A stretch of DNA of 64,000 nucleotides from Verrucomicrobiia bacterium. GTDB taxonomy: Bacteria; Verrucomicrobiota; Verrucomicrobiia; Limisphaerales; Fontisphaeraceae. The notes under the pieces were generated by a model. It had not been told where the DNA came from. It saw only the letters and a list, made by a program, of their open reading frames with translations, and ran no database searches. Location: contig JAOAIT010000009.1 in NCBI GenBank assembly GCA_026414565.1, positions 1-64,000 of the forward strand, written 5' to 3'. Shown here one piece after another: positions 1 through 64,000 of this stretch (positions within the stretch are counted from its first letter, which is position 1; every line of letters starts with the position of its first letter). A program made the position numbers and the translations under genes.

Positions 1-184
1 GGTGTATTTTACGTTTTATGATGGGAATGGGAACGTGATGGGGTATGTGCGGGGGGCGGATGGCTTGTTGGTGGCGCAATACGAGTACGGCCCCTTTGGC
101 GAACTCCTCCGCGCCACCGGCCCCCTCTCCCAGACCTTCAATTATCTCTTCTCCACCAAATACCACGACTGGGAAACCGGCCTC
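1..184 (+). repeat. Rhs core direct repeat, copy 1
   Basis: Bases 1-184 match 1847-2030 at a constant offset of 1846 with about six differences by eye. The repeat encodes the conserved Rhs core just before the variable tip. It is the kind of homology that allows tip exchange by recombination. Confidence 0.9.
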
Positions 185-928
185 TACTACTACGGCCATC
201 GCTACTACAATCCCACCACTGGGAGGTGGCTAAGCAAGGACCCGGTGGAGGAACGAGGTGGTCTGAATCTCTACGGCTTTGTCCATAACGATCCTGTTGA
301 TTTCGTTGATATCTTTGGACTTTGGAAGAGCAGACCCTGGGGGCCTCAGCACATGGACCTTACTGTAAACGCTCTCAACACAGCATTAGCTTCCATTCGG
401 GATAAGCCCAACGCCAGTTGTAAGGACAAAATGGCGAAGATTCTCGTTGAAGCGAACGAAGGCCAGGACAGTGGAGATGGGTACAGTGACTTCGCCCGAC
501 ATTTCAACCATCAATATTTCAAAGGAGAAACAGCACAACAGGCCCAGCAAAGGAGTACTGCTTCCCGTAATGCCTACACTACCTATTTGGCAAACGAGGA
601 GATTAGCTTCTATTTCATTCCAGAATGCTGGGAGCGTCTGAAGGCGCTCGGCAGGCTCAGCCACAGTTGGCAAGACTTCTACGCTCACGGTATTCACACG
701 TCTCGTGGTTTTGTGGACCCGATGAGCGGCTCTCCGTCCAATCCCGGAGAGTTTTGGCCTTCCAGCTACAATTCCTGGCAGGGGTGGGACCAGGGAGAGC
801 ATCCAAACCGCGAAGAGCCAGTGGCGGTCACGTCACAGCGGTATAGCCAGGCCGAGGCTTACACTGCACTTCGCTTTCGGAGAATGCTCGATAACTGGTT
901 GGCATCATGCAAATGCCTATGCCAATGA
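2..928 (+). CDS. Rhs-family polymorphic toxin, C-terminal part (5' end off window)
   Basis: The frame is open from the left edge, so this is the 3' end of a larger Rhs gene; the GTG at position 2 is not its real start. Residues 1-105 carry the Rhs core signature (YDGNGN, YEYGPFGE, GRWLSKDP, NLYGFVHNDP), which closes the shell just before the toxin tip. The variable tip (about residues 108-308) has an HSWQDFYAHG segment plus other His/Asp/Glu residues. This recalls the His/Asp metal-ligand pattern of zinc-dependent phospholipase C-like toxin domains; that match is by eye and tentative. The stop overlaps the ATG of the next gene (ATGA), as expected for a toxin followed by its immunity gene. Confidence 0.8.
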   Translation: MYFTFYDGNGNVMGYVRGADGLLVAQYEYGPFGELLRATGPLSQTFNYLFSTKYHDWETGLYYYGHRYYNPTTGRWLSKDPVEERGGLNLYGFVHNDPVDFVDIFGLWKSRPWGPQHMDLTVNALNTALASIRDKPNASCKDKMAKILVEANEGQDSGDGYSDFARHFNHQYFKGETAQQAQQRSTASRNAYTTYLANEEISFYFIPECWERLKALGRLSHSWQDFYAHGIHTSRGFVDPMSGSPSNPGEFWPSSYNSWQGWDQGEHPNREEPVAVTSQRYSQAEAYTALRFRRMLDNWLASCKCLCQ

Positions 929-1284
929 AAACGGTGTCCGCACTTCGAATGTGGCCGGCGGGACTGTTTTCCTTGCTCGGAGCGGCAGCCGCCGTGGTTT
1001 TGTGGACAGCGTCACAGCTAATGGGGGCTGGCGGACAGGGCATCGGCATCGGCTTTACGCTATCCTTCCCGTATAGCGAGGTCCTGCACCGCATTAACCC
1101 GGTGGTCCCCAACTGGCTCTTCCTCTTGGTCGGGTGGGGGCAATGGCCGTTGTATGGTTTTATTATCGGGCTGGCGTGGAGCAAGGGGGTGCGCACTCCT
1201 GTCTGCTTGGCTATTTTAGCCCTGCACGTGCTGGCGGTGGCGTGTTGCTTCTTGCCTCAAAAATTCTACGAATCATTCTGGTAA
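925..1284 (+). CDS. small membrane protein, candidate immunity protein to the Rhs tip
   Basis: This 119-residue protein has about three hydrophobic segments (near residues 10-31, 62-86 and 92-114). The start chosen is the ATG at 925, because it forms an ATGA overlap with the toxin stop and implies translational coupling. Three other in-frame ATGs lie just upstream at 907, 913 and 919. I do not recognise the family. Position directly after an Rhs toxin tip is the only reason to suggest immunity. A membrane-embedded immunity protein would suit a toxin acting on membranes, but this is inference. Confidence 0.55.
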   Translation: MKTVSALRMWPAGLFSLLGAAAAVVLWTASQLMGAGGQGIGIGFTLSFPYSEVLHRINPVVPNWLFLLVGWGQWPLYGFIIGLAWSKGVRTPVCLAILALHVLAVACCFLPQKFYESFW

Positions 1285-1706
1285 GTTAGGACACTGCCGC
1301 CCCGCGTCAGCCAGCCCTTCCCTCACGAAGGGAGGGCGCTAACGGCCTATGTCCTGGGGATAAATTTTTGGGTTTGTCCCCGCGCACCTGCATTTTGGTT
1401 TTTGGCCGTGAAGGTGCGGTGGGGGTTTTTGTCGTAGTATGCCAGTAACCCGTTGGACTTGGAACGCAATGCGCGGCGGCAGGGTGGGGGCTGGTTTTGA
1501 CAAGCTTTTGGCGTGCTATACAAGCCAAAACCAAACCTGAGGGGATCACCCAAGAGAGCTATACTCACCTTCACAAATTCGCCTGCGACGCTCCCGCTTT
1601 GCATTTTTCATTTTGCACTTTGCATTTTGCATTTCCCTATTCCCCTAAATGGCCTTGAACGAAAAGAGGTTTTGATGGATATTGGCTTCGGGTCAGCCGT
1701 AAACAA
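1285..1706. other. gene-free stretch between the two Rhs tips
   Basis: No convincing gene is visible in these 422 bases; the short open frames lack family features and ribosome-binding sites. The stretch contains an AT-rich micro-repeat at 1598-1634. The orphan Rhs frame is open back to about 1659 without an obvious start. The region probably marks the junction left when the second tip was inserted or displaced (inference). Confidence 0.5.
1598..1634. repeat. imperfect TTTTGCAT micro-repeat
   Basis: Several degenerate copies of a 7-8 base unit around TTTGCAT run in tandem in an otherwise GC-rich setting. Function unknown. Confidence 0.6.
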
Positions 1707-2591
1707 ATGCAAGCGTGGGGAACCATAGGCGCGTTTGATGCAACGGAGGAGGCAAATACCATCCCGCAGAATTCCTCACCTCTGAACGATGCTTGTAACG
1801 AGGGCGAGTTGTTGGCGACGGTGATTCATAACGGCCCCAATGCAGGGGTGTATTTTCCGTTTTATGATGGGAATGGGAACGTGATGGGGTATGTGGGGGG
1901 GGCGGATGGTGTGTTGGTGGCGCAATACGAGTACGGCCCCTTTGGCGAACTCCTCCGCGCCACCGGCCCCCTCTCCCAGACCTTCAACCATCTCTTCTCC
2001 ACCAAATACCACGACTGGGAAACCGGCCTCCTCTCCTACGGCCACAGGTATTACAACCCTTCCACCGGAAGATGGCTAAGCAGAGACCCCATCGAAGAGA
2101 AAGGTGGACTCCTCCTCTATGCGTTCATCAACAACAACCCGGTGAACGGCTATGATGCCGACGGAAGAGTTCCACAAATAGTCGGCGGGGCAATCGTTGG
2201 CTGTGCGGTTAATGCCGGTTGGTCTTTGTTCACGAGCTTCTTGAGCGGTGACAATGCTTGCCAATGCACCTGCAAAGCGTTCGGGTCTTGTGGCGTAGGC
2301 GCGATTGCTGGAGCAATAGCGGCAGCCAATCCAGCTTGGTCGAAATGTATGATTGGCTTCGCATCAGGGGTGTCGTCAAAATTTGTTGGTGATGCCTGCA
2401 ATAAAGCCTGTGGCAAGGCCGATCCTGGTAAGCCGATCTGCTCCCTTATTTCTGGGATTGCCCAAGCAATAATGGGATGTGCAATGCCAGGGAGCGGTGA
2501 CGTATCGGCAGTTGAGCGAACGCTCATGGAAATCATCGTGAAGGTGGGTGGTTCAGACCTCAAGCAGTTCTGCAAAATTGTGCATCCGTGA
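1707..2591 (+). CDS. orphan Rhs tip (short core plus alternative cysteine-rich toxin domain)
   Basis: This 294-residue protein begins with about 47 residues not typical of Rhs repeats, then repeats the core seen at 2-300 (YDGNGN, YEYGPFGE, GRWLSRDP, LLYAFINNNP). After the core comes an unrelated tip, residues about 155-294, with 11 cysteines and glycine/alanine-rich hydrophobic stretches. It matches the known layout of orphan rhs-CT modules: a truncated core with a different tip, placed downstream of the intact gene with its own immunity gene. It may be silent, since the ATG at 1707 has no clear ribosome-binding site. The tip family is not recognised. Confidence 0.75.
   Translation: MQAWGTIGAFDATEEANTIPQNSSPLNDACNEGELLATVIHNGPNAGVYFPFYDGNGNVMGYVGGADGVLVAQYEYGPFGELLRATGPLSQTFNHLFSTKYHDWETGLLSYGHRYYNPSTGRWLSRDPIEEKGGLLLYAFINNNPVNGYDADGRVPQIVGGAIVGCAVNAGWSLFTSFLSGDNACQCTCKAFGSCGVGAIAGAIAAANPAWSKCMIGFASGVSSKFVGDACNKACGKADPGKPICSLISGIAQAIMGCAMPGSGDVSAVERTLMEIIVKVGGSDLKQFCKIVHP
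1847..2030 (+). repeat. Rhs core direct repeat, copy 2
   Basis: This is the second copy of the segment at 1-184. Identity falls off after position 2030, although the protein core stays alike for another 25 codons. Confidence 0.9.
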
Positions 2592-2598
2592 CGCGAGA

Positions 2599-2787
2599 AT
2601 GAAAGCGATCCGAAAACTCACCCTCGCTGGCGGCGTTGCGGCACTTGCTTTTCCTGTGTTCATGCTTGTTCTGTATTTGGATTCAAGACTGTCCACGAAA
2701 AGCTTCGGGACGCTCACGCTGGTGTTCATGGTCCTCTACTTTCTGGTGTGCTTGTTGATTCGGCGTTTCAGCAAATCAGGAACGTGA
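2599..2787 (+). CDS. two-TM small protein, candidate immunity protein of the orphan tip
   Basis: This 62-residue protein starts MKAIRKLT at the ATG at 2599 and has two hydrophobic segments (about residues 8-27 and 34-54) with a basic C-terminus. A longer reading from 2548 would overlap the end of the toxin frame and is less likely. The gene starts 7 bases after the orphan tip stop. Only this position suggests immunity; no family is recognised. Confidence 0.5.
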   Translation: MKAIRKLTLAGGVAALAFPVFMLVLYLDSRLSTKSFGTLTLVFMVLYFLVCLLIRRFSKSGT

Positions 2788-3219
2788 ACGCCGGTGTCCC
2801 GCTAAAAGGTGAAAGGAAAATCAGCCGCGCTCAGACGGCGCGGGAGGAAGGTTGGCCGACCGCGCGCGCGCCAGAGCGCTGGTTTCGCGGTGCGTGATAA
2901 CGGTGATGAACTGGGCTGGGGCGAAGGTGAATCAACGGCAAGTTGGTGGCGGGGAGGGAGGCTTCGGCGGGGGCCGTAGTCGGCACGCGGGACGCGTGCG
3001 CTCCCCGAGATCGAAGGGAAGAATATGGCATGATGCCATTCGGGGATGGGTCTAGGCTTCAGCGGGGCCGATGGCGGCACGGGGGGGAGGCTGGCGGTTT
3101 CCGAAAGCGAGGTGATGCGTGCGTCACCCGTGATTGCCAGCGGTTGGAGCGCTAATGAACTGGTTCACTGACTGCATTTGGCTTGAGAGGGGGCAGCCGG
3201 TAAGGTTATTTTCAGGTGG
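2788..3219. other. GC-rich gene-free stretch, possible dispersed repeat
   Basis: These 432 bases hold short overlapping open frames on both strands but none with a start signal or recognisable domain. The sequence is extremely GC-rich with a CGCGCGCG run near 2865. The part around 2900-3010 resembles intergenic repeat sequence that produces spurious short proteins in Verrucomicrobia genomes; this comes from memory and could not be checked. The promoter of the next gene should lie near its right end. Confidence 0.35.
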
Positions 3220-6102
3220 ATGTTCCGGTTACTGGCAACGGTTTTGGTTGGCTTTGGTCTGGGCGTCGTGCTGTTCGTGGGCCGTGCGCTGGCGGCTCCC
3301 GAGGTGTTGCCGGAGAATCTCGCGCTCAAGGCCAAGGTCTCGGCCAGCTCGGAGCACAGCGCACAGTATCAGGCGCGTTTCGCTTGCGATGGCAAAGTTC
3401 CGAGTGCCGGTTCGCAGCAGGATGTGAATGAGGCATGGTGCGTGAAGGGGCAAACGCACCGCCAGGGGGCGGAGTTTGTGCTGGAATGGCCGGCGCCGGT
3501 GACGGTGGCGGAGGTGATTTATTACGCGCGCACGGCCTGGTTTGCCGAGGAGGGATGGAAGGATTACGAGGTGTGGGCGGAAGGGGCGGCGGCACCCGCG
3601 CACCGGGGCCAGTTGGCCATGGGGCATGGGCCGCAGCGCATCACCTTGCCGGCGCCGGTGCAAACCCGGAAGTTGCTCCTGAAATTTACCAGCTCGTACG
3701 GCGGGATGAATCCCGGCGCCTCGGAAATTCAGGTGTTTGCCCGCCGTGTGCCGGAGGCCGCGCTGGGCCGGTTTCATCCGCTGCCGCCAGGACGGCCAGA
3801 GCTGCTGGCTGAGGACGTGGTGGAGTCGCCTGCGCTCAAGGCGCGGTTGGCGCGTGGGGAACTGGGCTTTGAGCGCCTGGTGGTGATCCAGCGGCGCGAG
3901 CTGAATCCGAGCCACGTTTACACCTACCATGTGGAGGGTTTTGGCGCGGGGGGCGGGTTGTATCTGTTCACCCCGGCCACAGGCGAGCTGCGGTGCTTGG
4001 TGGAGTCGCCACAGGGGCAAATTCTGGATTGCGACGTATCCTACGACGGGCGGCAAATCCTGTTTAGTTGGCGGCGCGAGCAGGCGGCGGGGTATCAGGT
4101 GTTTGTGATCAACGCCGACGGCACGGGCCTGCGGCAACTGACCGACGGCCCGCATCACAATTACAATGCCTGCTGGCTACCGGATGGCGGCATTGCTTTT
4201 CTATCCACCCGCGCCTCGCGGTTTGCGTATTGCTGGGTGTCGCCGGTGGGCATTTTGTATCGGATGGAGGCCGATGGCCGCCAGGTGCGGCGGTTGTCGG
4301 CGAATATTGTCAATGATTTCACCCCCAGTGTGATGGAGGATGGACGGGTGATTTATTCGCGCTGGGAATACGTGGATAAACCGGCAATTCCCATTCAAAG
4401 CCTTTGGACGATTCATCCTGACGGCACCGGGCTGGCGGGATTTTTTGGCAACCGTGTGCTCAGCCCGGCCACGTTCATGGAGGCGCGGAGCATTCCCGGC
4501 ACCACCAAGGTGTTGTGCACGCTGACCAGCCACAACGGTCCGGCGCGCGGGGCGGTGGGGATCATCAATCCCGCGCTGGGCAACAACGCGCAGGCCGCGA
4601 TTGAGAATCTTACGCCGGAGGTCAACATCGGGCGCGTGGACCGCGGCGACGGCAATCACATTCGTGGGCCATACGAGAATCCTTTTCCGCTGGATGACCG
4701 CCATTTTCTACTGTCCAAGCGGGGGACGGTGGTGGTGCGTGATTATGCGGGCACGGAGCAGGCGGTGGGGCTGGGGCCGCGTGGGAACCTCGGTTTTTAC
4801 AGCCCGATGCCGTTGCGGGCGCGGCCGCGGCCGCCGGTGCTGATGCCGCTGGGCGAGCCGCGGGTGACTTCGGAGGACTATGAAACGCTGGAATGGGCCA
4901 CGGTGGTGCTGCAAAATGTGCAGCGCGGCCTGGAGCCGCATGTGCAGCCCGGGGAGGTGACGGAAATATGCGTGGTGGAGGAAGTCCACAAGCCGGTGCG
5001 CACGGATGTGGCCAACCGCGCCTTTGGTTTTCAATTTCCGGTGATCTCCTGCGGGGCCACGTACGCCGCCAAGCGCGTGTGGGGCTTTGCGCGGGTCAGC
5101 GCGGACGGCTCGGCCTGCTTTCAGATTCCCGCGCGCCGGCCGATTTATTTTCTGGCGCTCGACGCCCAGGGCCGCGCGGTGCAGCGGATGCGCACATTCA
5201 CCCACTTGATGCCGGGCGAGGTGCAGGGTTGCGTGGGCTGCCATGAGCCGCGCCAGCAAACCACGCTGGCGGTGCATCAGCCCCTGCGCCATGCCGCGCC
5301 GCAACCGCTGCGCCCGCCGGAGTGGGGCCAGGGGGTGGGGTTCGATTACTCGACCATCGTGCAGCCGGTGCTCGATCGCTATTGCGTGGCCTGCCACAGC
5401 GGCAATCAACCGGCGGGCAACGTGGACTTGTGCGGGGATAAGACCGATTTCTTTAACGTGTCCTACGAAGTTCTGGCGCGCGGGCGCAAACGCGCCGGCG
5501 AAGCGGAATGGGACAATCCGTACACGAGCTGGATTCCCACCTATAACGGGATGGAGCAGAACATTCTGCAGATTACGCCCAAGGCTTGGGGTTCGCCCGC
5601 CAGCAAATTAACCGAGCTGTTGATCAGCGGGCATCCGGGCACCAATGGGCAGCGCCGGTTCACGATGGATGCCGACAGCCTGCGGCGGATTTTCATGTGG
5701 ATAGATTTGAACGTTCCTTACTACGGCACCTCGGAGACGGCGTACCCGGAGAAGAAAGGCTGCCGGCAGTTGTATCCGGCCGATTTGGACAAAACCCTGG
5801 CCGAGGTGGCGGCGCGGCGGTGCGCGTCGTGCCATCAAGAGGGGCGGGTGCCGCGCGCATTTTGGACGCGCCTGCAGAATCCGCAGCGCAACTCGTTTTT
5901 GCTGGCGCCGCTGGCGGTGGCGGCGGGCGGCTGGGGCCGGTGCGGCATGGAGGTATTTGCAGATACCAACGATCCCGATTATCAAGCGATATTGCGCACG
6001 TTTGATCCGATTCTTGAGCTGATGCAAAAACGTCCGCGCATGGACATGCCCGGGGCACGGCCGGCGGAGGTGGATCGGTCCTGTCTGGGCAGTGTGCCGT
6101 AA
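3220..6102 (+). CDS. exported HzsA-related PD40 beta-propeller protein with c-type heme sites (paralog 1)
   Basis: This 960-residue protein has a Sec-type signal peptide (residues 1-26). A discoidin-like N-terminal domain (about 30-175) is followed by PD40/TolB-like propeller repeats (about 215-460, with DGRQILFSWRR and ADGTGLRQLTD) and a C-terminal region with three heme c motifs: CVGCH 671-675, CVACH 722-726 and CASCH 868-872. The order matches large Verrucomicrobia/Planctomycetes proteins that share the middle domain of the hydrazine synthase alpha subunit. True hydrazine synthesis is not implied, since no other anammox genes are visible. It probably works in the periplasm or at the outer membrane; the substrate is unknown. 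The start follows an AGGTGG ribosome-binding site. A paralog lies at 28462-31383. Confidence 0.8.
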   Translation: MFRLLATVLVGFGLGVVLFVGRALAAPEVLPENLALKAKVSASSEHSAQYQARFACDGKVPSAGSQQDVNEAWCVKGQTHRQGAEFVLEWPAPVTVAEVIYYARTAWFAEEGWKDYEVWAEGAAAPAHRGQLAMGHGPQRITLPAPVQTRKLLLKFTSSYGGMNPGASEIQVFARRVPEAALGRFHPLPPGRPELLAEDVVESPALKARLARGELGFERLVVIQRRELNPSHVYTYHVEGFGAGGGLYLFTPATGELRCLVESPQGQILDCDVSYDGRQILFSWRREQAAGYQVFVINADGTGLRQLTDGPHHNYNACWLPDGGIAFLSTRASRFAYCWVSPVGILYRMEADGRQVRRLSANIVNDFTPSVMEDGRVIYSRWEYVDKPAIPIQSLWTIHPDGTGLAGFFGNRVLSPATFMEARSIPGTTKVLCTLTSHNGPARGAVGIINPALGNNAQAAIENLTPEVNIGRVDRGDGNHIRGPYENPFPLDDRHFLLSKRGTVVVRDYAGTEQAVGLGPRGNLGFYSPMPLRARPRPPVLMPLGEPRVTSEDYETLEWATVVLQNVQRGLEPHVQPGEVTEICVVEEVHKPVRTDVANRAFGFQFPVISCGATYAAKRVWGFARVSADGSACFQIPARRPIYFLALDAQGRAVQRMRTFTHLMPGEVQGCVGCHEPRQQTTLAVHQPLRHAAPQPLRPPEWGQGVGFDYSTIVQPVLDRYCVACHSGNQPAGNVDLCGDKTDFFNVSYEVLARGRKRAGEAEWDNPYTSWIPTYNGMEQNILQITPKAWGSPASKLTELLISGHPGTNGQRRFTMDADSLRRIFMWIDLNVPYYGTSETAYPEKKGCRQLYPADLDKTLAEVAARRCASCHQEGRVPRAFWTRLQNPQRNSFLLAPLAVAAGGWGRCGMEVFADTNDPDYQAILRTFDPILELMQKRPRMDMPGARPAEVDRSCLGSVP

Positions 6103-6244
6103 CAGGCGGCGGCGGTTGGAGGAGATATTTTCTTGGACATAAACCTGGCGAACATATTCCGTCCAGGCAGGCCAGTTTATTTGGCTTCTCGTGGACAAGG
6201 GCGCGCAAAGGCGGGGGGTAGGATGGTAAAACAAGGCTAATAAG

Positions 6245-6319
6245 TGGTGCCCCGGCAAGGACTTGAACCTTGAACCAACGGATTAAGAGTCCGCTGCTCT
6301 ACCATTGAGCTACCGAGGC
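6245..6319 (-). tRNA. tRNA-Lys (anticodon CTT)
   Basis: The reverse strand folds as a cloverleaf: a 7-bp acceptor stem (GCCTCGG with CCGGGGC, including a G-T pair), D arm GCTC/GAGC with a short 7-base loop, anticodon stem GCGGA/TCCGT with loop CTCTTAA giving anticodon CTT, and T arm CAAGG/CCTTG with loop TTCAAGT. The discriminator is A and CCA is encoded at 6245-6247. It reads the AAG lysine codon. Confidence 0.95.
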
Positions 6320-6490
6320 ACGATCTGCCGTTGCGGCAAGGGCCGATTGGTTAGCGCCATGGCCTTAAATTGTCAAGAGCTTTGGCGCCTTGCGGCCGTG
6401 CAAGTAATGTGCCCAAGCGCGGGCGGGGGCGCAAGTGATTTGTACTCCGCCCGCTCCGCACGAGTCAGGGAGGAGCGAGGCCGGTTTTGG

Positions 6491-7816
6491 CTAGACCAGC
6501 TCCTCATTGCCCAAGGGGGCGGGAGGCACCTTGGGGGCAGGGCCGAGGCGATAGCCGTTTTGCTTGATTTCCGCGGGGGTCAGATCGAGCTGGGATTCAT
6601 TGAGGACAAAGTCCCAGGTGACCGGCTGGCCGCTATAGGCGCTCATGCGGCCCATGATGGCGGTGAGGGTGGCCTCGGCCACGGTGCGGCCTTCATTCAG
6701 GGGCTGGCCTTTGCGGATGCTGGCGATGAGATTGGCGTGCTCCTGTTCGTAGGCGTTGACGGACGGGCCGTCATATTTGAAGGCGTTGGCGCCAGTGATG
6801 TTGCCGGCGCTGGCCCGGCCTTTGGTGCCGATGACCAGCTCGGACACGTTGGGCTTGGTTTTGTCTATCTGGCGGGCCATGGAGATGACGATGGCGCCGT
6901 TGGGATAGCGGTAGCGGACGGCAAAGTGGTCATAGATGTTGCCAAACTGAGGCTCCGTGCGCCACTGGCGGCCGCCCACGGCAAGGGCCTCGACGGGAGT
7001 GGCGCCCATGGCCCAGTTGATGACGTCGAGGTTGTGGACGTGTTGTTCGACGATGTGATCGCCCGAGAGCCACGAGTAGAAGTACCAGTTGCGGAGCATG
7101 GTTTCGAAACCGCTCCATTCGGGTTTGGGTTCGTGATAGAAACCGTAATGGCGGACGCAGCCGCCGTTCCAGTAACATTCGCCGGCCAGAATCTCGCCGA
7201 TGGCGCCTTCGCGCACGCGGCGCATGACTTCGATGTAGGGGGGATGATGGCGGCGCTGGGTGCCGGCCACGATGGCGAGGCCCTTCTGTTTGGCCAGGTC
7301 ACTGGAAGCGATGATGGAGCGGATGCCCACAGGGTCCACGCCGACGGGTTTTTCCATGAAAACGTGTTTGCCGGCCTCAATGGCGGCTTTCAGGTGAGCG
7401 GGCCGGAAATGGGGCGGGCCGGCAAGAATGACCAGGTCCACCCCGGCAGCGAGGACTTTCTGATAGGCGTCGAAACCGCTGAAGCAGGTTTCCGGCGTGG
7501 CGGTAACACGGTCGGCCTTGGTCCAGGCGGCGGTCGCGCTCCAATCCTTGCCGGCGTTGTTGTCTTTGAGGCGTTTGAAGGCGGCCTGCACACGATCGGG
7601 GAAGATGTCGCCGAGAGCGGCGATTTCGACGCCGGGACTGGAGTCCACGCAATTCATGGCCGCGCCGATGCCGCGGACACCGCAGCCGATCAGGCCGACG
7701 CGGAGGCGGTCGGTGCCGGCGGCAAAAACAGCCAACCGGCTGCTGCTCAGGGCGGCGGCGGTGAGGGCGAGGGTGGTGGTGGAGGCCGAAGTTCGCAAAA
7801 AATGTCGTCGGTTCAT
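6491..7816 (-). CDS. Tat-exported Gfo/Idh/MocA family oxidoreductase
   Basis: This 441-residue protein starts with a Tat-type leader (MNRRHFLRTS, then a hydrophobic alanine-rich stretch). A Rossmann NAD(P)-binding domain follows (LRVGLIGCGVRG, about residues 38-49), then the family's EKP motif (FMEKPVGVD) with the catalytic-type lysine. The C-terminal half is the alpha/beta domain that binds the sugar-like substrate. Such exported members are numerous in Verrucomicrobia and Planctomycetes, and their substrates are mostly unknown. The gene is divergent from the Tat protein at 7955, so the two may share control. A second, clearly different member lies at 36456-37808. Confidence 0.9.
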   Translation of the reverse strand: MNRRHFLRTSASTTTLALTAAALSSSRLAVFAAGTDRLRVGLIGCGVRGIGAAMNCVDSSPGVEIAALGDIFPDRVQAAFKRLKDNNAGKDWSATAAWTKADRVTATPETCFSGFDAYQKVLAAGVDLVILAGPPHFRPAHLKAAIEAGKHVFMEKPVGVDPVGIRSIIASSDLAKQKGLAIVAGTQRRHHPPYIEVMRRVREGAIGEILAGECYWNGGCVRHYGFYHEPKPEWSGFETMLRNWYFYSWLSGDHIVEQHVHNLDVINWAMGATPVEALAVGGRQWRTEPQFGNIYDHFAVRYRYPNGAIVISMARQIDKTKPNVSELVIGTKGRASAGNITGANAFKYDGPSVNAYEQEHANLIASIRKGQPLNEGRTVAEATLTAIMGRMSAYSGQPVTWDFVLNESQLDLTPAEIKQNGYRLGPAPKVPPAPLGNEELV

Positions 7817-7954
7817 GGGTCAGTTTATTTGCTTATCAGTAATAGCGAGGTTTGCCGGAGTTTTTAGCCCGACGGGGTAAAAAACTCAACCGTTTTTACG
7901 AGATGGACAATGATTCAAGATTTGTGTAACTACTAAACAGACCAGCCAAAGATT

Positions 7955-9445
7955 ATGAAGACTGATGTTGAGCCGCGTGAACTGCCTCGTTTTTCGGCCT
8001 CGCGCCGTGTTTTTTTACGATTTACCGCCCAGGCCGCGTTGGCGGCGGCCTGGTGGCCGGCTCTGGCCGCGGGAGCCGGAGCCGCTGAAACCCCGCTGCG
8101 CCCCACCGGGCCGGGAGCGCGGTATGTGCCGCGGGTCAAGGCGGCATTTGTGCGGCGGAAGGGAGATTATGGCATTTTGTGGCCGGGGGCCATCTATGAT
8201 GGGGAGACGGCCATGCGGCAATATCGGCGGGAGATCGAAGCGGCGGAGAAAAGCCTGGGGATGAAGATCGAGCTGCGGCCGGAGCCGCTGTACTCGCTGG
8301 ATGAGGCGCAGGCCTGGCTGGCGGCGGCAAAGCAGGAGGCGGTGGATGGTTTGTTAGTGGTGGTGATGGACCGGCAGCAACATGCCTGGCCGACAGTGGC
8401 CAAGGCCGTGGAGAGCGGCCTGCCCACCGTGGCTTTTTCGCCGGTGGGCACTTCCTTCACTACCAACACGGTGACGGTGGCGGAGAAGCCGGGGGTGTTT
8501 GTCGCGTCCACCAGTGATTTTGCGCAGGCGCGCTATGGTTTGAAGATGCTGCGGGCGGCGGCGAAGCTGCGGGAGATGCGCTGCCTGGTGATCAAGGGCA
8601 ACCAGCGGCTGGATACGCGCGTGGAGCAGTTTGGGACGCATCTGCGCTATGTGCCGGCGCAAACTTTTCTGGAGGAATACCAAAAGACCGCCACGGACAA
8701 GGAAATTCAGGCGCTGGCGACGGATTACTTGCGGCGGGCGGTGAAAATCGTGGGGGCGGCGCGTGAGGATCTGGAGAATGGCATCAAGAGCTACGTGGTG
8801 GCGCGGCGGTTGTTGGAGCGCGAGGAGTGCGATGGCATTACAATGGATTGTTTGGGGGCACTCGGGAAAACCAAAGTCAGCCTGCCGTGCATTGCGTGGT
8901 CCAAAATGCTGGACGTAGGAATCCCGGCAGCCTGCGAGGCGGATCTGGGGGCGATGGTGACCCATGCGCTGGTGCAATTGTTGTTTGACCGGCCCGGCTT
9001 CCAACAAGACCCCGTGGCGGAGACAGCGCGGGAGTGTCTGATTGGGGCGCATTGCTCGTGTCCCACCCGTTTGCGCGGTTTTGACCAGAAGCCGGAGCGG
9101 TACGCCATCATGCATCATCACGGGGCACGAGATGCGGTGCCGCGGCCTTACTGGCCGGTGGGCCAACGGGTGACGATTGCGGACGTGGTGCTGTCCCAGA
9201 AACAGGAATACACGCGGGACATGGTGGTGCAGCGCCCGCGGCTGGTAATTGGCACGGGCACGGTGGTGGACAATGTGGCGGTGCCGCCGGCGGGTGGCTG
9301 TGTGGTGTCGGTGATGGTGAAACTGGACACGCAGACCAATCTGCTGACCTATCCGGGATTCCACCAATTATTTTTCTACGGCGACTTCAAAAAGGAATTG
9401 CTGGCCTATTGCCAGTTGTTCAACGTCGAGCCGCTGGTGGCGTGA
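7955..9445 (+). CDS. Tat-exported L-fucose/L-arabinose isomerase-like protein
   Basis: This 496-residue protein has an N-terminal twin-arginine leader (SRRVFLRFTAQAALAAAWW). The body resembles the sugar isomerase fold of the FucI/AraA group: an N-terminal alpha/beta part (DGLLVVVMDRQQHAWPTV), a middle with TMDCLGALG, and a C-terminal part with GAHCSCPTRLRGF, YAIMHHHGARDAV and GCVVSVMVKLD. Cytoplasmic FucI/AraA enzymes are not exported, so this is probably a derived family acting on an unknown substrate in the periplasm. It faces the oxidoreductase at 6491-7816 across a 138-base divergent gap, which suggests a common pathway (inference). Confidence 0.7.
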   Translation: MKTDVEPRELPRFSASRRVFLRFTAQAALAAAWWPALAAGAGAAETPLRPTGPGARYVPRVKAAFVRRKGDYGILWPGAIYDGETAMRQYRREIEAAEKSLGMKIELRPEPLYSLDEAQAWLAAAKQEAVDGLLVVVMDRQQHAWPTVAKAVESGLPTVAFSPVGTSFTTNTVTVAEKPGVFVASTSDFAQARYGLKMLRAAAKLREMRCLVIKGNQRLDTRVEQFGTHLRYVPAQTFLEEYQKTATDKEIQALATDYLRRAVKIVGAAREDLENGIKSYVVARRLLEREECDGITMDCLGALGKTKVSLPCIAWSKMLDVGIPAACEADLGAMVTHALVQLLFDRPGFQQDPVAETARECLIGAHCSCPTRLRGFDQKPERYAIMHHHGARDAVPRPYWPVGQRVTIADVVLSQKQEYTRDMVVQRPRLVIGTGTVVDNVAVPPAGGCVVSVMVKLDTQTNLLTYPGFHQLFFYGDFKKELLAYCQLFNVEPLVA

Positions 9446-9466
9446 GGGGGGCGCCCGCCGCCGTTT

Positions 9467-10216
9467 TTAGGGGCCAAGGAGTTCGTCCTGTACCAGAGCC
9501 AGGGCGGCGAGGGCGGCGGTATCCACGCGGAGCACGAGGCGGCCCAGGTTGATGGGGCAGGCGCCGCGCCCGCGCAAGGCCTCAACTTCGGCGGGGGAGA
9601 AGTCCCCCTCGGGGCCGATCCAAATTCCCACGGAGGCAGGCGGGCGGCCGTGCGTTTGGGTGAAGGCGATAAAGTGATCGCGCACGCGGGCGAGGCGGTG
9701 GCTCAGCAAACCGGCCAGATGCAGCTCGCAGTCCGGCCATCGTTGCAAGGCCTCCTCCCAAGGAAGCGGTCCCAAGATTTCCGGCAGCCAGGGCTGGCCG
9801 CATTGTTTGCAGGCCTCGATCGCCGCCTGCTGCCAGCGGGCGCGCTGGCGCTCCTGGCGGTCGCTGGAAGCGTGGGGGACGGTGTGCTCCGTGAGGACGG
9901 CAACGATACGTGAGACGCCCAACTCCACGGCTTTGGCGAGCAGGGCATCCCAAGTTTTATGTTTGGGGAGGGCCTGGAAAAGGGTGATCAGGGCGGGGGA
10001 AGGGGGCGCCGTTTCCTCGCTCAACACCGCCAGCTCCACGCGGTCGGGAGTGATGGCGGCCACCTGACAATGCCACAGGCGGCCACCACCGTTCAGCACC
10101 GTGACCTGCTCCCCCCGACGCACGCGGAGCACCCGTGCGGCATGATGGGCCTCGGCGCCGGTGAGTTGCAACGGGCGGCAGGCGCATGCTTCCGTAGGCA
10201 GAAAAAAACGGTGCAT
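9467..10216 (-). CDS. rsmE: 16S rRNA (uracil-1498-N3)-methyltransferase
   Basis: This 249-residue protein starts MHRFFLP at 10216, the normal N-terminus of RsmE; the open frame continues upstream but without family features. An N-terminal PUA-like part (GAEAHHAARVLRVRRGEQV, about 20-38) is followed by the SPOUT methyltransferase domain with the C-terminal knot region (GIWIGPEGDFSPAEV; LGRLVLRVDTAALAAL). It methylates U1498 of 16S rRNA with SAM in the cytoplasm. It lies 22 bases downstream of dnaJ on the same strand, probably in the grpE-dnaJ-rsmE transcript, a common arrangement. Confidence 0.93.
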   Translation of the reverse strand: MHRFFLPTEACACRPLQLTGAEAHHAARVLRVRRGEQVTVLNGGGRLWHCQVAAITPDRVELAVLSEETAPPSPALITLFQALPKHKTWDALLAKAVELGVSRIVAVLTEHTVPHASSDRQERQRARWQQAAIEACKQCGQPWLPEILGPLPWEEALQRWPDCELHLAGLLSHRLARVRDHFIAFTQTHGRPPASVGIWIGPEGDFSPAEVEALRGRGACPINLGRLVLRVDTAALAALALVQDELLGP

Positions 10217-10238
10217 AGCATCGCGGCTAGCAGCCAGC

Positions 10239-11390
10239 TTAACGGAAAAAGTCTTTGGCCTTCTCGAAGAAGCTGCGGCTGATGGGGTTGACATCGTTGC
10301 CGCACATGGCGGCGAACTCCTGGAGTTTGGCCCGCTGGGCGGCGTTAAGTTTGGTGGGCACCTCCACCTGGATGCGGACAAGCAAATCGCCCGTGCCTTC
10401 GCCATGCAGGTTTTTGATGCCGCGGCCCTTGAGGCGGAAGAGGGTGTTGGGCTGGGTGCCGGCGGGGATTTTGATACTGGCCTTGCCGGAGAGGGTGGGC
10501 ACTTCAATCTCACCGCCAAGGGCGGCTTGGACGAAGCTGATGGGCACTTCGCAAATTAAATCGTCGCCCTCGCGCTGAAAGATGGGATGCGGTTTGACGT
10601 GCACAACCACGTGCAGATCGCCTGCCGGACCGCCGCGCACACCGGCCTCGCCATTGCCGCGGGAGCGCAGGCGCACGCCGGTGTCCACACCGGCGGGGAT
10701 GGCGATGCGGATGGTGGCAGGTTTTTCACGGCGTCCTTCGCCGTGGCAATGACGGCAGGGGCGGTCCAGAACGTAACCTGCGCCTTCACAGCGGGGGCAG
10801 GTTTGGCGGATGCTGAAGATGCCGTGGGAGGCAATGACCTGGCCATGGCCGCCGCAGGTGGAGCAGGCGCGGCGCTGCGCGCCCGGCTCGCCGCCGGAGC
10901 CGTCGCAATGTTCACAGACTTCCAGGCGGGTGAGGCGGATTTCCTTTTCACAACCGCGGGCGGCCTCCTCGAGGGAGATTTCCAGGTCGTAACGCAGGTC
11001 GGAGCCGCGTTGGGCGCGGCCGCTCTCGCGCCGGCCGCCGCCGCCAAACATTTCCTCGAAGATGCTGCTGCCCCCGAAGACCTGGCTGAAGATGTCGAAG
11101 GGATCGTGAAATTCGCCGGACCATCCGCCGCGGCCGGCGGCGGCCGAGGCGGCGCGCGCCCGGGGATCGAAAGCGGCGTGGCCATGCTGGTCATAGGCGG
11201 CCCGTTTTTCCGGGTCGCTCAGGACTTCATACGCTTCGGCCAGCTCCTTGAATTTCTCCTCAGCGGTTTTGTCGCCGGGATTTTTATCCGGATGGTACTT
11301 AATCGCCAGTTTGCGATAGGCCTTTTTAATGTCCTCCGCCGAGGCGTTTTTATCCACCCCCAGGACCTCGTAATAATCCCTTTTGGCCAT
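10239..11390 (-). CDS. dnaJ: chaperone DnaJ (Hsp40)
   Basis: This 383-residue protein starts [11 protein letters not shown] at 11390. The J domain (about 1-70) contains the HPD motif ([10 protein letters not shown]). A Gly/Phe-rich linker is followed by the zinc domain with four CxxCxGxG-type repeats ([32 protein letters not shown]) and the C-terminal substrate-binding domain. It stimulates DnaK ATPase and delivers unfolded clients. It begins 7 bases after the grpE stop, so the two are co-transcribed; dnaK is not in the window. Confidence 0.97.
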
Positions 11391-11397
11391 AAATGTA

Positions 11398-12003
11398 TCA
11401 GGCTTTGGATGCCGCAGGCGCCGGCGGCACGGCGACGACAACACTGGCGGGGCGCAGCAGGCGTTCTTTCAAGCGGTACCCTTTGCGCAGTTGTTTCACG
11501 ACCTGGCCTTCCGGCGCTTCGGCGGTGGCCTCTTGAGCCACGGCTTCGTGCAGTGATGGATCGAAGGTTTTGCCCAGCGCATCAATTTCCTCCAGCCCGG
11601 CCTCGAGCAGGAGCTGGCGCAACTGTTGATAGACCATGGTGATGCCCGCCTGCAAGGTTTGGGTGGCGGCGGTGTTGCCGTTGGCCGGTTGCGCGATGGC
11701 CGCCAGCGCCATTTCAAAATGGTCCATGACCGGCAGCAGTTTTTCCAACAGGCCGGCGTTGGCGAATTTGATGGCTTCCTGTCGCTCGCGGGCGGCGCGC
11801 TTTTTGAAATTGTCAAAGTCGGCTGCCAGGCGCAGGAGGCGGTCGTAATATTCTTCGGCTTTGGCGGCTTTCTGGCGCAGCTCCTCCAGGGCGGCGCCCT
11901 GAAGAACTTCCGCCTCAAACGGCGCCTCCACCGGAAGGGGGCCCTGATCCTGTCGTGCCGCTTCCGGGTTGGGTGAGGCCTCGGGAGGCGTCTGATTGTG
12001 CAT
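11398..12003 (-). CDS. grpE: nucleotide exchange factor GrpE
   Basis: GrpE releases ADP from DnaK. The protein has an N-terminal Glu/Pro-rich stretch, a long coiled coil (about residues 35-95, with [20 protein letters not shown]) and the beta-wing C-terminus ([28 protein letters not shown]). The start is uncertain. I chose the ATG at 12003 (201 aa) because a GGAG sits 6 bases upstream. Other in-frame starts are ATG at 12015, 12024 and 12027 and TTG at 12045. No CIRCE element was seen in the upstream 12004-12191 gap, which also serves the divergent MoxR gene. Confidence 0.93.
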
Positions 12004-12191
12004 TTCTTGCTCCATAATCTGCATCATCCCTTTGTTACCACTCAATAATCCTTAAACTAAAAAGCTAGTGTACCAGAAAAAAAGCCGCTCGGCAACCGGT
12101 GCGAAGCGGGACAACAGGCGGCCGGTGGCCGGAAGGGGGGCGGTGCAACCCCGGCTTGCCAGCGCCGGGGCCGCATGGCATCGTGTTTTCC

Positions 12192-13193
12192 ATGAACACC
12201 GAGCAGCACGTTCTCCAATTTCGGCAATCCTTTGCGGCGTTGCAGGCGGAGATTCACAAGGTCATTGTGGGGCAGCGGGATATTGTAGAGCTGACGCTGA
12301 CCGCCATTTTTGCCGGCGGCCATGTGTTGCTGGAGGGGGTGCCGGGGCTGGGCAAGACGTTGCTGGTGCGCACCCTGGGGGAGGTGCTGGACTTGTCCTT
12401 CAATCGCATCCAATTTACGCCGGATTTGATGCCGGCGGACATTCTGGGCACCAATATCGTCATGGAAACCAGCGGGGGACGGCGCGAGTTTCAATTTCAA
12501 CGCGGGCCGATTTTCGCTCATTTGATCCTGGCGGACGAGATCAACCGGGCCACACCCAAGACGCAGTCGGCCATGCTCGAGGCCATGCAGGAGAAAAGCG
12601 TGACGGCGGGGGGGGAGATTCGGCGGCTGGAGGAGCCGTTTTTTGTGCTGGCCACGCAAAATCCGATTGATCAGGAGGGCACGTACCCGCTGCCGGAAGC
12701 CCAGTTGGACCGGTTTTTTTTTAAGATTTTGGTGGGTTATCCAGCGGCGGCCGAGCTGAGCGAGGTGCTGAATCGCACCACCACGGGCACGGAAAACAAG
12801 GTTCAAAAAGTCTTGGACCGGGAGCAGTTGCTGGGCTTCCAGAAGCTGGTGCGCCAGGTGCCGGTGGCCTCGCACGTGCAGGATTATGCGGTGCGCCTGG
12901 TGCTGGCCACCCATCCCAAGACGGCCAGCGCTCATCCGCTGGCCAATCAATATCTGCGCTTTGGCAGCAGTCCGCGGGGGGCGCAAACACTTCTGCTGGC
13001 CGGGAAGGTGCGGGCGTTGGCCAGCGGGCGGTTTAACGTCAGCTTTGCCGACCTGAAGGCGATGGCCCTGCCCGCGTTGCGGCACCGGCTGATACTAAAT
13101 TTCGAAGCGGAGGCCGAGGGCATCACCACTGATCACATTCTCACCAAAATGTTGGAGGACGTGCCGGAAATGGCCACTGCGGCTGCGGCCTGA
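12192..13193 (+). CDS. MoxR-family AAA+ ATPase
   Basis: This 333-residue protein has Walker A GVPGLGKT (about 49-56), the MoxR signature region (RIQFTPDLMPADILGT), Walker B (LILADEINRA) and sensor motifs (VLATQNPIDQEGTYPLPEAQLDRF). MoxR ATPases are chaperone-like and usually sit beside DUF58 and von Willebrand factor-A genes. Here neither is adjacent: an exported glycosidase gene follows after 18 bases, so the usual partners must be elsewhere. The start ATG at 12192 gives the normal family N-terminus. Confidence 0.92.
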   Translation: MNTEQHVLQFRQSFAALQAEIHKVIVGQRDIVELTLTAIFAGGHVLLEGVPGLGKTLLVRTLGEVLDLSFNRIQFTPDLMPADILGTNIVMETSGGRREFQFQRGPIFAHLILADEINRATPKTQSAMLEAMQEKSVTAGGEIRRLEEPFFVLATQNPIDQEGTYPLPEAQLDRFFFKILVGYPAAAELSEVLNRTTTGTENKVQKVLDREQLLGFQKLVRQVPVASHVQDYAVRLVLATHPKTASAHPLANQYLRFGSSPRGAQTLLLAGKVRALASGRFNVSFADLKAMALPALRHRLILNFEAEAEGITTDHILTKMLEDVPEMATAAAA

Positions 13194-13211
13194 CATGACA
13201 TTGGCGGGCGT

Positions 13212-14672
13212 ATGCAGCTTTCATCCATGCAAAACGGGACCCGGTTTTTGGGCCGGCAGGGATGGGCCTTCGGCCTTGTTCTCCTGCTGGTGTTGGGGGG
13301 GTGGGGGAGGGTCGGCGGAGCCGTGAATCTCACGGTGGACGTGGCGCACACCAACGGAATCATCCGCCCGTTGCACGGGGTCAATCTGGGGCCCTTGTGC
13401 TACCGGGGCATGGTGGATTTGACGGCGTATCACCGCGAGCTGGCCGTGCCCTACACGCGGGTGCACGACGTGGTGTGGGTCAACGCGCAGGCGGTGGATG
13501 TGAGCACCATTTTCCGGGATTTCCGGCAGGATCCCCGCGATCCGGCCAACTACGATTTTGCCTGCACGGATGATTACCTGGCCGCCATCACCAATACGGG
13601 GTCGCGGATTATTTACCGGCTGGGCGAGAGCATCGAGCACACGCCGCGCAAGTATCGGGTGCATCCTCCGCCTGATCCGCAACGGTGGGCGGAAATCTGC
13701 CTGGGCATCATTCGTCATTATAATGAGGGCTGGGCCAACGGCTTCCGCCACAACATTGAGTATTGGGAGATCTGGAATGAGCCGGACGTGCGGCCGGCCA
13801 TGTGGACAGGGACGGAGGAGCAGTTTTTCGAGCTGTACGCCACCACCGCGCGCGCCATCAAACGCGCCTTTCCCCGCTTGAAGGTGGGCGGGCCGGGGTT
13901 GGGGGGGACGGGGGATTTTGTGGGCGAGGCCTTTCGCCCTGCGGACTTTGCCACGCGGTTTCTAGCTTTTTGCCGGGCGCAGCAGGTGCCGCTGGATTTC
14001 CTGTCATGGCATCGGTACACCAGCGATCCCTGGGACATTCCGCGGCGGGCGGCGGCAATGCGGCGGCTGCTGGATGAATACGGGTTCACGCGCACGGAGA
14101 GCCATTTTAATGAATGGAATTACCTGCCCCGGGATGACTGGCGGCCGATGTTCAAGGAGGGGCAGGGGCCGGAGCGGGAGGCGTGGTTTCGGGAAATGAG
14201 CGGCCCGGCGGGAGCGGCTTTTGTGGCGGCCGTGCTCAGCCTGCTGCAAAGTGCGCCGGTGGAGGTTGCCAATTTTTACACCGGTGAGATTCAGGGCTTT
14301 GGCCTCTTCAATTTTCACGGTACGCCCCAGAAGAATTATTATGCCATGCTGGCCTTTCGGCGGATGTTGGACACGCCCGAGCGATTGGAGACGGAGGGCG
14401 GCGTGGCGGGGATGACGGTGCTGGCGGGGCGCCATCTGGCGCGTCAGGCGGTGCAGGTCATGGTCTCGCAGTTTCGTTCTCCGCAACGGGAGATAACGAT
14501 ACAAATCCGCGGTCTGCCGTGGAGCGGGCCGACGGAGTGGGAGTGGCGGGTGGTGGATGCGGCGGCCAGCCTGGAGCGGCGGGCGCAGGGCCGGCTGGTG
14601 GAACGTGGGGCCTCCCTGCAACTCAGCCTGCCCGCGCCCGGGGTGGGTTTATTGACGCTGCAGGGGCGGTAG
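13212..14672 (+). CDS. exported glycoside hydrolase, GH39-like
   Basis: This 486-residue protein has a signal peptide (hydrophobic segment about residues 17-36) and a TIM-barrel resembling GH39 beta-xylosidases/iduronidases. The acid/base glutamate is probably E190 in WNEP (188-191), and the nucleophile probably E301 in SHFNEWNY. A C-terminal beta-sandwich domain follows (about 400-486). It presumably hydrolyses xylan-like or other plant or algal glycosides outside the cytoplasm; the exact substrate is unknown. The start could also be the ATG at 13227. The gene follows the MoxR gene by 18 bases but seems functionally unrelated. Confidence 0.82.
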   Translation: MQLSSMQNGTRFLGRQGWAFGLVLLLVLGGWGRVGGAVNLTVDVAHTNGIIRPLHGVNLGPLCYRGMVDLTAYHRELAVPYTRVHDVVWVNAQAVDVSTIFRDFRQDPRDPANYDFACTDDYLAAITNTGSRIIYRLGESIEHTPRKYRVHPPPDPQRWAEICLGIIRHYNEGWANGFRHNIEYWEIWNEPDVRPAMWTGTEEQFFELYATTARAIKRAFPRLKVGGPGLGGTGDFVGEAFRPADFATRFLAFCRAQQVPLDFLSWHRYTSDPWDIPRRAAAMRRLLDEYGFTRTESHFNEWNYLPRDDWRPMFKEGQGPEREAWFREMSGPAGAAFVAAVLSLLQSAPVEVANFYTGEIQGFGLFNFHGTPQKNYYAMLAFRRMLDTPERLETEGGVAGMTVLAGRHLARQAVQVMVSQFRSPQREITIQIRGLPWSGPTEWEWRVVDAAASLERRAQGRLVERGASLQLSLPAPGVGLLTLQGR

Positions 14673-14695
14673 GCCGGTGAATACGAGGGGGAGAT

Positions 14696-14727
14696 AAAAA
14701 AAGCCGCCCCGCATCGCACGGGGCGGC
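14696..14727 (-). terminator. rho-independent terminator of erpA
   Basis: A perfect 9-bp stem (GCCGCCCCG with CGGGGCGGC) encloses a 7-base loop. On the minus strand it is followed by seven T residues. It lies 28 bases beyond the erpA stop. Confidence 0.92.
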
Positions 14728-14754
14728 ATGTTTGACCTGGGCGGCTTGCGCCGG

Positions 14755-15105
14755 TCAGGCCTCGAAACTCTTGCCGCAGCCGCAGGAGCTGTGGGCGTTG
14801 GGATTCTTGATCTTGAATCCGCCGCCGGTCAGCTCGTCGCTGTAATCAATCACGCTGCCTTTCAAATAGCTGGCACTGAACGGGTCCACCACCACGGCGA
14901 CGCCGTCAAATTCGGCACTCAAGTCGTCCGGTCGTTTTTCATCAAACGTCATCCCGTACTGGAGGCCGGAGCAGCCACCGGCTTCCACATAAACCCGCAG
15001 GGCCTTGCCGGCATTTTCCTTCTCACTGTCCAAGATGCTCCGTACCTGCCGGGCTGCACTGTTGGTCAGGGTCACCACGGGGGTGGTCTGTGTTTCTGTG
15101 CTCAT
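14755..15105 (-). CDS. erpA: A-type iron-sulfur cluster insertion protein
   Basis: This 116-residue HesB/IscA-fold protein has the three conserved cysteines C45 (GGCSGLQYG), C108 and C110 (SSCGCGKSF). It carries Fe-S clusters to apo-enzymes in the cytoplasm. The ErpA/IscA distinction is not certain from sequence alone. No other isc or suf genes adjoin it, which favours a stand-alone ErpA type. It has its own strong terminator downstream. Confidence 0.9.
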   Translation of the reverse strand: MSTETQTTPVVTLTNSAARQVRSILDSEKENAGKALRVYVEAGGCSGLQYGMTFDEKRPDDLSAEFDGVAVVVDPFSASYLKGSVIDYSDELTGGGFKIKNPNAHSSCGCGKSFEA

Positions 15106-15214
15106 AAAAGTTATCGGTATGTCTTCAGCAACCTTAAGTCCTAATCGAGCTGTTTTTATCAGCTAATGCAAACGTAGGCGCGGCCGGGGGGAATGTCAAA
15201 TGCCAGCCGCGGCC

Positions 15215-15248
15215 AAAAAAATCGCCCGGCCAGAGGCGGCCGGGCGAT
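15215..15248 (-). terminator. rho-independent terminator of the CoA-transferase gene
   Basis: An 11-bp stem (ATCGCCCGGCC with GGCCGGGCGAT) has a 6-base loop and is followed on the minus strand by a run of T residues. It lies 26 bases past the stop codon at 15274. Confidence 0.92.
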
Positions 15249-15273
15249 GGCTTCGGAAAAAATCCCACCGCGC

Positions 15274-16581
15274 TTACTTTTTCCAGGGCGCAGGGATGTA
15301 GTGGAAGTGCGGCCCCCAACGCTCAAAGGCGGCCTTGTCGAGCATTTCGCGGTGATTGGGGTGGGCAATGCTGATGATCAGCCGGGCGCGCTCCTGCAGG
15401 GATTTGCCGTAGAGATTGACGGCACCGTACTCGGTAACGAGCCAGTGGATGCTGGCGCGGGTGGTAACCACGCCGGCGCCGACTTTGAGGGTGGGCACCA
15501 GCTTGCTGATGCCCTTGTCCGTCTGGGAGGGCATGGCCAGGATGGGTTTGCCGCCCTTGGACAGGGAGGCACCGCGCAGGAAGTCAATCTGCCCGCCCAC
15601 GCCGCTGAAGTGCTTGGTGCCGATGGAGTCGGCGCACACCTGGCCGGTGATGTCCACTTCGATGGCGGAGTTGATGCTGGTGACCTTGGGGTTGCGCTTG
15701 ATGACGTCGAGGCTGTTGGTATAGCCCACGTCCATCATCATGACCTCCGGGTTGTCGTGGATGAAGTCGTACACCTTGCGCGAGCCCATGAGGAAGGTGG
15801 CCACGATGCGCCCGCGGTCAATGGCTTTTTCCTTGCCGTTGATGACGCCCTTTTCCACGAGCGGCAGAACGCCGTCGGCAAACATTTCGGTGTGAATGCC
15901 CAGGTTTTTGTGGTTGCCCAGTTGGGCCAGGACGGCGTTGGGGATGGCGCCGATGCCCATTTGCAGCGTGGCCCCGTCTTCCACCAGGGCGGCCACATGC
16001 TTGCCGATGGCCTGCTCAATTTCGTTGGGCTCGGCAAAATTGGCCTCGTACAAGGGGGCATCATCCTCACACCAGATGTCAATCATGTCGGACTTGATCA
16101 TGGCATCGCCGAAGGCCCGGGGGATGTTGGGGTTGATGGTGGCGATGACGGTGTCAGCACATTCCACCGCGGCCAGGGTGGCTTCGACGGACGTGCCCAG
16201 GGAGACGTACCCATGCTTGTCGGGGGGGGAGACGGAGATCAGGGCGACATTGACGGGGGTGTAGCCTTCGCGGATCAGGCGTTGCGTTTCCCCCAGAAAA
16301 ACCGGGATGTAATCTGCATAGCCCTCCTGGGTGGCCTTGCGGACGTTGTGGCCGACAAAGTAGGAGTTGAGCTGGAACACCCCTTCCAAATCCCGCTCCA
16401 CGTAATGGGCCGGCCCTTCGGTGTGGAGGTGCCGGATGGTGACATTTTTGATTTCGCCGGCCCGGCCGCGGTCCACCATGGCCTGCACCACCTTGTGGGG
16501 CACACAGGCAATGGCGTGAATATGCACGCAGTCGCCGGATTTGATGACTTTGACCGCTTCCTGGGGAGAAACAATTTTCAT
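15274..16581 (-). CDS. acetyl-CoA hydrolase/4-hydroxybutyrate CoA-transferase family protein
   Basis: This 435-residue protein covers the full family length, with two related halves. Visible signatures are GIGAIPNAV (209-217) and HTEMFADG, whose E232 is the likely catalytic glutamate forming the CoA thioester, plus a C-terminal GGQIDFLRGA segment. It moves CoA between short carboxylic acids such as acetate, propionate or 4-hydroxybutyrate. The true substrate cannot be told here. It is monocistronic, flanked by its own terminator. Confidence 0.88.
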   Translation of the reverse strand: MKIVSPQEAVKVIKSGDCVHIHAIACVPHKVVQAMVDRGRAGEIKNVTIRHLHTEGPAHYVERDLEGVFQLNSYFVGHNVRKATQEGYADYIPVFLGETQRLIREGYTPVNVALISVSPPDKHGYVSLGTSVEATLAAVECADTVIATINPNIPRAFGDAMIKSDMIDIWCEDDAPLYEANFAEPNEIEQAIGKHVAALVEDGATLQMGIGAIPNAVLAQLGNHKNLGIHTEMFADGVLPLVEKGVINGKEKAIDRGRIVATFLMGSRKVYDFIHDNPEVMMMDVGYTNSLDVIKRNPKVTSINSAIEVDITGQVCADSIGTKHFSGVGGQIDFLRGASLSKGGKPILAMPSQTDKGISKLVPTLKVGAGVVTTRASIHWLVTEYGAVNLYGKSLQERARLIISIAHPNHREMLDKAAFERWGPHFHYIPAPWKK

Positions 16582-16833
16582 ATCCGTAATTCGTTCAAAC
16601 CATTGTGCTCAAGATTTCGTCCGATAAAAACAAATCGGTGGCCAACCCCGCAGTACCCACGTAGGCAAAACTAATGCACGTTGGCGCGTGATTAACCGCA
16701 ACTGATGGGCATCTTTCCCAGCCCCCGGCCCTTTGTCAACCGCTTTAAGGCTAAAGCCAAAATCTGAACAAACTTGGCCAAATCCCGTTTATTGGCGGTT
16801 GTCCGGGGGGGCTTTGCAGAGCATAATAAGGGC

Positions 16834-18339
16834 ATGGCGGTGTCGGATGCTCTCAGAGCCAAACTGGCGCAACTGCCGCACAAACCGGGCGTGTACCTGA
16901 TGAAGGACCGCTTTGGGACGGTGATTTATGTGGGCAAGGCGCGGGATTTGCGCAAGCGGGTCAGTTCTTACTTTCAGCCCTCCCGCCGGCTGGCATGGGA
17001 TTTGAAGTTGAATGCGCTGGTGGAGGCGATCCACGACCTGGATGTGCATGTGGTGCGCAGCGAACCGGAGGCGTTGTTGCTGGAGGGGCGGCTGATCAAG
17101 GAGTTCAAGCCGCGCTATAACATCAGTTTCCGCGATGACAAGCGCTTCCCCCTGATCAAGGTCAATCTGCAGGATCCCATTCCACGTTTCACGCTCACCC
17201 GCCTGCGGACGGAGGATGGGGCGCGGTATTTTGGGCCGTTTCCCAGCGGGCGGGCATTGCGGACGACGATGACGCTGGTGCGGCGCCAGTTCAACCTGCG
17301 GGGGTGCCGTCCGCTGCACCCCGGCCCGGCGGATTACAAGCACTGCCTGTATGGTCATCTGAAGTTCTGCACAGCGCCCTGCATTGGCAATGTGACGCTG
17401 GAGCAGTACCGCGCCCAGGTGGCGGCGGCCTGTGATTTTCTGGCCGGCCAGTGCGACGAGCTGGCGACCAAGCTGGAGCAGGAGATGCGCGAAGCGGCGC
17501 AAAGGCTGGAATTTGAGCGCGCCGCCGAGCTGCGGGATTTGTGGACGGCCCTGCGCGAGACCACGCGCAAGACGCGCACCTTTGTGCGCACGCCGCACAA
17601 TCTGCCGGTGGCGCTGAATCCGGAGGCGGATCTGGCGGATCTCGCTGCCGCGCTGGGGCTGCCGGAGCCGCCGCGGGTGATCGAGGGGTTTGATATTTCC
17701 AACATCAGCGGCACGCTGGCGGTGGCTTCGCTGGTGCGGTTTCTGGAGGGCCGTCCGGAGCGGGCGCGATACCGGCGTTACCAAATCAAAAGCGTTACGG
17801 GCCAGGATGATTTTGCCTGCATGGCCGAGGCGGTGCGGCGGCGCTATACCCGGCTGCTGCAGGAGGGGGGGACGGCGGATCTGCCGCACTTGATCCTGAT
17901 TGATGGCGGCAAGGGGCAGTTGAACGCGGCAGTCAAGGAATTACAGGCCCTGGGGCTGGGGCATCTGCCGGTAGTTGGTCTGGCCAAGGAGTTTGAGGAG
18001 ATCTACCGGCCGGGGGAGGCGGAGCCCTTGCGGCTGTCCCATGAGCGGGGCGCCCTGAAACTCCTGCAGCGGGTGCGCGATGAATCGCATCGGGTGGCCA
18101 ACACGTACAACGCCCAGTTGCGGCTGCGGAAGATTTCCGAGAGCATTCTGGACGAGTTTCCCGGGATTGGCGAGCAGCGCAAGATGGCGTTGCTCAAGAA
18201 ATTTGGGTCCGTGCAGCGACTCCGCCGGGCGACGGTGGAGGAAATTGCGGAAGTGCCCGGCTTTGGAGGAAAGATGGCGGCGGATTTGGTGGCGTTTCTG
18301 GCGGCGCGGGATCCGCGGGGGAGCGGCCCAGGCTCGTGA
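16834..18339 (+). CDS. uvrC: excinuclease ABC subunit C
   Basis: UvrC makes both incisions in nucleotide excision repair. From ATG 16834 (MAVSDALRAK) it has 501 residues, shorter than the about 610 of E. coli. Domains are: GIY-YIG nuclease (GVYLMKD...YVGKARDL, with E in EPEALLLE), a four-cysteine segment (GC, HC, FCTAPC) like the reported Fe-S site, a UVR helix pair (FERAAELRDLWTAL), the RNase H-like nuclease domain (VIEGFDISNISG, LILIDGGKGQ, SHERGA) and a C-terminal helix-hairpin-helix pair (FPGIGEQRK, VPGFGGKMA). The frame is open upstream to 16774, but the extra residues fit no family. Confidence 0.95.
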   Translation: MAVSDALRAKLAQLPHKPGVYLMKDRFGTVIYVGKARDLRKRVSSYFQPSRRLAWDLKLNALVEAIHDLDVHVVRSEPEALLLEGRLIKEFKPRYNISFRDDKRFPLIKVNLQDPIPRFTLTRLRTEDGARYFGPFPSGRALRTTMTLVRRQFNLRGCRPLHPGPADYKHCLYGHLKFCTAPCIGNVTLEQYRAQVAAACDFLAGQCDELATKLEQEMREAAQRLEFERAAELRDLWTALRETTRKTRTFVRTPHNLPVALNPEADLADLAAALGLPEPPRVIEGFDISNISGTLAVASLVRFLEGRPERARYRRYQIKSVTGQDDFACMAEAVRRRYTRLLQEGGTADLPHLILIDGGKGQLNAAVKELQALGLGHLPVVGLAKEFEEIYRPGEAEPLRLSHERGALKLLQRVRDESHRVANTYNAQLRLRKISESILDEFPGIGEQRKMALLKKFGSVQRLRRATVEEIAEVPGFGGKMAADLVAFLAARDPRGSGPGS

Positions 18340-18341
18340 CT

Positions 18342-18746
18342 TCAGGGTTTGCTGGTGATTCGCTTCCAATCCCTTTTGTGCCGCTGGGCATAGGCGGCAA
18401 AGGCCTTCTCGTTCTGAATGAGAGCGGCCCGCACCACGCTGGAATCATCTGCGTGGCCGAGGGTGGCCATGAAATCGGGGATGATGTCCACCTTCTTGTG
18501 GGCATACATGAGCGCAAACAAGGCCTCGGCCACAGCCACGTAGGGCAGTTCCTTGTCGGCGCCCTCGGCAAAGTCCTCCACCGCATCCACCAGGAATTCC
18601 AGTTGGGTGACCAGATGGGGGTACTTGGGCGCCTGGATCTGGGTGAACTCAATTTTCCACAGGGGAAGCTGCCGCAACACCTTTTCCATGATGGCCGGCG
18701 TGATCAAACGCGCCCCATGGCTCACGTAATTTGCGATCTCTGGCAT
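18342..18746 (-). CDS. YkvA-like DUF1232 protein
   Basis: This 134-residue protein contains the DUF1232 signature VDIIPDFMATLGHADDSSVV (about 84-103), which in YkvA family members is a hydrophobic hairpin following VDLIPD. Function is unknown; some members act at membranes. It converges with uvrC with two bases between the stops. Confidence 0.75.
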   Translation of the reverse strand: MPEIANYVSHGARLITPAIMEKVLRQLPLWKIEFTQIQAPKYPHLVTQLEFLVDAVEDFAEGADKELPYVAVAEALFALMYAHKKVDIIPDFMATLGHADDSSVVRAALIQNEKAFAAYAQRHKRDWKRITSKP

Positions 18747-18846
18747 GGCGGCACCGTACCAAAATCCGCGGCTCCGGCCAAGCGGAATATGGGCGGGGCG
18801 CTTTTTGGCTTGCCTCCGGCGGTGAGATTTTGAGAATCAGCCCGCC

Positions 18847-19503
18847 ATGAGATCAAAGGCCAAAATTATCTCGGACATCAATTTTCTGGGAGTTGTGGCT
18901 GTCATTCGCGCGGAGCAGCCGGAGCAGGTGCTCCCGCTGTGTGAAGCGCTCATCCAAGGGGGCGTCAGCATCCTCGAAATCACCATGACGGTGCCGGACG
19001 CGGTGAACGTGATGAAGAACGTCATCAAGTCCGTGGGGCAACATGCCATTGTGGGGATGGGCTCGGTGCTGGATGGCGCGATGGCGCGGGCGGCGCTCGA
19101 CGCGGGGGCGGAGTTTATTGTGTCCCCCATCACCAAGGTGGAGGTGGCCGCCGCTGCGCGGGGCGCCCAACGGGTGTGCATGTTGGGGGCCTACACGCCC
19201 ACCGAGGCCCAGTTGGCCCACACCTCGGGCGCGGATTTTGTTAAGATTTTCCCGGCGGACAACCTCGGTCCCGTGTATCTCAAGGCGTTGCGCGCGCCCA
19301 TGCCGCATTTGAAGATGGTGCCCACGGGAGGCGTCACCCTGCAGAACGCAGCCGAGTTCATCAAGGCCGGCGCGGCGGCGCTGGGGGTGGGATCTTCGCT
19401 GATCAGCAAGGAGATTTTGCGCGATTCCAACTGGCCGGAACTGACCCGGCTGGCGGGCGAATACGCCCGCATCGTGCGCGAGGCCAAGGCCGGACAGGCC
19501 TAG
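18847..19503 (+). CDS. eda: 2-dehydro-3-deoxyphosphogluconate (KDPG/KHG) aldolase
   Basis: This 218-residue class I aldolase has E44 (SILEITMTVP) and the Schiff-base lysine K133 (DFVKIFPADN), aligning with E45 and K133 of E. coli Eda, plus the phosphate-binding PTGGV and GVGSSL. It cleaves KDPG to pyruvate and glyceraldehyde 3-phosphate in the Entner-Doudoroff route, or acts in uronate breakdown, which would suit an organism rich in polysaccharide-directed enzymes. No edd or kdgK gene adjoins. Its TAG stop overlaps that of the opposing gene in a CTAG palindrome. Confidence 0.92.
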   Translation: MRSKAKIISDINFLGVVAVIRAEQPEQVLPLCEALIQGGVSILEITMTVPDAVNVMKNVIKSVGQHAIVGMGSVLDGAMARAALDAGAEFIVSPITKVEVAAAARGAQRVCMLGAYTPTEAQLAHTSGADFVKIFPADNLGPVYLKALRAPMPHLKMVPTGGVTLQNAAEFIKAGAAALGVGSSLISKEILRDSNWPELTRLAGEYARIVREAKAGQA

Positions 19504-21062
19504 GGCTTGCGCAATTCCACGCGCCGCACCATCAGGGCGGGGGCTTGGACGACGAGCCGGAAATCGGCGCCTTTGTTTTGTGAATTCAGCAGCCGGGCGT
19601 CAATCAGTTGAAACTGCGCCGTCTTCCAGATCTGGCTGCCGGTGAGTTTCACGGTTTCCTTGGCCCGGGTGTAGGCACCGCCGAAGGGGGCCTGGGGATC
19701 ACTGCCATCGTACTCCAATCCCAATGCGCCGGGGGCGGCGTCGAAGTATTCCACCTCCACCGTGCCCTGAAATTTGCCGGGGGTCTTGAACGAATCATCC
19801 ACCACAAAATAGAGGTAGGTGCCGCCTTTGGGAGTGATCTGGGCTGCGCGGCAGGGCTGGCCGCCGGCCTGGGCCGGGGCGGTTTTGCCGTCTTCATTTT
19901 CAATCCATTGCAAACCGCGCTCGGTGTTTTTTTCCGCCAGCATGATGCTGACGGAGCGTGCCTTGTCGTACGCCCCCTTGGGCCAGGGGGGCACGTAGCC
20001 CTGCTTGAAGAGCCGCACATATTTTTTGGTCAGATTGATGTATTGCCGGCCATATTCGCGGGATTCACAGATATCGGTGCCCTCATGGAATTCATTCCAG
20101 GTCTCGAGGGTGACGAAGTTGGAGGGGCGGCGGAGGAACTTGAGCCATTGCTCCTCGTAAAACTTGCCGCCCCGGCGGTCCACGATGAGCGGCGCGCGGC
20201 CGGGCACGGCGGAATGGTCATAGCCCGGCCCGAGCGAGGCCACCCCGGGGTTGACCAGCCCCAGAGCGCCGCCCCAGGCCACTGTGTTGTCGGCCTTGAC
20301 GTTCCAGGAATTTTGGCGGACGAAATAGGGCCGGCGCCCGCCGAAGTCTTTGGGGAATTGTTCCATCAAATAATCCACACAGGACTGGTCATGGGCCTTG
20401 GCGAAGGCGGAGGCGTAAAGCAGCACCAGCGGCTTGCCGTCAATCATGGCCCAATGCCTCGGCGGCACCATGGAAAAGAAGTCGCGGATGGTGGCATAAA
20501 ACCAGCGGCGGCCGTAATCGGTGGTCAAATCCACATGCACCCCCCAATGATTGTATTGCAACGTGCTGGTGTCGTAGAACAAGCCCAGCAGCGGCGGTTT
20601 TTTACCGGCTTTGAGCAGTTCTTCGCGCGCCTGCACCATGACCTTCAAGCCTTCATAGCTCCAGTGCAGACCGGCCTTGGGGTCCTGTTCACTGGGCGCG
20701 CCCCAGAAGACCGGCAGCGCCACGTCAATGCCCGCCTCCTGCATGTCGAGAAACTGCTTTTTATGCCAGGCGGGGGACTTGTAGGAGAAATCCTCCAAGG
20801 TGGGCGGATGCGTGGTCAGGGCGTCGGTGCCGTCGTGATCAATGATGTGGCTTTTGGTGTAGATGTCGTACCAGTAGAAATAATAGGTCGCCACGATCTT
20901 ATCTTTGGCCGTAAAGCTGCGGGTGCCGGCGAAGTCGGCCTCCTTAAGGTTGATGTAGGGGCCAAAGGCGGGGGGAATTTCGCGCTCTGCTGCCGCCATG
21001 GGCTGCAGCAGGGCAAGCAGCAGAACCGCCACCGCCGCAGGGCAATAAAAAGGCTTTTTCAT
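19500..21062 (-). CDS. exported DUF5010-like / GH99-GH71-like protein
   Basis: This 520-residue protein starts MKKPFYCP at 21062, with a signal peptide (hydrophobic residues about 6-25). The central part looks like a TIM barrel (VATYYFYWYD; IDVALPVFWG; ETWNEFHEGTDI), the last motif being reminiscent of GH99/GH71 endo-glycanases. The C-terminal about 150 residues form a predicted beta-sandwich, typical of carbohydrate-binding parts. It probably acts on an extracellular polysaccharide; no specific activity can be assigned. The open frame extends 12 codons upstream without support. Confidence 0.7.
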   Translation of the reverse strand: MKKPFYCPAAVAVLLLALLQPMAAAEREIPPAFGPYINLKEADFAGTRSFTAKDKIVATYYFYWYDIYTKSHIIDHDGTDALTTHPPTLEDFSYKSPAWHKKQFLDMQEAGIDVALPVFWGAPSEQDPKAGLHWSYEGLKVMVQAREELLKAGKKPPLLGLFYDTSTLQYNHWGVHVDLTTDYGRRWFYATIRDFFSMVPPRHWAMIDGKPLVLLYASAFAKAHDQSCVDYLMEQFPKDFGGRRPYFVRQNSWNVKADNTVAWGGALGLVNPGVASLGPGYDHSAVPGRAPLIVDRRGGKFYEEQWLKFLRRPSNFVTLETWNEFHEGTDICESREYGRQYINLTKKYVRLFKQGYVPPWPKGAYDKARSVSIMLAEKNTERGLQWIENEDGKTAPAQAGGQPCRAAQITPKGGTYLYFVVDDSFKTPGKFQGTVEVEYFDAAPGALGLEYDGSDPQAPFGGAYTRAKETVKLTGSQIWKTAQFQLIDARLLNSQNKGADFRLVVQAPALMVRRVELRKP

Positions 21063-21125
21063 GCAGCGAAGCATGAGGCAAGTCAGGCCGTTCGGCAAGC
21101 CGGATGGCTGGGCTTCAACGCCGCT

Positions 21126-21404
21126 TCAAGCTTGGGGTTTCAGGTGCACGATGGTGGCGCCGTGCCCGCCAAAAGAGGGGGTGGCCAGGGCGAAGCGCTC
21201 GACTTCGGGCAGGCGGTTCAATTGGGCGTGGACGGTGCGACATAGGACGCCCTGGCCCTTGCCGTGGATGACGCGCACTTCCAGGATGCCGCGGGCGCGA
21301 CACTCGGCCAGGTAATGTTGCAGGACATCGGCCACGTCCTGCGGACGGAAGGAGTGCAAATCCAGCACGCCGTCAATCGGCCACTCGACGAGTTCGTTGT
21401 TCAT
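21126..21404 (-). CDS. Smr-domain protein
   Basis: This 92-residue Smr domain has LDLHSFRP (DLHG-type motif, near residue 13) and VIHGKGQGVL, the signature of the MutS2 C-terminal nuclease domain. Free Smr proteins bind or nick DNA or RNA. It directly follows mutS on the same strand. An in-frame TTG at 21422 overlaps the mutS stop as TTGA and may be the true, coupled start (98 aa); the ATG at 21404 is the conservative choice. Confidence 0.85.
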   Translation of the reverse strand: MNNELVEWPIDGVLDLHSFRPQDVADVLQHYLAECRARGILEVRVIHGKGQGVLCRTVHAQLNRLPEVERFALATPSFGGHGATIVHLKPQA

Positions 21405-21418
21405 GGCGCCGGCGCGAA

Positions 21419-23995
21419 TCAACTGGAGGCGAAGAGGTCCAGTTGCGGATTGGGTTCGAGCGACTGCAATTTTTCGCGTTCGGGGCGGTGCCGGGCGGGC
21501 TGGCGGACATTGCCTTCAGGGGTCAGTTCTGATTCCTCCAGGTTGCGCAGGATGACTTTGGCGCGGTCAATGACCGGCTTGGGCACGCCAGCGAGGCGGG
21601 CCACCTGGATCCCGTAGCTCTTGTCCGTGCCGCCCTCGACGATTTTGCGGAGGAAGAGGATTTTGTCCTGCCATTCCCGGACGGCCACGTTGAAGTTGGC
21701 AAGGCGGGGCAGGCGGGCGGCCAGTTCGGTGAGCTCGTGGTAATGGGTGGCAAAGAGCACCTTGGCGCCCACCACGTTGTGCAGATGCTCAACGATGCTC
21801 CAGGCCAGGCTCAGGCCGTCGAAGGTGCTGGTGCCGCGGCCAATTTCATCGAGGATGATCAGGCTGCGCCGGGTGGCGTTGTTGAGGATGTTGGCTGTTT
21901 CGCTCATCTCCACCATAAACGTTGACTGGCCGCGGGCCAGGTCATCGCTGGCGCCGATGCGGGTGAAGATGCGGTCCACCAGATCAATGCGCGCCTCGGT
22001 GGCCGGGATGAAGGAGCCGGTATGGGCGAGCAGGACCAGCAGGGCCACCTGCCGAAGATAGGTGCTTTTACCGGCCATGTTGGGGCCGGTGATGAGGGCG
22101 ATCTGGCGGGTGACGCCGTCCAGAAAAACGTCATTAGGCACAAACCGCTCCTCCACCAGGGTTTGCTCCAACATGGGATGGCGGCCGTCGCGGATGGAGA
22201 GGATGCCCTCATCGCGCATTTCGGGCCGGCAGTATTGAAAGAGGCGGGCATTTTCCGCAAAGGTGGCGAGCACATCGAGCTGCGCGAGGGCGGCGGCGGT
22301 CTGTTGCAGCCGGGGCAGATGGCGCAGGACCTCGCCCCGCACCTCTTGAAACAGCTCGTACTCCAGCCGGGCGGCCCGTTCCTCGGCTCCCAGGATTTTG
22401 GCCTCCATCTGCTTGAGTTCGGGCGTAATAAAGCGTTCGCCGTTGGCGATGGTTTGCTTGCGCTGGTATTCTGGCGGCACCTTGTCGAGGTTGGCCTTGG
22501 TAACTTCGATGTAATAACCGAAAACGGAGTTGAAGCGCACTTTGAGCGACGCGATGCCGGTGCGTTCGATTTCCCGCTGCTGCAATTGGGCGATCCAGTC
22601 CTTGCCTCCGCGCAGGGCGCTGCGCAGCTCGTCGAGCTGGAGATGGAAGCCATCACGGATCAGGCCGCCTTCCTTCAGGGCCAGGGGGGGATCCTCGACT
22701 ATGGCCCGGCCGATGAGGTCGGCCACGTCCGGCAGTTCGGTGATCTGGGCGGTCAACTCCTCGAGCAGTCCGGGGGGCTGGTCGGCGGGTGGTGCCGGGG
22801 GGGGCAGGAGGGTGGGTTCGGCGGCGCGGGACTGGGCGACGATGAGTTGTTGGAGCACCTCGCGCAGGGCGGGCAGCCGCAGCAGCGCCAGGCGGAGGGC
22901 CAGCAAATCGCGGGCGTTGCCGGCCCCGGTGCTGAGGCGGCTCAAAGTACGCTCCAAATCCCGGATGTCCTCCAATTGATCCCGGAATTGTTCGAGCAAA
23001 GTCGGGTTTTGGACCCAGGCCGCCACGACATCCTGGCGGCGGCGGATGGCCGGAGCATGGGCCAGCGGTTGGGAGAGCCAGTCCCGCAACCGGCGCGCCC
23101 CCATGGGCGTGCGGGTACGGTTGCAGGCGCCGTGGAGGGTGGCGGCCTTGGGGGCGTCCCGGTGCAGCGGTTCCAGCACTTCAAGGTGCCGCAGGGTGGT
23201 GGCGTCGAGCGTGAGAAACTCGCTGTTCTGGTAGTAGGTGAGCGCGGTTAAATGCGAAACATCGCGCCGCAAATGTTGGGTGAGATAATGCAACGCGCCG
23301 CCGGCCGCCCCCACGGCGGCCAGATGGCCGCGGAGACCGAAACCGTCCAGCGTGGCCACTTTGAAGTGCTCGCGGACGGTGTGGATGGCGGTTTCCGGGG
23401 CGAAGACCCAGTCCTCATAGCCGGTGAGGAAGCGATGGAGGGGGCGCAGGAGGGTTTGCAGGGAGGCGGCCTCGGCGGGGACGATGATTTCCGCGGGTGC
23501 CAGGCGCTCCAACTCGGCGGTGAGCTCGGCTTCGGTGGTCAGTTCAGTGGCGCGGAAACTGGCGGTGGTCAGGTCCACCACTGCCACGCCGAAGCGGCCT
23601 TCCAGGTGACAGACAGAGGCCAGATAATTATTGCGCTCCGCCTGAAGGAGGCGCTCATCAAAATGAGTGCCGGGGGAGAGAATCTGGGTGACCTCCCGCT
23701 TGACCAGATGCCCGGGGCGGGCGTCTTCCATCTGGTCACAAATGGCCACCTTGTGGCCGGCGCGGAGCAGCTTGGCGATGTAGCCGGAGGCGGCGTGGTA
23801 GGGGATGCCGCACATGGGCACCTGCTGGCGGCGGGTGAGGGCCAGATGGCAGACCTCGGCGCCGATTTGGGCGTCTTCGAAGAACATTTCATAGAAATCG
23901 CCCAGGCGAAACAGCAACAAGGCATCCTTGGGCAGCTCGCCTTTGATGCGGCGATACTGCGCCATCATGGGAGTCAGTTGTGTTTCTGAAGCCAT
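21419..23995 (-). CDS. mutS: DNA mismatch repair protein MutS
   Basis: This 858-residue protein is full length for MutS1. The mismatch-reading Phe-x-Glu is F34 and E36 (GDFYEMF). Connector, lever and clamp domains fill the middle, and the C-terminal ABC ATPase has Walker A GPNMAGKST, Walker B LIILDEIGRGTSTFDG and the His loop FATHYHEL. It recognises mismatches and recruits MutL. The start MASETQLTPMM at 23995 matches the family N-terminus. The Smr gene follows, possibly translationally coupled. Confidence 0.97.
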   Translation of the reverse strand: MASETQLTPMMAQYRRIKGELPKDALLLFRLGDFYEMFFEDAQIGAEVCHLALTRRQQVPMCGIPYHAASGYIAKLLRAGHKVAICDQMEDARPGHLVKREVTQILSPGTHFDERLLQAERNNYLASVCHLEGRFGVAVVDLTTASFRATELTTEAELTAELERLAPAEIIVPAEAASLQTLLRPLHRFLTGYEDWVFAPETAIHTVREHFKVATLDGFGLRGHLAAVGAAGGALHYLTQHLRRDVSHLTALTYYQNSEFLTLDATTLRHLEVLEPLHRDAPKAATLHGACNRTRTPMGARRLRDWLSQPLAHAPAIRRRQDVVAAWVQNPTLLEQFRDQLEDIRDLERTLSRLSTGAGNARDLLALRLALLRLPALREVLQQLIVAQSRAAEPTLLPPPAPPADQPPGLLEELTAQITELPDVADLIGRAIVEDPPLALKEGGLIRDGFHLQLDELRSALRGGKDWIAQLQQREIERTGIASLKVRFNSVFGYYIEVTKANLDKVPPEYQRKQTIANGERFITPELKQMEAKILGAEERAARLEYELFQEVRGEVLRHLPRLQQTAAALAQLDVLATFAENARLFQYCRPEMRDEGILSIRDGRHPMLEQTLVEERFVPNDVFLDGVTRQIALITGPNMAGKSTYLRQVALLVLLAHTGSFIPATEARIDLVDRIFTRIGASDDLARGQSTFMVEMSETANILNNATRRSLIILDEIGRGTSTFDGLSLAWSIVEHLHNVVGAKVLFATHYHELTELAARLPRLANFNVAVREWQDKILFLRKIVEGGTDKSYGIQVARLAGVPKPVIDRAKVILRNLEESELTPEGNVRQPARHRPEREKLQSLEPNPQLDLFASS

Positions 23996-24103
23996 CGCGG
24001 CGAAAGTTTAATCCTGCCGGCAAGGGGTAAAAGGAAAATCTCGCCCGGCAAATAAGAACTTGCGGGGGGCGGGGAGGTGGGGCTAAATGAGGGGGTGAAT
24101 TTG

Positions 24104-24206
24104 GGAATTTGCCAGGGCCCATGGAATGCGGACTTACAAACCCCGTGAGGGCCGGAAGGCAGCAGCGGTAGTATGCTCAGCATGCGCCGTGGTCACCCTG
24201 GCATCC
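24104..24206 (+). ncRNA. ffs: small bacterial SRP RNA (4.5S)
   Basis: The closing stem pairs TGCCAGGG (24110-24117) with CCCTGGCA (24196-24203), and the conserved domain IV loop reads GGCCGGAAGGCAGCAGC (24149-24165), the Ffh-binding hallmark. The length of about 100 bases fits the small bacterial form. It lies just upstream of dnaX, a gene order also found in Bacillus. The ends are approximate. Confidence 0.93.
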
Positions 24207-24264
24207 CTTTTAATTTAACTTCAGGCGGCGGCGGCAACGCCCCCGCGCGGCGTCCGGTAATTTC

Positions 24265-26046
<1,782 letters not shown>

Positions 26047-26076
26047 ACCGAGGCTTCCGGCCTAAACTCTACACGC

Positions 26077-26388
26077 ATGTCGAGCATTGGAAAACTCATG
26101 AAGCAGGCTGCGCGAATGCAGCAGCAGATCACTTTGATCCAACAACAACTGGCCCAGCAAACCGTGGAGGCGACCAGCGGGGGCGGCGCCGTCAAAGCCG
26201 TGGCGACCTGTGACGGCCGCCTGAAGTCCATTCGTCTGGACCCGCAGGCGCTTAATCCTGCGGATGCCGAGGTGCTGGAGGATCTGGTGTTGACGGCGGT
26301 GAATCAGGCGCTGGATCAGGCCCGGAAAATCAATGAAACGGAAATGCAGAAGGTTACCGCCGGATTTAACCTGCCGGGGCTGACCTGA
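26077..26388 (+). CDS. ybaB: YbaB/EbfC family nucleoid-associated protein
   Basis: This 103-residue protein has an N-terminal glutamine-rich helix (KQAARMQQQITLIQQQL) and the YbaB core (VEATSGGGAVKAVATCDGRL). The family forms dimers that bind DNA. It sits between dnaX and recR, its usual place in bacteria, 30 bases after dnaX. Confidence 0.93.
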   Translation: MSSIGKLMKQAARMQQQITLIQQQLAQQTVEATSGGGAVKAVATCDGRLKSIRLDPQALNPADAEVLEDLVLTAVNQALDQARKINETEMQKVTAGFNLPGLT

Positions 26389-26430
26389 CCGGCCGGAGCG
26401 TGGCGCTGATGCGAGTGCTCCTCTTTTTCC

Positions 26431-27033
26431 ATGGCCGCTCTGCCTGAATCCTTGCAGCGCCTGGTGGGGGCGCTGAGCCAGTTGCCCGGCATCGGGCCGC
26501 GCTCGGCGGAGCGGCTGGCTTTGCATCTGGTCCAACGCGAGCCGGAGGCCGTCAAAGTGCTGGCCACGGCACTCCTGGAAGCGCGTGAGAAGGTGCAGGC
26601 CTGCAATCAATGCGGTGGATTAACGGAAATCCAGCCCTGCCCCTTGTGCGCCGACCCCCGGCGGGATGCCTCGCTCCTCTGCGTGGTGGAAACGCCGGTG
26701 GACATTTTGCGGCTGGAAAAGGCCGGCGCGTATCGGGGGTTGTACCATGTTTTGGGAGGGCGGCTGTCGCCCACCACTGGCATTGAGCCGGAAGATTTGC
26801 GGATAGCAGAATTGGAGGCCCGAGTGGCGGAGGGGGCGGTCAGGGAGGTGATCCTGGCGCTGGGGAGTGACGTGGAGAGCGATGCCACCTGCTATTATTT
26901 GGCCCGGCGGCTGGCAGGGCAGGGGGTGCAGGTCACGCGGCTGGCTCAGGGCCTGCCGGCCGGAGCCGGGCTGGAGCTGGCGGATGAGATCACCCTTTCC
27001 CGGGCGCTGGAGGGCCGCCGGCAGGTGGAATGA
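26431..27033 (+). CDS. recR: recombination protein RecR
   Basis: This 200-residue protein has helix-hairpin-helix LPGIGPRSAERLALHL (about 18-33), a four-cysteine zinc finger (CNQCG ... CPLC, about 57-72) and a Toprim domain (LLCVVETPVDILRLE, through GGRLSPTTGIEPEDL). With RecO and RecF it loads RecA at gaps. It is the third gene of the dnaX-ybaB-recR set. Confidence 0.96.
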   Translation: MAALPESLQRLVGALSQLPGIGPRSAERLALHLVQREPEAVKVLATALLEAREKVQACNQCGGLTEIQPCPLCADPRRDASLLCVVETPVDILRLEKAGAYRGLYHVLGGRLSPTTGIEPEDLRIAELEARVAEGAVREVILALGSDVESDATCYYLARRLAGQGVQVTRLAQGLPAGAGLELADEITLSRALEGRRQVE

Positions 27034-27037
27034 TGGC

Positions 27038-27661
27038 ATGAAACCGAAGATTGTGGTTTTTGATTTGGGGAACGTGCTGGTGGATTTTGATTACCGCGAA
27101 TCTGCGCGGGCGCTGGCCGGGCAGGCGAGCGTTTCGGCGGAGGAAATCTACCGATTCCTGTTTGCCGATGGCTGGCTGGTGCAATACGAGATCAGCGCGA
27201 TTTCCTACGAGCTGTTCTACACCGGGTTCTGCCGGGCCACGGGCTACCGCGGCACTCGTGAGTTTTTTGAGCGCTGGCTGGGGCGGGTGTTTGTGCCCAT
27301 TGCCCCGATGGTGGAAATGCTGGAGCAAATCCGGGCGCGGGGATATCCCACCTGGTTGTTCAGCAACACCAATGATATCGCGGCCCGCTGTGTGCATGAG
27401 GATTTTGAGTTTTTCCGCCATTTTACCGGCTACATTTATTCCTACGAAATCCGCAGCATGAAACCGCATCCGCCCATGTATGAGGCGCTGGAGCAGCGCT
27501 CCGGCTGCCGGGGGGCGGAAATCCTGTATCTGGATGACCGCCCGGAAAATGTGGCGGCCGGAGTGGCGCGCGGCTGGCAGGGGCTGGTGCATGAGGATCC
27601 GGCCCGGACAGTGCCGGCGGTGTGGGCCATCCTGGACAACCAGCCGGCGGAGCATGCATGA
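27038..27661 (+). CDS. HAD-superfamily phosphatase, YihX-like
   Basis: This 207-residue protein starts MKPKIVVFDLGNVLVDFD, with motif I D9 as the nucleophile in the DLGNV form seen in YihX-type sugar-phosphate phosphatases. Motif II is LFSNTND, motif III the lysine in SYEIRSMKPHPPMY, and motif IV YLDDRPENV. It probably dephosphorylates a small phosphoester such as a hexose 1-phosphate; the substrate is unproven. It starts 4 bases after recR and its stop overlaps the rsmI start (ATGA), so it is in the same operon. Confidence 0.87.
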   Translation: MKPKIVVFDLGNVLVDFDYRESARALAGQASVSAEEIYRFLFADGWLVQYEISAISYELFYTGFCRATGYRGTREFFERWLGRVFVPIAPMVEMLEQIRARGYPTWLFSNTNDIAARCVHEDFEFFRHFTGYIYSYEIRSMKPHPPMYEALEQRSGCRGAEILYLDDRPENVAAGVARGWQGLVHEDPARTVPAVWAILDNQPAEHA

Positions 27662-28413
27662 GCGCGGTCCCCCCAGCCGCGGAGGCGGCCCTGCCGCCCT
27701 TGACGCCCGCAACGTTGTACCTGGTGGCCACGCCCATCGGGAATCTGGAGGACATAACGCTGCGGGCCCTGCGGGTGTTGCGGGAGTGCGATGTGGTGGC
27801 GGCGGAGGACACCCGGCATTCGGCCCGCCTGTTGCAGCATTACGGCATCCGCAAGCCCATGCTGAGCTGCTTCAAGTTCAACGAGGCGCGTCGCAGCGAG
27901 GCCATTTTGCAGCGGCTGGCGCGCGGGGAAAAAGTGGCGCTCATCACGGACGCCGGCAGCCCCGGCATCAGTGATCCCGGGGAACGGGTGGTGCAGGCCG
28001 CGCGCGCCGCGGGTTACCGGGTGGAAGCGGTGCCCGGCCCCTGCGCGCTGGTGGCGGCGTTGACGGTGAGCGGACTGCCGACAGATGAATTTCATTTTGT
28101 GGGATTTTTGCCGCACAAAAGCGGGGCGCGGCGCCGGCGGTTGGAGACGCTGCGCGATCTTCCGGGCACGCTGGTGCTTTACGAATCCCCCTTTCGCATC
28201 CAGCGGTTGCTGGAGGAATTAGCCGAAGTGTGCCCCGGGCGGGAGGTGGTGCTGGCACGGGAATTGACCAAGAAGTTCGAGGAGATTCTGCGTGGCCGTC
28301 CGGCTGAACTGCTGGAGCGCGCCCGGCAGCGGCCGTTGAAGGGGGAGTTTGTCGTGTTGGTCTCAGGGCCAACATATCCGGCTTGCCCGGCCTCCGATGA
28401 AACCTTAGCATGA
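27658..28413 (+). CDS. rsmI: 16S rRNA (cytidine-1402-2'-O)-methyltransferase
   Basis: This 251-residue protein has the tetrapyrrole-methylase fold. Signatures are LYLVATPIGNLEDITLRA (about 20-37), EDTRHSARLL, ALITDAGSPGISDPG and VEAVPGPCALVAAL. It methylates the ribose of C1402 of 16S rRNA. The ATG at 27658 overlaps the preceding HAD gene stop as ATGA, which fixes the start. Confidence 0.95.
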   Translation: MSAVPPAAEAALPPLTPATLYLVATPIGNLEDITLRALRVLRECDVVAAEDTRHSARLLQHYGIRKPMLSCFKFNEARRSEAILQRLARGEKVALITDAGSPGISDPGERVVQAARAAGYRVEAVPGPCALVAALTVSGLPTDEFHFVGFLPHKSGARRRRLETLRDLPGTLVLYESPFRIQRLLEELAEVCPGREVVLARELTKKFEEILRGRPAELLERARQRPLKGEFVVLVSGPTYPACPASDETLA

Positions 28414-28461
28414 GGCGGTCTCCCCGCCCGGGCGTCAGGCTGGCAGCGGGGGGTGCTACTT

Positions 28462-31383
28462 ATGCGCAAGACAGGCAACGCAGGGCGCAGCGGATGGCTC
28501 GCCGTGGGCTTGCTGGCGGGTGCGATTTGGGCGCGCGCCGAAGCGCCGGTGACGCGCCTGGAGGCGACGGCCTGGCGGCAACTGATCACGTCCAATTACC
28601 TGCTGGAGGCTTATGCCGATCTGGCGGTGGCGCAGCATACCAATCTGACGCGCGAGGCCGATGCCGCAGGCGGCTGCGATGGCGTCATCAACGGGGGCTG
28701 GGGCTTCCATACCGGCGAAGATGCCACGCCCTGGTGGCAGGTGGATTTGCAGCAGATTTACAGCCTGGGGCAGGTGGTGATCTGGAATCGCACGGACGCC
28801 GCCGAGCGCGCGCGCGAGCTGGAATTGTATTTGTCGCTGGACGGCCAGCAGTGGCGGCGCGTTTATGCGCATGATGGGCGGGTCTTCAAAGGCCATGCGG
28901 ATCGCAAGCCGCTGGACATCAAGTTGAACGGTGAGCGGGGGCGCTACGTCCGCGTGCAACTGCCGGCGCGAGGGTTTCTGCATCTCGACGAAGTTGAGGT
29001 TTTTGCGGTGGGGCATCCGCGGCAAAACGTGGCCTTGGGCCGGCCGGCCAGTCAATCCAGTATTTCCCGCTGGTCCCGCAACAATCTGGCGCCGCAGGAG
29101 CCTGACTGGCGCGCCGTCACCGAGCGGGTGCATGCCTACTGCCGGTTGCGGCTGGCCGAGCTGCGGCAGGAGGGGGTGGATACCACGGCGCTGGAAGCGC
29201 AGTGGCAGCGGCTATTGGCGGAGTTCGGCGCGGCGCCGGCCCGTGCCTACACACGCGAGCATTACGTGGCGGCGCGGTGGGTGCAGCGGCAGATCGTCCT
29301 GGCCAATCCGTTATTAAACTTTGACACGCTGGTGTTCAACAAACGGGCCCCAGCTTCGTTCAATCACATGTCCGACCAGTATTACGGCTGGTGGAGCAAA
29401 CCCGGCGGCGGCATTTATCTGTTGCGGCATTTCAAGAGTGAAACGCCGGAAGTTATCTGTTTGACCACGGCCTTCACTGCGCCGGGCAGTTTTCTGCGGC
29501 CCACCTTGTCTTACGACGGGCGTAAAATCCTCTTTGCCTGGTGCCGGTATTACCCGCATTTGCACAAGGAGACCAACAAGCTCGACAAGGCCAACGTGCC
29601 GGAGGACGCCTTTTACCATCTCTTCGAGATGAACGTGGACGGCTCCGGCCTGCGGCAGTTGACCTTCGGGAAATATGATGATTTTGACGGGCGTTATTTG
29701 CCGGACGGGCGCATTGTCTTTTTGTCCACGCGCCGCGGCCAGGCGCTGCAGGTGAACAAGGCCACGGCACGCCAGTCCGTGGAGCGAGCGGCCCAGCCGG
29801 ATATTTATGTGCGCTGCGGCGGCGGGCCGGAGCGGCCGGTGGCGGTGTACACCCTGCACACCATGAAGGCCGACGGCTCGGACCTCACGGCCATCTCGCC
29901 GTTTGAAATGTTTGAGTGGACGCCGGAAATCGGGCACGACGGCGCGATTTTATATTCCCGGTGGGACTATGTGGATCGGGACAACATGCCGTACATGGGC
30001 TTGTGGGCGATGAATCCCGACGGCACGAATCCGCGGGTGGTTTATGGCAACTACACCGTGGCGCCGCATTGCGCATTTGAGCCCAAGCCCGTGCCCAACA
30101 GCCGGAAAATTGTGTTCACGGCGTCCGGCCATCATTCACAAACGATGGGCAGCCTGGTGCTGCTGGATCCGAGCGTGGGCACTGAAGGGCCGGCGCCCAT
30201 CACGCGGCTGACGCCGGAGGTGCCGATGCCCGAGGTGGAGACGTGGCCTAAAACTTATTATGCCAGTCCTTGGCCATTGTCGGAGCGGTTTTATTTGGTG
30301 GCCTGGAGTTTTGAGGGGGTGTCGGTGCCCGGGCCGGAGGGGTGGGAGCGATGGCATGCCGTGCAGCGGCCGGACAACAGCATGTCCTTGTACCTTTATG
30401 ATGCCATGGGGAGCCGGGAGTTGATCTACCGCGACCCTCTTATTTCCTCCCTGGAACCCATCCCGCTGCGGCCGCGGTCGGTGCCACCGGTGCTGGCCAG
30501 TCAGGCGCAATGGGACGTTGCCAGCGAGGGGCGGTTTCTACTGACAGATGTGTACCAGGGCTTGCAAACGGTGCGGCGGGGGGACATCAAAGCGTTGCGC
30601 GTGGTGGCCATTCCGCCCAAGACCCACCCCACCATGGATTATCCAAACATGGGGCTGACCAAGGACGATCCGGGCAAACTGCTGCTGGGTACGGTGCCGG
30701 TGGAGGCCGATGGCTCGGCTTATTTCCGCGCGCCCGCGGGCGTCATCGTGTTTTTCCAGGCATTGGATGAGCGGGGGCTGGCCGTGCAAACCATGCGCAG
30801 CGCCGCGCATGTGCAGCCGGGGCAGACGTTGAGCTGCGCCGGATGTCACGAGCATCGCTCCACGGCACCGGCCAGCCGCCGGGTGCTGGCGGCCCTGCGG
30901 GAGCCCTCGCGTCTTACGCCTGGCCCCGAGGGCACTTGGCCCCTGCGTTTTGATCAGCTCATTCAACCCATGTTAAATCGGGATTGTGTCGGCTGCCATT
31001 CGCCCACCTCTGTCCATGGGGCCGCGCGCAAAATCAACCTGACCCCGGAGGCGGCGTATGAGCAGCTCACCCGATACGGCAAGCCCAGCCTGCTCAAGCT
31101 GGTGAAGGACGGTTACGCGCGCGGCTACTCGATTGAGGGGGAGGGCGTGGCGCAACGCAGCGCGCTTTTGCAATTTTTGCAGAAGCCGGACACCCCCTGC
31201 GGCAAACCGGCCCTGACGCCGGCGGACTGGGAGCGGTGGGTGGTGTGGATGGACCTTTACGCCCAGCGCCGCGGGGCGTTTGACGAGCAGCAGGAAAGGG
31301 AGCTGCGGCGTTATCGCCAGCAGTGGGCGGATCTCCTCCAAGAACGCCCGAGCGTCCCGGCGGGCCAGTTGTCTTCACGCTGA
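28462..31383 (+). CDS. exported HzsA-related PD40 beta-propeller protein with c-type heme sites (paralog 2)
   Basis: This 973-residue paralog of 3220-6102 has a signal peptide (residues 1-26), a discoidin-like domain (about 30-185), an alpha-helical insert (about 215-280) absent from the first paralog, PD40 propeller repeats (DGRKILFAWCR; DGRIVFLSTRR) and a C-terminal heme part with two motifs, CAGCH 792-796 and CVGCH 842-846. It lacks the third motif of paralog 1. The ATG at 28462 follows a G-run ribosome-binding site at good spacing; an in-frame GTG lies at 28453. The S9 peptidase starts 5 bases downstream, so they are co-transcribed. Confidence 0.8.
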   Translation: MRKTGNAGRSGWLAVGLLAGAIWARAEAPVTRLEATAWRQLITSNYLLEAYADLAVAQHTNLTREADAAGGCDGVINGGWGFHTGEDATPWWQVDLQQIYSLGQVVIWNRTDAAERARELELYLSLDGQQWRRVYAHDGRVFKGHADRKPLDIKLNGERGRYVRVQLPARGFLHLDEVEVFAVGHPRQNVALGRPASQSSISRWSRNNLAPQEPDWRAVTERVHAYCRLRLAELRQEGVDTTALEAQWQRLLAEFGAAPARAYTREHYVAARWVQRQIVLANPLLNFDTLVFNKRAPASFNHMSDQYYGWWSKPGGGIYLLRHFKSETPEVICLTTAFTAPGSFLRPTLSYDGRKILFAWCRYYPHLHKETNKLDKANVPEDAFYHLFEMNVDGSGLRQLTFGKYDDFDGRYLPDGRIVFLSTRRGQALQVNKATARQSVERAAQPDIYVRCGGGPERPVAVYTLHTMKADGSDLTAISPFEMFEWTPEIGHDGAILYSRWDYVDRDNMPYMGLWAMNPDGTNPRVVYGNYTVAPHCAFEPKPVPNSRKIVFTASGHHSQTMGSLVLLDPSVGTEGPAPITRLTPEVPMPEVETWPKTYYASPWPLSERFYLVAWSFEGVSVPGPEGWERWHAVQRPDNSMSLYLYDAMGSRELIYRDPLISSLEPIPLRPRSVPPVLASQAQWDVASEGRFLLTDVYQGLQTVRRGDIKALRVVAIPPKTHPTMDYPNMGLTKDDPGKLLLGTVPVEADGSAYFRAPAGVIVFFQALDERGLAVQTMRSAAHVQPGQTLSCAGCHEHRSTAPASRRVLAALREPSRLTPGPEGTWPLRFDQLIQPMLNRDCVGCHSPTSVHGAARKINLTPEAAYEQLTRYGKPSLLKLVKDGYARGYSIEGEGVAQRSALLQFLQKPDTPCGKPALTPADWERWVVWMDLYAQRRGAFDEQQERELRRYRQQWADLLQERPSVPAGQLSSR

Positions 31384-31388
31384 TTTTT

Positions 31389-33917
31389 ATGCATCGCATG
31401 TTGAGGGTCTGGTTCTGCTGCCTGGCGGCGGCCCTGGCATTTGACCACGCCGGCCTGAACGCGCAAATCACCCGGGAGGACTACCAGCGGGCCTTTCAGT
31501 GGTCGCGGCTTTGTGAGGGCAAGGTGTTAAACGCGCGCCTCACCCCCAACTGGTTTGCCCAGGGTGAGCGTTTCTGGTATCGCAAGGAGCTGGCAGGTGG
31601 CGGGCGCGAATTTATCGTGGTGGATGCGGTGCGCGGCGAACGCCGGCCCGCGTTTGATCATGCCCGGGTGGCGGAAGCCCTGGGACGCGCCTTGAACCGG
31701 GAAATTCCTGCCCGCCGCCTGCCCCTGGATGCCCTGGAATGGGAGGATGGCGGGCAATGGGTGCAATTCCGCGCCGAAGGGAAAAACTGGCGGCTGACGT
31801 TATCCAATTACGCGCTCGTTGAAGTGGCGCGGGAGGCCCTCAACCCGCCCACCCTGGCCGAGTCGCGCAATGTGCGTCCCTCCCGCCGCACCGGCGCGGA
31901 AACCTCCATCCGCTTCATCAACCGCACCCGTCAGGAAGTCCGGCTATTCTGGATCAACCCGGAGGGCCGTCCGCAGCCGTATGGGTCCCTGGCGCCCGGG
32001 GCGGAGCGGGATCAGCACACCTTTGCCGGGCATGTCTGGCAGGTGACCGACGCCGACGGCAACACGCTGGCAGTGTTTGAAGCCACGGAGGACGGCGGCG
32101 ATGCCCTCGTGGAAAACAACCGCCCGGCCGCCCCCGCCAGCGCCCCCGAGCCGGCCCGGCCCGTACGCCCGCGTGAGGGACTCTCGCCCGACGGCCAATG
32201 GCAGGCATTTATACGGGATGATAACGTGTTCGTGCGGCGGATGTCCGATCAACAGGAGTTTGCGCTGAGCACGGACGGCCGCGCCGAAGACCGCTACCAA
32301 GGCCGCTTCTATTGGTCTCCAGACAGCCGCAAGCTGGTGGTCATGCGCACCCGGCAGGGGGACATGCGCAAGGTTTACTATGTGGAATCTTCCCCCAAAG
32401 ACCAGTTGCAGCCCAAATTACATTCGTACGATTACCTCAAACCGGGCGATCGGGTGCCGCAGCCCATGCCCCAACTTTTTGATGTGGTGCAACGCCGGAA
32501 AATCGAAATCAACTCGGAGCTGTTTGAGAATCCGTGGTCCAATCAGGAGGTCCGCTGGGCGGCGGATTCGAGCCGTTTCACCTTCGTGCACAACCGCCGC
32601 GGCCATCAAATCCTGCGGTTGATTGCCGTCAATGCCACCAACGGCCAGACCCGCGCCATCATAGACGAGCGCAGCGCCACGTTCATTGATTATTCGGGCA
32701 AGTACTTTTTGCATTATTTGGACAGAACCGGCGAGCTGATCTGGATGTCCGAGCGCGATGGCTGGAATCATCTGTATCTCTATGACGCGCACACCGGCAC
32801 AGTGAAACACCAGATCACCCGCGGCCAGTGGGTGGTGCGCGGCGTGGAGCGGGTGGACGAAGAGCGCCGCCAAATCTGGTTCCGGGCGGGCGGCATTCAC
32901 CCAGGCCAGGACCCTTACTATGTGCATTACGCGCGGGTCAACTTTGACGGCAGCCAGCTTACCCTGCTCACCGAGGGCAACGGCACCCACAGTGTGCAAT
33001 TCTCGCCCGATCGCCGGTTTTTGGTGGATACATGGTCGCGGGTGGATGCCCCGCCAGTGCATGAACTGCGGCGTGCGGAGGATGGCCGGCTGGTCTGCGT
33101 GCTGGAACAGGCCGATGCCTCCGCCATGCGCCAGCTCGGCTGGCGGCCGCCGGAGCCGTTTGTGGCCAGGGGCCGCGACGGCCAGACGGAGATTTATGGC
33201 GTGATCTGGCGGCCCACCAACTTTGACCCGGCCAAAAAATATCCGGTGGTGGAACGTATCTATGCGGGCCCCCAAAGCGCCTTTGCCCCCAAAAACTTCC
33301 AGCCTTCCCATCAGGGACAGGCTTATGCCGAGCTGGGCTTCATCGTGGTGCAACTGGACGGCATGGGCACCTCCCATCGCTCGAAGGCCTTTCATGACGT
33401 GTGCTGGAAGAACCTCGGCGATGCGGGGTTTCCTGATCGCATTTTGTGGATTAAAGCCGCCGCGCAGAAGTATCCCTACATGGATCTGAGCCGCGTGGGC
33501 ATTTTCGGCGGCTCGGCGGGCGGGCAGAATGCCGCGCGGGCGCTGATTGCCCATCATGACTTTTACCGGGTGGCGGTGGCGGATTGCGGTTGTCATGACA
33601 ATCGCATGGATAAAATCTGGTGGAATGAGCAATGGATGGGCTGGCCGGTGGGGCCGCATTACGAGGAGCAGAGCAATGTGACGCAGGCGCATCGCCTGCA
33701 GGGGAGGCTGTTGCTGATTGTGGGCGAAATGGATGAGAATGTGGATCCGGCCTCCACCATGCAGATGGTGAATGCCCTGATCAAAGCGGACAAAGACTTT
33801 GATCTGCTGGTGATTCCCGGCGTGGGGCATGGCGCCGCCGAAACGCCTTATGGCAACCGGCGGCGCGTTGATTTTTTGGTGCGCCATCTGCACGGCATCG
33901 AGCCGCGCAATCTCTGA
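31389..33917 (+). CDS. exported S9 prolyl oligopeptidase / dipeptidyl-peptidase IV-type
   Basis: This 842-residue protein has a signal peptide (about 1-25), an N-terminal propeller of the DPP-IV type with PD40-like strands (LSPDGQWQAFIRDDNVFVR) and a C-terminal alpha/beta hydrolase. The probable triad is S709 (FGGSAGGQN), D782 (GEMDENVDP) and H814 (GVGHG). A VCBS- or VHL-like beta domain seems inserted near residues 170-235 (SIRFINRTRQEVRLFWINPEG), resembling the VHL beta domain. It would release N-terminal dipeptides in the periplasm. It follows the HzsA-related gene by 5 bases, and both are propeller proteins. Confidence 0.88.
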   Translation: MHRMLRVWFCCLAAALAFDHAGLNAQITREDYQRAFQWSRLCEGKVLNARLTPNWFAQGERFWYRKELAGGGREFIVVDAVRGERRPAFDHARVAEALGRALNREIPARRLPLDALEWEDGGQWVQFRAEGKNWRLTLSNYALVEVAREALNPPTLAESRNVRPSRRTGAETSIRFINRTRQEVRLFWINPEGRPQPYGSLAPGAERDQHTFAGHVWQVTDADGNTLAVFEATEDGGDALVENNRPAAPASAPEPARPVRPREGLSPDGQWQAFIRDDNVFVRRMSDQQEFALSTDGRAEDRYQGRFYWSPDSRKLVVMRTRQGDMRKVYYVESSPKDQLQPKLHSYDYLKPGDRVPQPMPQLFDVVQRRKIEINSELFENPWSNQEVRWAADSSRFTFVHNRRGHQILRLIAVNATNGQTRAIIDERSATFIDYSGKYFLHYLDRTGELIWMSERDGWNHLYLYDAHTGTVKHQITRGQWVVRGVERVDEERRQIWFRAGGIHPGQDPYYVHYARVNFDGSQLTLLTEGNGTHSVQFSPDRRFLVDTWSRVDAPPVHELRRAEDGRLVCVLEQADASAMRQLGWRPPEPFVARGRDGQTEIYGVIWRPTNFDPAKKYPVVERIYAGPQSAFAPKNFQPSHQGQAYAELGFIVVQLDGMGTSHRSKAFHDVCWKNLGDAGFPDRILWIKAAAQKYPYMDLSRVGIFGGSAGGQNAARALIAHHDFYRVAVADCGCHDNRMDKIWWNEQWMGWPVGPHYEEQSNVTQAHRLQGRLLLIVGEMDENVDPASTMQMVNALIKADKDFDLLVIPGVGHGAAETPYGNRRRVDFLVRHLHGIEPRNL

Positions 33918-33923
33918 CGGCGG

Positions 33924-35333
33924 TCAGGGCCGGGCCTGCAGCATCCGCAGCGCGAGATCAGGATCGTAGGCCGGCGTGGTCAGTGTGAGCAGCCCCCCGG
34001 CGTGCTGCACCGGTTGCGCGGGGGTTTTCTGGCCTGTGCGCGGATGCACCCATTCCACAGTGTAGGCGCCCGCCGGCACTTCCAGTTGCAATTGGGCCGC
34101 CTTGCCGCCAAAGAGATAAAGAGCGTACTGACGCCCCGGCTCGGCCAGCATTTGCACGTGGGCCTTTTCGGGAATGCCACCCTTCACCAGCTCCCGGGCC
34201 GGCCGCATTTTTACGAAATCCAGCGAATGAATGAACTGGGTGAGGATGCGCATCTGGCGGCGAAACTCCGGGTTGCCGCCCCCTGGTTGCTTGGCCGGAT
34301 AGGCAAACGTGCCGTCCTCAAAGCCCACGGCAAACGAGTAATCCAGGTTGTTGTATAATCCGCCCCCGGCTAGAATAAATGCCCAGCCTTCCATGCGGTA
34401 ATGAGTGTCATTGGTGCCCTTGAAGCCTGTCTCGTTGTCGCCGATGACCTTGTTCAGTTCGTAATTCATGGCCACTGTGTCCGGCGGGAAAGCGTAGTGG
34501 AAATTGAAGATGGAGACTGCAGGATGGGGGTCGGTCACTTTCGCCTTGTCATTGGCAATGTTCATCGAGATGAGATGTTTTACCCCCAGCTCCTTCTCGG
34601 TGGCCACAATGACATCCGCCATGTGTTTCTGCCAGGCCATGGTCACCCCGCCAAAGTACGGCTCATTACAAATCTCGTAATACAGGTTGTCGAAATCCTT
34701 CAATTCCGTAACGATTTTGCGGGTCATGGCCTCATGCACCGTCAGCAGCCCGCCGTGCCGGTCGAGCGTGTACACATTGGTGCGGGCCACGGCGCCGAGG
34801 CCCTGGATGTTATTCATGGCGTTTTGCGGACTCAGCCGCCATTGCGCCTCCTCGTAAAACGGGCAGAACAGATTCATTTCCACGACAATCCCATACCGCG
34901 AGGCGGTGGCCATGAAGTCCTTGAGCCGCCGGAAATAATCCTCATCCCAGCGATTTAGATCAAATTTGTTGCCCCCGTTGGCGTAGCCGGGCACATCGCT
35001 CCGCGCCCACGGGCAGAGGAACCGGCCGGCGGCGGGGGCGAGGGTGTTGCGGGTGATGTTAAAAGCACCCTGCGGCTCAACATACGCCCCGGTGAAAACC
35101 CGCGTGTTGTTCAGCCCGTCCTGGGCCAGGGTGTGGAGATATTTCACATAATTAAAATCACGGTTTAATACCGCGCCGTAATGCTCTGCCGAGGTAATGA
35201 GCACGGTGGGTTTGCCGCGAAAGAGAAAATAATGCGGATTTTCCGGATGCAGGGCCAGGGGAGTCAACCCGGTGGCGGCGCAAAGATTTACGGAGATTGC
35301 GGCGCAACTTAACCAGAAAAACAGAGATTTCAT
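33924..35333 (-). CDS. exported glycosidase-like TIM-barrel protein (cellulase-superfamily fold)
   Basis: This 469-residue protein starts MKSLFFWLSC with a signal peptide ending near residue 20. The barrel has a candidate acid/base glutamate in YYEICNEPYF and a second conserved-looking acidic site in IGDNETGF, a pattern of clan GH-A enzymes. A C-terminal beta domain (about 385-469) contains PAGAYTVEWVHPRTG. Substrate unknown; GH5-like assignment is by eye. The open frame runs 54 codons further upstream into the mqnD side, without a signal sequence there. Confidence 0.72.
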   Translation of the reverse strand: MKSLFFWLSCAAISVNLCAATGLTPLALHPENPHYFLFRGKPTVLITSAEHYGAVLNRDFNYVKYLHTLAQDGLNNTRVFTGAYVEPQGAFNITRNTLAPAAGRFLCPWARSDVPGYANGGNKFDLNRWDEDYFRRLKDFMATASRYGIVVEMNLFCPFYEEAQWRLSPQNAMNNIQGLGAVARTNVYTLDRHGGLLTVHEAMTRKIVTELKDFDNLYYEICNEPYFGGVTMAWQKHMADVIVATEKELGVKHLISMNIANDKAKVTDPHPAVSIFNFHYAFPPDTVAMNYELNKVIGDNETGFKGTNDTHYRMEGWAFILAGGGLYNNLDYSFAVGFEDGTFAYPAKQPGGGNPEFRRQMRILTQFIHSLDFVKMRPARELVKGGIPEKAHVQMLAEPGRQYALYLFGGKAAQLQLEVPAGAYTVEWVHPRTGQKTPAQPVQHAGGLLTLTTPAYDPDLALRMLQARP

Positions 35334-35524
35334 GGTCTGGTTTATACAATCAGACCAGGGTGCCGGCCAAGGGCATTGATGGGGGATTTGCGCCCACCTC
35401 ACGGCCATGCCTCCAGGCTGATAAAGGGTGTGTGTCTTCCCGGCTGTTCGGCCCCGGGCCGTTGCAGGTCGCCGTCGGCGCATCCATGCTTGCATGGGGG
35501 GGGCGCTGTTTCTACCTTGCCTGC

Positions 35525-36376
35525 ATGAATGAACGAGTAGTCACGCTGGGGCATTCGCCGGACCCGGACGATGCTTTCATGTTTTACGCGCTGGCCCGGG
35601 AGCTGCTGCCGACGCCGGGTTTTCGTTTTCAACACATTTTGCAGGACATCCAGACGCTCAATGAACGCGCCACCCGCGGCGAGCTGGATGTCTCGGCCAT
35701 CAGCATTCATGCCTACGCGTATGTTTGTGACCAATATGCTTTGTTGCCCAGCGGGGCCAGCATGGGGGATGGTTACGGGCCGATGCTCGTGGCCCGGCAG
35801 CCGCTAAGCCGGGAGGAAATCGCCCGGCGGCGCATCGCGGTGCCGGGAGTGATGACCAGCGCCTTTCTGGCCTTGCAGCTTTGGCTGGGACGTTCCGCGC
35901 GGGAGTTTGATTATGTGGTGGTTCCCTTTGACCAGATTTTTGCGGCGGTGCGCCGCGGCGAGGCCGAGGTGGGGCTTATTATTCACGAAGGCCAGCTTAC
36001 CTATCAAAACGAGGGCCTGGTGGTCTGTGAGGATTTGGGCGTGTGGTGGGGCCGGCAGAACGACGGCCTGCCGTTGCCGCTGGGCGGCAATGTCATACAC
36101 AAACGTTTCTCGGTGGCAGACCGTCAGCGCGTCAGCCGCTGGCTGAGCGATAGCATTCGTTACAGTCTCGAGCACCGGGCGGAGGCGGTGGAGTACGCCC
36201 TGCAATTTGCCCGCGACATGGGCCGCGAGCTGGCGGACCGCTTTGTGGGCATGTATGTCAATCATTGGACGCTGGATTACGGCGAGCGCGGGCGGGAAAG
36301 CATCCGGCGTTTTCTGGGCCAGGCTTCTGCCCGGGGGTTGATCCCCCGCGCGCCGGAGCTCGAATTTGTCAGTTGA
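35525..36376 (+). CDS. mqnD: 1,4-dihydroxy-6-naphthoate synthase (futalosine pathway)
   Basis: This 283-residue protein belongs to the periplasmic-binding-protein-like fold used by MqnD. Signatures are LGHSPDPDDAFMFYAL, QDIQTLNERA, GPMLVAR, VGLIIHEGQLTY and DLGVWW, all aligning with Thermus MqnD from memory. It converts cyclic de-hypoxanthine futalosine to 1,4-dihydroxy-6-naphthoate in menaquinone synthesis, implying that the organism makes menaquinone by the futalosine route. The ATG at 35525 gives the family N-terminus; the upstream open frame is not used. Confidence 0.93.
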   Translation: MNERVVTLGHSPDPDDAFMFYALARELLPTPGFRFQHILQDIQTLNERATRGELDVSAISIHAYAYVCDQYALLPSGASMGDGYGPMLVARQPLSREEIARRRIAVPGVMTSAFLALQLWLGRSAREFDYVVVPFDQIFAAVRRGEAEVGLIIHEGQLTYQNEGLVVCEDLGVWWGRQNDGLPLPLGGNVIHKRFSVADRQRVSRWLSDSIRYSLEHRAEAVEYALQFARDMGRELADRFVGMYVNHWTLDYGERGRESIRRFLGQASARGLIPRAPELEFVS

Positions 36377-36455
36377 GCGCATTTTGCGCCTAATCAGGAT
36401 TGGACAGGCGCGGGGCTTTGGGTTATCCTGTGGCCGAACAAAGAACCCAGAGCTT

Positions 36456-37808
36456 ATGGAAACGACTCGCCGCGTTTTTTTACGTACATCAGCCAAAGCT
36501 GTCACCGGCGCCGCGCTGGCGGCCGCCGTGGCCCGTCCCGGTTATGCCGCCGAAAACAATACGATTCAGGTGGCGTTAATTGGTTGCGGGGGCCGGGGCA
36601 CCGGGGCGGCAGATAATGCGCTCTCCACCCGGAGCGGCCCCATCAAACTGGTGGCCATGGCGGATGTCTTTGAGGCCAAACTCAATCGCAGCTTTGAGTC
36701 GTTGAGCAACAAATACGCCAACTCCGGGAAGTTTGATGTGCCGGAAGATCGCAAGTTTTTGGGCTTTGATGCGGCCAAAAAGGCCATGGATTGCCTGCGC
36801 AAAGGGGACATCGCCATTTTTGCCACCCCGCCGGCCTTCCGCTGGCCCTATTTCCAATATGCCATCGAAAAAGGCCTCAATGTATTCATGGAAAAGCCGG
36901 TCACGGTGGACGGCCCCACCACGCGCAAGATGCTCGAGCTGGCCGAGCAATCGGAGAAGAAAAACCTGAAGGTGGGCGTGGGGTTGATGGTGCGTCACTG
37001 CAAGGGACGCCAGGAATTGCACAAACTCATCGCCGACGGTCAGATTGGGGACATCATCCTCATGCGTGCCTATCGCACCGGGGGCACGGCGGCCACGGCC
37101 GGGCGCCGGCCGGCCAACATGAATGAAACGTTGTACCAGATTCAACGTTTTCATGCCTTCTTGTGGGCCAGCGGCGGGGTTTTCAGCGATTACAACATCC
37201 ATCAAATTGACGAATGCTCGTGGATGAAAAATGCGTGGCCGGTGCGGGCGCATGCCGTCGGGGGACGGCATTTCCGCGGGGATTCGCTGGATCAGAACTT
37301 TGACAGTTACTCCATCGAATACACCTATCCCGATGGCACCAAGCTGTGGTTCACCGGCCGGCACATTCCCGGCTGCCATAATGAATTTGCCAGTTATGTG
37401 CATGGCACCAAAGGCTCGGGGATTGTCAGCACCAATGCCCACACGCCGGGCCGGGTGCGGTTGTTCAATTCGCACAACATCTCCACCGATTCCTTGATCT
37501 GGGCCTTTCCGCAGCCGGAGCCGAGCCCGTATCAACTGGAATGGGATGATCTGGTGGAGGCCATTCGCAAAGATCTGCCCTACAACGAAGCCAAGCGGGG
37601 CGCCATTGCCAGCTTGGTGACTTCCATGGGCCGCATGGCAGCGCATACCGGCCAGATCATCACTTACGAAGACATGCTCAACTGCGAGCATGAATTCGCC
37701 CCGGGCATTGATAAAATCACTCTGGACAGTCCCGCACCGCTGCAACTGGGGGCGGATGGGCGTTATCCGGTGCCGCAACCGGGTAAATTGGGCAAGCGAG
37801 AGTACTGA
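36456..37808 (+). CDS. Tat-exported Gfo/Idh/MocA family oxidoreductase
   Basis: This 450-residue protein has a twin-arginine leader (TRRVFLRTSAKAVTGAAL), the nucleotide-binding site VALIGCGGRGTGA and the EKP motif (VFMEKPVTVD). The C-terminal substrate domain holds GGVFSDYNIHQIDECSWM, with the histidine expected near the active site. It is a different subfamily from 6491-7816. It starts 79 bases after mqnD. Substrate unknown. Confidence 0.9.
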   Translation: METTRRVFLRTSAKAVTGAALAAAVARPGYAAENNTIQVALIGCGGRGTGAADNALSTRSGPIKLVAMADVFEAKLNRSFESLSNKYANSGKFDVPEDRKFLGFDAAKKAMDCLRKGDIAIFATPPAFRWPYFQYAIEKGLNVFMEKPVTVDGPTTRKMLELAEQSEKKNLKVGVGLMVRHCKGRQELHKLIADGQIGDIILMRAYRTGGTAATAGRRPANMNETLYQIQRFHAFLWASGGVFSDYNIHQIDECSWMKNAWPVRAHAVGGRHFRGDSLDQNFDSYSIEYTYPDGTKLWFTGRHIPGCHNEFASYVHGTKGSGIVSTNAHTPGRVRLFNSHNISTDSLIWAFPQPEPSPYQLEWDDLVEAIRKDLPYNEAKRGAIASLVTSMGRMAAHTGQIITYEDMLNCEHEFAPGIDKITLDSPAPLQLGADGRYPVPQPGKLGKREY

Positions 37809-38075
37809 GCCGATATTCAAGTGCTGCGTGGCGTTGGCGCCATCGGCTCATGCAGGTGATCTCGGTGGATGATCCACCCCTTCTTCCCGAGCTGGGGAGA
37901 TACGTGCCACCCGCAGGGCATATTATCAGCCCGCCTTTTGCCCGGCCGTGGTCATCGTTGTTCGGGCGAAATTGCAGTAGCCCGGAATCGAGGTGGGGGC
38001 TGGTGCGTGGTTGCTTCTGCTCCTTGTGCTTATTTTGGCCTTGGGCCGGCCCGGGCTTGCAGGCAAAATCCGCCC

Positions 38076-38957
38076 ATGCGGTATTACCTGCTGGTCAACC
38101 CGGTTTCCGGCAACCGTTCCGCCCTGGAGACAGCGCAACGGGTGCAACAGCTTTTGCGGGAAACCGGCCACGCCGCCGAGCTGGAGACCACCACCAGCAG
38201 GGGGGACGCCGAACGCCGGGCCCGCGCGGCCGTGGCGGCAGGATGCGACGCGGTGGTGGTCTGCGGGGGTGACGGCACTTTGCAGGAAGCCGCCACGGCA
38301 TTGGCGGGGACGCCGGTGCCGCTCGGCATCCTTCCCCGGGGGCGGTGCAATGATTTTGCGCGGGCGTTGGGGCTTATCCGCCACGATGCTCCTGAGCGTC
38401 TGGCACAAATCATTATGGCAGGCCGGACCCGGGCGGTAGATTTGGGCTGTGTGGGTGCGCGTGTTTTTTTAACGGTGGCCACGCTGGGCTTTGATTCCGA
38501 GGCCAGCCGCTTTGTGGAAACCCGCCGTTTATGGTTGCGCGGCACGGCTGCCTATCTGTATGCCGTGTTACGGGTGCTTTCGTATTATAATTTCCCCGTT
38601 GTGCGTTTGCGCGGTGATTTTGGACAATATGAAGGGCGCATTTTGCTGGTGGCCACCGCCAACTCGCCCAGTTACGGCGGGGCCATGATGATCGCTCCCG
38701 GGGCGGTGCCCGATGACGGACGTTTTCACCTCACGCTGGTAGAGCAGGTCTCGCGCCTGACGGTGGTGCGGATGCTGCCCCGGGTCATGCAAGGGACCCA
38801 CCTCACCCATCCCCGTGTGCGTGTGCTCACCAGTTCGTGGGTGGAGTATGAAACACCTTCGGCCCCCTTGTGGGTGTGTGCGGACGGCGAATCGCTGTGC
38901 CAGACACCCTGCCGTTTTGAGGTGCGCCCGCAGGCGTTGCGCGTGTTAACTCCCTGA
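38076..38957 (+). CDS. diacylglycerol/lipid kinase family protein (YegS/BmrU-like)
   Basis: This 293-residue protein has the DAGK catalytic signatures NPVSGN (8-13), VVCGGDGTLQEA and LGILPRGRCNDFARAL. The usual GTxNDFA is GRCNDFA, where the threonine is replaced. A C-terminal beta-sandwich domain contains PGAVPDDGRFHLTLV and the characteristic DGE (CADGESL). It probably phosphorylates a lipid using ATP at the membrane. The preceding 267 bases hold no gene. Confidence 0.85.
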   Translation: MRYYLLVNPVSGNRSALETAQRVQQLLRETGHAAELETTTSRGDAERRARAAVAAGCDAVVVCGGDGTLQEAATALAGTPVPLGILPRGRCNDFARALGLIRHDAPERLAQIIMAGRTRAVDLGCVGARVFLTVATLGFDSEASRFVETRRLWLRGTAAYLYAVLRVLSYYNFPVVRLRGDFGQYEGRILLVATANSPSYGGAMMIAPGAVPDDGRFHLTLVEQVSRLTVVRMLPRVMQGTHLTHPRVRVLTSSWVEYETPSAPLWVCADGESLCQTPCRFEVRPQALRVLTP

Positions 38958-38970
38958 GCCTGCGCCGGCT

Positions 38971-39483
38971 TCAAACCAGGTGTTGGATGACATCGCGCAG
39001 AGGCGCCAGCGACGGGTCCTCCAGCGCGCGCGCCTTCAACGCCTCGCGCTCCTGGGGCTGGGCGGCCAGCTCGAAAGCACGCGCCAGCCATTCCTGGCTT
39101 TCGGATAGATGACCCAGACGACAGGCATAACACGAGAGGTCCAGCGCCATGCGTGAATCCGGCTCGAGCATGTCCATGACCTGCAGCAACAGGTCATGGG
39201 CTGCGGCCGTCTGGCCCAACTGGTGCAAGCTGTGAGCCAGTTGCATCCACCCGAGACCGTCCTCGGGCGCCACCTGGGTGAGGCAGCGCGCCGCCTCGGC
39301 ACATTGCCGCCATTGTTGACGGCGGGCGGCAATTTGACACAGCAGGCGCAATACTTGCGGATGCCGGCGATACCCGGGTGAAACGTTTTTCAGTTCTTTT
39401 TCGGCCTCGTGCGGGAGCCCCAACTCGAGCCAGCCACAGGCGGCGGCAAGATGGTGCACGTCGGGAAAATCCAACGGTTTCAT
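38971..39483 (-). CDS. small TPR-repeat protein
   Basis: This 170-residue all-helical protein has about four TPR-like repeats (LGLPHEAEKEL; LLCQIAARRQQWRQCAEAAR; LAHSLHQLGQTAAAHDLLLQ; LGHLSESQEWLARAFEL). It has no signal peptide, so it is likely a cytoplasmic scaffold. The partner is unknown. The start chosen is ATG 39483; a TTG at 39489 is also possible. Confidence 0.7.
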   Translation of the reverse strand: MKPLDFPDVHHLAAACGWLELGLPHEAEKELKNVSPGYRRHPQVLRLLCQIAARRQQWRQCAEAARCLTQVAPEDGLGWMQLAHSLHQLGQTAAAHDLLLQVMDMLEPDSRMALDLSCYACRLGHLSESQEWLARAFELAAQPQEREALKARALEDPSLAPLRDVIQHLV

Positions 39484-39651
39484 AAACAAGCTGGCCAGCC
39501 TGGAGATGATTGTTTGTTTCCGTCGTCTGCGGACGAAGGGTCAGGCAAACCAATATACTTCAACATCGGTTGGCGGGCAATAATCTGAAGGGGATTTTTT
39601 GCGCGATGAACCGGCTTTCACCTCGTCAACGGCGCGCGCTTTTTTTAAGCT

Positions 39652-41652
39652 GTGGCTGTGGAAAGCACGAAGGCCACACCCGCCATTTTGGAGCAGCCCG
39701 TCACCGTGTTGTGGGGGGTGGGCGCGGAGCGCTCGGAATTGCTGGCCAAACTGGGGATTCGGACCGTTGCTGACTTGCTGTTGCACTGTCCCCGGCGTTA
39801 TGAAGACCGGCGCCACACCCTGCCCATTGGCACGTTGCAACAGGGGCAAACGGCCCTGGTGCGGGGGCGTGTGCTGGCACATGGAGTCAAGTACTTCAAG
39901 CGCCGCACGAAATCCGTGTACGAACTCATCTTGGATGACGGCACCGGCCGGCTCTACTGCCATTGGTGGAATCTTCCGTTCATGGAGAAATATTTCCGGG
40001 TGGGTGATGAGGTTGTCGCTTATGGCACGGTGCGCCAACTGCGTCCTCCCACCATGGATCATCCCGATACGGAGGTGCTGGAGGCAGATGAGGAGGCTGG
40101 CGCCCATTTCGAGCGCATCACCCCCATTTACCGGCTGACGGAGGGGGTCACGCAACGCTGGCTTCGCGGGTTGATCTGGCGCACCTTGCGGCAGGTGGAG
40201 GGCCAGATTCCCGAGACGCATCCGGTCCTGGTGGAGGCGGGTTTTCTGCCCAAATCACAGGCCTTGAATGCTCTGCATTTTCCCGCCGAAGCCGAAGAGG
40301 CCGAGCGCGCCCGCCAGCGGCTGGCGATGGAGGAATTGCTGGCATTGCAAATCCAACTGCAAACCCGGCGCTGGAAGTTGCAACAGCGCGCCGTGCCCCT
40401 GCCTTGCGGCGGGGACAACAACCGGCTCATCAAACCCTTCCTCGCCCGCCTTCCTTTCAAACTTACCGCAGCCCAAACCCGGGTGTTGCGGGAAATCCGG
40501 CAGGACCTGGGCGGGACATGTCCCATGCGGCGCTTGTTGCAGGGGGATGTGGGCGCGGGTAAAACCGTGGTGGCGGCTTGCGCGGCGTTGATGGCCCTGG
40601 AAAGCGGGCATGATGTGGCGCTCATGGCGCCCACCACCATTCTGGCCGAGCAACATTTTCGCACTTTTCAAACGTGGCTGGCGCCCTTGGGGGTGGCGGT
40701 GCATTTGTACCTTTCCGGGCGCCAGGCGGAGACGCTTGGCGCGGCCTCTCCCCAGTTGGCCATCGGCACCCACGCCTTGATTACGGAAGATTTCAGCCTT
40801 CCCAGACTGGGACTGGTGATCATTGACGAACAGCACAAGTTTGGCGTGGCCCAGCGCGAGGCCCTGGTGCGCAAGGGGCGCTATCCGCATCTGCTCATCA
40901 TGACGGCCACGCCCATCCCGCGAACTCTGGGGTTGACCTTGTATGGGGATCTGGATGTTTCCGTGCTGGATGAGCGGCCGGCCGGGCGGGGGGCCATCCG
41001 CACTTTTGTCCGTGCGCCGGATAAAGCGCCCAAGGTATGGGAATTTGTGCGGCAGCAGCTCGCGGCGGGCCGGCAGGCTTATGTGGTTTATCCGCGCCTG
41101 GAAGAGGGGGATTCCGAGAACGGTTTGAAAGCGCTGCAGGAGGAATATGATCACGTGTGTCAATGCTTGCGGCCGTGGCGCGTGGGCATGGTGCACGGGC
41201 GGATGCCGCCAGCCGGGCGGGAGGAGATCATGGCCGATTTCCGCGCCAACCGGGTGCAGGTGCTTCTGGCCACCAGTGTCATTGAGGTGGGGGTGGATGT
41301 CCCCAATGCCACGGTGATGGTGGTGGAGAATGCGGAGCGGTTTGGCCTGGCCCAACTGCACCAACTGCGCGGGCGCATCGGCCGCGGCGCCCACACATCT
41401 TATTGCATATTGCTGGCCGGCGTTAAATCGCCCGAGGCCCTGGAGCGCCTGGAGGTGCTGGTGCAGCATCAGGACGGTTTTGCCATTGCCGAGGAGGATT
41501 TGCGGCTGCGCGGGCCGGGTGACCTGTGCGGGCAGGCGCAAAGCGGGCTGCCGGATTTTCGTTTTGCGGATTTGCGGCGCGATCTGAAACTGGTGGAGCA
41601 GGCGCGGGATTTGGCGCGCAAGCAGTTGGTGGGGCCGGGAGGGGCGAGGTGA
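39652..41652 (+). CDS. recG: ATP-dependent DNA helicase RecG
   Basis: This 666-residue protein has a wedge/OB domain (about 60-150), Walker A LLQGDVGAGKTVVA, DEQH box (VIIDEQHKFGV), motif III TATPIPRTL and the C-terminal QLRGRIGRG followed by the RecG-specific EEDLRLRGPGDLCGQAQSG. It remodels stalled replication forks and Holliday junctions. The start is a GTG at 39652 or 39658 without a clear ribosome-binding site. Its stop abuts that of the opposing coaB gene. Confidence 0.95.
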   Translation: MAVESTKATPAILEQPVTVLWGVGAERSELLAKLGIRTVADLLLHCPRRYEDRRHTLPIGTLQQGQTALVRGRVLAHGVKYFKRRTKSVYELILDDGTGRLYCHWWNLPFMEKYFRVGDEVVAYGTVRQLRPPTMDHPDTEVLEADEEAGAHFERITPIYRLTEGVTQRWLRGLIWRTLRQVEGQIPETHPVLVEAGFLPKSQALNALHFPAEAEEAERARQRLAMEELLALQIQLQTRRWKLQQRAVPLPCGGDNNRLIKPFLARLPFKLTAAQTRVLREIRQDLGGTCPMRRLLQGDVGAGKTVVAACAALMALESGHDVALMAPTTILAEQHFRTFQTWLAPLGVAVHLYLSGRQAETLGAASPQLAIGTHALITEDFSLPRLGLVIIDEQHKFGVAQREALVRKGRYPHLLIMTATPIPRTLGLTLYGDLDVSVLDERPAGRGAIRTFVRAPDKAPKVWEFVRQQLAAGRQAYVVYPRLEEGDSENGLKALQEEYDHVCQCLRPWRVGMVHGRMPPAGREEIMADFRANRVQVLLATSVIEVGVDVPNATVMVVENAERFGLAQLHQLRGRIGRGAHTSYCILLAGVKSPEALERLEVLVQHQDGFAIAEEDLRLRGPGDLCGQAQSGLPDFRFADLRRDLKLVEQARDLARKQLVGPGGAR

Positions 41653-42318
41653 TCAACCGGGGGCGCGTTCCGCCAGCAGTTGCAGCAGGGACGCGCAGAG
41701 GGCCTGCTGGTCCCGGCAGTGTTGGGGGGGGCGTTGCGACGTGACCAGGGCAAAGCCGGGGCCGTAGGCGCGGCCGTTGAGGACGCAGGCATGGGAACGG
41801 GCCTCCTCTAGCTGGCGCCGGGCTTTGGCGAGGGCTTCCTCCGTTGTGCCTTCCAGCTCGTATTTCCAGCCAATGATGATGGCCCGGGGAAACCAATCGC
41901 GCAGAAGCGGCAGAAGTTTGGGCGTGGGCACCAGTTCAGCCAGCAAAGGCGCGCCGCGTGATTCAATTTTGGCGCCGCGCACCTCCTGCGTGGTGCCATC
42001 GGGCAGGCGGCGGTAAATGCGGCCAAACGTAAAGTCGCTGACGGCGGCAGCGTGAAAAACCGCCTCGATGGCCCCGCCGGCGCGGGCGGCCAACTGTTCG
42101 CGCAGGCTTTGCGTGGAGGTGAAACGCTGGATTTCGCTCCGCGGCAGCTCCGGGGGCGGCACGATGGCCTGCTCGCTCAGCAGCAGACACACCTCATGAC
42201 CGGCGGCGGTCAGGGCGGCGGCCAGGCCACAACCCAGCCTGCCGGTGGAAAAATTGGTTAGGCGGCGGACTTCATCCAGCGGCTCAAACGTGGGGCCGGC
42301 CGTGACCAGACAGCGCAT
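41653..42318 (-). CDS. coaB: stand-alone phosphopantothenate-cysteine ligase-type protein
   Basis: This 221-residue protein corresponds to the CoaB half of CoaBC only. It has LVTAGPTFEPLDEVRRLTNFSTGRLG (visible as TAGPT and NFSTGR), VFHAAAVSDF and a K-rich end part (ALAKARRQLEEARSHACVLNGR). The flavin-containing CoaC half is missing; it must be encoded elsewhere or the organism uses split genes. It would join phosphopantothenate and cysteine in CoA synthesis. Convergent with recG at a TGATCA shared junction. Confidence 0.83.
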   Translation of the reverse strand: MRCLVTAGPTFEPLDEVRRLTNFSTGRLGCGLAAALTAAGHEVCLLLSEQAIVPPPELPRSEIQRFTSTQSLREQLAARAGGAIEAVFHAAAVSDFTFGRIYRRLPDGTTQEVRGAKIESRGAPLLAELVPTPKLLPLLRDWFPRAIIIGWKYELEGTTEEALAKARRQLEEARSHACVLNGRAYGPGFALVTSQRPPQHCRDQQALCASLLQLLAERAPG

Positions 42319-42341
42319 GCGAAGGTTGGACTGGCGGGCGG

Positions 42342-42830
42342 TTAACCGCGGAAATAGATGATCAGGCCGTAATCTTCCACCAGTTTTTGGGAGGTGGGAT
42401 CGATGTGGGAATAACTGACTGGATAAAGCCCCAGAATGTGTTTTTCACCGATTTTTTGCAGGATCTCGGTAACCGTCTCATCGAATTTATCCTTGCCAAA
42501 CTCCAGGCACTCGGAGCGGCGGATGGTTTTAATGCGCAACACGCGGTCGCTTTCCTGGGCGGCAAACTCCAGCGGGCGCGAAGCCTTTTTGATGAGGGCC
42601 TGGACCGGCGCCTTGCCGGTGGGCACCTTGAAATGCTTCTCCTCCTTGGCCGCAGCCGATGTGGCGATGGGATTCAACACCGTCTCCGGCGTCGGCGCTG
42701 CAGCTTCGGCGGGCGGGGCGGGAATGATAATGGGCGTGCCGCAGGAGGGGCATTCAATCTCACTGCCGGCGCCGGAAGCGTCCACTTCCAGCTCCTGCTC
42801 GCAGGCGGGGCATTTGAAGGTGATGTCCAT
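42342..42830 (-). CDS. zinc-ribbon protein of unknown function
   Basis: This 162-residue protein begins MDITFKCPACEQ and has a zinc ribbon with CPAC (8-11) and CPSCG (about 31-35), then a Pro/Ala-rich linker and a C-terminal alpha/beta part (DKFDETVTEILQKIGEKHIL) that ends in IIYFRG. No family beyond the ribbon is recognised. It is probably cytoplasmic. It is transcribed divergently from nikR, and the 186-base gap holds no gene. Confidence 0.7.
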   Translation of the reverse strand: MDITFKCPACEQELEVDASGAGSEIECPSCGTPIIIPAPPAEAAAPTPETVLNPIATSAAAKEEKHFKVPTGKAPVQALIKKASRPLEFAAQESDRVLRIKTIRRSECLEFGKDKFDETVTEILQKIGEKHILGLYPVSYSHIDPTSQKLVEDYGLIIYFRG

Positions 42831-43016
42831 AGGTTGAGCGCTGTTTTGTTCGCAGTCATTATAAACCTGCCAAAGGGCGTTGGCCAGCACAAGATGCAGG
42901 AGACTCCCCGCCCGGTGCAGGCCGCGGCGCGCCCCACGCGCCGGGGAGGGTGCATGGCTTTTAGGTTGCGCGGGCAGGAAGCTCAGGCACAATGAAGTTA
43001 CGTTCCGAGGCCGCTT

Positions 43017-43445
43017 ATGAAAAAAGAATTAGCCGCGCGTTTTACGGTAAGTCTGCCGCCCGGGCTGCTGCAGCAATTGGATGACTGGGTGCATGCCAAA
43101 GGGTTTGACAACCGCTCGCAGGCGGTGGCGGATATGATTCGGGATCGTTTGGTGGACCAGTTGCAGGAATCCCCCGAGCGCGAAATTGCCGGCACCATCA
43201 CGCTGGTTTATGACCATCACAAGCCGCATTTGACCGAGGAATTGACCGATTTCCAGCACGATCATCATCACGCCATCATTTCCACGCTGCATGTGCATTT
43301 GGATCATCACAACTGCCTGGAAGTCCTGGTGGTACGCGGCAAGGTGGCAGAAATCCAGCGCATGGCGGATCGCCTCCTGGCCATCAAGGGACTCAAACAC
43401 GGCAAACTGACCGTGACCACTACCGGCAAAGACATTCCGGCCTGA
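43017..43445 (+). CDS. nikR: nickel-responsive regulator NikR
   Basis: This 142-residue protein has a ribbon-helix-helix DNA-binding part (about 5-45, RFTVSLPPGLLQQLDDW) and a C-terminal ACT-like nickel domain. The ligands align with E. coli NikR: H81, H92, H94 and C100 (LHVHLDHHNCLEV), corresponding to H76, H87, H89 and C95. It represses nickel uptake or other metal genes when nickel is bound. No nickel transporter, urease or hydrogenase gene is near; a nitroreductase follows after 4 bases. Confidence 0.94.
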   Translation: MKKELAARFTVSLPPGLLQQLDDWVHAKGFDNRSQAVADMIRDRLVDQLQESPEREIAGTITLVYDHHKPHLTEELTDFQHDHHHAIISTLHVHLDHHNCLEVLVVRGKVAEIQRMADRLLAIKGLKHGKLTVTTTGKDIPA

Positions 43446-43449
43446 CACC

Positions 43450-43974
43450 ATGACCATGGACGCACGACTGGATTTTATTTTTGGACGGCGCAGCATTCGG
43501 GCCTACACGGCCGAGCCGGTGTCTCCCGCCCAGGTGGAGGCCTTGTTGCATGCGGCCATGGCGGCGCCCAGTGCGGTGGCCAAGGATCCGTGGCGGTTCA
43601 TCGTGGTGCGTGATCGGGCCACGCGAGTCCGGCTGACGGAAGAATTGCCCAACGGCAAAATGCTGGCGGATGCCGCGGTGGGCATCGTAGTGTGTGGGGA
43701 TATCGAAGCCGCCCATGACCGCCAGTTGAGTTACCTGCTGCAGGATTGCAGCGCGGCCATTGAAAATTTGCTGCTGGCAGCCCATGTGCTGGGGCTGGGG
43801 GCCTGCTGGCTGGGGGTGCATCCGCGGGAAAATCGCATCCGGCACGTCCGCCAGGTGTTGGGCTTGCCGGAGCACATCATTCCAGTATCCGCCATTGCGA
43901 TAGGCCATCCGGCCGAATTCAAAGAACCCCGCTCGCGGTACCGGGCCGAGTACGTGCATTATGAGCGCTGGTAA
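43450..43974 (+). CDS. nitroreductase family protein
   Basis: This 174-residue FMN-dependent fold has the N-terminal FGRRSIRAYTAEPV, AAPSAVAKDPWRFIVV (about 37-52) and the C-terminal GLGACWLGVHPRE and IAIGHPAEFKEPRSRY. It probably reduces nitro- or quinone-type substrates with NAD(P)H. It lies 4 bases after nikR and its stop overlaps the start of the sulfatase, forming a likely nikR-nitroreductase-sulfatase transcript; the biological link is obscure. Confidence 0.9.
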   Translation: MTMDARLDFIFGRRSIRAYTAEPVSPAQVEALLHAAMAAPSAVAKDPWRFIVVRDRATRVRLTEELPNGKMLADAAVGIVVCGDIEAAHDRQLSYLLQDCSAAIENLLLAAHVLGLGACWLGVHPRENRIRHVRQVLGLPEHIIPVSAIAIGHPAEFKEPRSRYRAEYVHYERW

Positions 43975-45604
43975 GTTGAGGCGGGCGGTCTGTCTGGGGT
44001 GCCTGTGGCTGTGCCTGGCGCTCGCCCAGACGTGGGCTGCGCCGCGGCCGCCCAACTTTCTGATCATTGTGGCCGATGATTTGGGCTTTTCAGATGTGGG
44101 CTGTTATGGCGGAGAAATTGACACACCCCATCTGGACGCCCTGGCCCGGGACGGATTGCGGTACACCCAATTTTATTCGACGGCCCGCTGTTGGCCCTCG
44201 CGGGCCTGTCTGCTGACCGGTTATTATGCGCAACAGGTGCGCATGGATCCGCCACAAGGGCGGCTGCCTGAGTGGACCCGACTGGCCCCGCATTATCTTC
44301 GGGCGGCCGGTTATCGTTCCTATCACAGCGGCAAATGGCACATCCAAGGCGCGCCCCGGCGGGTGGCCGACGGGGGCTTTGACCGCTCTTACTCGGTGGA
44401 GGATCATGATCGTTTCTTTTATCCGCGCAACACGTTGCTCGATGATCAGCCGCTGCCGCTGGTGGCCACCAATGCGGGATATTACTCCACCATTGCGATT
44501 GCCGAGTATGCCATACAATTCTTGCGCCAGCATCAACAGCAGCATCGCGACCGGCCCTTCTTCCTGTACCTGGCCTTTCTGTCCCCCCATTTCCCCTTGC
44601 AAGCGCTGCCGCAGGACATCGCGAAATACACCGGGCGTTATCTGGCCGGGTGGGACGTGGTGCGGCGCCAGCGCTGGCAGCGCGCCACGGCTCTGGGGCT
44701 GACGGCCCATCCTTTGCCGGAATTGGAGCCGCATTATTTTGCGCCGTGGAGCCTGGCCGAGGCCGAGCTGCAGCGGCAGATTGGGGCCGGTGAATCGGCG
44801 TATGCCGTGCCCTGGCAGGCGCTCACGGTGGAGCAAAAAATATTTCAGGCCCAAAAAATGGCCGTGCACGCGGCCATGGTGGATCGCATGGACCAGGAAA
44901 TTGGCCGGGTGTTGGCCCAAATCAAAGCCATGGGACAGGCGGATAATACCCTCACCTTTTTTGTGTCCGACAACGGAGCGAGCGCCGAGCAGATTATTCG
45001 CGGGGATAAACATAATCCGGAAGCTCCGGTCGGCTCCGCCCAAACTTTTCTCTGCCTGGGGCCAGGGTGGGCCTCGGCGGCCAATGCCCCGTTGCGGCTG
45101 CACAAGTTCTGGGTGCATGAAGGCGGCATCAGTTCGCCCCTGATTGTGCACTGGCCAGCCGGCATTAAAGACCGCGGGGGCCTGCGGCGCGCGCCGGGGC
45201 ATTTCATTGATTTACTTCCTACCATGCTGGATTTGGCGGGCATTCAGCCCGCGCCCGAATGGCAGGGCAAAGCCGCGCCGCCGCTGGCCGGGTGCAGTCT
45301 GGCGCCCACCTTCGCGCGCGAGGCGCCGTTGCCGCGGGAGTATTTGTTTTTTAGCCACCAAGGCAACCGGGCCTTGCGCGTGGGCGACTGGAAGCTGGTG
45401 GCCGCCGGCGCCCAGGGGCCGTGGGAATTGTACGATCTGAGCACGAATCGCGGCGAAAGCCGGAATCTGGCGGCGGAGCAGCCGGCCAAAGTCGCCGAGA
45501 TGGCGGCGCTGTGGCAGCGGCTGGACACGCAATTTCGCGAGCAGGCTGGCCTGCCGCCATCTAAAACCACCCCGGCTGGGGTGGAAAAGCAGAAGGAGCC
45601 CTGA
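43961..45604 (+). CDS. exported type I sulfatase
   Basis: This 547-residue protein has a signal peptide (about 1-26), the metal-binding ADDLGFSDVGCYG and the formylglycine motif C77-W-P-S-R81 followed by ACLLTG. The cysteine would be converted by a formylglycine-generating enzyme. Later motifs are KWHIQG and FVSDNGAS. It would remove sulfate from polysaccharides or other esters outside the cytoplasm; sulfatases are numerous in Planctomycetes-Verrucomicrobia. It overlaps the nitroreductase by 14 bases. Confidence 0.93.
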   Translation: MSAGKLRRAVCLGCLWLCLALAQTWAAPRPPNFLIIVADDLGFSDVGCYGGEIDTPHLDALARDGLRYTQFYSTARCWPSRACLLTGYYAQQVRMDPPQGRLPEWTRLAPHYLRAAGYRSYHSGKWHIQGAPRRVADGGFDRSYSVEDHDRFFYPRNTLLDDQPLPLVATNAGYYSTIAIAEYAIQFLRQHQQQHRDRPFFLYLAFLSPHFPLQALPQDIAKYTGRYLAGWDVVRRQRWQRATALGLTAHPLPELEPHYFAPWSLAEAELQRQIGAGESAYAVPWQALTVEQKIFQAQKMAVHAAMVDRMDQEIGRVLAQIKAMGQADNTLTFFVSDNGASAEQIIRGDKHNPEAPVGSAQTFLCLGPGWASAANAPLRLHKFWVHEGGISSPLIVHWPAGIKDRGGLRRAPGHFIDLLPTMLDLAGIQPAPEWQGKAAPPLAGCSLAPTFAREAPLPREYLFFSHQGNRALRVGDWKLVAAGAQGPWELYDLSTNRGESRNLAAEQPAKVAEMAALWQRLDTQFREQAGLPPSKTTPAGVEKQKEP

Positions 45605-45621
45605 GGTGCGCCGGGGCCGTT

Positions 45622-46914
45622 TTAGGCCGTGGTGGCGGCGGCCAGGGCCTGATCCAGATCCGTCAGAATATCGTCAATATGTTCCAGTCCGATGCTCAGC
45701 CGCACCAATTCCGGCGTGATGCCGCCCGCCCGTTGGGCCGCTTCATCAAGCTGGGAATGCGTGGTGGTGGCCGGATGGATGGCCAGGCTTTTGGCATCGC
45801 CCACATTCGCCAGGTGGGAGAAAAGCTTGAGCGAGTCAATGAACTTGCGGCCGGCGGCGGCTCCCCCTTTGATGCCGAACACCACCATGGAGCCGCCCTT
45901 GCCGCGCAAATATTTTTGGTTCAGGGCGTACATGGGATCGTCCGGCAGGCCGGGGAAGCGCACCCATTCCACGCGGGGATGCTGTTTCAGATGTTGCGCC
46001 ACGGCCAGCGCATTCCGGCAATGCTGCTCCATGCGCAGCGGCAGGGTTTCGATGCCCTGCAGGAAGAACCAGGAATTGTCCGGCGCAATGCAGGCGCCCA
46101 GATTGCGCAGCGGCACGGTGCGCATCCGCAAGATGAAGGCCAGGGGACGCAACGGCTCCGGCAGGTCCAGGCCCCAGCGCAGGCCGTGATACGAGGCATC
46201 CGGCTCGGTGTAAAGCCGGTGCCGGCCGCCAGCCCAGTTGAAACGCCCGCTGTCCACCACCACGCCGCCAATGCCCACCCCGTGGCCGCCAAACCACTTG
46301 GTCAGTGAATGCACCACAATGTCCGCGCCGAAATCCAGCGGGCGGGTCAGGTAGGGCGTGCTGAAGGTGGCGTCCACAATCAAGGGCAGGCCGTGCGCGT
46401 GAGCAATGCGGGCGACAGCCTCGAGGTCGGTGATTTCAAGGGCCGGATTGGAGACCGTCTCGCAGAAGAGCGCGCGGGTTTTCTCATCAATGGCCCGGGC
46501 AAAGTTGTCCGGGTCATTAGAGTCCACAAATTTGACCTTGATGCCCAGGGACGGCAGGATGTCGTTGAACTGCGTGTAGGTGCCGCCGTACAGGTTGCGG
46601 GCGCTGACGATGTTGTCGCCCGCCTCGGCCAGATTGATGATGGAATAAAACACCGCGCTGGTGCCGGAAGCCAGGCCCAGTCCGCCCAGCTCCGGGGCGC
46701 CTTCGAGCAGCGCCACCCGTTTTTCGAGGACATCCGTGGTGGGGTTCATGAGCCGGGTGTAGATGTTGCCCAGCTCTTTCAGCGCAAACAGATTGGCGGC
46801 ATGTTCCGTGTTGCGAAAAACGTAGGAGCTGGTGCGGTAGATGGGGACTGCGCGCGACAGCGTTACCGGGTCAGGCTGCTGACCGCCATGAAGGCATAAA
46901 GTTTCAAATTTCAT
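45622..46914 (-). CDS. metY: O-acetylhomoserine sulfhydrylase (aminocarboxypropyltransferase)
   Basis: This 430-residue PLP enzyme of the Cys/Met metabolism family starts MKFETLCLHGG at 46914. Signatures are IYTRLMNPTTDVLEKRVALLEG and the PLP lysine K206 (HSLTKWFGGHG). The length of about 430 favours MetY over MetB/MetC (about 390). It makes homocysteine from O-acetylhomoserine and sulfide, or from a thiocarboxylated carrier protein in some bacteria. No recognisable SAM riboswitch was seen upstream. A ThiS-like carrier lies at 60572 (see findings). Confidence 0.92.
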   Translation of the reverse strand: MKFETLCLHGGQQPDPVTLSRAVPIYRTSSYVFRNTEHAANLFALKELGNIYTRLMNPTTDVLEKRVALLEGAPELGGLGLASGTSAVFYSIINLAEAGDNIVSARNLYGGTYTQFNDILPSLGIKVKFVDSNDPDNFARAIDEKTRALFCETVSNPALEITDLEAVARIAHAHGLPLIVDATFSTPYLTRPLDFGADIVVHSLTKWFGGHGVGIGGVVVDSGRFNWAGGRHRLYTEPDASYHGLRWGLDLPEPLRPLAFILRMRTVPLRNLGACIAPDNSWFFLQGIETLPLRMEQHCRNALAVAQHLKQHPRVEWVRFPGLPDDPMYALNQKYLRGKGGSMVVFGIKGGAAAGRKFIDSLKLFSHLANVGDAKSLAIHPATTTHSQLDEAAQRAGGITPELVRLSIGLEHIDDILTDLDQALAAATTA

Positions 46915-47047
46915 CGGCCCACAATCTGAACATTGGCCGGGTCCCGCGCAAATCTTTTTTCGGGGCGGAAGGGGGCACGAAAAAAATCGTGAAAATCGGC
47001 GCGACAAGTCTGGATTTTTCCCTGCCGATGAGGCATGTTTCAAGTGT

Positions 47048-47407
47048 ATGAAATTAGTTCTCTCGACGCACAATCTCTCCCTCACCGAAGCGATAGAGAA
47101 CCACATCATCAAGCGGGTGCAAAAGCTGGAGAAATTGCACCGGCGGGCCGTGGATGTGCGGGTGACGCTGGAGTACAATGCGACCCGCGCGCCGGAACGC
47201 CAGTTTACCTGCAACATGCGGGTGGGAGTGCGCGGGCCGGACTTGTTTGCCGAGCACACCGATGGCGACATGTACGTGGCGATTGACAAGGTGGTTAAAA
47301 AGCTCGAACAACAAATCCGGGAGCGCCACAGCAAGGCCAAGGCCCGCAAGCACAAGGAAGCCGTGCGGCACAAGGTCAAGCGTCTCACTGAAGGCCGCCT
47401 GTTGTAG
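47048..47407 (+). CDS. hpf: ribosome hibernation-promoting factor, short form
   Basis: This 119-residue protein has the S30AE fold (THNLSLTEAIENHIIKRVQK at 7-26; DMYVAIDKVVKKLEQQI at about 74-90) and a basic C-terminal tail. It lacks the extra dimerisation domain of long HPF. It binds the small ribosomal subunit in stationary phase. Transcribed divergently from metY; the following terminator hairpins belong to the opposite strand. Confidence 0.92.
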   Translation: MKLVLSTHNLSLTEAIENHIIKRVQKLEKLHRRAVDVRVTLEYNATRAPERQFTCNMRVGVRGPDLFAEHTDGDMYVAIDKVVKKLEQQIRERHSKAKARKHKEAVRHKVKRLTEGRLL

Positions 47408-47423
47408 GCCGCGTAAAAAAAGA

Positions 47424-47453
47424 AATTTGCTGCCATTCTTGGGGGGATGGCAG
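47424..47453 (-). terminator. possible second terminator after rpsR
   Basis: A 7-bp stem (CTGCCAT/ATGGCAG) with a 10-base loop is followed on the minus strand, after five bases, by TTTCTTTTTTT. It lies downstream of the stronger hairpin at 47461-47497. Confidence 0.5.
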
Positions 47454-47460
47454 GCGGGAC

Positions 47461-47497
47461 AAAAGCAAACCCACCGGCGATGGGGCATCGCCGGTGG
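47461..47497 (-). terminator. rho-independent terminator after rpsR
   Basis: A perfect 11-bp stem (CCACCGGCGAT with ATCGCCGGTGG) has a 5-base loop. On the minus strand it is followed by GGGTTTGCTTTTG. It lies 23 bases past the rpsR stop. Confidence 0.78.
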
Positions 47498-47519
47498 TGT
47501 AGTCAGGTCGGAAAGTGGA

Positions 47520-47774
47520 TTAGCGCATCAACAGCATGGCCCGGGCGCGTTTGATCATCCGGGTCAGGCGGCGCTGGTAATGAGCCGGCAGGTTGGTGTA
47601 TTTGCGCGGCAGGATGCGGCCCTGTTCTGTGACGAAATTACGCAGCAAGGCGGTGTTGCGATAGTCCAGGGCGTCCACAGTGAAATCAATCTTGGGCTTG
47701 GGCCGCGGCGTGCGCGGGGTCAGGCGGGAGGGATGAGCCCGTTCTTTGCGATCCGTGTGAGTTTTACGAGGCAT
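47520..47774 (-). CDS. rpsR: ribosomal protein bS18
   Basis: This 84-residue protein has a basic N-terminus and the bS18 core DYRNTALLRNFVTEQGRILPRK (visible from about residue 37) followed by the KYTNLPAHYQRRLTRMIKRAR helix. It binds bS6 and 16S rRNA in the small subunit. It follows rpmG by 6 bases in a DksA-like-rpmG-rpsR transcript; bS6 and bL9 genes, its common neighbours, are not here. Confidence 0.95.
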   Translation of the reverse strand: MPRKTHTDRKERAHPSRLTPRTPRPKPKIDFTVDALDYRNTALLRNFVTEQGRILPRKYTNLPAHYQRRLTRMIKRARAMLLMR

Positions 47775-47780
47775 AGGTCA

Positions 47781-47948
47781 TTACTTGATTTCACGATGCA
47801 CCGTGTGCCGCCGGAGATGGGGGTTGTACTTCTTGATCTCCAGGCGTTCGGTTTGCAACTTCTTGTTGCGGGTCGTGACGTACCGGGAGGGAGGTTTGCC
47901 CTCCTTCCGGGCTTCCGTGCATTCCAAGGTGACGATTTCTCGTGGCAT
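47781..47948 (-). CDS. rpmG: ribosomal protein bL33
   Basis: This 55-residue protein starts [17 protein letters not shown] and has the bL33 core [19 protein letters not shown] and a [13 protein letters not shown] end. It has a single cysteine and no CxxC pairs, so it is the zinc-free (C-minus) form. It is too short for standard length cut-offs and is easily missed. It sits between the DksA-like gene (8 bases before) and rpsR (6 bases after). Confidence 0.93.
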
Positions 47949-47956
47949 AGGCAAAA

Positions 47957-48646
47957 TTATTCACGTTCTTTGGCCGGACGTTCCTCTTCCTCGGCCTCCG
48001 CATCCTCGACCTCCACCGCGCCCACGGTGTCCACCGTGCCCAGCGCGCCCAAGCGCCGCTGGCGCAACTGGCCGTCACGCTCGAGCTGGATTTGGGCCTC
48101 CACGGTGAAACGGGTCCACGGGATGGCATCCAGCCGGGCCTTGGGGATGGGTTTGCCGGTGAGTTCACACACGCCGTAGGTGCCGCGCTCAATGCGCTTG
48201 AGCGCCTCCTCAATCTCGTAGATGGCGTCCTGGTCGCTGGAGAGCAGGCTCAGCGCAAAGTCACGGTCAAAGGTGTCCGTCCCGGTGTCGGCCATGTGCA
48301 GACTGTAGCCGGGCAACTGTTCGGCGCTATCCTTGGCCAGCCCGCTCATCTGTTGTTGCAGGCGCTCCCGCAAATCCATCAAAATATCGTAATATTTCTG
48401 CCATTCCGGCTTGATTTTAACCGGCACCGCCGGGCCTTGCTTGTTCAGCGGGCGCCCCAGAATGGCGGCGGCCGTGGCGGCCACCCGTTTGGCCGGCCCC
48501 GTGGATTTATTGGGACCGCTCATTTTGGCCGGGACAGCCGGCTTGGCCGGGGGTGCCGGCCGGGCAGGCGCCGGTTTTTTCTCGGCAACCTTGCTTGCGG
48601 TTTTGCCGGTGGCCTTCTTTTCAACCGTTTTTTTCTTCGCGGTCAC
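47957..48646 (-). CDS. DksA/TraR-family protein with degenerate zinc finger
   Basis: From the GTG at 48646 (GAGGA 8 bases upstream) this 229-residue protein has a Lys/Ala/Pro-rich N-terminal half and a DksA-like coiled coil ([20 protein letters not shown]). The finger region [20 protein letters not shown] follows, then FTVEAQ. Only one of the usual four cysteines remains, so zinc binding is probably lost. The acidic C-terminus ends in a Glu-rich tail. It may bind RNA polymerase or ribosome-related targets. It leads the rpmG-rpsR transcript. Starts further upstream (ATG 48691) are possible. Confidence 0.78.
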
Positions 48647-48810
48647 GGTACTTATCCTCAAGCCAAAAGCGTTCGATGTCTTTCTCTCCATCTGCTTCAA
48701 CCAGGCCAACCGGCCTGGTCCTGCAAGAGCGAGGGAATGTACCAAACTTCTCCCAAATATCCACTAAATTTTTCAAAAAAATTTTGCCGCTCCAGCCCCC
48801 TGGGACGAGG

Positions 48811-50130
48811 TCATTCCCGCGGGCGTAGGTCGTAGCAGGCCAGGCGCTCATGATAACGCAGGTAAAGGCGGCCCTGCCAGATAACCGGGTGCGCCCAGAC
48901 GTCGTTTTTATGTTTCTCCACAAACCGGAACTGGCTCACCAAGGCAAACTTCTCGCGGTCGGCCTCCACGAGGGCCAGGAGGCCATCTTCGGTAAGCCAG
49001 TAAAAGCGACCGTCGGCAAAAATCTGGCTGCCTTTGGCCAGGGCGTTGGTTTGGTGGAGCAGTTCACCGGTTTGGGCATCCAGACAGGCCCAACCGCGGC
49101 GGCCACGATACCAGGAACCCACCAGCAAATCCTTCACTTGAATGATGCCGCCGTGGCAGGTATCCAGCTTGGAAATCCACTTGGGACTGACCGAGACCTC
49201 CCTGCCGGTGTCCCGTATCCGCAACAAGGTGCCGCCGGGACTGTCCGGGCCGGTGACGAATACCCCGTCGCCGATCAACACCGGCGTGGCGGCCAAGACT
49301 TTGTAGGTGGTGGGCATGGGGTAGGTCCACAACAGCGCACCGGTCGTGGCATCCACCCCAAACGCATGGGTCTGGGAACAATTCACCAGATGCCGCCGTC
49401 CCGCCCATTCAAAGAGGATGGGCGAGGCATAACTGGCGCGGTCGGCAGCGTTTTCGGGGCTGTTCAGCCGCAACGGCGGGCTGGCCCAGCGGGTTTCCCC
49501 CGTGTTCTTGTCCAAGGCCGCCATCAGGGCCGCATCTCCGCCGGCGGTGACATAAACATGCCGCTCGTCCACCAGCAGGCACTCGCTCAAGGCCCAGGTG
49601 ATGTTGCGCGCTTGGAAACGCTGCAAAATGTCCACCCACCACAATTCGCGGCCGCTTTGGGCGTCCAGGCAGACCACCCGCCCATGAGCATTCATGTGAT
49701 AGAGGCGCCCACGGTCATAGGCCACGGCGGCGCGGGCCCCCGGATAGGGGTCTTTCCAGGAAGCGCCATTGGTGACCTGCCACCGCAGTTTTCCCTCCAT
49801 ATCCAGCGCATAAATGACCAGATGCTCCCCCACATCGCCCGTGATAAAGATTTGGTTGGCGGCCAGTACGGGAGCGGAGTATCCCCGGCCCAGGAAATGG
49901 ATTTCCCACAGCCGCGGGGGGCCGCCCTCCGGCCATTGTTTGAGCAGATTGGTTTCACGGGCAATGCCATCCCGGTAGGGGCCGCGCCATTGCGGCCAGC
50001 CCGGTTCTGCGGCAGCGATGAGGCGGGGCAGGGACGGGGGAGCAGGGGCGGGGGCGGCCTCGAGCAGCAGCCCAAGCCCTGCCAACAATCCTAATAACCC
50101 CAGAGCGCCAAGTCGCAGTGCGGTCATCAT
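48811..50130 (-). CDS. exported PQQ-type beta-propeller protein
   Basis: This 439-residue protein starts MMTALRLGALG at 50130, with a signal peptide (about 1-25). It consists of PQQ/BamB-like propeller blades with recurring patterns such as VVCLDAQSGRELWW, AALDKNTGETRWAS, GVDATTGALLWTY and ACLDAQTGELLHQ. The WPQWRGP opening motif is frequent in exported Planctomycetes and Verrucomicrobia members. No quinone-binding enzyme residues are evident, so it may be structural or binding. The function is unknown. Confidence 0.82.
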   Translation of the reverse strand: MMTALRLGALGLLGLLAGLGLLLEAAPAPAPPSLPRLIAAAEPGWPQWRGPYRDGIARETNLLKQWPEGGPPRLWEIHFLGRGYSAPVLAANQIFITGDVGEHLVIYALDMEGKLRWQVTNGASWKDPYPGARAAVAYDRGRLYHMNAHGRVVCLDAQSGRELWWVDILQRFQARNITWALSECLLVDERHVYVTAGGDAALMAALDKNTGETRWASPPLRLNSPENAADRASYASPILFEWAGRRHLVNCSQTHAFGVDATTGALLWTYPMPTTYKVLAATPVLIGDGVFVTGPDSPGGTLLRIRDTGREVSVSPKWISKLDTCHGGIIQVKDLLVGSWYRGRRGWACLDAQTGELLHQTNALAKGSQIFADGRFYWLTEDGLLALVEADREKFALVSQFRFVEKHKNDVWAHPVIWQGRLYLRYHERLACYDLRPRE

Positions 50131-50191
50131 GGCACAAATCGTAACACAGGCGGGTGGTCTTGGCGAGTGTCGGAGGCCCGATTTTCCTGCC

Positions 50192-51547
50192 TCAGCCACG
50201 CGGCCAGAGCCGGAACCAGAATTTCATGGGGGCCCGCAATAAGAGGTCCCGCAACAGCTCTTCGAAACTGGCGGCCTTGGGCTCCACCAACCGGCGGGTG
50301 CTGCACAGGGCGGCCAGGGTTACCAGCGCGGCGGCGGCAAAAAAGATGCTGTAACGATTCCACTCCACGCCGCCCCAGCGGGTGCGGAACTCCCCGATGG
50401 CATCAATCATCATGCCCCAGAGAATGGGGGCCACCCCCTGGGTGACATTCCACGCCACAGAGAAAAGGGCGAAAAAATGATTGCGCCCCATAGTGGGCAC
50501 GGAGGCCATGGCCAGGCGCGTGAACGCCATGTTGGCCGAGGCGGAGAACAGGCCCATGCACCCCAGCAGGGCGATCAGCGGCGCGGTGGAGGCCTGCAGG
50601 GCCTTGCCGGACATCAGCCACCACCCGCCTAAAATCAGCACATAAACCCCGAATGCCAGGGCCAGCACCGGTTTGCTGCCGGCCGCATCCAGGCGGGAGC
50701 CAAACAGCCACAGACTGCCCATGCCCCCCAGATAGAGCGTGGTGGAAAGCAGCAGAATCCGTCCTTCGGAAAGGGCCGCTTCGGTCTTCAGAAAGGCCAC
50801 GGGAAAGGCTTGCATGCCGCCATAAACCACCGCCCAAAGCATGACGGTGACGAGCAGCCGCTGAAAAGGCGCATGCCGCAAAATCGCCCCCCAGGGAACT
50901 TCGCCGGTGCTGCCGGCGGGTTCTTGCGGCACGGGGACATCCGGGATGCGTTTGAGGAAGCTCAGGCTGGCGGCGCCGGCCACGGCACTGAAGGCAAAGA
51001 GCAAACTGAATTGATACGGGTGGGGTTCGCTGCCCAAAAACAGCGCGGCCAGTAAAAAAACCATGATGCTGCCCAGATTCACCACGGCGGCATCCCGTGC
51101 CAGGTAGCGGCCGCGGATGGATTCCGGTACGAGGCTGGTGATCCACGGCAGCCACGCGCAACTGGATATGCCACGCGAAAGATTGAAGCCAAACAGCAGA
51201 AACAACAGCAGCGCCAACTGGGTACCGCGGTCCAGGAATGCCCCCAACAAGGGCACTGCGGCCATTGCAAAGATGAAGGCCACCCGGATGCCCCAGCCGG
51301 CATACACAAACCGGCGAAAACCGAGGCGCGGGATGTATTGGGCGGCGGGGATTTGAAAGATGACCAGCAGGGGCATCATGCTCACCACCACCCCGAGGAC
51401 GGTGGCACTGCCGCCGAGGCTCTTGGCATAGAGCACCATGGGGCTGCTCAACACAATCTGGAATGACAGCGCGTTGAACAGCGCAAACCAGTAGGCATGA
51501 TGAAAGCCGGGCGGCAGGCGGGGCTTTTCTGGAGCAGCGTCAGACAT
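50192..51547 (-). CDS. MFS transporter
   Basis: This 451-residue protein has about 12 hydrophobic segments. The inter-domain region carries SLVPESIRGRYLARDAAVVN, an MFS-type cytoplasmic loop (the ESxRGR pattern). Substrate is unknown. It lies 29 bases downstream of the sugar-nucleotide cassette and may be part of the same transcript, but this does not by itself assign a sugar substrate. Confidence 0.85.
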   Translation of the reverse strand: MSDAAPEKPRLPPGFHHAYWFALFNALSFQIVLSSPMVLYAKSLGGSATVLGVVVSMMPLLVIFQIPAAQYIPRLGFRRFVYAGWGIRVAFIFAMAAVPLLGAFLDRGTQLALLLFLLFGFNLSRGISSCAWLPWITSLVPESIRGRYLARDAAVVNLGSIMVFLLAALFLGSEPHPYQFSLLFAFSAVAGAASLSFLKRIPDVPVPQEPAGSTGEVPWGAILRHAPFQRLLVTVMLWAVVYGGMQAFPVAFLKTEAALSEGRILLLSTTLYLGGMGSLWLFGSRLDAAGSKPVLALAFGVYVLILGGWWLMSGKALQASTAPLIALLGCMGLFSASANMAFTRLAMASVPTMGRNHFFALFSVAWNVTQGVAPILWGMMIDAIGEFRTRWGGVEWNRYSIFFAAAALVTLAALCSTRRLVEPKAASFEELLRDLLLRAPMKFWFRLWPRG

Positions 51548-51576
51548 GGGGGTGGGGTTGCGCCCGCGGCGCCATG

Positions 51577-52401
51577 CTAAAACCCGCGCAGGGCGGTGCT
51601 GGAGCGGGCCGGCAGCCCGGGCGCGGGTGTTCGTTTGAGCACCACATACTCCAGCCCGTGGGCCTCACAATAGGCGCGTTTTTCCGGTTTGTCTCCGTCT
51701 TCGTTGACGGCATAGATGTGCGGTTGCAGACGCCGGATTTCCGGCTCGGCATCGAGCCAGCCCCACCCCGTGGTGAGCACGGCTTGCGTGACGTAGCGGA
51801 TGCTGCCCACCATGTAGCGGCGTTCGTCCTGGCAGAGCAGGGGATGCCCCGCGCCTTTCAAATGGCGCACATTCGCATCATTGCCCACCGCCACGTATAG
51901 ATCCCCCAGGGCCGAGACTTCCTCAAAAAAACGCACATGCCCGGAGTGCAGCCAGTCGTAGCAGCCGGTGACAATGACCTTTTTTCTTTCCGGATGAACG
52001 GGGCCGGCCGGCGGCTCGGGAAAACCGCTCAATGCCGCCGCGGCCAGCGGCATGGCACGCCATCCGTGCCGTGCGCAGAATTGTTGGCGCGCGGGTGAAT
52101 CTTCCTCCTCAGGATAAACCCAGATGGCAGGGGGGACGGGCGCCGCCCGCTCCAGGACCGGCAGCCCGCTGGCAGCCTGAATGACTGTCACCGAATCCAC
52201 ATAACGGATGGCGCTTAAAAAATAGTGGCGCTCTGCCAGGGGAAATTTCACGGGATTGCCCGTGGCCTGGGCCGTCGAGGCATCGTCCCACAACAGCACC
52301 CGCACCGGCCCCAGCCGCGCGGCCTCCTCCAAAAGGCGCACGTGGCGCGAGCGCAGATCATCAAAAGGCCCCGAGACAATGACCTGAACGTTGTGCTTCA
52401 T
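51577..52401 (-). CDS. tandem cytidylyltransferase-like nucleotidyltransferase (N-domain decayed)
   Basis: This 274-residue protein has two copies of the nucleotidyltransferase alpha/beta fold. The C-terminal copy (about 141-274) has an intact HxGH motif (GCYDWLHSGH, 146-155) and an SSTALR end motif (268-272 region). The N-terminal copy (about 5-130) aligns with GPFDDLRSRH (11-20), losing the first His and the Gly, and shares the ERxYxxxxIRYV block (57-67 vs 193-203). The C-domain probably transfers a nucleotide to a sugar phosphate, as in RfaE2/HldE-type enzymes; the N-domain is probably structural. It ends the epimerase-kinase-nucleotidyltransferase cassette. Confidence 0.8.
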   Translation of the reverse strand: MKHNVQVIVSGPFDDLRSRHVRLLEEAARLGPVRVLLWDDASTAQATGNPVKFPLAERHYFLSAIRYVDSVTVIQAASGLPVLERAAPVPPAIWVYPEEEDSPARQQFCARHGWRAMPLAAAALSGFPEPPAGPVHPERKKVIVTGCYDWLHSGHVRFFEEVSALGDLYVAVGNDANVRHLKGAGHPLLCQDERRYMVGSIRYVTQAVLTTGWGWLDAEPEIRRLQPHIYAVNEDGDKPEKRAYCEAHGLEYVVLKRTPAPGLPARSSTALRGF

Positions 52402-52404
52402 GGT

Positions 52405-53220
52405 TCAGAGGCGCAGGGAGGCATGAAAGGCGCCGGGCACAGGCTTTACGGAGACCACGTAAAGATAACCCCCACCACAGCCGGAATACATTGCGCCGGC
52501 GTAACGGGCCTGGTAATAGCGTAAAATGGCGCCCAGGTCCACCGTCAGCGTGGGATGCCGCACGGTGTGGGGCAGCAGATGCTCCCAACACTCCATGCAC
52601 TCATTAAAGGAGCGTCCCAGTGCGGCGGCATCCCGCGCCAGAATGGCGGCGAAACAATCTTTGCCGGTTTGGCCCAGCCGCCGCACCCAGGCCGGCTCCA
52701 GATTTTTTTCGCCCAAAGGATGGTAGCCCTCCGGTCGCGGCGCGATGGGGATAATGTGCAGGACCTGGGCCAGCCAGTGGACGATATCCGGATCACGGCA
52801 GGTTTCGATATGTTGGGGAAAGATGCCGCCTTCGTGCCGGGCATCGTAGTCCAGGCGGTTGATGCCGGGGTAGAGCAAACCGATCATGTCCTGCGAGCCG
52901 GAAGGATCCGGCCGCCCGGCGTTTTCTGCGGCATACAATGTCCGCACCAAATCAGCGGGATTACCGTCAGGCAGGCGATCCTGCCACAACCGCCGGGCCA
53001 CCGCCCGGGTGCCGGTGGCCAGTCCGGAGCGGTCCATCCAGGGGGCATCCGGCTGCACGCCCACCACCACCATGCTGCCGGGCGGCTCCGGATTCAGGCG
53101 GGACACAAAGGGCTGGTCAATCCAGCCCCCCGCCAGGGCCAGCCGATACGGCAGGTGGCCCCACGGCGGGGGCGGCGGAATGGGGCCGGTGGGACTCAGG
53201 TTGGCGTCCGACATGCCCAT
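52405..53220 (-). CDS. GHMP-family sugar kinase-like protein (shortened)
   Basis: This 271-residue protein shows the order of HddA/fucokinase-type GHMP kinases: motif 1 YRLALAGGWID (25-35), motif 2 SGLATGTRA (65-73), SGSQD (107-111) and motif 3 YSGCGGGYLYVVS (245-257). The spacing between motifs 1 and 2 is only about 35 residues, much less than usual, and motif 2 lacks the classic GLGSS serines. It may phosphorylate a sugar or may have changed activity. It lies 3 bases after the epimerase and 3 before the nucleotidyltransferase. Confidence 0.68.
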   Translation of the reverse strand: MGMSDANLSPTGPIPPPPPWGHLPYRLALAGGWIDQPFVSRLNPEPPGSMVVVGVQPDAPWMDRSGLATGTRAVARRLWQDRLPDGNPADLVRTLYAAENAGRPDPSGSQDMIGLLYPGINRLDYDARHEGGIFPQHIETCRDPDIVHWLAQVLHIIPIAPRPEGYHPLGEKNLEPAWVRRLGQTGKDCFAAILARDAAALGRSFNECMECWEHLLPHTVRHPTLTVDLGAILRYYQARYAGAMYSGCGGGYLYVVSVKPVPGAFHASLRL

Positions 53221-53223
53221 CGG

Positions 53224-54321
53224 TTAGTACAAGTCCTGCACCGTGTGCTCGCCTGCCTGGCGCTTGCGGTACTGCTCTTCAATCCACTGGTAGGTGGTTT
53301 TCAAGCCCTCCCGCAACGGAATGGACGGCTCCCAGCCGAGCATTTGTTTGATGAAGGTGTTGTCGCTGTTGCGCCCCGCCACGCCGCGGGGGGCGTCCAG
53401 TTTGTAATGCCGCTGGAGTTTGACGCCGCCGATGGATTCCACCAGCGACACCAGATCATTGATGGAGATCATTTCACTGGTGCCGAGGTTGATGGGCGTA
53501 GCCTTCAGGGCATCCGTGTGCATGATCATGTCAATGCCTTTGATGCAATCATCAATGTACATGAAGCTGCGGGTCTGCGTGCCGTCGCCCCAGATTTCAA
53601 TTTCCAGCCGGCCGGTGGCCTTGGCTTCGATGACTTTGCGGCAGATGGCGGCCGGGGCCTTCTCGCGCCCGCCATCCCACGTGCCCCAAGGGCCATAGAC
53701 GTTGTGAAAACGGGCAATGAATGTGGCCAGCCCGCGCTCGGCGGTGTACTCCTGGCAGAACATTTCTGACATCAATTTTTCCCAGCCGTAACCGCGCTCG
53801 GCCATGGCCGGGTAGGCATCGGACTCTTTGAGGGCGCGGCAATGGGGGTCTTTTTGCAATTCCGTGTTGTAGGCGCAGGCCGAGCTGGAGAAGAAATACC
53901 GGCGCACGCCGGCGCGCCAGGCATGTTCAATCAGATGGGTGTTGATCAAGATGCTGCGCAGGCATTCGACGCGGAATCGCTCGATGAAACCCATGCCGCC
54001 CATGTCGGCCGCCAGATTATAGACTTCGGCGGCGCCTTCCACGGCGCGGCGGCAGTTCTCCTCCACCCGGAGGTCCAGGCATAATTCCTCCACCCCCGGC
54101 ACGCGCTGATACCAGTGCGGCAGGGGCTTGCGGTCCACGGCCCGGATGCGCTGGTAGCCGAGGTCTTTGAAATAACGCACCAGCGCCCCGCCAATAAACC
54201 CCCCGGCACCGGTAACCAAAATCAGCTCGTCTTTGGCCGCGCGGTTTTCCACCCAGGGACGCGCCGCCGGCTGGCCGGGGGCGGCGCAGGTGTTTGGATT
54301 TGCGTGTGGTTGCATGCTCAT
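53224..54321 (-). CDS. NAD-dependent sugar-nucleotide epimerase, GDP-mannose 3,5-epimerase-like
   Basis: This 365-residue SDR protein has the NAD-binding VTGAGGFIGG (about 36-45). Family blocks are NLAADMGGMGFI, FSSSACAYNTE (with the cysteine expected to act in GME), the YGWEK catalytic tyrosine/lysine pair (ERGYGWEKLMSE), RFHNVYGPWGTWDGG and GTQTRSFMYIDD. It probably isomerises a nucleotide-bound sugar such as GDP-mannose. It starts the tight cassette with the kinase-like and nucleotidyltransferase genes, indicating a pathway for an unusual surface sugar. Confidence 0.85.
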   Translation of the reverse strand: MSMQPHANPNTCAAPGQPAARPWVENRAAKDELILVTGAGGFIGGALVRYFKDLGYQRIRAVDRKPLPHWYQRVPGVEELCLDLRVEENCRRAVEGAAEVYNLAADMGGMGFIERFRVECLRSILINTHLIEHAWRAGVRRYFFSSSACAYNTELQKDPHCRALKESDAYPAMAERGYGWEKLMSEMFCQEYTAERGLATFIARFHNVYGPWGTWDGGREKAPAAICRKVIEAKATGRLEIEIWGDGTQTRSFMYIDDCIKGIDMIMHTDALKATPINLGTSEMISINDLVSLVESIGGVKLQRHYKLDAPRGVAGRNSDNTFIKQMLGWEPSIPLREGLKTTYQWIEEQYRKRQAGEHTVQDLY

Positions 54322-54427
54322 ATTGCGTTAAAAAACCACGCCAAAGTATCACTGAAAGTCCGTCCTTGGCAATATGGCAGATTTCCTTCTTTTGTTTGCG
54401 CCGCCGCCTTGTTATCCGTGGGGGCCG

Positions 54428-56665
54428 ATGGTCGCGCGTGTGACATTGGAAATCGCCCTGCAGAAGGAGTTTGATTACCTCGTTCCGGCCGACATGGAGC
54501 CGCTGGTGGCGGTGGGGACGCGCGTCAAAGTGCCCTTTGCGGGGCGGGAGGTCTTGGGCTGTGTCACGGCGCTGTTGGAGCGGTCCCCGCATCCCCAACT
54601 CAAATCCATTATCAAAATCATTGGCCGGCCCGGACTGGTGACGCCCAAGGTGCTCGCCCTGGCCCGATGGATAGCCGATTACTACTGCTGCGCGCCGGAG
54701 GTGGCCCTGCGCTCGGTGCTGCCGCAGGCGGTGCGCCGCGAGAAAGAAGGCTGGCGCGAACGGCTGTTTGTGCGGGTGGCCCCGCGCGTGGGAGAAATGC
54801 CGGAGCTGACCCGGCGCCAGGAGGAAGTCTGGCGGGTGGTGGAGGAGATGCGCGGTTTGCCGCTGAAGCAGCTGGTGGAATTGACAGGCGCCACCCCCCA
54901 AACCATCCGGCGGTTGGAGGACAAAGGACTGATCCTAATTTCGCCCGAAGTGGATGAGCGTGATCCCTACGCGGCGGAATTGATTTTGCCCACGCAGCCC
55001 CTGCCTTTGAATGCCGAACAAGCGCGGGCCTTGCAGGCCATTACGGGGGCCATGGGGACGCCGGGGCAGGCCGCACCTCCCCGGCCGGCGGTTTTTCTGC
55101 TGCATGGGGTGACCGGCAGCGGCAAAACGGAGGTTTATCTGCAGGCCATTGCCCACGCCTTGAGCCTGGGGCGGGGCGCCATCGTGCTGGTGCCGGAAAT
55201 ATCGCTGACGCCGCAAACCGTGGAGTGTTTCAAGGCGCGCTTCAGCAGCGGGCCGCTGCAAACCCTCGTGGCCGTGCTTCACAGTCATCTTTCCGAGGGC
55301 GAGCGCCATGATGAATGGCACAAAATCCGCCAGGGCCGCGCCCGCATCGTGATCGGCGCGCGATCAGCCATCTTTGCGCCGGTGGAACCGCTGGGCCTGA
55401 TCATCGTGGATGAGGAGCATGAACACTCCTACAAGCAGGAGGAGGCGCCCCGGTATCACGCGCGCGATGTGGCCGTGGTGCGCGGCACCCGCGAAAATGC
55501 CGTGGTGGTGCTCGGCTCGGCCACGCCCTCGATGGAGAGTTACTACAATGCCCGGCGCGGCAAATACACCCTGCTGGAGCTGCCGCATCGAGCCGATCAC
55601 AAGAAAATGCCGGTGGTGCGGGTGGTGGACATGCGCGCAGAGGCGCGGCGCGAGCGCGGCCAGCCGCCGGTGTTTGCGCAACCCCTGCGTGAGGCCATTT
55701 TGCGGCGACTGGAGCGGCGCGAGCAGGTCATCCTCTTTTTGAACCGGCGCGGTTACGCCACGGCGCTGGAGTGTCCCCTGTGCGGTTATGTGGCGCGGTG
55801 CCCGCATTGCAGTGTGGCCCTCACCTATCACCGCCCGCAGGTGCGGCTGCGCTGCCACATCTGCAATTACGATGCCGAGGCCCCCGCGGCCTGCCCCAAT
55901 CCGCCGTGCCGCAACCCCGGCATCCGTTATGCAGGACTGGGCACGCAAAAGGTGGAGCATGTATTGACCCGGTTATTCCCCACCGCGCGCATCTGCCGGA
56001 TGGATTCCGACGTGCTGCAGCGCAAGGAGGATTACCGGCGCATCCTCGGAGATTTCAAGGCCGGCAAAGTGGACATTTTGGTGGGCACCCAGATGATCGC
56101 CAAGGGCCTGCACTTTGAAAACGTGACCCTCGTGGGTGTGATTTATGCCGATTTAAGCCTGCACCTGCCCGATTTTCGCGCGGGCGAGCGCACCTTTCAA
56201 TTATTGACCCAGGTGGCCGGTCGCGCCGGCCGGGGCGAGGTGGAAGGAGAAGTTTTTGTGCAGTCTTTCACTCCTTTTCACCCGGCCATTCAATACGCGC
56301 GCCGCCATGATTTTGCGGCCTTCTACGAGCAGGAACTTGAGTTTCGCCAGCAATTGCATTACCCGCCCTTCAGCCGGCTGGCCCGCTTGTTGTTCCGCGG
56401 GCGCAACGAAGAAAAAGTCGCCTTCTTCGCCGGGCATTGCCGCAAACAGATGGAGGCCTTGGCCAAAGATCTGCCGGATTTGCAAATTGCCGGCCCCGCC
56501 CCTGCGCCCCTGGCGCGCGCCGAAACATTCTACCGTCATCATCTCACCTTGCGCACGCGGCACATGACCAAACTAAGTGCCGCGCTGGCCGCTCTGCTGC
56601 CCAAGCTGGCCTTGCCGGAGGATGTTCTGATGGCGGTGGACGTGGACCCCGTGGCCCTGCTGTGA
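54428..56665 (+). CDS. priA: primosomal protein N' (replication restart helicase)
   Basis: The chosen ATG 54428 gives the PriA-like N-terminus (MVARVTLEIALQKEFDYLVP); an in-frame ATG at 54374 would add 18 hydrophobic residues of no known role. The protein has Walker A GVTGSGKTEVY, DEEH box (IIVDEEHEHSYKQEE), helicase motif VLGSATPSME and the zinc region CPLCGYVARCPHCS followed by CHIC and CPNPPC. It reloads the replisome at collapsed forks. It is transcribed divergently from the epimerase. Confidence 0.95.
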   Translation: MVARVTLEIALQKEFDYLVPADMEPLVAVGTRVKVPFAGREVLGCVTALLERSPHPQLKSIIKIIGRPGLVTPKVLALARWIADYYCCAPEVALRSVLPQAVRREKEGWRERLFVRVAPRVGEMPELTRRQEEVWRVVEEMRGLPLKQLVELTGATPQTIRRLEDKGLILISPEVDERDPYAAELILPTQPLPLNAEQARALQAITGAMGTPGQAAPPRPAVFLLHGVTGSGKTEVYLQAIAHALSLGRGAIVLVPEISLTPQTVECFKARFSSGPLQTLVAVLHSHLSEGERHDEWHKIRQGRARIVIGARSAIFAPVEPLGLIIVDEEHEHSYKQEEAPRYHARDVAVVRGTRENAVVVLGSATPSMESYYNARRGKYTLLELPHRADHKKMPVVRVVDMRAEARRERGQPPVFAQPLREAILRRLERREQVILFLNRRGYATALECPLCGYVARCPHCSVALTYHRPQVRLRCHICNYDAEAPAACPNPPCRNPGIRYAGLGTQKVEHVLTRLFPTARICRMDSDVLQRKEDYRRILGDFKAGKVDILVGTQMIAKGLHFENVTLVGVIYADLSLHLPDFRAGERTFQLLTQVAGRAGRGEVEGEVFVQSFTPFHPAIQYARRHDFAAFYEQELEFRQQLHYPPFSRLARLLFRGRNEEKVAFFAGHCRKQMEALAKDLPDLQIAGPAPAPLARAETFYRHHLTLRTRHMTKLSAALAALLPKLALPEDVLMAVDVDPVALL

Positions 56666-56702
56666 ATGGACAAACGGGCCGGAGGAAAATAGGCCCGGTT
56701 GA

Positions 56703-58154
56703 TTATCCTCCCGCGGCGGGCAGGCGTTTGAAGGCCTCCAGCGCCACTTCGCGGGCGATGGTGTGATTCACTATCGGACGCGGATAAGTGTCGCCCAAAT
56801 GCACGCCGGCGGCGGCCAGCACGTCTGGCGGCGCTTCCCAAGGGTGATGGATCCACTGATCCGGCATCCGCGCCAGTTCGGGCACCCAGCGGCGGACGTA
56901 GTCGCCGTGGGGATCGAATTTTTCGCCCTGGGTGACGGGGTTGAACACGCGGAAATAGGGGGCGGCATCGGCGCCACAGCCGGCCACCCATTGCCAGCCC
57001 AGGGTGTTGCTTGCCAGATCGGCATCCACCAGGGTGTCCCAAAACCAGCGCGCGCCGTGCCGCCAGTCCAGCAGCAAATCTTTGACCAGGAAAGAGCCGG
57101 CAATCATGCGCACGCGATTGTGCATCCAACCCGTGGCCCACAGCTCGCGCATCCCCGCATCCACGATGGGGTAGCCGGTGCGCCCTTTCTGCCAGGCGCG
57201 CAACGTGGCGTCCGCCTCCGGGCGCCAGGGAAAATGCTTGAAGGCCGGGCGGAGCGGTTCTGTCGGTGTGTGGGGGAAATGGTACAACAAATGGTAGGCA
57301 AATTCACGCCAGCCCAGCTCGGCGACGAAGGGAGAGGACGCCCAGCCCGCCTGCGGGGGTTTTTGCGCCTCCGCCCACTGGCGCAGGCGCTGCCAGATTT
57401 GCCGGGGGCCTATTTCTCCAAAATGCAGATGGGGCGAGAGCCGGGAAGTGCCGGCAGCGCCGGGGAGGTTGCGTCCCTCCGCATAGCGGGCGAAGGCGCC
57501 CGCCAAAAAGCGCTCCAGTTGCATCGCCGCCCCCTCGGGGCCTGGCTGCCAGGCGGCGCGCATGCCGGCGGCCCAGTCAATTTTGGGCTCCAGCTCCAGG
57601 GCTTCCAGAGGGAGTGAGACGGGCCAGGTTTTGGGCGCCGGCAGGGCGGTGGGAGCAGGGAGGGGCGCTGCGGGCGCGGGTTGGGAAAGACAATGCTTCC
57701 AGAAAGGCGTGAAGACTTGAAAGGGCGCTCCACTGCGGTTGTGGATGGTCCACGGTTCAAACAGGAGGGCGGCATTATAACTTTCCACCTGGACGCCCTG
57801 GGCGCGCAAGGTTTCCTTGATGGTCTTGTCTCGGGCAATCAGCGCCGGCTCGTATCGGCGATTCCAGAACACCGCATCCGCGCCAGTTTGTTGGCGCAAC
57901 GCTTGCAGCGTGTCAAGGGAAGGTCCCCGCTGCAGAATCAGGCGGCTGCCAAGGCGCCGCAAGCCGGCATCCAGCGCGCGGAGGGATTGATGCAGCCACC
58001 AGCGCGAGGCTCCGCCGGGGGGCCAGGCGCCTTCCTCCTCCGGGGCCCATATAAACACGGGAATCACCGGACGGCCCCGCAATGCGGCCGCGTGCAAGGC
58101 GGGCTGGTCTTCCCAGCGCAAATCCAGACGGAACCAAACCAAGGTGGCACTCAT
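56703..58154 (-). CDS. phrB: deoxyribodipyrimidine photo-lyase
   Basis: This 483-residue photolyase/cryptochrome starts MSATLVWFRLDLRWED. The N-terminal antenna domain (about 1-130) is followed by the FAD domain with TSRLSPHLHFGEI, ELGWREFAYHLLYHFP, GYPIVDAGMRELWATGWMHNR and a DADLASNTLGWQWVAG segment. It repairs UV pyrimidine dimers using light. A plain CPD photolyase is the likely role, but cryptochrome-type members look similar. It converges with priA. Confidence 0.93.
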   Translation of the reverse strand: MSATLVWFRLDLRWEDQPALHAAALRGRPVIPVFIWAPEEEGAWPPGGASRWWLHQSLRALDAGLRRLGSRLILQRGPSLDTLQALRQQTGADAVFWNRRYEPALIARDKTIKETLRAQGVQVESYNAALLFEPWTIHNRSGAPFQVFTPFWKHCLSQPAPAAPLPAPTALPAPKTWPVSLPLEALELEPKIDWAAGMRAAWQPGPEGAAMQLERFLAGAFARYAEGRNLPGAAGTSRLSPHLHFGEIGPRQIWQRLRQWAEAQKPPQAGWASSPFVAELGWREFAYHLLYHFPHTPTEPLRPAFKHFPWRPEADATLRAWQKGRTGYPIVDAGMRELWATGWMHNRVRMIAGSFLVKDLLLDWRHGARWFWDTLVDADLASNTLGWQWVAGCGADAAPYFRVFNPVTQGEKFDPHGDYVRRWVPELARMPDQWIHHPWEAPPDVLAAAGVHLGDTYPRPIVNHTIAREVALEAFKRLPAAGG

Positions 58155-58205
58155 GCCGGGTAAAAGTGGCGCAGGGCGTGGAATTCCTCAACCCCGTGGC
58201 ACCGT

Positions 58206-60500
58206 TCAGGGAGCGACAGTGAGCGTGCCGGGGGCTGCGGTCATGCGGTGGCCGTCAGAAAAGGTGACGGTCAGCGGCTGCGCCTGAAAGTTGTACACGG
58301 CATAGGTTTTGCGGCCGTTTTTTTGATAGACATTGAAGAACGGATGATCTGCGGTCAGGCCGGTGTCGTTAAGCCCAAGCCGGTTCAAGGTGTGTATCCA
58401 ATGATACATGAAGGCGTGGGTGTTGCCGCTTTCGATTTTGCATTGGGGCTGGGCCTCGAGGTATTCCGCCGCCGGTGCCGGCTCGGCCAAAGCCCGAAAC
58501 ATGATGACCAGGTCCCCCCAGCCGTTGTTGTAATCGGCGCCGCCTTTGCGCCGGGCCACGATGCGATCGTGGTTTTTCTTCACGTAGGCCGGATGCCGTC
58601 CCATGTAAATACTGGCCGGGGTGAAGGGCAGCCAGTTGATGCCGTGAATGCAATCAATGTCTCCCGAAAACCAGGTGGCAAACGCCCCCTTGCCTCCCCA
58701 CACCATGCCCAGCGCCACTTCCGGAAAATCCCGGGGGAAGTTGGTGCCCGACACATCAAACCAATATTCCTCCACGGCCGTGCGCTCGAGGTTGAACAAG
58801 GCCAGGCCCACATCACGCAGGCGGCGGTTGCCGGTGGCCTCGCCCCAGAGCATCATGCCGTACCACGCATTGAGGGATTCACTGGAGGATTCCTGATTGT
58901 TGCCATCCGCGAAATTGGCATCGCCCGACGCCCACGAGTGGCCGGCGTACTTGTCAAAGCAGCGCAGATAGGGAAACAACGGATCCTGCCGGTCTGGCGA
59001 GGCGATGTCGCGAATTAACAGTTCCACCATGGGCGCCCACTGACGCGCCCAGGCTGCATCCCTGCGGGCCACCTCCGCGGCGGCACGGATGAAATAGCCG
59101 TAATGAAAATGATGGTCATTCAGGGGACGGTCGCTGCCGTACGAGGGCCGGCTGCCCACCAGCGTGCCCCAGAGATTGTTGTAGTAGAAAACCACCTGCT
59201 CCTTGCCCGGAGCAGCCGTGAACCACTGCTCCAGGCGGCGTTTGATTTCATGGAGAAAAGTGGCCTGCAGCTCCGGGGCGCCGGCCGCCTCCGCCACCCC
59301 GCTCAAGGTGGCCAGCCTGCCCAGATGTTTGCCTTCCCAGTAGGTATCGCCAAACCCCGCCGGTTTTTTCGCGGCTTCGGCGCGAAGATATTGCAGGGCG
59401 CGCTCGCGCTCGGGAATGCCTTGCGGTGGCAGCAGCGGCAGCAGGCCTTGGACCGGCACCGTGGTGGCAAAGCCCCCTCCTTCGCCCACTTTCATGACGC
59501 CACGAACCGAGTTGTAGGTCATGGGCGTCAAAGGCGTGGAGGTGTATTTCCATTGGTGCGGATACAGCGCGAACAACGTGCCAGTGTCGCTGCCTTCCTG
59601 GGGCCGGCAGGTGAAGCGGTAGTTAACGAGCAACTGGCCGTTCTGATAAGCTAATTCCAGGCGGGTATCAATTACGTGATTGTAGGCATGCTGGCGAAAC
59701 CGGGCGAGGGTCTCCGGGCGATCATCCGGCAGCACGGCCACGCTGAAATAAGATTTGCCGCCGCTCAGATTAGTCCATCGTCGCCCCTCCAGTCCGGCCC
59801 ACGTGGAGCCGCCCGGCCCAAATAGTCCGTAATGATGCCCGTTCACCGTGAGGCCCAGCACGGCATCGCGGGCGCTGCCGGCCCACAGTCGCGGGGCTTG
59901 CGCGAACGTTACCACCGGCTGGCCGCCGGAGTACTGGCAAAAGACGTAAGGGCTGCCATGGCCAAAACTGGCCCGCAGGACCATGTCATTTGTCGCGAAG
60001 ACTGCGGTGACGAACCAATCGGAATAGCCGCCGCAAAGGGCCTCGGGAAACACGCCTGCCGCCGAGTGTTCCAAGCGCAAATCTCCGGGCCGCCCGCCGC
60101 CGCTGCCAAAGATGCCGGCAGAGGTCCCATGCACCCGGGCGCCGTGTTGACTGACAACCAGCCCGTTGGAAGTGCAGAGCAATACCAGCGGATGCGCAAA
60201 CAGATTTTGGGAGAAGGGCTGCCATACCAGCGAACTCCACCACTGGCCGGTGAGCATGGGGCCGCGCACGTCTGCGGTGCGATAAATCCGCTCCGGCAGC
60301 GGTTTGCAGGGACGGGGCAGCGTAGTCAAATAGCCGCCGGGGCCTACGGTGACCACCGCCGTGTCGTTTGTGGTCTGGGCGGCCCGGGCGTGGCCAACGG
60401 CGCCCGGAAGCAACGCGATAACGCCTGCGCAAACCAGGGACGTGAGCCAGCCCGGCGGGAGGCGTTTCCCTGCTGCCGGGAGGGGACGAGGCATTTTCAT
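58206..60500 (-). CDS. exported GH81-family endo-beta-1,3-glucanase-like protein
   Basis: This 764-residue protein has a signal peptide (about 15-41), a beta-sandwich N-domain and a C-terminal (alpha/alpha) barrel. GH81 features are NDHHFHYGYFIRAAAEV with D462, and DGNNQESSSESLNAWYG with E537 and E541, matching the family's proposed catalytic acid/base region. The length fits the family. It would break beta-1,3-glucan such as laminarin or fungal cell wall glucan outside the cytoplasm. It stands alone next to the photolyase. Confidence 0.88.
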   Translation of the reverse strand: MKMPRPLPAAGKRLPPGWLTSLVCAGVIALLPGAVGHARAAQTTNDTAVVTVGPGGYLTTLPRPCKPLPERIYRTADVRGPMLTGQWWSSLVWQPFSQNLFAHPLVLLCTSNGLVVSQHGARVHGTSAGIFGSGGGRPGDLRLEHSAAGVFPEALCGGYSDWFVTAVFATNDMVLRASFGHGSPYVFCQYSGGQPVVTFAQAPRLWAGSARDAVLGLTVNGHHYGLFGPGGSTWAGLEGRRWTNLSGGKSYFSVAVLPDDRPETLARFRQHAYNHVIDTRLELAYQNGQLLVNYRFTCRPQEGSDTGTLFALYPHQWKYTSTPLTPMTYNSVRGVMKVGEGGGFATTVPVQGLLPLLPPQGIPERERALQYLRAEAAKKPAGFGDTYWEGKHLGRLATLSGVAEAAGAPELQATFLHEIKRRLEQWFTAAPGKEQVVFYYNNLWGTLVGSRPSYGSDRPLNDHHFHYGYFIRAAAEVARRDAAWARQWAPMVELLIRDIASPDRQDPLFPYLRCFDKYAGHSWASGDANFADGNNQESSSESLNAWYGMMLWGEATGNRRLRDVGLALFNLERTAVEEYWFDVSGTNFPRDFPEVALGMVWGGKGAFATWFSGDIDCIHGINWLPFTPASIYMGRHPAYVKKNHDRIVARRKGGADYNNGWGDLVIMFRALAEPAPAAEYLEAQPQCKIESGNTHAFMYHWIHTLNRLGLNDTGLTADHPFFNVYQKNGRKTYAVYNFQAQPLTVTFSDGHRMTAAPGTLTVAP

Positions 60501-60571
60501 ACCCCCATTTTATGACCGCGCCCGCGCTCCTGTCCAAACAAACTGTGCCGGGGCGGGTGCCTGCGACGTCT

Positions 60572-60775
60572 TCAGCCGCCAGCGACGATTTTGACGATTT
60601 CGAGACGGTCGCCCTCCTGCAACTGGCGCCGGGAAAACTCGGAGGGGGCAATGGCTTCCCCGTTCAACTCCACCACCACGCTGCGGGGAAAGAAGTTTTG
60701 GGCGCGCAAAAATTCCTCCAGCGTACAAGGGAGATTGGCAGGGACGGGCTGGCCGTTGGCAATGACCTGAGCCAT
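60572..60775 (-). CDS. thiS: ThiS-like sulfur carrier protein
   Basis: This 67-residue beta-grasp protein starts MAQVIANGQPV at 60775, with the core VVVELNGEAIAPSEFSRRQL and the C-terminal ...VKIVAGG. The terminal Gly-Gly is the site of adenylation and thiocarboxylation. By name it would serve thiazole synthesis, but no thiG, thiF or other thiamine gene is adjacent. It follows a radical SAM gene by 8 bases and sits near the divergent sulfite/nitrite reductase, so a role in sulfur assimilation is possible. Confidence 0.85.
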   Translation of the reverse strand: MAQVIANGQPVPANLPCTLEEFLRAQNFFPRSVVVELNGEAIAPSEFSRRQLQEGDRLEIVKIVAGG

Positions 60776-60783
60776 ACGCAATT

Positions 60784-61977
60784 TTACACGCCGGCCAGTG
60801 CCGCGGCCGGAGCGGCGGCAATTTCGTCCATGGTCAAATAACAACCGGGGTCTTCCGCCCAGGGGTCGCCGAAGACTTGTTCGGCGCGCACACGGAAGCC
60901 GCCGCCGCAGATTTCCTGAAAACGGCAGATGCCGCAACGGCCTTTGAGCAGGGGACGGCGGTTGCGCAGGCCGTTGAGGATGGGATGATCGGTGCGGGTC
61001 CAAATCTGGCTGAAGGGCTTATCTTTAACGTTGCCCAGCGTCACGCTCTGCCAGAATTGATCCGGATGGACATTGCCCTGGGTGTCAATGTTGCCTATGC
61101 CGACGCCCGAGCTGTTAGAGCCGCCGCCGTTCCATTTGAGCAGATCGTACACCTCTTTGGCCCGGGGGGATTGCTCGCGTAGGAGACGCAGGTACAAAAA
61201 CGCGTTGTCCGCCGGTTGATCCACGGTGAGCACTTCGCGGGTCTTGCCGTTTTGATTCCATTGGACGGTGCGGTCAATGATGCGGTCAATGGCGGCGCGC
61301 GTCCGCGCCGGGGGCACGCTGACCAGATTGGCGCCGCGCCCGCTATAAACAAGGTGGTAGAAACAGACCCGGTCAATGTTCTCGAATTCGATGAAGTCGA
61401 GGATACGGTCCAGGTCATCCACCGTGTTGCGGGTAAGCGTCAGGCGCAGGCCCACCTTCTGGCCCACCGCCTTGCAATTGCGGAAGGCCTCAATGGTTTT
61501 TTCAAACGCCCCTTTGCGGCCACGGAAATAATCATGGGTGTCGCCGATGCCATCGAGGGAAATGCCTACGTAGGAGAAGCCCAGCTCCTTGATTTTTTTG
61601 GCCGTGGGCAGGTCAATCAACGTGCCGTTGGTGGAGAGGGTAAGCCGCAGGCCCTTCTGCACAGCGCGATTGGCCAGGTCAAAGAAGTGGGGGTGAATGA
61701 GCGGCTCGCCGCCGGAGAGCAGGACCGCCGGCACCTTGAAGGCGGCCAGGTCATCGATGACCGCATAGCACTGTTCCAGGGTCAGCTCGCCCGGATACAC
61801 CTGCGCGGTGGAGTCTGAGTAACAATGGATGCAGTTCAAATTGCACCTACGGGTGATGTTCCACACCACAATGGGGCGCCGTTCGGCCGCGGAACGCGGG
61901 GCGCCGTGCCCCTGGCCATAGCGCAAATGATCGGCGGGCTGGGCCACGCCACAGTACAAACGAGTCAGATTTAACAT
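60784..61977 (-). CDS. radical SAM/SPASM protein, AhbC/NirJ-like
   Basis: This 397-residue protein starts MLNLTRLYCG, as in AhbC/NirJ. The radical SAM cluster cysteines are C45, C49 and C52 (ITRRCNLNCIHCYSD). SAM-binding parts are LLSGGEPLIH and VGISLDGIG. The C-terminal SPASM region has CGICRFQEICGGGFRVRAE and a last cysteine in EDPGCYLT. Relatives remove the acetate side chains of didecarboxysiroheme in siroheme-derived heme b or d1 synthesis. Substrate specificity is inferred from memory of the family. Confidence 0.82.
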   Translation of the reverse strand: MLNLTRLYCGVAQPADHLRYGQGHGAPRSAAERRPIVVWNITRRCNLNCIHCYSDSTAQVYPGELTLEQCYAVIDDLAAFKVPAVLLSGGEPLIHPHFFDLANRAVQKGLRLTLSTNGTLIDLPTAKKIKELGFSYVGISLDGIGDTHDYFRGRKGAFEKTIEAFRNCKAVGQKVGLRLTLTRNTVDDLDRILDFIEFENIDRVCFYHLVYSGRGANLVSVPPARTRAAIDRIIDRTVQWNQNGKTREVLTVDQPADNAFLYLRLLREQSPRAKEVYDLLKWNGGGSNSSGVGIGNIDTQGNVHPDQFWQSVTLGNVKDKPFSQIWTRTDHPILNGLRNRRPLLKGRCGICRFQEICGGGFRVRAEQVFGDPWAEDPGCYLTMDEIAAAPAAALAGV

Positions 61978-62001
61978 GGCACTACCTAAAAACGAGGGGG
62001 C

Positions 62002-63090
62002 TTACGTGGCGGCTGGTGCGGGCGCGGGTACTGGATGGTAATTGGGTGAAACGTAGGCACAGAGGGGTTCTTCCCCCAAATAATCGCCCGTCAGCGCATA
62101 AGCGCGGGCGCGGGAGCCGCCGCAAATATCCTTGTACTCGCACACCCCGCATTTGCCCTTGAGGAGGCTGGAATTGCGCAGATTGCGAAACACTTCGTGA
62201 TGACGGTACACGTCGATCAGTTCATCAGTGCGGGCGTTGCCCCCGGTGATCGGCAGGAAACCGCTGGGCTGGATTTCGCCGATGTGGGAGACAAACACAA
62301 ACCCCTTGCCATCATTGATGCCGATGGGGGCGCGTTTTTTCAGGGCCTTTTCATCGTGCAACTGCTGCAACACCACCCGCCGATAGTGATGGCCCTCGGT
62401 GGTCTTGATGTCGTACGGCACCCGGGTGGAAAGATGGGCCAGTTTGACAAACAGCTCCTCCATTTCAAAGGCGTTCAGCAGATCGGCCACCTTGCCCCGG
62501 CCGGTGGGCACCAGTTGGAAGACGCTCCACAGGACGGGCCGGATTTCCTCCAGCAGTTTTACAAAGCCGTCGAAATCTTTGAAGTTTTGCCGGGTGAAGG
62601 TGGTGTTGACCTGCACTTCAATGCCGGCCTCGCGAATGTTTTGCAGCGCCTGCATCGTCATGTCCCAGGTGCCTTTAATGCCGCGGAAACGGTCATGGCT
62701 CTCGCGGTTGGCGCCGTCAATGCTGATGGAGATGCGGGCGCAGCCGGCTTCCTTCAGCCGCTTGAGGTCGGCCTGCAAGAAGAGGGGCGTCACACTGGGG
62801 CTTAAGGCCACGCGCAGCCCCTTGCCCGAAGCATAGGCCACGAGATCATACAAGTCCGGACGCTGCATGGGATCGCCGCCCGTCAAAATGAAGATCCCGG
62901 GCCGTGCCCGCACCACTTGATCCACAAAGCGATAGGCCTCCTCCCCGTCCAGCTCCTGGGGATGGCGGTGGATTTTGGCGGCGGCGCGGCAGTGGCGGCA
63001 AACCAGCGCGCAGGCGCGGGTCATTTCCCAGACCACCAGGAAGGGGTGGTCGTTGAAATCAAACATCGGTTGACCAAGCATCGGTATCAT
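62002..63090 (-). CDS. radical SAM/SPASM protein, AhbD-like
   Basis: This 362-residue protein has PFLVVWEMTRACALVCRHCR, with cluster cysteines C27, C31 and C34, FILTGGDPMQRPDL, ISISIDGANRESHDRFRG and the C-terminal CGVCEYKDICGGSRARAYALTGDYLGEEPLC type segment (positions about 311-341). It resembles AhbD, which converts Fe-coproporphyrin III to heme, and the related TIGR04053-type family; the two cannot be separated by eye. It precedes the AhbC-like gene by 24 bases. AhbA/AhbB decarboxylases are not in the window. Confidence 0.8.
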   Translation of the reverse strand: MIPMLGQPMFDFNDHPFLVVWEMTRACALVCRHCRAAAKIHRHPQELDGEEAYRFVDQVVRARPGIFILTGGDPMQRPDLYDLVAYASGKGLRVALSPSVTPLFLQADLKRLKEAGCARISISIDGANRESHDRFRGIKGTWDMTMQALQNIREAGIEVQVNTTFTRQNFKDFDGFVKLLEEIRPVLWSVFQLVPTGRGKVADLLNAFEMEELFVKLAHLSTRVPYDIKTTEGHHYRRVVLQQLHDEKALKKRAPIGINDGKGFVFVSHIGEIQPSGFLPITGGNARTDELIDVYRHHEVFRNLRNSSLLKGKCGVCEYKDICGGSRARAYALTGDYLGEEPLCAYVSPNYHPVPAPAPAAT

Positions 63091-63228
63091 TTTCGTCAGT
63101 GCGTCCGGCTTGCGCCATGACCTGCATCAAGCATAGTCCCCGGCGGCAGCAACTGCAATGAATACCATCAACACAAATGATGATGGCCGGGGCGGGAAGG
63201 GGGGTGGAGAAAAAATTAAAAAAATATT

Positions 63229-63259
63229 TTGACAAACGTAGAAGGAGGGTTGAGATTAA
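63229..63259 (+). promoter_or_regulatory. possible promoter of the reductase gene
   Basis: A perfect TTGACA lies at 63229-63234. About 17-19 bases on, a weak AT-rich -10-like region (AGATTA, 63253-63258) partly overlaps the first dyad. The -10 box is poor, so the assignment is tentative. Confidence 0.4.
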
Positions 63260-63277
63260 CGACGTAATAAGTCGTTA
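63257..63277. promoter_or_regulatory. operator-like dyad 1
   Basis: TAACGAC, seven bases, then GTCGTTA: perfect 7-bp arms. It overlaps the presumed -10 region of the reductase promoter, a location suited to a repressor. Confidence 0.6.
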
Positions 63278-63303
63278 TTCTTTACGATAACGGTGGTGAC
63301 TGA

Positions 63304-63331
63304 GGCCAAGGCGGTGTGGAAGCCTTTGGCC
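63304..63331 (+). promoter_or_regulatory. leader hairpin before the reductase gene
   Basis: GGCCAAGGC pairs with GCCTTTGGCC, apart from one bulged base. It lies between the two dyads. The following CAAATTTAAG is too weak for a confident terminator, so attenuation is only a possibility. Confidence 0.45.
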
Positions 63332-63348
63332 AAATTTAAGTCGGATAA

Positions 63349-63369
63349 TAACGACAAAATTAGTCGTAT
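63349..63369. promoter_or_regulatory. operator-like dyad 2
   Basis: TAACGAC, seven bases (AAAATTA), then GTCGTAT. It repeats dyad 1 with the same 7-base spacing and a slightly decayed right arm. It ends two bases before the ATG of the reductase gene, where a ribosome-binding site is not otherwise visible. Confidence 0.6.
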
Positions 63370-63371
63370 AT

Positions 63372-64000
63372 ATGGAAAACAACGTTGCTGAGCCGAAGCT
63401 CTCGCCCAACGAGCACTTGAAGGCGGGTTGCCCCACCCTGGCGGGCACCCTGGCCCAAACGCTCGCCAACCCTGCCGAAGATCATTTTTCCGAGGAGGAC
63501 GCCCAGTTCCTCAAGTTTCATGGCTGCTATCAACAGGATGACCGGGACGTGCGCAAGCAGGGCAAGAAATTCATTTTCATGGTGCGGGTGCGGATGCCTG
63601 GCGGAGTATTGAAACCAGAGCAATACCTGACCATGGACCGCCTGGCCACAGAGTACGGAAATGACTCCCTGCGGGTCACTTCGCGACAGGGCATCCAGTT
63701 CCATGGCATCATTAAATCCGGGCTGGCGCGGACCATCCGTGGGATTCACGAGGCCATGTTGACCACCTTGGCGGCCTGCGGCGATGTGGTGCGGAATGTT
63801 GTGACCCCGCCGCCGGTGTTGCACGGGGAGGTGGGCCGGGAGGTGCTGGCGGATGCGCGGCTGTTGTCACAATCCCTCCTGCCCCAAACGCCAGCGTACC
63901 ATGAGATTTGGTTGAACGGGGAAAAATTGGAGATGGAAAAGGCGGCGCTTAATGATTTCGTGGACCCGCTTTATGGGAAGACCTATTTGCCGCGCAAATT
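63372..64000 (+). CDS. siroheme sulfite/nitrite reductase, N-terminal part (3' end off window)
   Basis: The open frame starts at ATG 63372 and runs off the right edge (209 codons visible). It has the hemoprotein half-domain features FLKFHGCYQQDDRDVRKQG (about residues 49-67), LRVTSRQGIQFHGI, CGDVVRNVV and YGKTYLPRK near the end, like CysI/Sir. The 4Fe-4S/siroheme cysteines would lie in the missing part, so sulfite and nitrite reductase cannot be told apart. It is divergent from the two radical SAM genes and the ThiS-like gene. Confidence 0.88.
   Translation, partial: MENNVAEPKLSPNEHLKAGCPTLAGTLAQTLANPAEDHFSEEDAQFLKFHGCYQQDDRDVRKQGKKFIFMVRVRMPGGVLKPEQYLTMDRLATEYGNDSLRVTSRQGIQFHGIIKSGLARTIRGIHEAMLTTLAACGDVVRNVVTPPPVLHGEVGREVLADARLLSQSLLPQTPAYHEIWLNGEKLEMEKAALNDFVDPLYGKTYLPRK

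Follow-up and report, generated by a model that had tools for sequence, protein, structure and literature searches.

Gene content and layout of the locus

The window is a stretch of 64,000 nucleotides from a Verrucomicrobiia bacterium (order Limisphaerales; GenBank assembly GCA_026414565.1, contig JAOAIT010000009.1, positions 1 to 64,000). Three ORFs at 51577-54321, all on the minus strand, are separated at both junctions by 3 bp between the stop codon and the next start codon. ORFs, matches and coordinates agree with the original prediction, which had named a GME-like epimerase, a short GHMP kinase-like protein and a tandem nucleotidyltransferase with 3-base gaps. The following features were assigned (type of evidence in brackets):

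53224..54321, minus strand: GDP-mannose 3,5-epimerase-like SDR (GME-like), 365 aa, encoded by the first cassette gene (ORF, PDB match, residues)
52405..53220, minus strand: mini-GHMP protein, 271 aa, fucokinase-like in fold, with most of the stretch from motif 1 to the P-loop absent (ORF, model, alignment)
53101..53151, minus strand: mini-GHMP motif 1, PYRLALAGGWIDQPFVS; R26, W33 and D35 correspond to FKP R592, W599 and D601 (aligned to FKP motif 1)
53005..53028, minus strand: degenerate P-loop of mini-GHMP, SGLATGTR; Gly70 is at the position of the metal-binding Ser719 of FKP (alignment)
52888..52899, minus strand: GSQD motif of mini-GHMP; Q110 and D111 correspond to FKP Q761 and D762, the general base (alignment)
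52468..52485, minus strand: mini-GHMP motif 3, SGCGGG (SGAGGGG in fused relatives) (alignment)
51577..52401, minus strand: NT2, a tandem nucleotidyltransferase of the RfaE-II/glycerol-3-phosphate cytidylyltransferase (HIGH) superfamily, 274 aa (Pfam, self-alignment)
52012..52401, minus strand: NT2 domain 1, degenerate, with RSRH in place of HxGH and no Pfam match
51580..52011, minus strand: NT2 domain 2, with intact HSGH and a C-terminal RSST
50192..51547, minus strand: MFS transporter, 29 bp downstream of NT2 on the same strand (ORF, Pfam, comparison)

The MFS transporter gene is probably the last gene of the operon. It is found in the same place in a genome of the same genus (95% identity over 215 residues); beyond the genus, no match was obtained at E up to 1e-15 in 80 wider loci. 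Beside the trio in the window, no GDP-fucose pyrophosphorylase (GFPP), mutarotase or fucosidase gene was found. The window genome contains two genes of family GH29 (alpha-L-fucosidase), both away from the trio.

Conservation and gene order

A single scan yielded at least 539 mini-GHMP relatives, and partners were counted by tblastn or whole-genome searches. Among the best 80 of these loci, 74 could be scored on the upstream side, and in 67 of them the gene immediately before mini-GHMP is a GME on the same strand; NT2 follows immediately in 48 of the 72 loci that could be scored downstream. Overall, GME is present in 76/80 loci versus 53/80 for NT2. According to the record titles, the cassette occurs in at least nine phylum-level groups. 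Since cassette orthologues within the order share 54-94% identity and this gene order is found again in several phyla, the three ORFs are not chance ORFs. A viral scan gave two relatives among 30 pattern matches, both belonging to the fusion-type branch.

A trio-type mini-GHMP is encoded in 16 of 58 genomes of the window's order. A full NT2 (E < 1e-90) was detected in 14 of these 16 and in none of the 42 others, and a cassette-type GME (≥ 71% identity) in 14/16 and only 2/42, respectively. The trio is a conserved cassette, present in many environmental bacteria. The search in other genomes, which the original prediction had proposed, found the three genes recurring together, and the view of three sugar-nucleotide genes outside the standard annotated routes holds for this co-conserved trio with its odd short GHMP protein.

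Epimerase and tandem nucleotidyltransferase

Over 325 residues, the epimerase aligns with GDP-mannose 3,5-epimerase from plants (GM35E; PDB 2c59), with an E-value of 3.6e-86. According to the accessible part of PMC8787198, C145, K217, Y174/K178 and the Cys-acidifying R306 are among the features by which GM35E can be told apart from GMER and GalE. The window protein keeps equivalents of all these residues. At other loci (88 in total, some contigs being represented twice), those of C145, Y174, K178 and K217 are kept wherever covered (82, 82, 82 and 83 of 88, the remainder being uncovered or a gap), and that of R306 is kept in 88/88. The enzyme is thus of the GM35E type by its residues, and conversion of GDP-D-mannose to GDP-L-galactose is its predicted activity.

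The two halves of NT2 align to each other with 30% identity (E = 8e-18), which indicates a tandem duplication. The second half, containing HSGH, matches CTP_transf_like (PF01467) with E = 5e-9 and belongs to the HIGH superfamily; the first half has lost HxGH and gave no Pfam match at E up to 0.01. NT2 matches PF01467 and not PF07959, the family of GDP-fucose pyrophosphorylase. Against the HldE/RfaE-II equivalog TIGR02199 it scores 76.9 bits, below the cut-off of 181.5.

Fold, motifs and missing segment of mini-GHMP

The mini-GHMP family is nearly invisible to Pfam: the 271-aa protein of the window matched no model, including the GHMP models, and of the 54 members of alignment A4, just one had a hit to GHMP_kinases_C with E up to 1. 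For the fused relative at locus L017, this model gave E = 6.5e-4 with a score just under the cut-off. The AlphaFold model of mini-GHMP (pLDDT 88.9) has a predicted GHMP fold. Among Foldseek's own matches, to which the structural ranking is confined, the best-scoring structure is the heptokinase WcbL (4usk; Z 22.1, rmsd 3.4, 240 aligned residues) and not the fucokinase FKP (9iip; Z 19.8, rmsd 3.8, 234 aligned).

A normal phosphate loop had been predicted to be lacking. This holds in part: the window protein does not have the GLGSS-type motif 2 (phosphate loop) of GHMP kinases; its loop, SGLATGT (residues 65-71), is degenerate where fucokinases have SGLGTSS or SGLGASS, and the position of Ser719 is occupied by Gly in 66 and by Ser in 29 of 95 trio-type loci. 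The larger change, however, lies in front of this loop. Spacing was examined in 72 rows, of which 68 were scored by pattern and four were not scored. The distance from motif 1 to the P-loop is 31 residues in 67 of the 68 scored rows (19 in the other), compared to 112-115 in six full-length fucokinases, such that about 84 residues are missing relative to fucokinase. P-loop-to-QD spacing is 45 in mini-GHMP (66/68) and 47 in full-length fucokinases (5/6), and QD-to-motif-3 spacing is 135 (68/68) and 137 (6/6), respectively; only the distance between motif 1 and P-loop is clearly shortened. This constant 31-residue spacing rules out a truncated gene or pseudogene, as does the identity of 62-73% between the window protein and 52 other trio-type rows of A4, which come from across phyla.

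The available portion of PMC11982464 describes a modelled adenine pocket of FKP with residues including D644, M645, P666 and I669. These four all map into the segment missing from mini-GHMP, and L722 lies after the loop. The segment with most of the adenine pocket of GHMP kinases is absent, and the protein seems, as judged by alignment, to have lost the part which holds the ATP base in related enzymes.

The sugar pocket is of the fucokinase type. In FKP, side chains contacting fucose or essential for activity include R592, W599, D601, E751, Q761 and D762, as far as the same portion of PMC11982464 covers them. Equivalents of R592, W599, D601, Q761 and D762 are invariant in 95/95 trio-type loci. 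A Glu near the E751 position is likewise invariant (95/95), matched by position only, since E99 of mini-GHMP stands 12 residues before D111 and E751 of FKP 11 before D762. Another fucose contact, T602, corresponds to Gln36. Loci L017-L019 carry a natural fusion of a nucleotidyltransferase domain with mini-GHMP, which parallels FKP.

Genomic neighbours

Neighbours were scored by tblastn (E up to 1e-15) in 10-kb flanks of 80 loci, the best of at least 539. The families found were AraC (25 loci), ManC-type mannose-1-phosphate guanylyltransferase (11), RbsD/FucU (11), GH29 (10), LacI (9) and GFPP (5). A divergent AraC gene is located upstream of the cassette in 22/80 loci, an arrangement typical of sugar-responsive operons. 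In a Pfam search with 115 flanking ORFs, 126 families were matched and 25 examined by name. GH29 ranks first with 8 ORFs, and LacI has 6. Based on 284 GH29 matches in 30 such genomes, approximately 0.19 GH29 genes would be expected among the 115 ORFs; assuming independence and about one gene per kb, the probability of this excess is 3e-11.

These neighbours bear on a biosynthetic reading, according to which the epimerase would convert GDP-mannose to GDP-L-galactose or GDP-L-gulose as a precursor of a surface glycan, while the other two proteins would recycle or edit the released L-sugar. It would fit the guanylyltransferase genes in 11 loci as well as earlier proposals: in the accessible text of PMC6678494, a role in LPS synthesis is proposed for the characterised GM35E of Methylacidiphilum fumariolicum (MfGM35E) on the basis of its gene neighbourhood, and an antibiotic pathway is reported to include GM35E activity. 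However, WecG (2 ORFs) is the only glycosyltransferase family among the 25 examined, which are led by alpha-L-fucosidase and LacI, and the divergent AraC genes would fit sugar-responsive control. We consider surface glycan biosynthesis rather unlikely.

Neither an unplaced pathway, as in the original prediction, nor a heptose pathway is borne out. NT2 remains far under the heptose equivalog cut-offs, no heptose-pathway family occurs among the 25 families examined (of 126 matched) of the flanking ORFs, and although WcbL gives the top structural score for mini-GHMP, the sugar-pocket residues of FKP are kept. Pocket, neighbours and the exchange between NT2 and GFPP described below point to salvage of GDP-L-fucose or L-galactose instead.

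Exchange of NT2 and co-occurring fucose genes

The two trio-type genomes of the order without NT2 (G002 and G048) contain a strong stand-alone GFPP (E = 2e-55 and 2e-59), which was found only once (G033, E = 1e-50) in the 42 genomes without the trio. Of 50 genomes with mini-GHMP, 26 lack NT2, and GFPP/FKP exceeds the Pfam cut-off in 23 of these, compared to 6 of the 24 that have NT2 (Fisher's exact test, p = 8e-6, not independent of phylogeny); a tree-aware test had only four supported pairs and was not significant. There is a tendency for GFPP/FKP to take the place of NT2 and vice versa. The exchange is incomplete: three of the 50 genomes have neither, and five of the 14 NT2-containing trio genomes of the order also pass PF07959, the matching proteins being divergent, FKP-like and roughly 1000 aa long (E = 1e-11 to 1e-15). 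Besides G033, three more non-trio genomes of the order pass PF07959; the window genome gave no match to this family.

A fucokinase-domain match (E < 1e-35) was obtained in 31 of 66 mini-GHMP genomes (29/61 without known duplicates), including a partial match in G071 and a match with internal stop codons in G094. In the window genome, the match is to a full-length fucokinase encoded on its own (contig C59, 88906-90033, 47% identity). Consequently, mini-GHMP as the sole fucose kinase is unsupported as a general rule, and a second fucose kinase would be redundant in these genomes unless substrate, donor or role differs. Of 50 mini-GHMP genomes, 28 have FucI-family matches above the cut-off, so the route does not simply stand in for a missing fucose pathway, and plain replacement of FucI is unsupported.

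A difference in role would apply if mini-GHMP were a sugar-sensing pseudokinase, which binds L-fucose or fucose-1-phosphate and regulates the GME or nucleotidyltransferase step. Yeast Gal3p is an analogue of such a sensor. The lost adenine-pocket segment, the frequent Gly at the metal-binding position and the co-occurring fucokinase domains are in line with this idea, but the general base would be dispensable in a pure sensor, and the equivalents of D762 and R592 and the Glu near E751 are all invariant. The fusion to a single nucleotidyltransferase domain also suggests a catalytic pair, and we regard a sensor as improbable.

The genes could also form an ordinary pair for GDP-L-fucose salvage, equivalent to fucokinase and GFPP, next to a GME of other use. 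While the partial exchange of NT2 with GFPP/FKP and the window genome, with its stand-alone fucokinase and no GFPP match, can be read in this way, GME is a steadier partner of mini-GHMP than NT2, and cassette-type GME is largely restricted to trio-type genomes of the order. An ordinary pair is therefore quite improbable. The original prediction had named membership in a known pathway with full-length members as a counter-argument. This applies in half: full-length FKP/GFPP exist in part of the genomes, but they do not displace mini-GHMP.

Proposed function

We propose that the cassette salvages a sugar of L-galacto configuration, either L-fucose or L-galactose, by a Leloir-like route, a reading to which we give an even chance. 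The choice of sugar is based on the fucokinase-type sugar pocket, the alpha-L-fucosidase and FucU-family mutarotase neighbours and the NT2-GFPP exchange; the arrangement of kinase, nucleotidyltransferase and epimerase in series has gene co-conservation as its one basis. We infer substrate, nucleotide, phosphoryl donor and direction as follows. Mini-GHMP would phosphorylate O1 of the sugar; the ATP-dependent reaction of an L-fucokinase on L-fucose would be one form of this. NT2, or GFPP/FKP in other genomes, would join the sugar-1-phosphate to a nucleotide, most likely giving the GDP-sugar. The GME-like enzyme would then epimerise C3 and C5 and link the L-galacto to the D-manno series; for L-galactose, GDP-L-galactose would become GDP-D-mannose, which mannose-1-phosphate guanylyltransferase could open to mannose-1-phosphate and GTP.

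A doubtful variant sees mini-GHMP as a new class of phosphotransferase that would use pyrophosphate or another small donor to phosphorylate O1 of L-fucose or L-galactose. It would be a fucokinase with the adenine-binding segment cut out, and its donor would be the by-product of the nucleotidyltransferase partner. Sugar and one GTP would yield GDP-sugar and phosphate, feeding the route from L-sugar to GDP-mannose. No literature on pyrophosphate-dependent GHMP kinases was found, and titles and abstract openings revealed no description of the cassette or of an adenine-less GHMP protein.

Relation to known systems

Salvage by FKP or by L-fucokinase plus GFPP shares with the cassette the fucokinase-type sugar pocket, the catalytic base, the order of motifs and a sugar-1-phosphate nucleotidyltransferase partner, GFPP taking the place of NT2 in some loci. 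The cassette differs in the shortened mini-GHMP, in the other superfamily of NT2 and in the additional GME-like epimerase. With the Leloir pathway (galK/galT/galE/galM) it has in common a GHMP protein, nucleotidyl transfer, an SDR epimerase and, in some loci, a mutarotase-family gene, whereas an L-sugar/GDP series is proposed here and NT2 is of an NTP-dependent type rather than GalT. Domain 2 of NT2 belongs to the superfamily of HldE/RfaE domain II and glycerol-3-phosphate cytidylyltransferase, but NT2 is below the equivalog cut-offs and consists of two domains in tandem, the first of them degenerate. The D-glycero-D-manno-heptose kinases WcbL/HddA are close in structural score (WcbL) and differ from mini-GHMP, whose sugar-pocket residues are those of fucokinase and whose flanking ORFs include no heptose-pathway family among the 25 examined.

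Plant GME and bacterial MfGM35E share the Cys/Lys pair, Tyr/Lys and Arg with the cassette epimerase, in addition to the strong sequence match. In contrast to the LPS context proposed for MfGM35E, the cassette GME is accompanied by a kinase-like protein and NT2 and, in some other genomes, is near fucosidase and FucU-family genes. If the proposed function is true, bacterial GM35E, for which the proposals in the available part of PMC6678494 are LPS and antibiotic synthesis, would gain a salvage or catabolic role, and mini-GHMP would be a GHMP protein working without the usual adenine pocket.

Cassette layout and conservation

The three ORFs of the original prediction, separated by 3-bp gaps, were confirmed and lie on the minus strand at the following positions:

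53224-54321, minus strand, GDP-mannose 3,5-epimerase (GM35E)-like SDR, 365 aa (GME)
52405-53220, minus strand, short fucokinase-like GHMP protein, 271 aa (mini-GHMP)
51577-52401, minus strand, tandem nucleotidyltransferase, 274 aa (NT2)

An MFS transporter is encoded 29 bp downstream of the trio on the same strand. The genome (G000, ~4.3 Mb) has a completeness of 97%.

In the window's order, mini-GHMP was detected in 19 of 58 genomes, comprising 16 of the trio type and three with a fused NT-mini-GHMP type (identity 37-40%). A scan of named genomes gave at least 539 mini-GHMP relatives among 595 pattern matches listed. By title, the best 80 of these ≥ 539 loci (L020-L099, used for all locus counts in this paragraph) belong to Verrucomicrobiota, Planctomycetota, Acidobacteriota, Chloroflexota, Latescibacterota, Lentisphaerota, Kiritimatiellota and others; the tree script defined nine groups, with 12 rows without a group. 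Using tblastn, GME was found in 76/80 and NT2 in 53/80. Where the sequence extends far enough, GME is the immediate upstream, same-strand neighbour of mini-GHMP in 67 of 74 loci and NT2 the immediate downstream neighbour in 48 of 72; both hold in 41 of 66. The gene order GME/mini-GHMP/NT2 recurs in other genomes, which had been proposed as a check. Across 45 loci, the three proteins show correlated pairwise distances (r 0.54-0.60), and for the two correlations involving mini-GHMP none of 2000 permutations reached the observed r.

The mini-GHMP protein

The window's mini-GHMP had no Pfam match, and GHMP_kinases_C was matched by one of 54 aligned members. The best solved structure for the 54-member profile was FKP (fucokinase + GDP-fucose pyrophosphorylase; E = 0.0037), aligned at motifs 1 and 3 only. 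The AlphaFold model (pLDDT 88.9) has a GHMP fold and was aligned by VIA-align to the heptokinase WcbL (4usk; Z 22.1, rmsd 3.4, 240 aligned) and to FKP (9iip; Z 19.8, rmsd 3.8, 234 aligned).

According to excerpts of PMC11982464, fucose is contacted in FKP by W599, D601, T602, Q761 and D762, R592 is near O1, and E751 as well as D762 proved essential; the authors' mechanism assigns metal binding to S719, and the modelled adenine packs against I669, L722, M645, D644 and P666. Equivalents of R592, W599, D601, Q761 and D762, as well as a Glu near the E751 position, are present in 95/95 mini-GHMP loci; T602 is replaced by Gln, and the S719 position holds Gly (66) or Ser (29). P-loop and QD are separated by 45 in 66/68 scored rows (fucokinases: 47 in 5/6, 62 in the remaining one) and QD and motif 3 by 135 in 68/68 (137 in 6/6), whereas motif 1 and P-loop are 31 apart in 67/68 rows and 112-115 in fucokinases. 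Since the residues are kept, the other spacings are similar and this one is shortened, mini-GHMP looks, from sequence comparison, like a fucokinase minus the segment bearing most of the adenine pocket. We infer that loss of this segment would abolish ATP use.

A full-length fucokinase domain was matched (E < 1e-35) in 31 of 66 mini-GHMP genomes, or 29/61 without known duplicates; one match is partial and one broken. The window genome is included, with a stand-alone, full-length fucokinase of 456 aa (L122:5901-7268, G000 contig C59). Therefore, mini-GHMP does not just fill in for an absent fucokinase. Its preferred substrate may be a different sugar (for FKP, affinity is ~100-fold lower for L-galactose than for L-fucose; PMC11982464, excerpts), or it may use another phosphoryl donor. 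It may also be a sensor; however, its catalytic residues are invariant, and because of this an enzyme is the favoured reading.

A stand-alone mini-GHMP occurs on a viral contig (L100:4998-5723; IMG/VR, 94.8 kb), where it overlaps the end of a ThyX gene and follows a DnaB-type helicase gene, a context of DNA replication rather than sugar. On a second viral contig, a fused NT-mini-GHMP ORF (L101:4590-5609) aligns only up to residue 139 of the window protein. Natural fusions of one NT domain and mini-GHMP were also seen in L017 (1081-2232), L018 and L019; these adjoin ORFs resembling, by eye, glycosyltransferases, and no GME was found in their flanks.

The epimerase

The window's GME matches Arabidopsis GM35E with E = 3.6e-86. 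Two Lys, Cys, Tyr and Arg help to separate GM35E from GMER and GalE (PMC8787198, excerpts); the Arg is kept in 88/88 loci and the others in every locus with an aligned residue at the position (82-83 of 88). For a characterised bacterial GM35E, a role in LPS synthesis was proposed (PMC6678494, excerpts).

In an order-wide search (E up to 1e-90), cassette-type GME (≥ 71%) was found in 14/16 trio-type genomes and 2/42 others, one of the latter having the fused mini-GHMP type. A second GME group (58-61%) occurs in eleven genomes, among them G012 (trio type) and G019 (fused type). Genome G035 carries a cassette-type GME (C364:85849-86850, 71%) and had no mini-GHMP match.

NT2 and its possible exchange with GFPP

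NT2 consists of two diverged HIGH-superfamily domain copies, the first having lost the HxGH motif. Fucose-1-P guanylyltransferase (GFPP, PF07959) had no match in the window genome, and NT2 could be the missing partner of its stand-alone fucokinase. Among 50 mini-GHMP genomes, 18 have NT2 only, six both, 23 GFPP only and three neither (Fisher p = 8e-6). As this sample was enriched for loci where initial gene calling showed no NT, and the tree-based test had four supported pairs only (not significant), mutual replacement of NT2 and GFPP is suggestive.

In the window's order, both trio-type genomes without NT2 carry a strong stand-alone GFPP, and 5/14 NT2-bearing trio genomes also pass the PF07959 cut-off via divergent FKP-like proteins. 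Of the 42 remaining genomes in the order, one (G033) carries a strong stand-alone GFPP, and the divergent FKP-like proteins occur in three others. In G076 and G086-G090, six genomes that lack NT2, GFPP is one part of a full-length FKP whose kinase motifs are intact.

Neighbourhood genes

In the flanks of the best 80 of ≥ 539 loci, an AraC regulator was found in 25 (in 22 of them in divergent orientation immediately upstream of GME), ManC-type mannose-1-P guanylyltransferase and RbsD/FucU in 11 each, alpha-L-fucosidase (GH29) in 10, some several kb off, LacI in 9 and GFPP in 5. When the Pfam families of 115 flanking ORFs were counted, alpha-L-fucosidase ranked top with 8; ~0.19 would be expected from 284 GH29 matches in 30 such genomes, assuming independence and ~1 gene per kb. 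GH29 is common in mini-GHMP genomes (28/30), the window genome having two copies.

In L089, an L-fucose isomerase-family gene (1810-3522) is divergent to the cassette. In L080, the first cassette is followed by a second GHMP-family ORF (388 aa, fusion-sized) and a GME-family ORF (327 aa) in reversed order.

Proposed route

The cassette parts are relatives of known families; in the titles and abstract openings of the literature searched, no description of the gene combination or the trimmed GHMP was found. In an L-galactose route reported for Luteolibacter, the first step is a dehydrogenase (PMC12632266, excerpts). Here, mini-GHMP would convert an L-sugar (L-fucose or L-galactose) to the sugar-1-phosphate, NT2 or GFPP/FKP would form the NDP-sugar, and GME would turn it into the D-manno series. 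With L-galactose as input the product would be GDP-mannose, from which a nearby ManC-type enzyme could free Man-1-P. We give about even chances to this overall frame, in which L-sugars would be led into the D-manno series.
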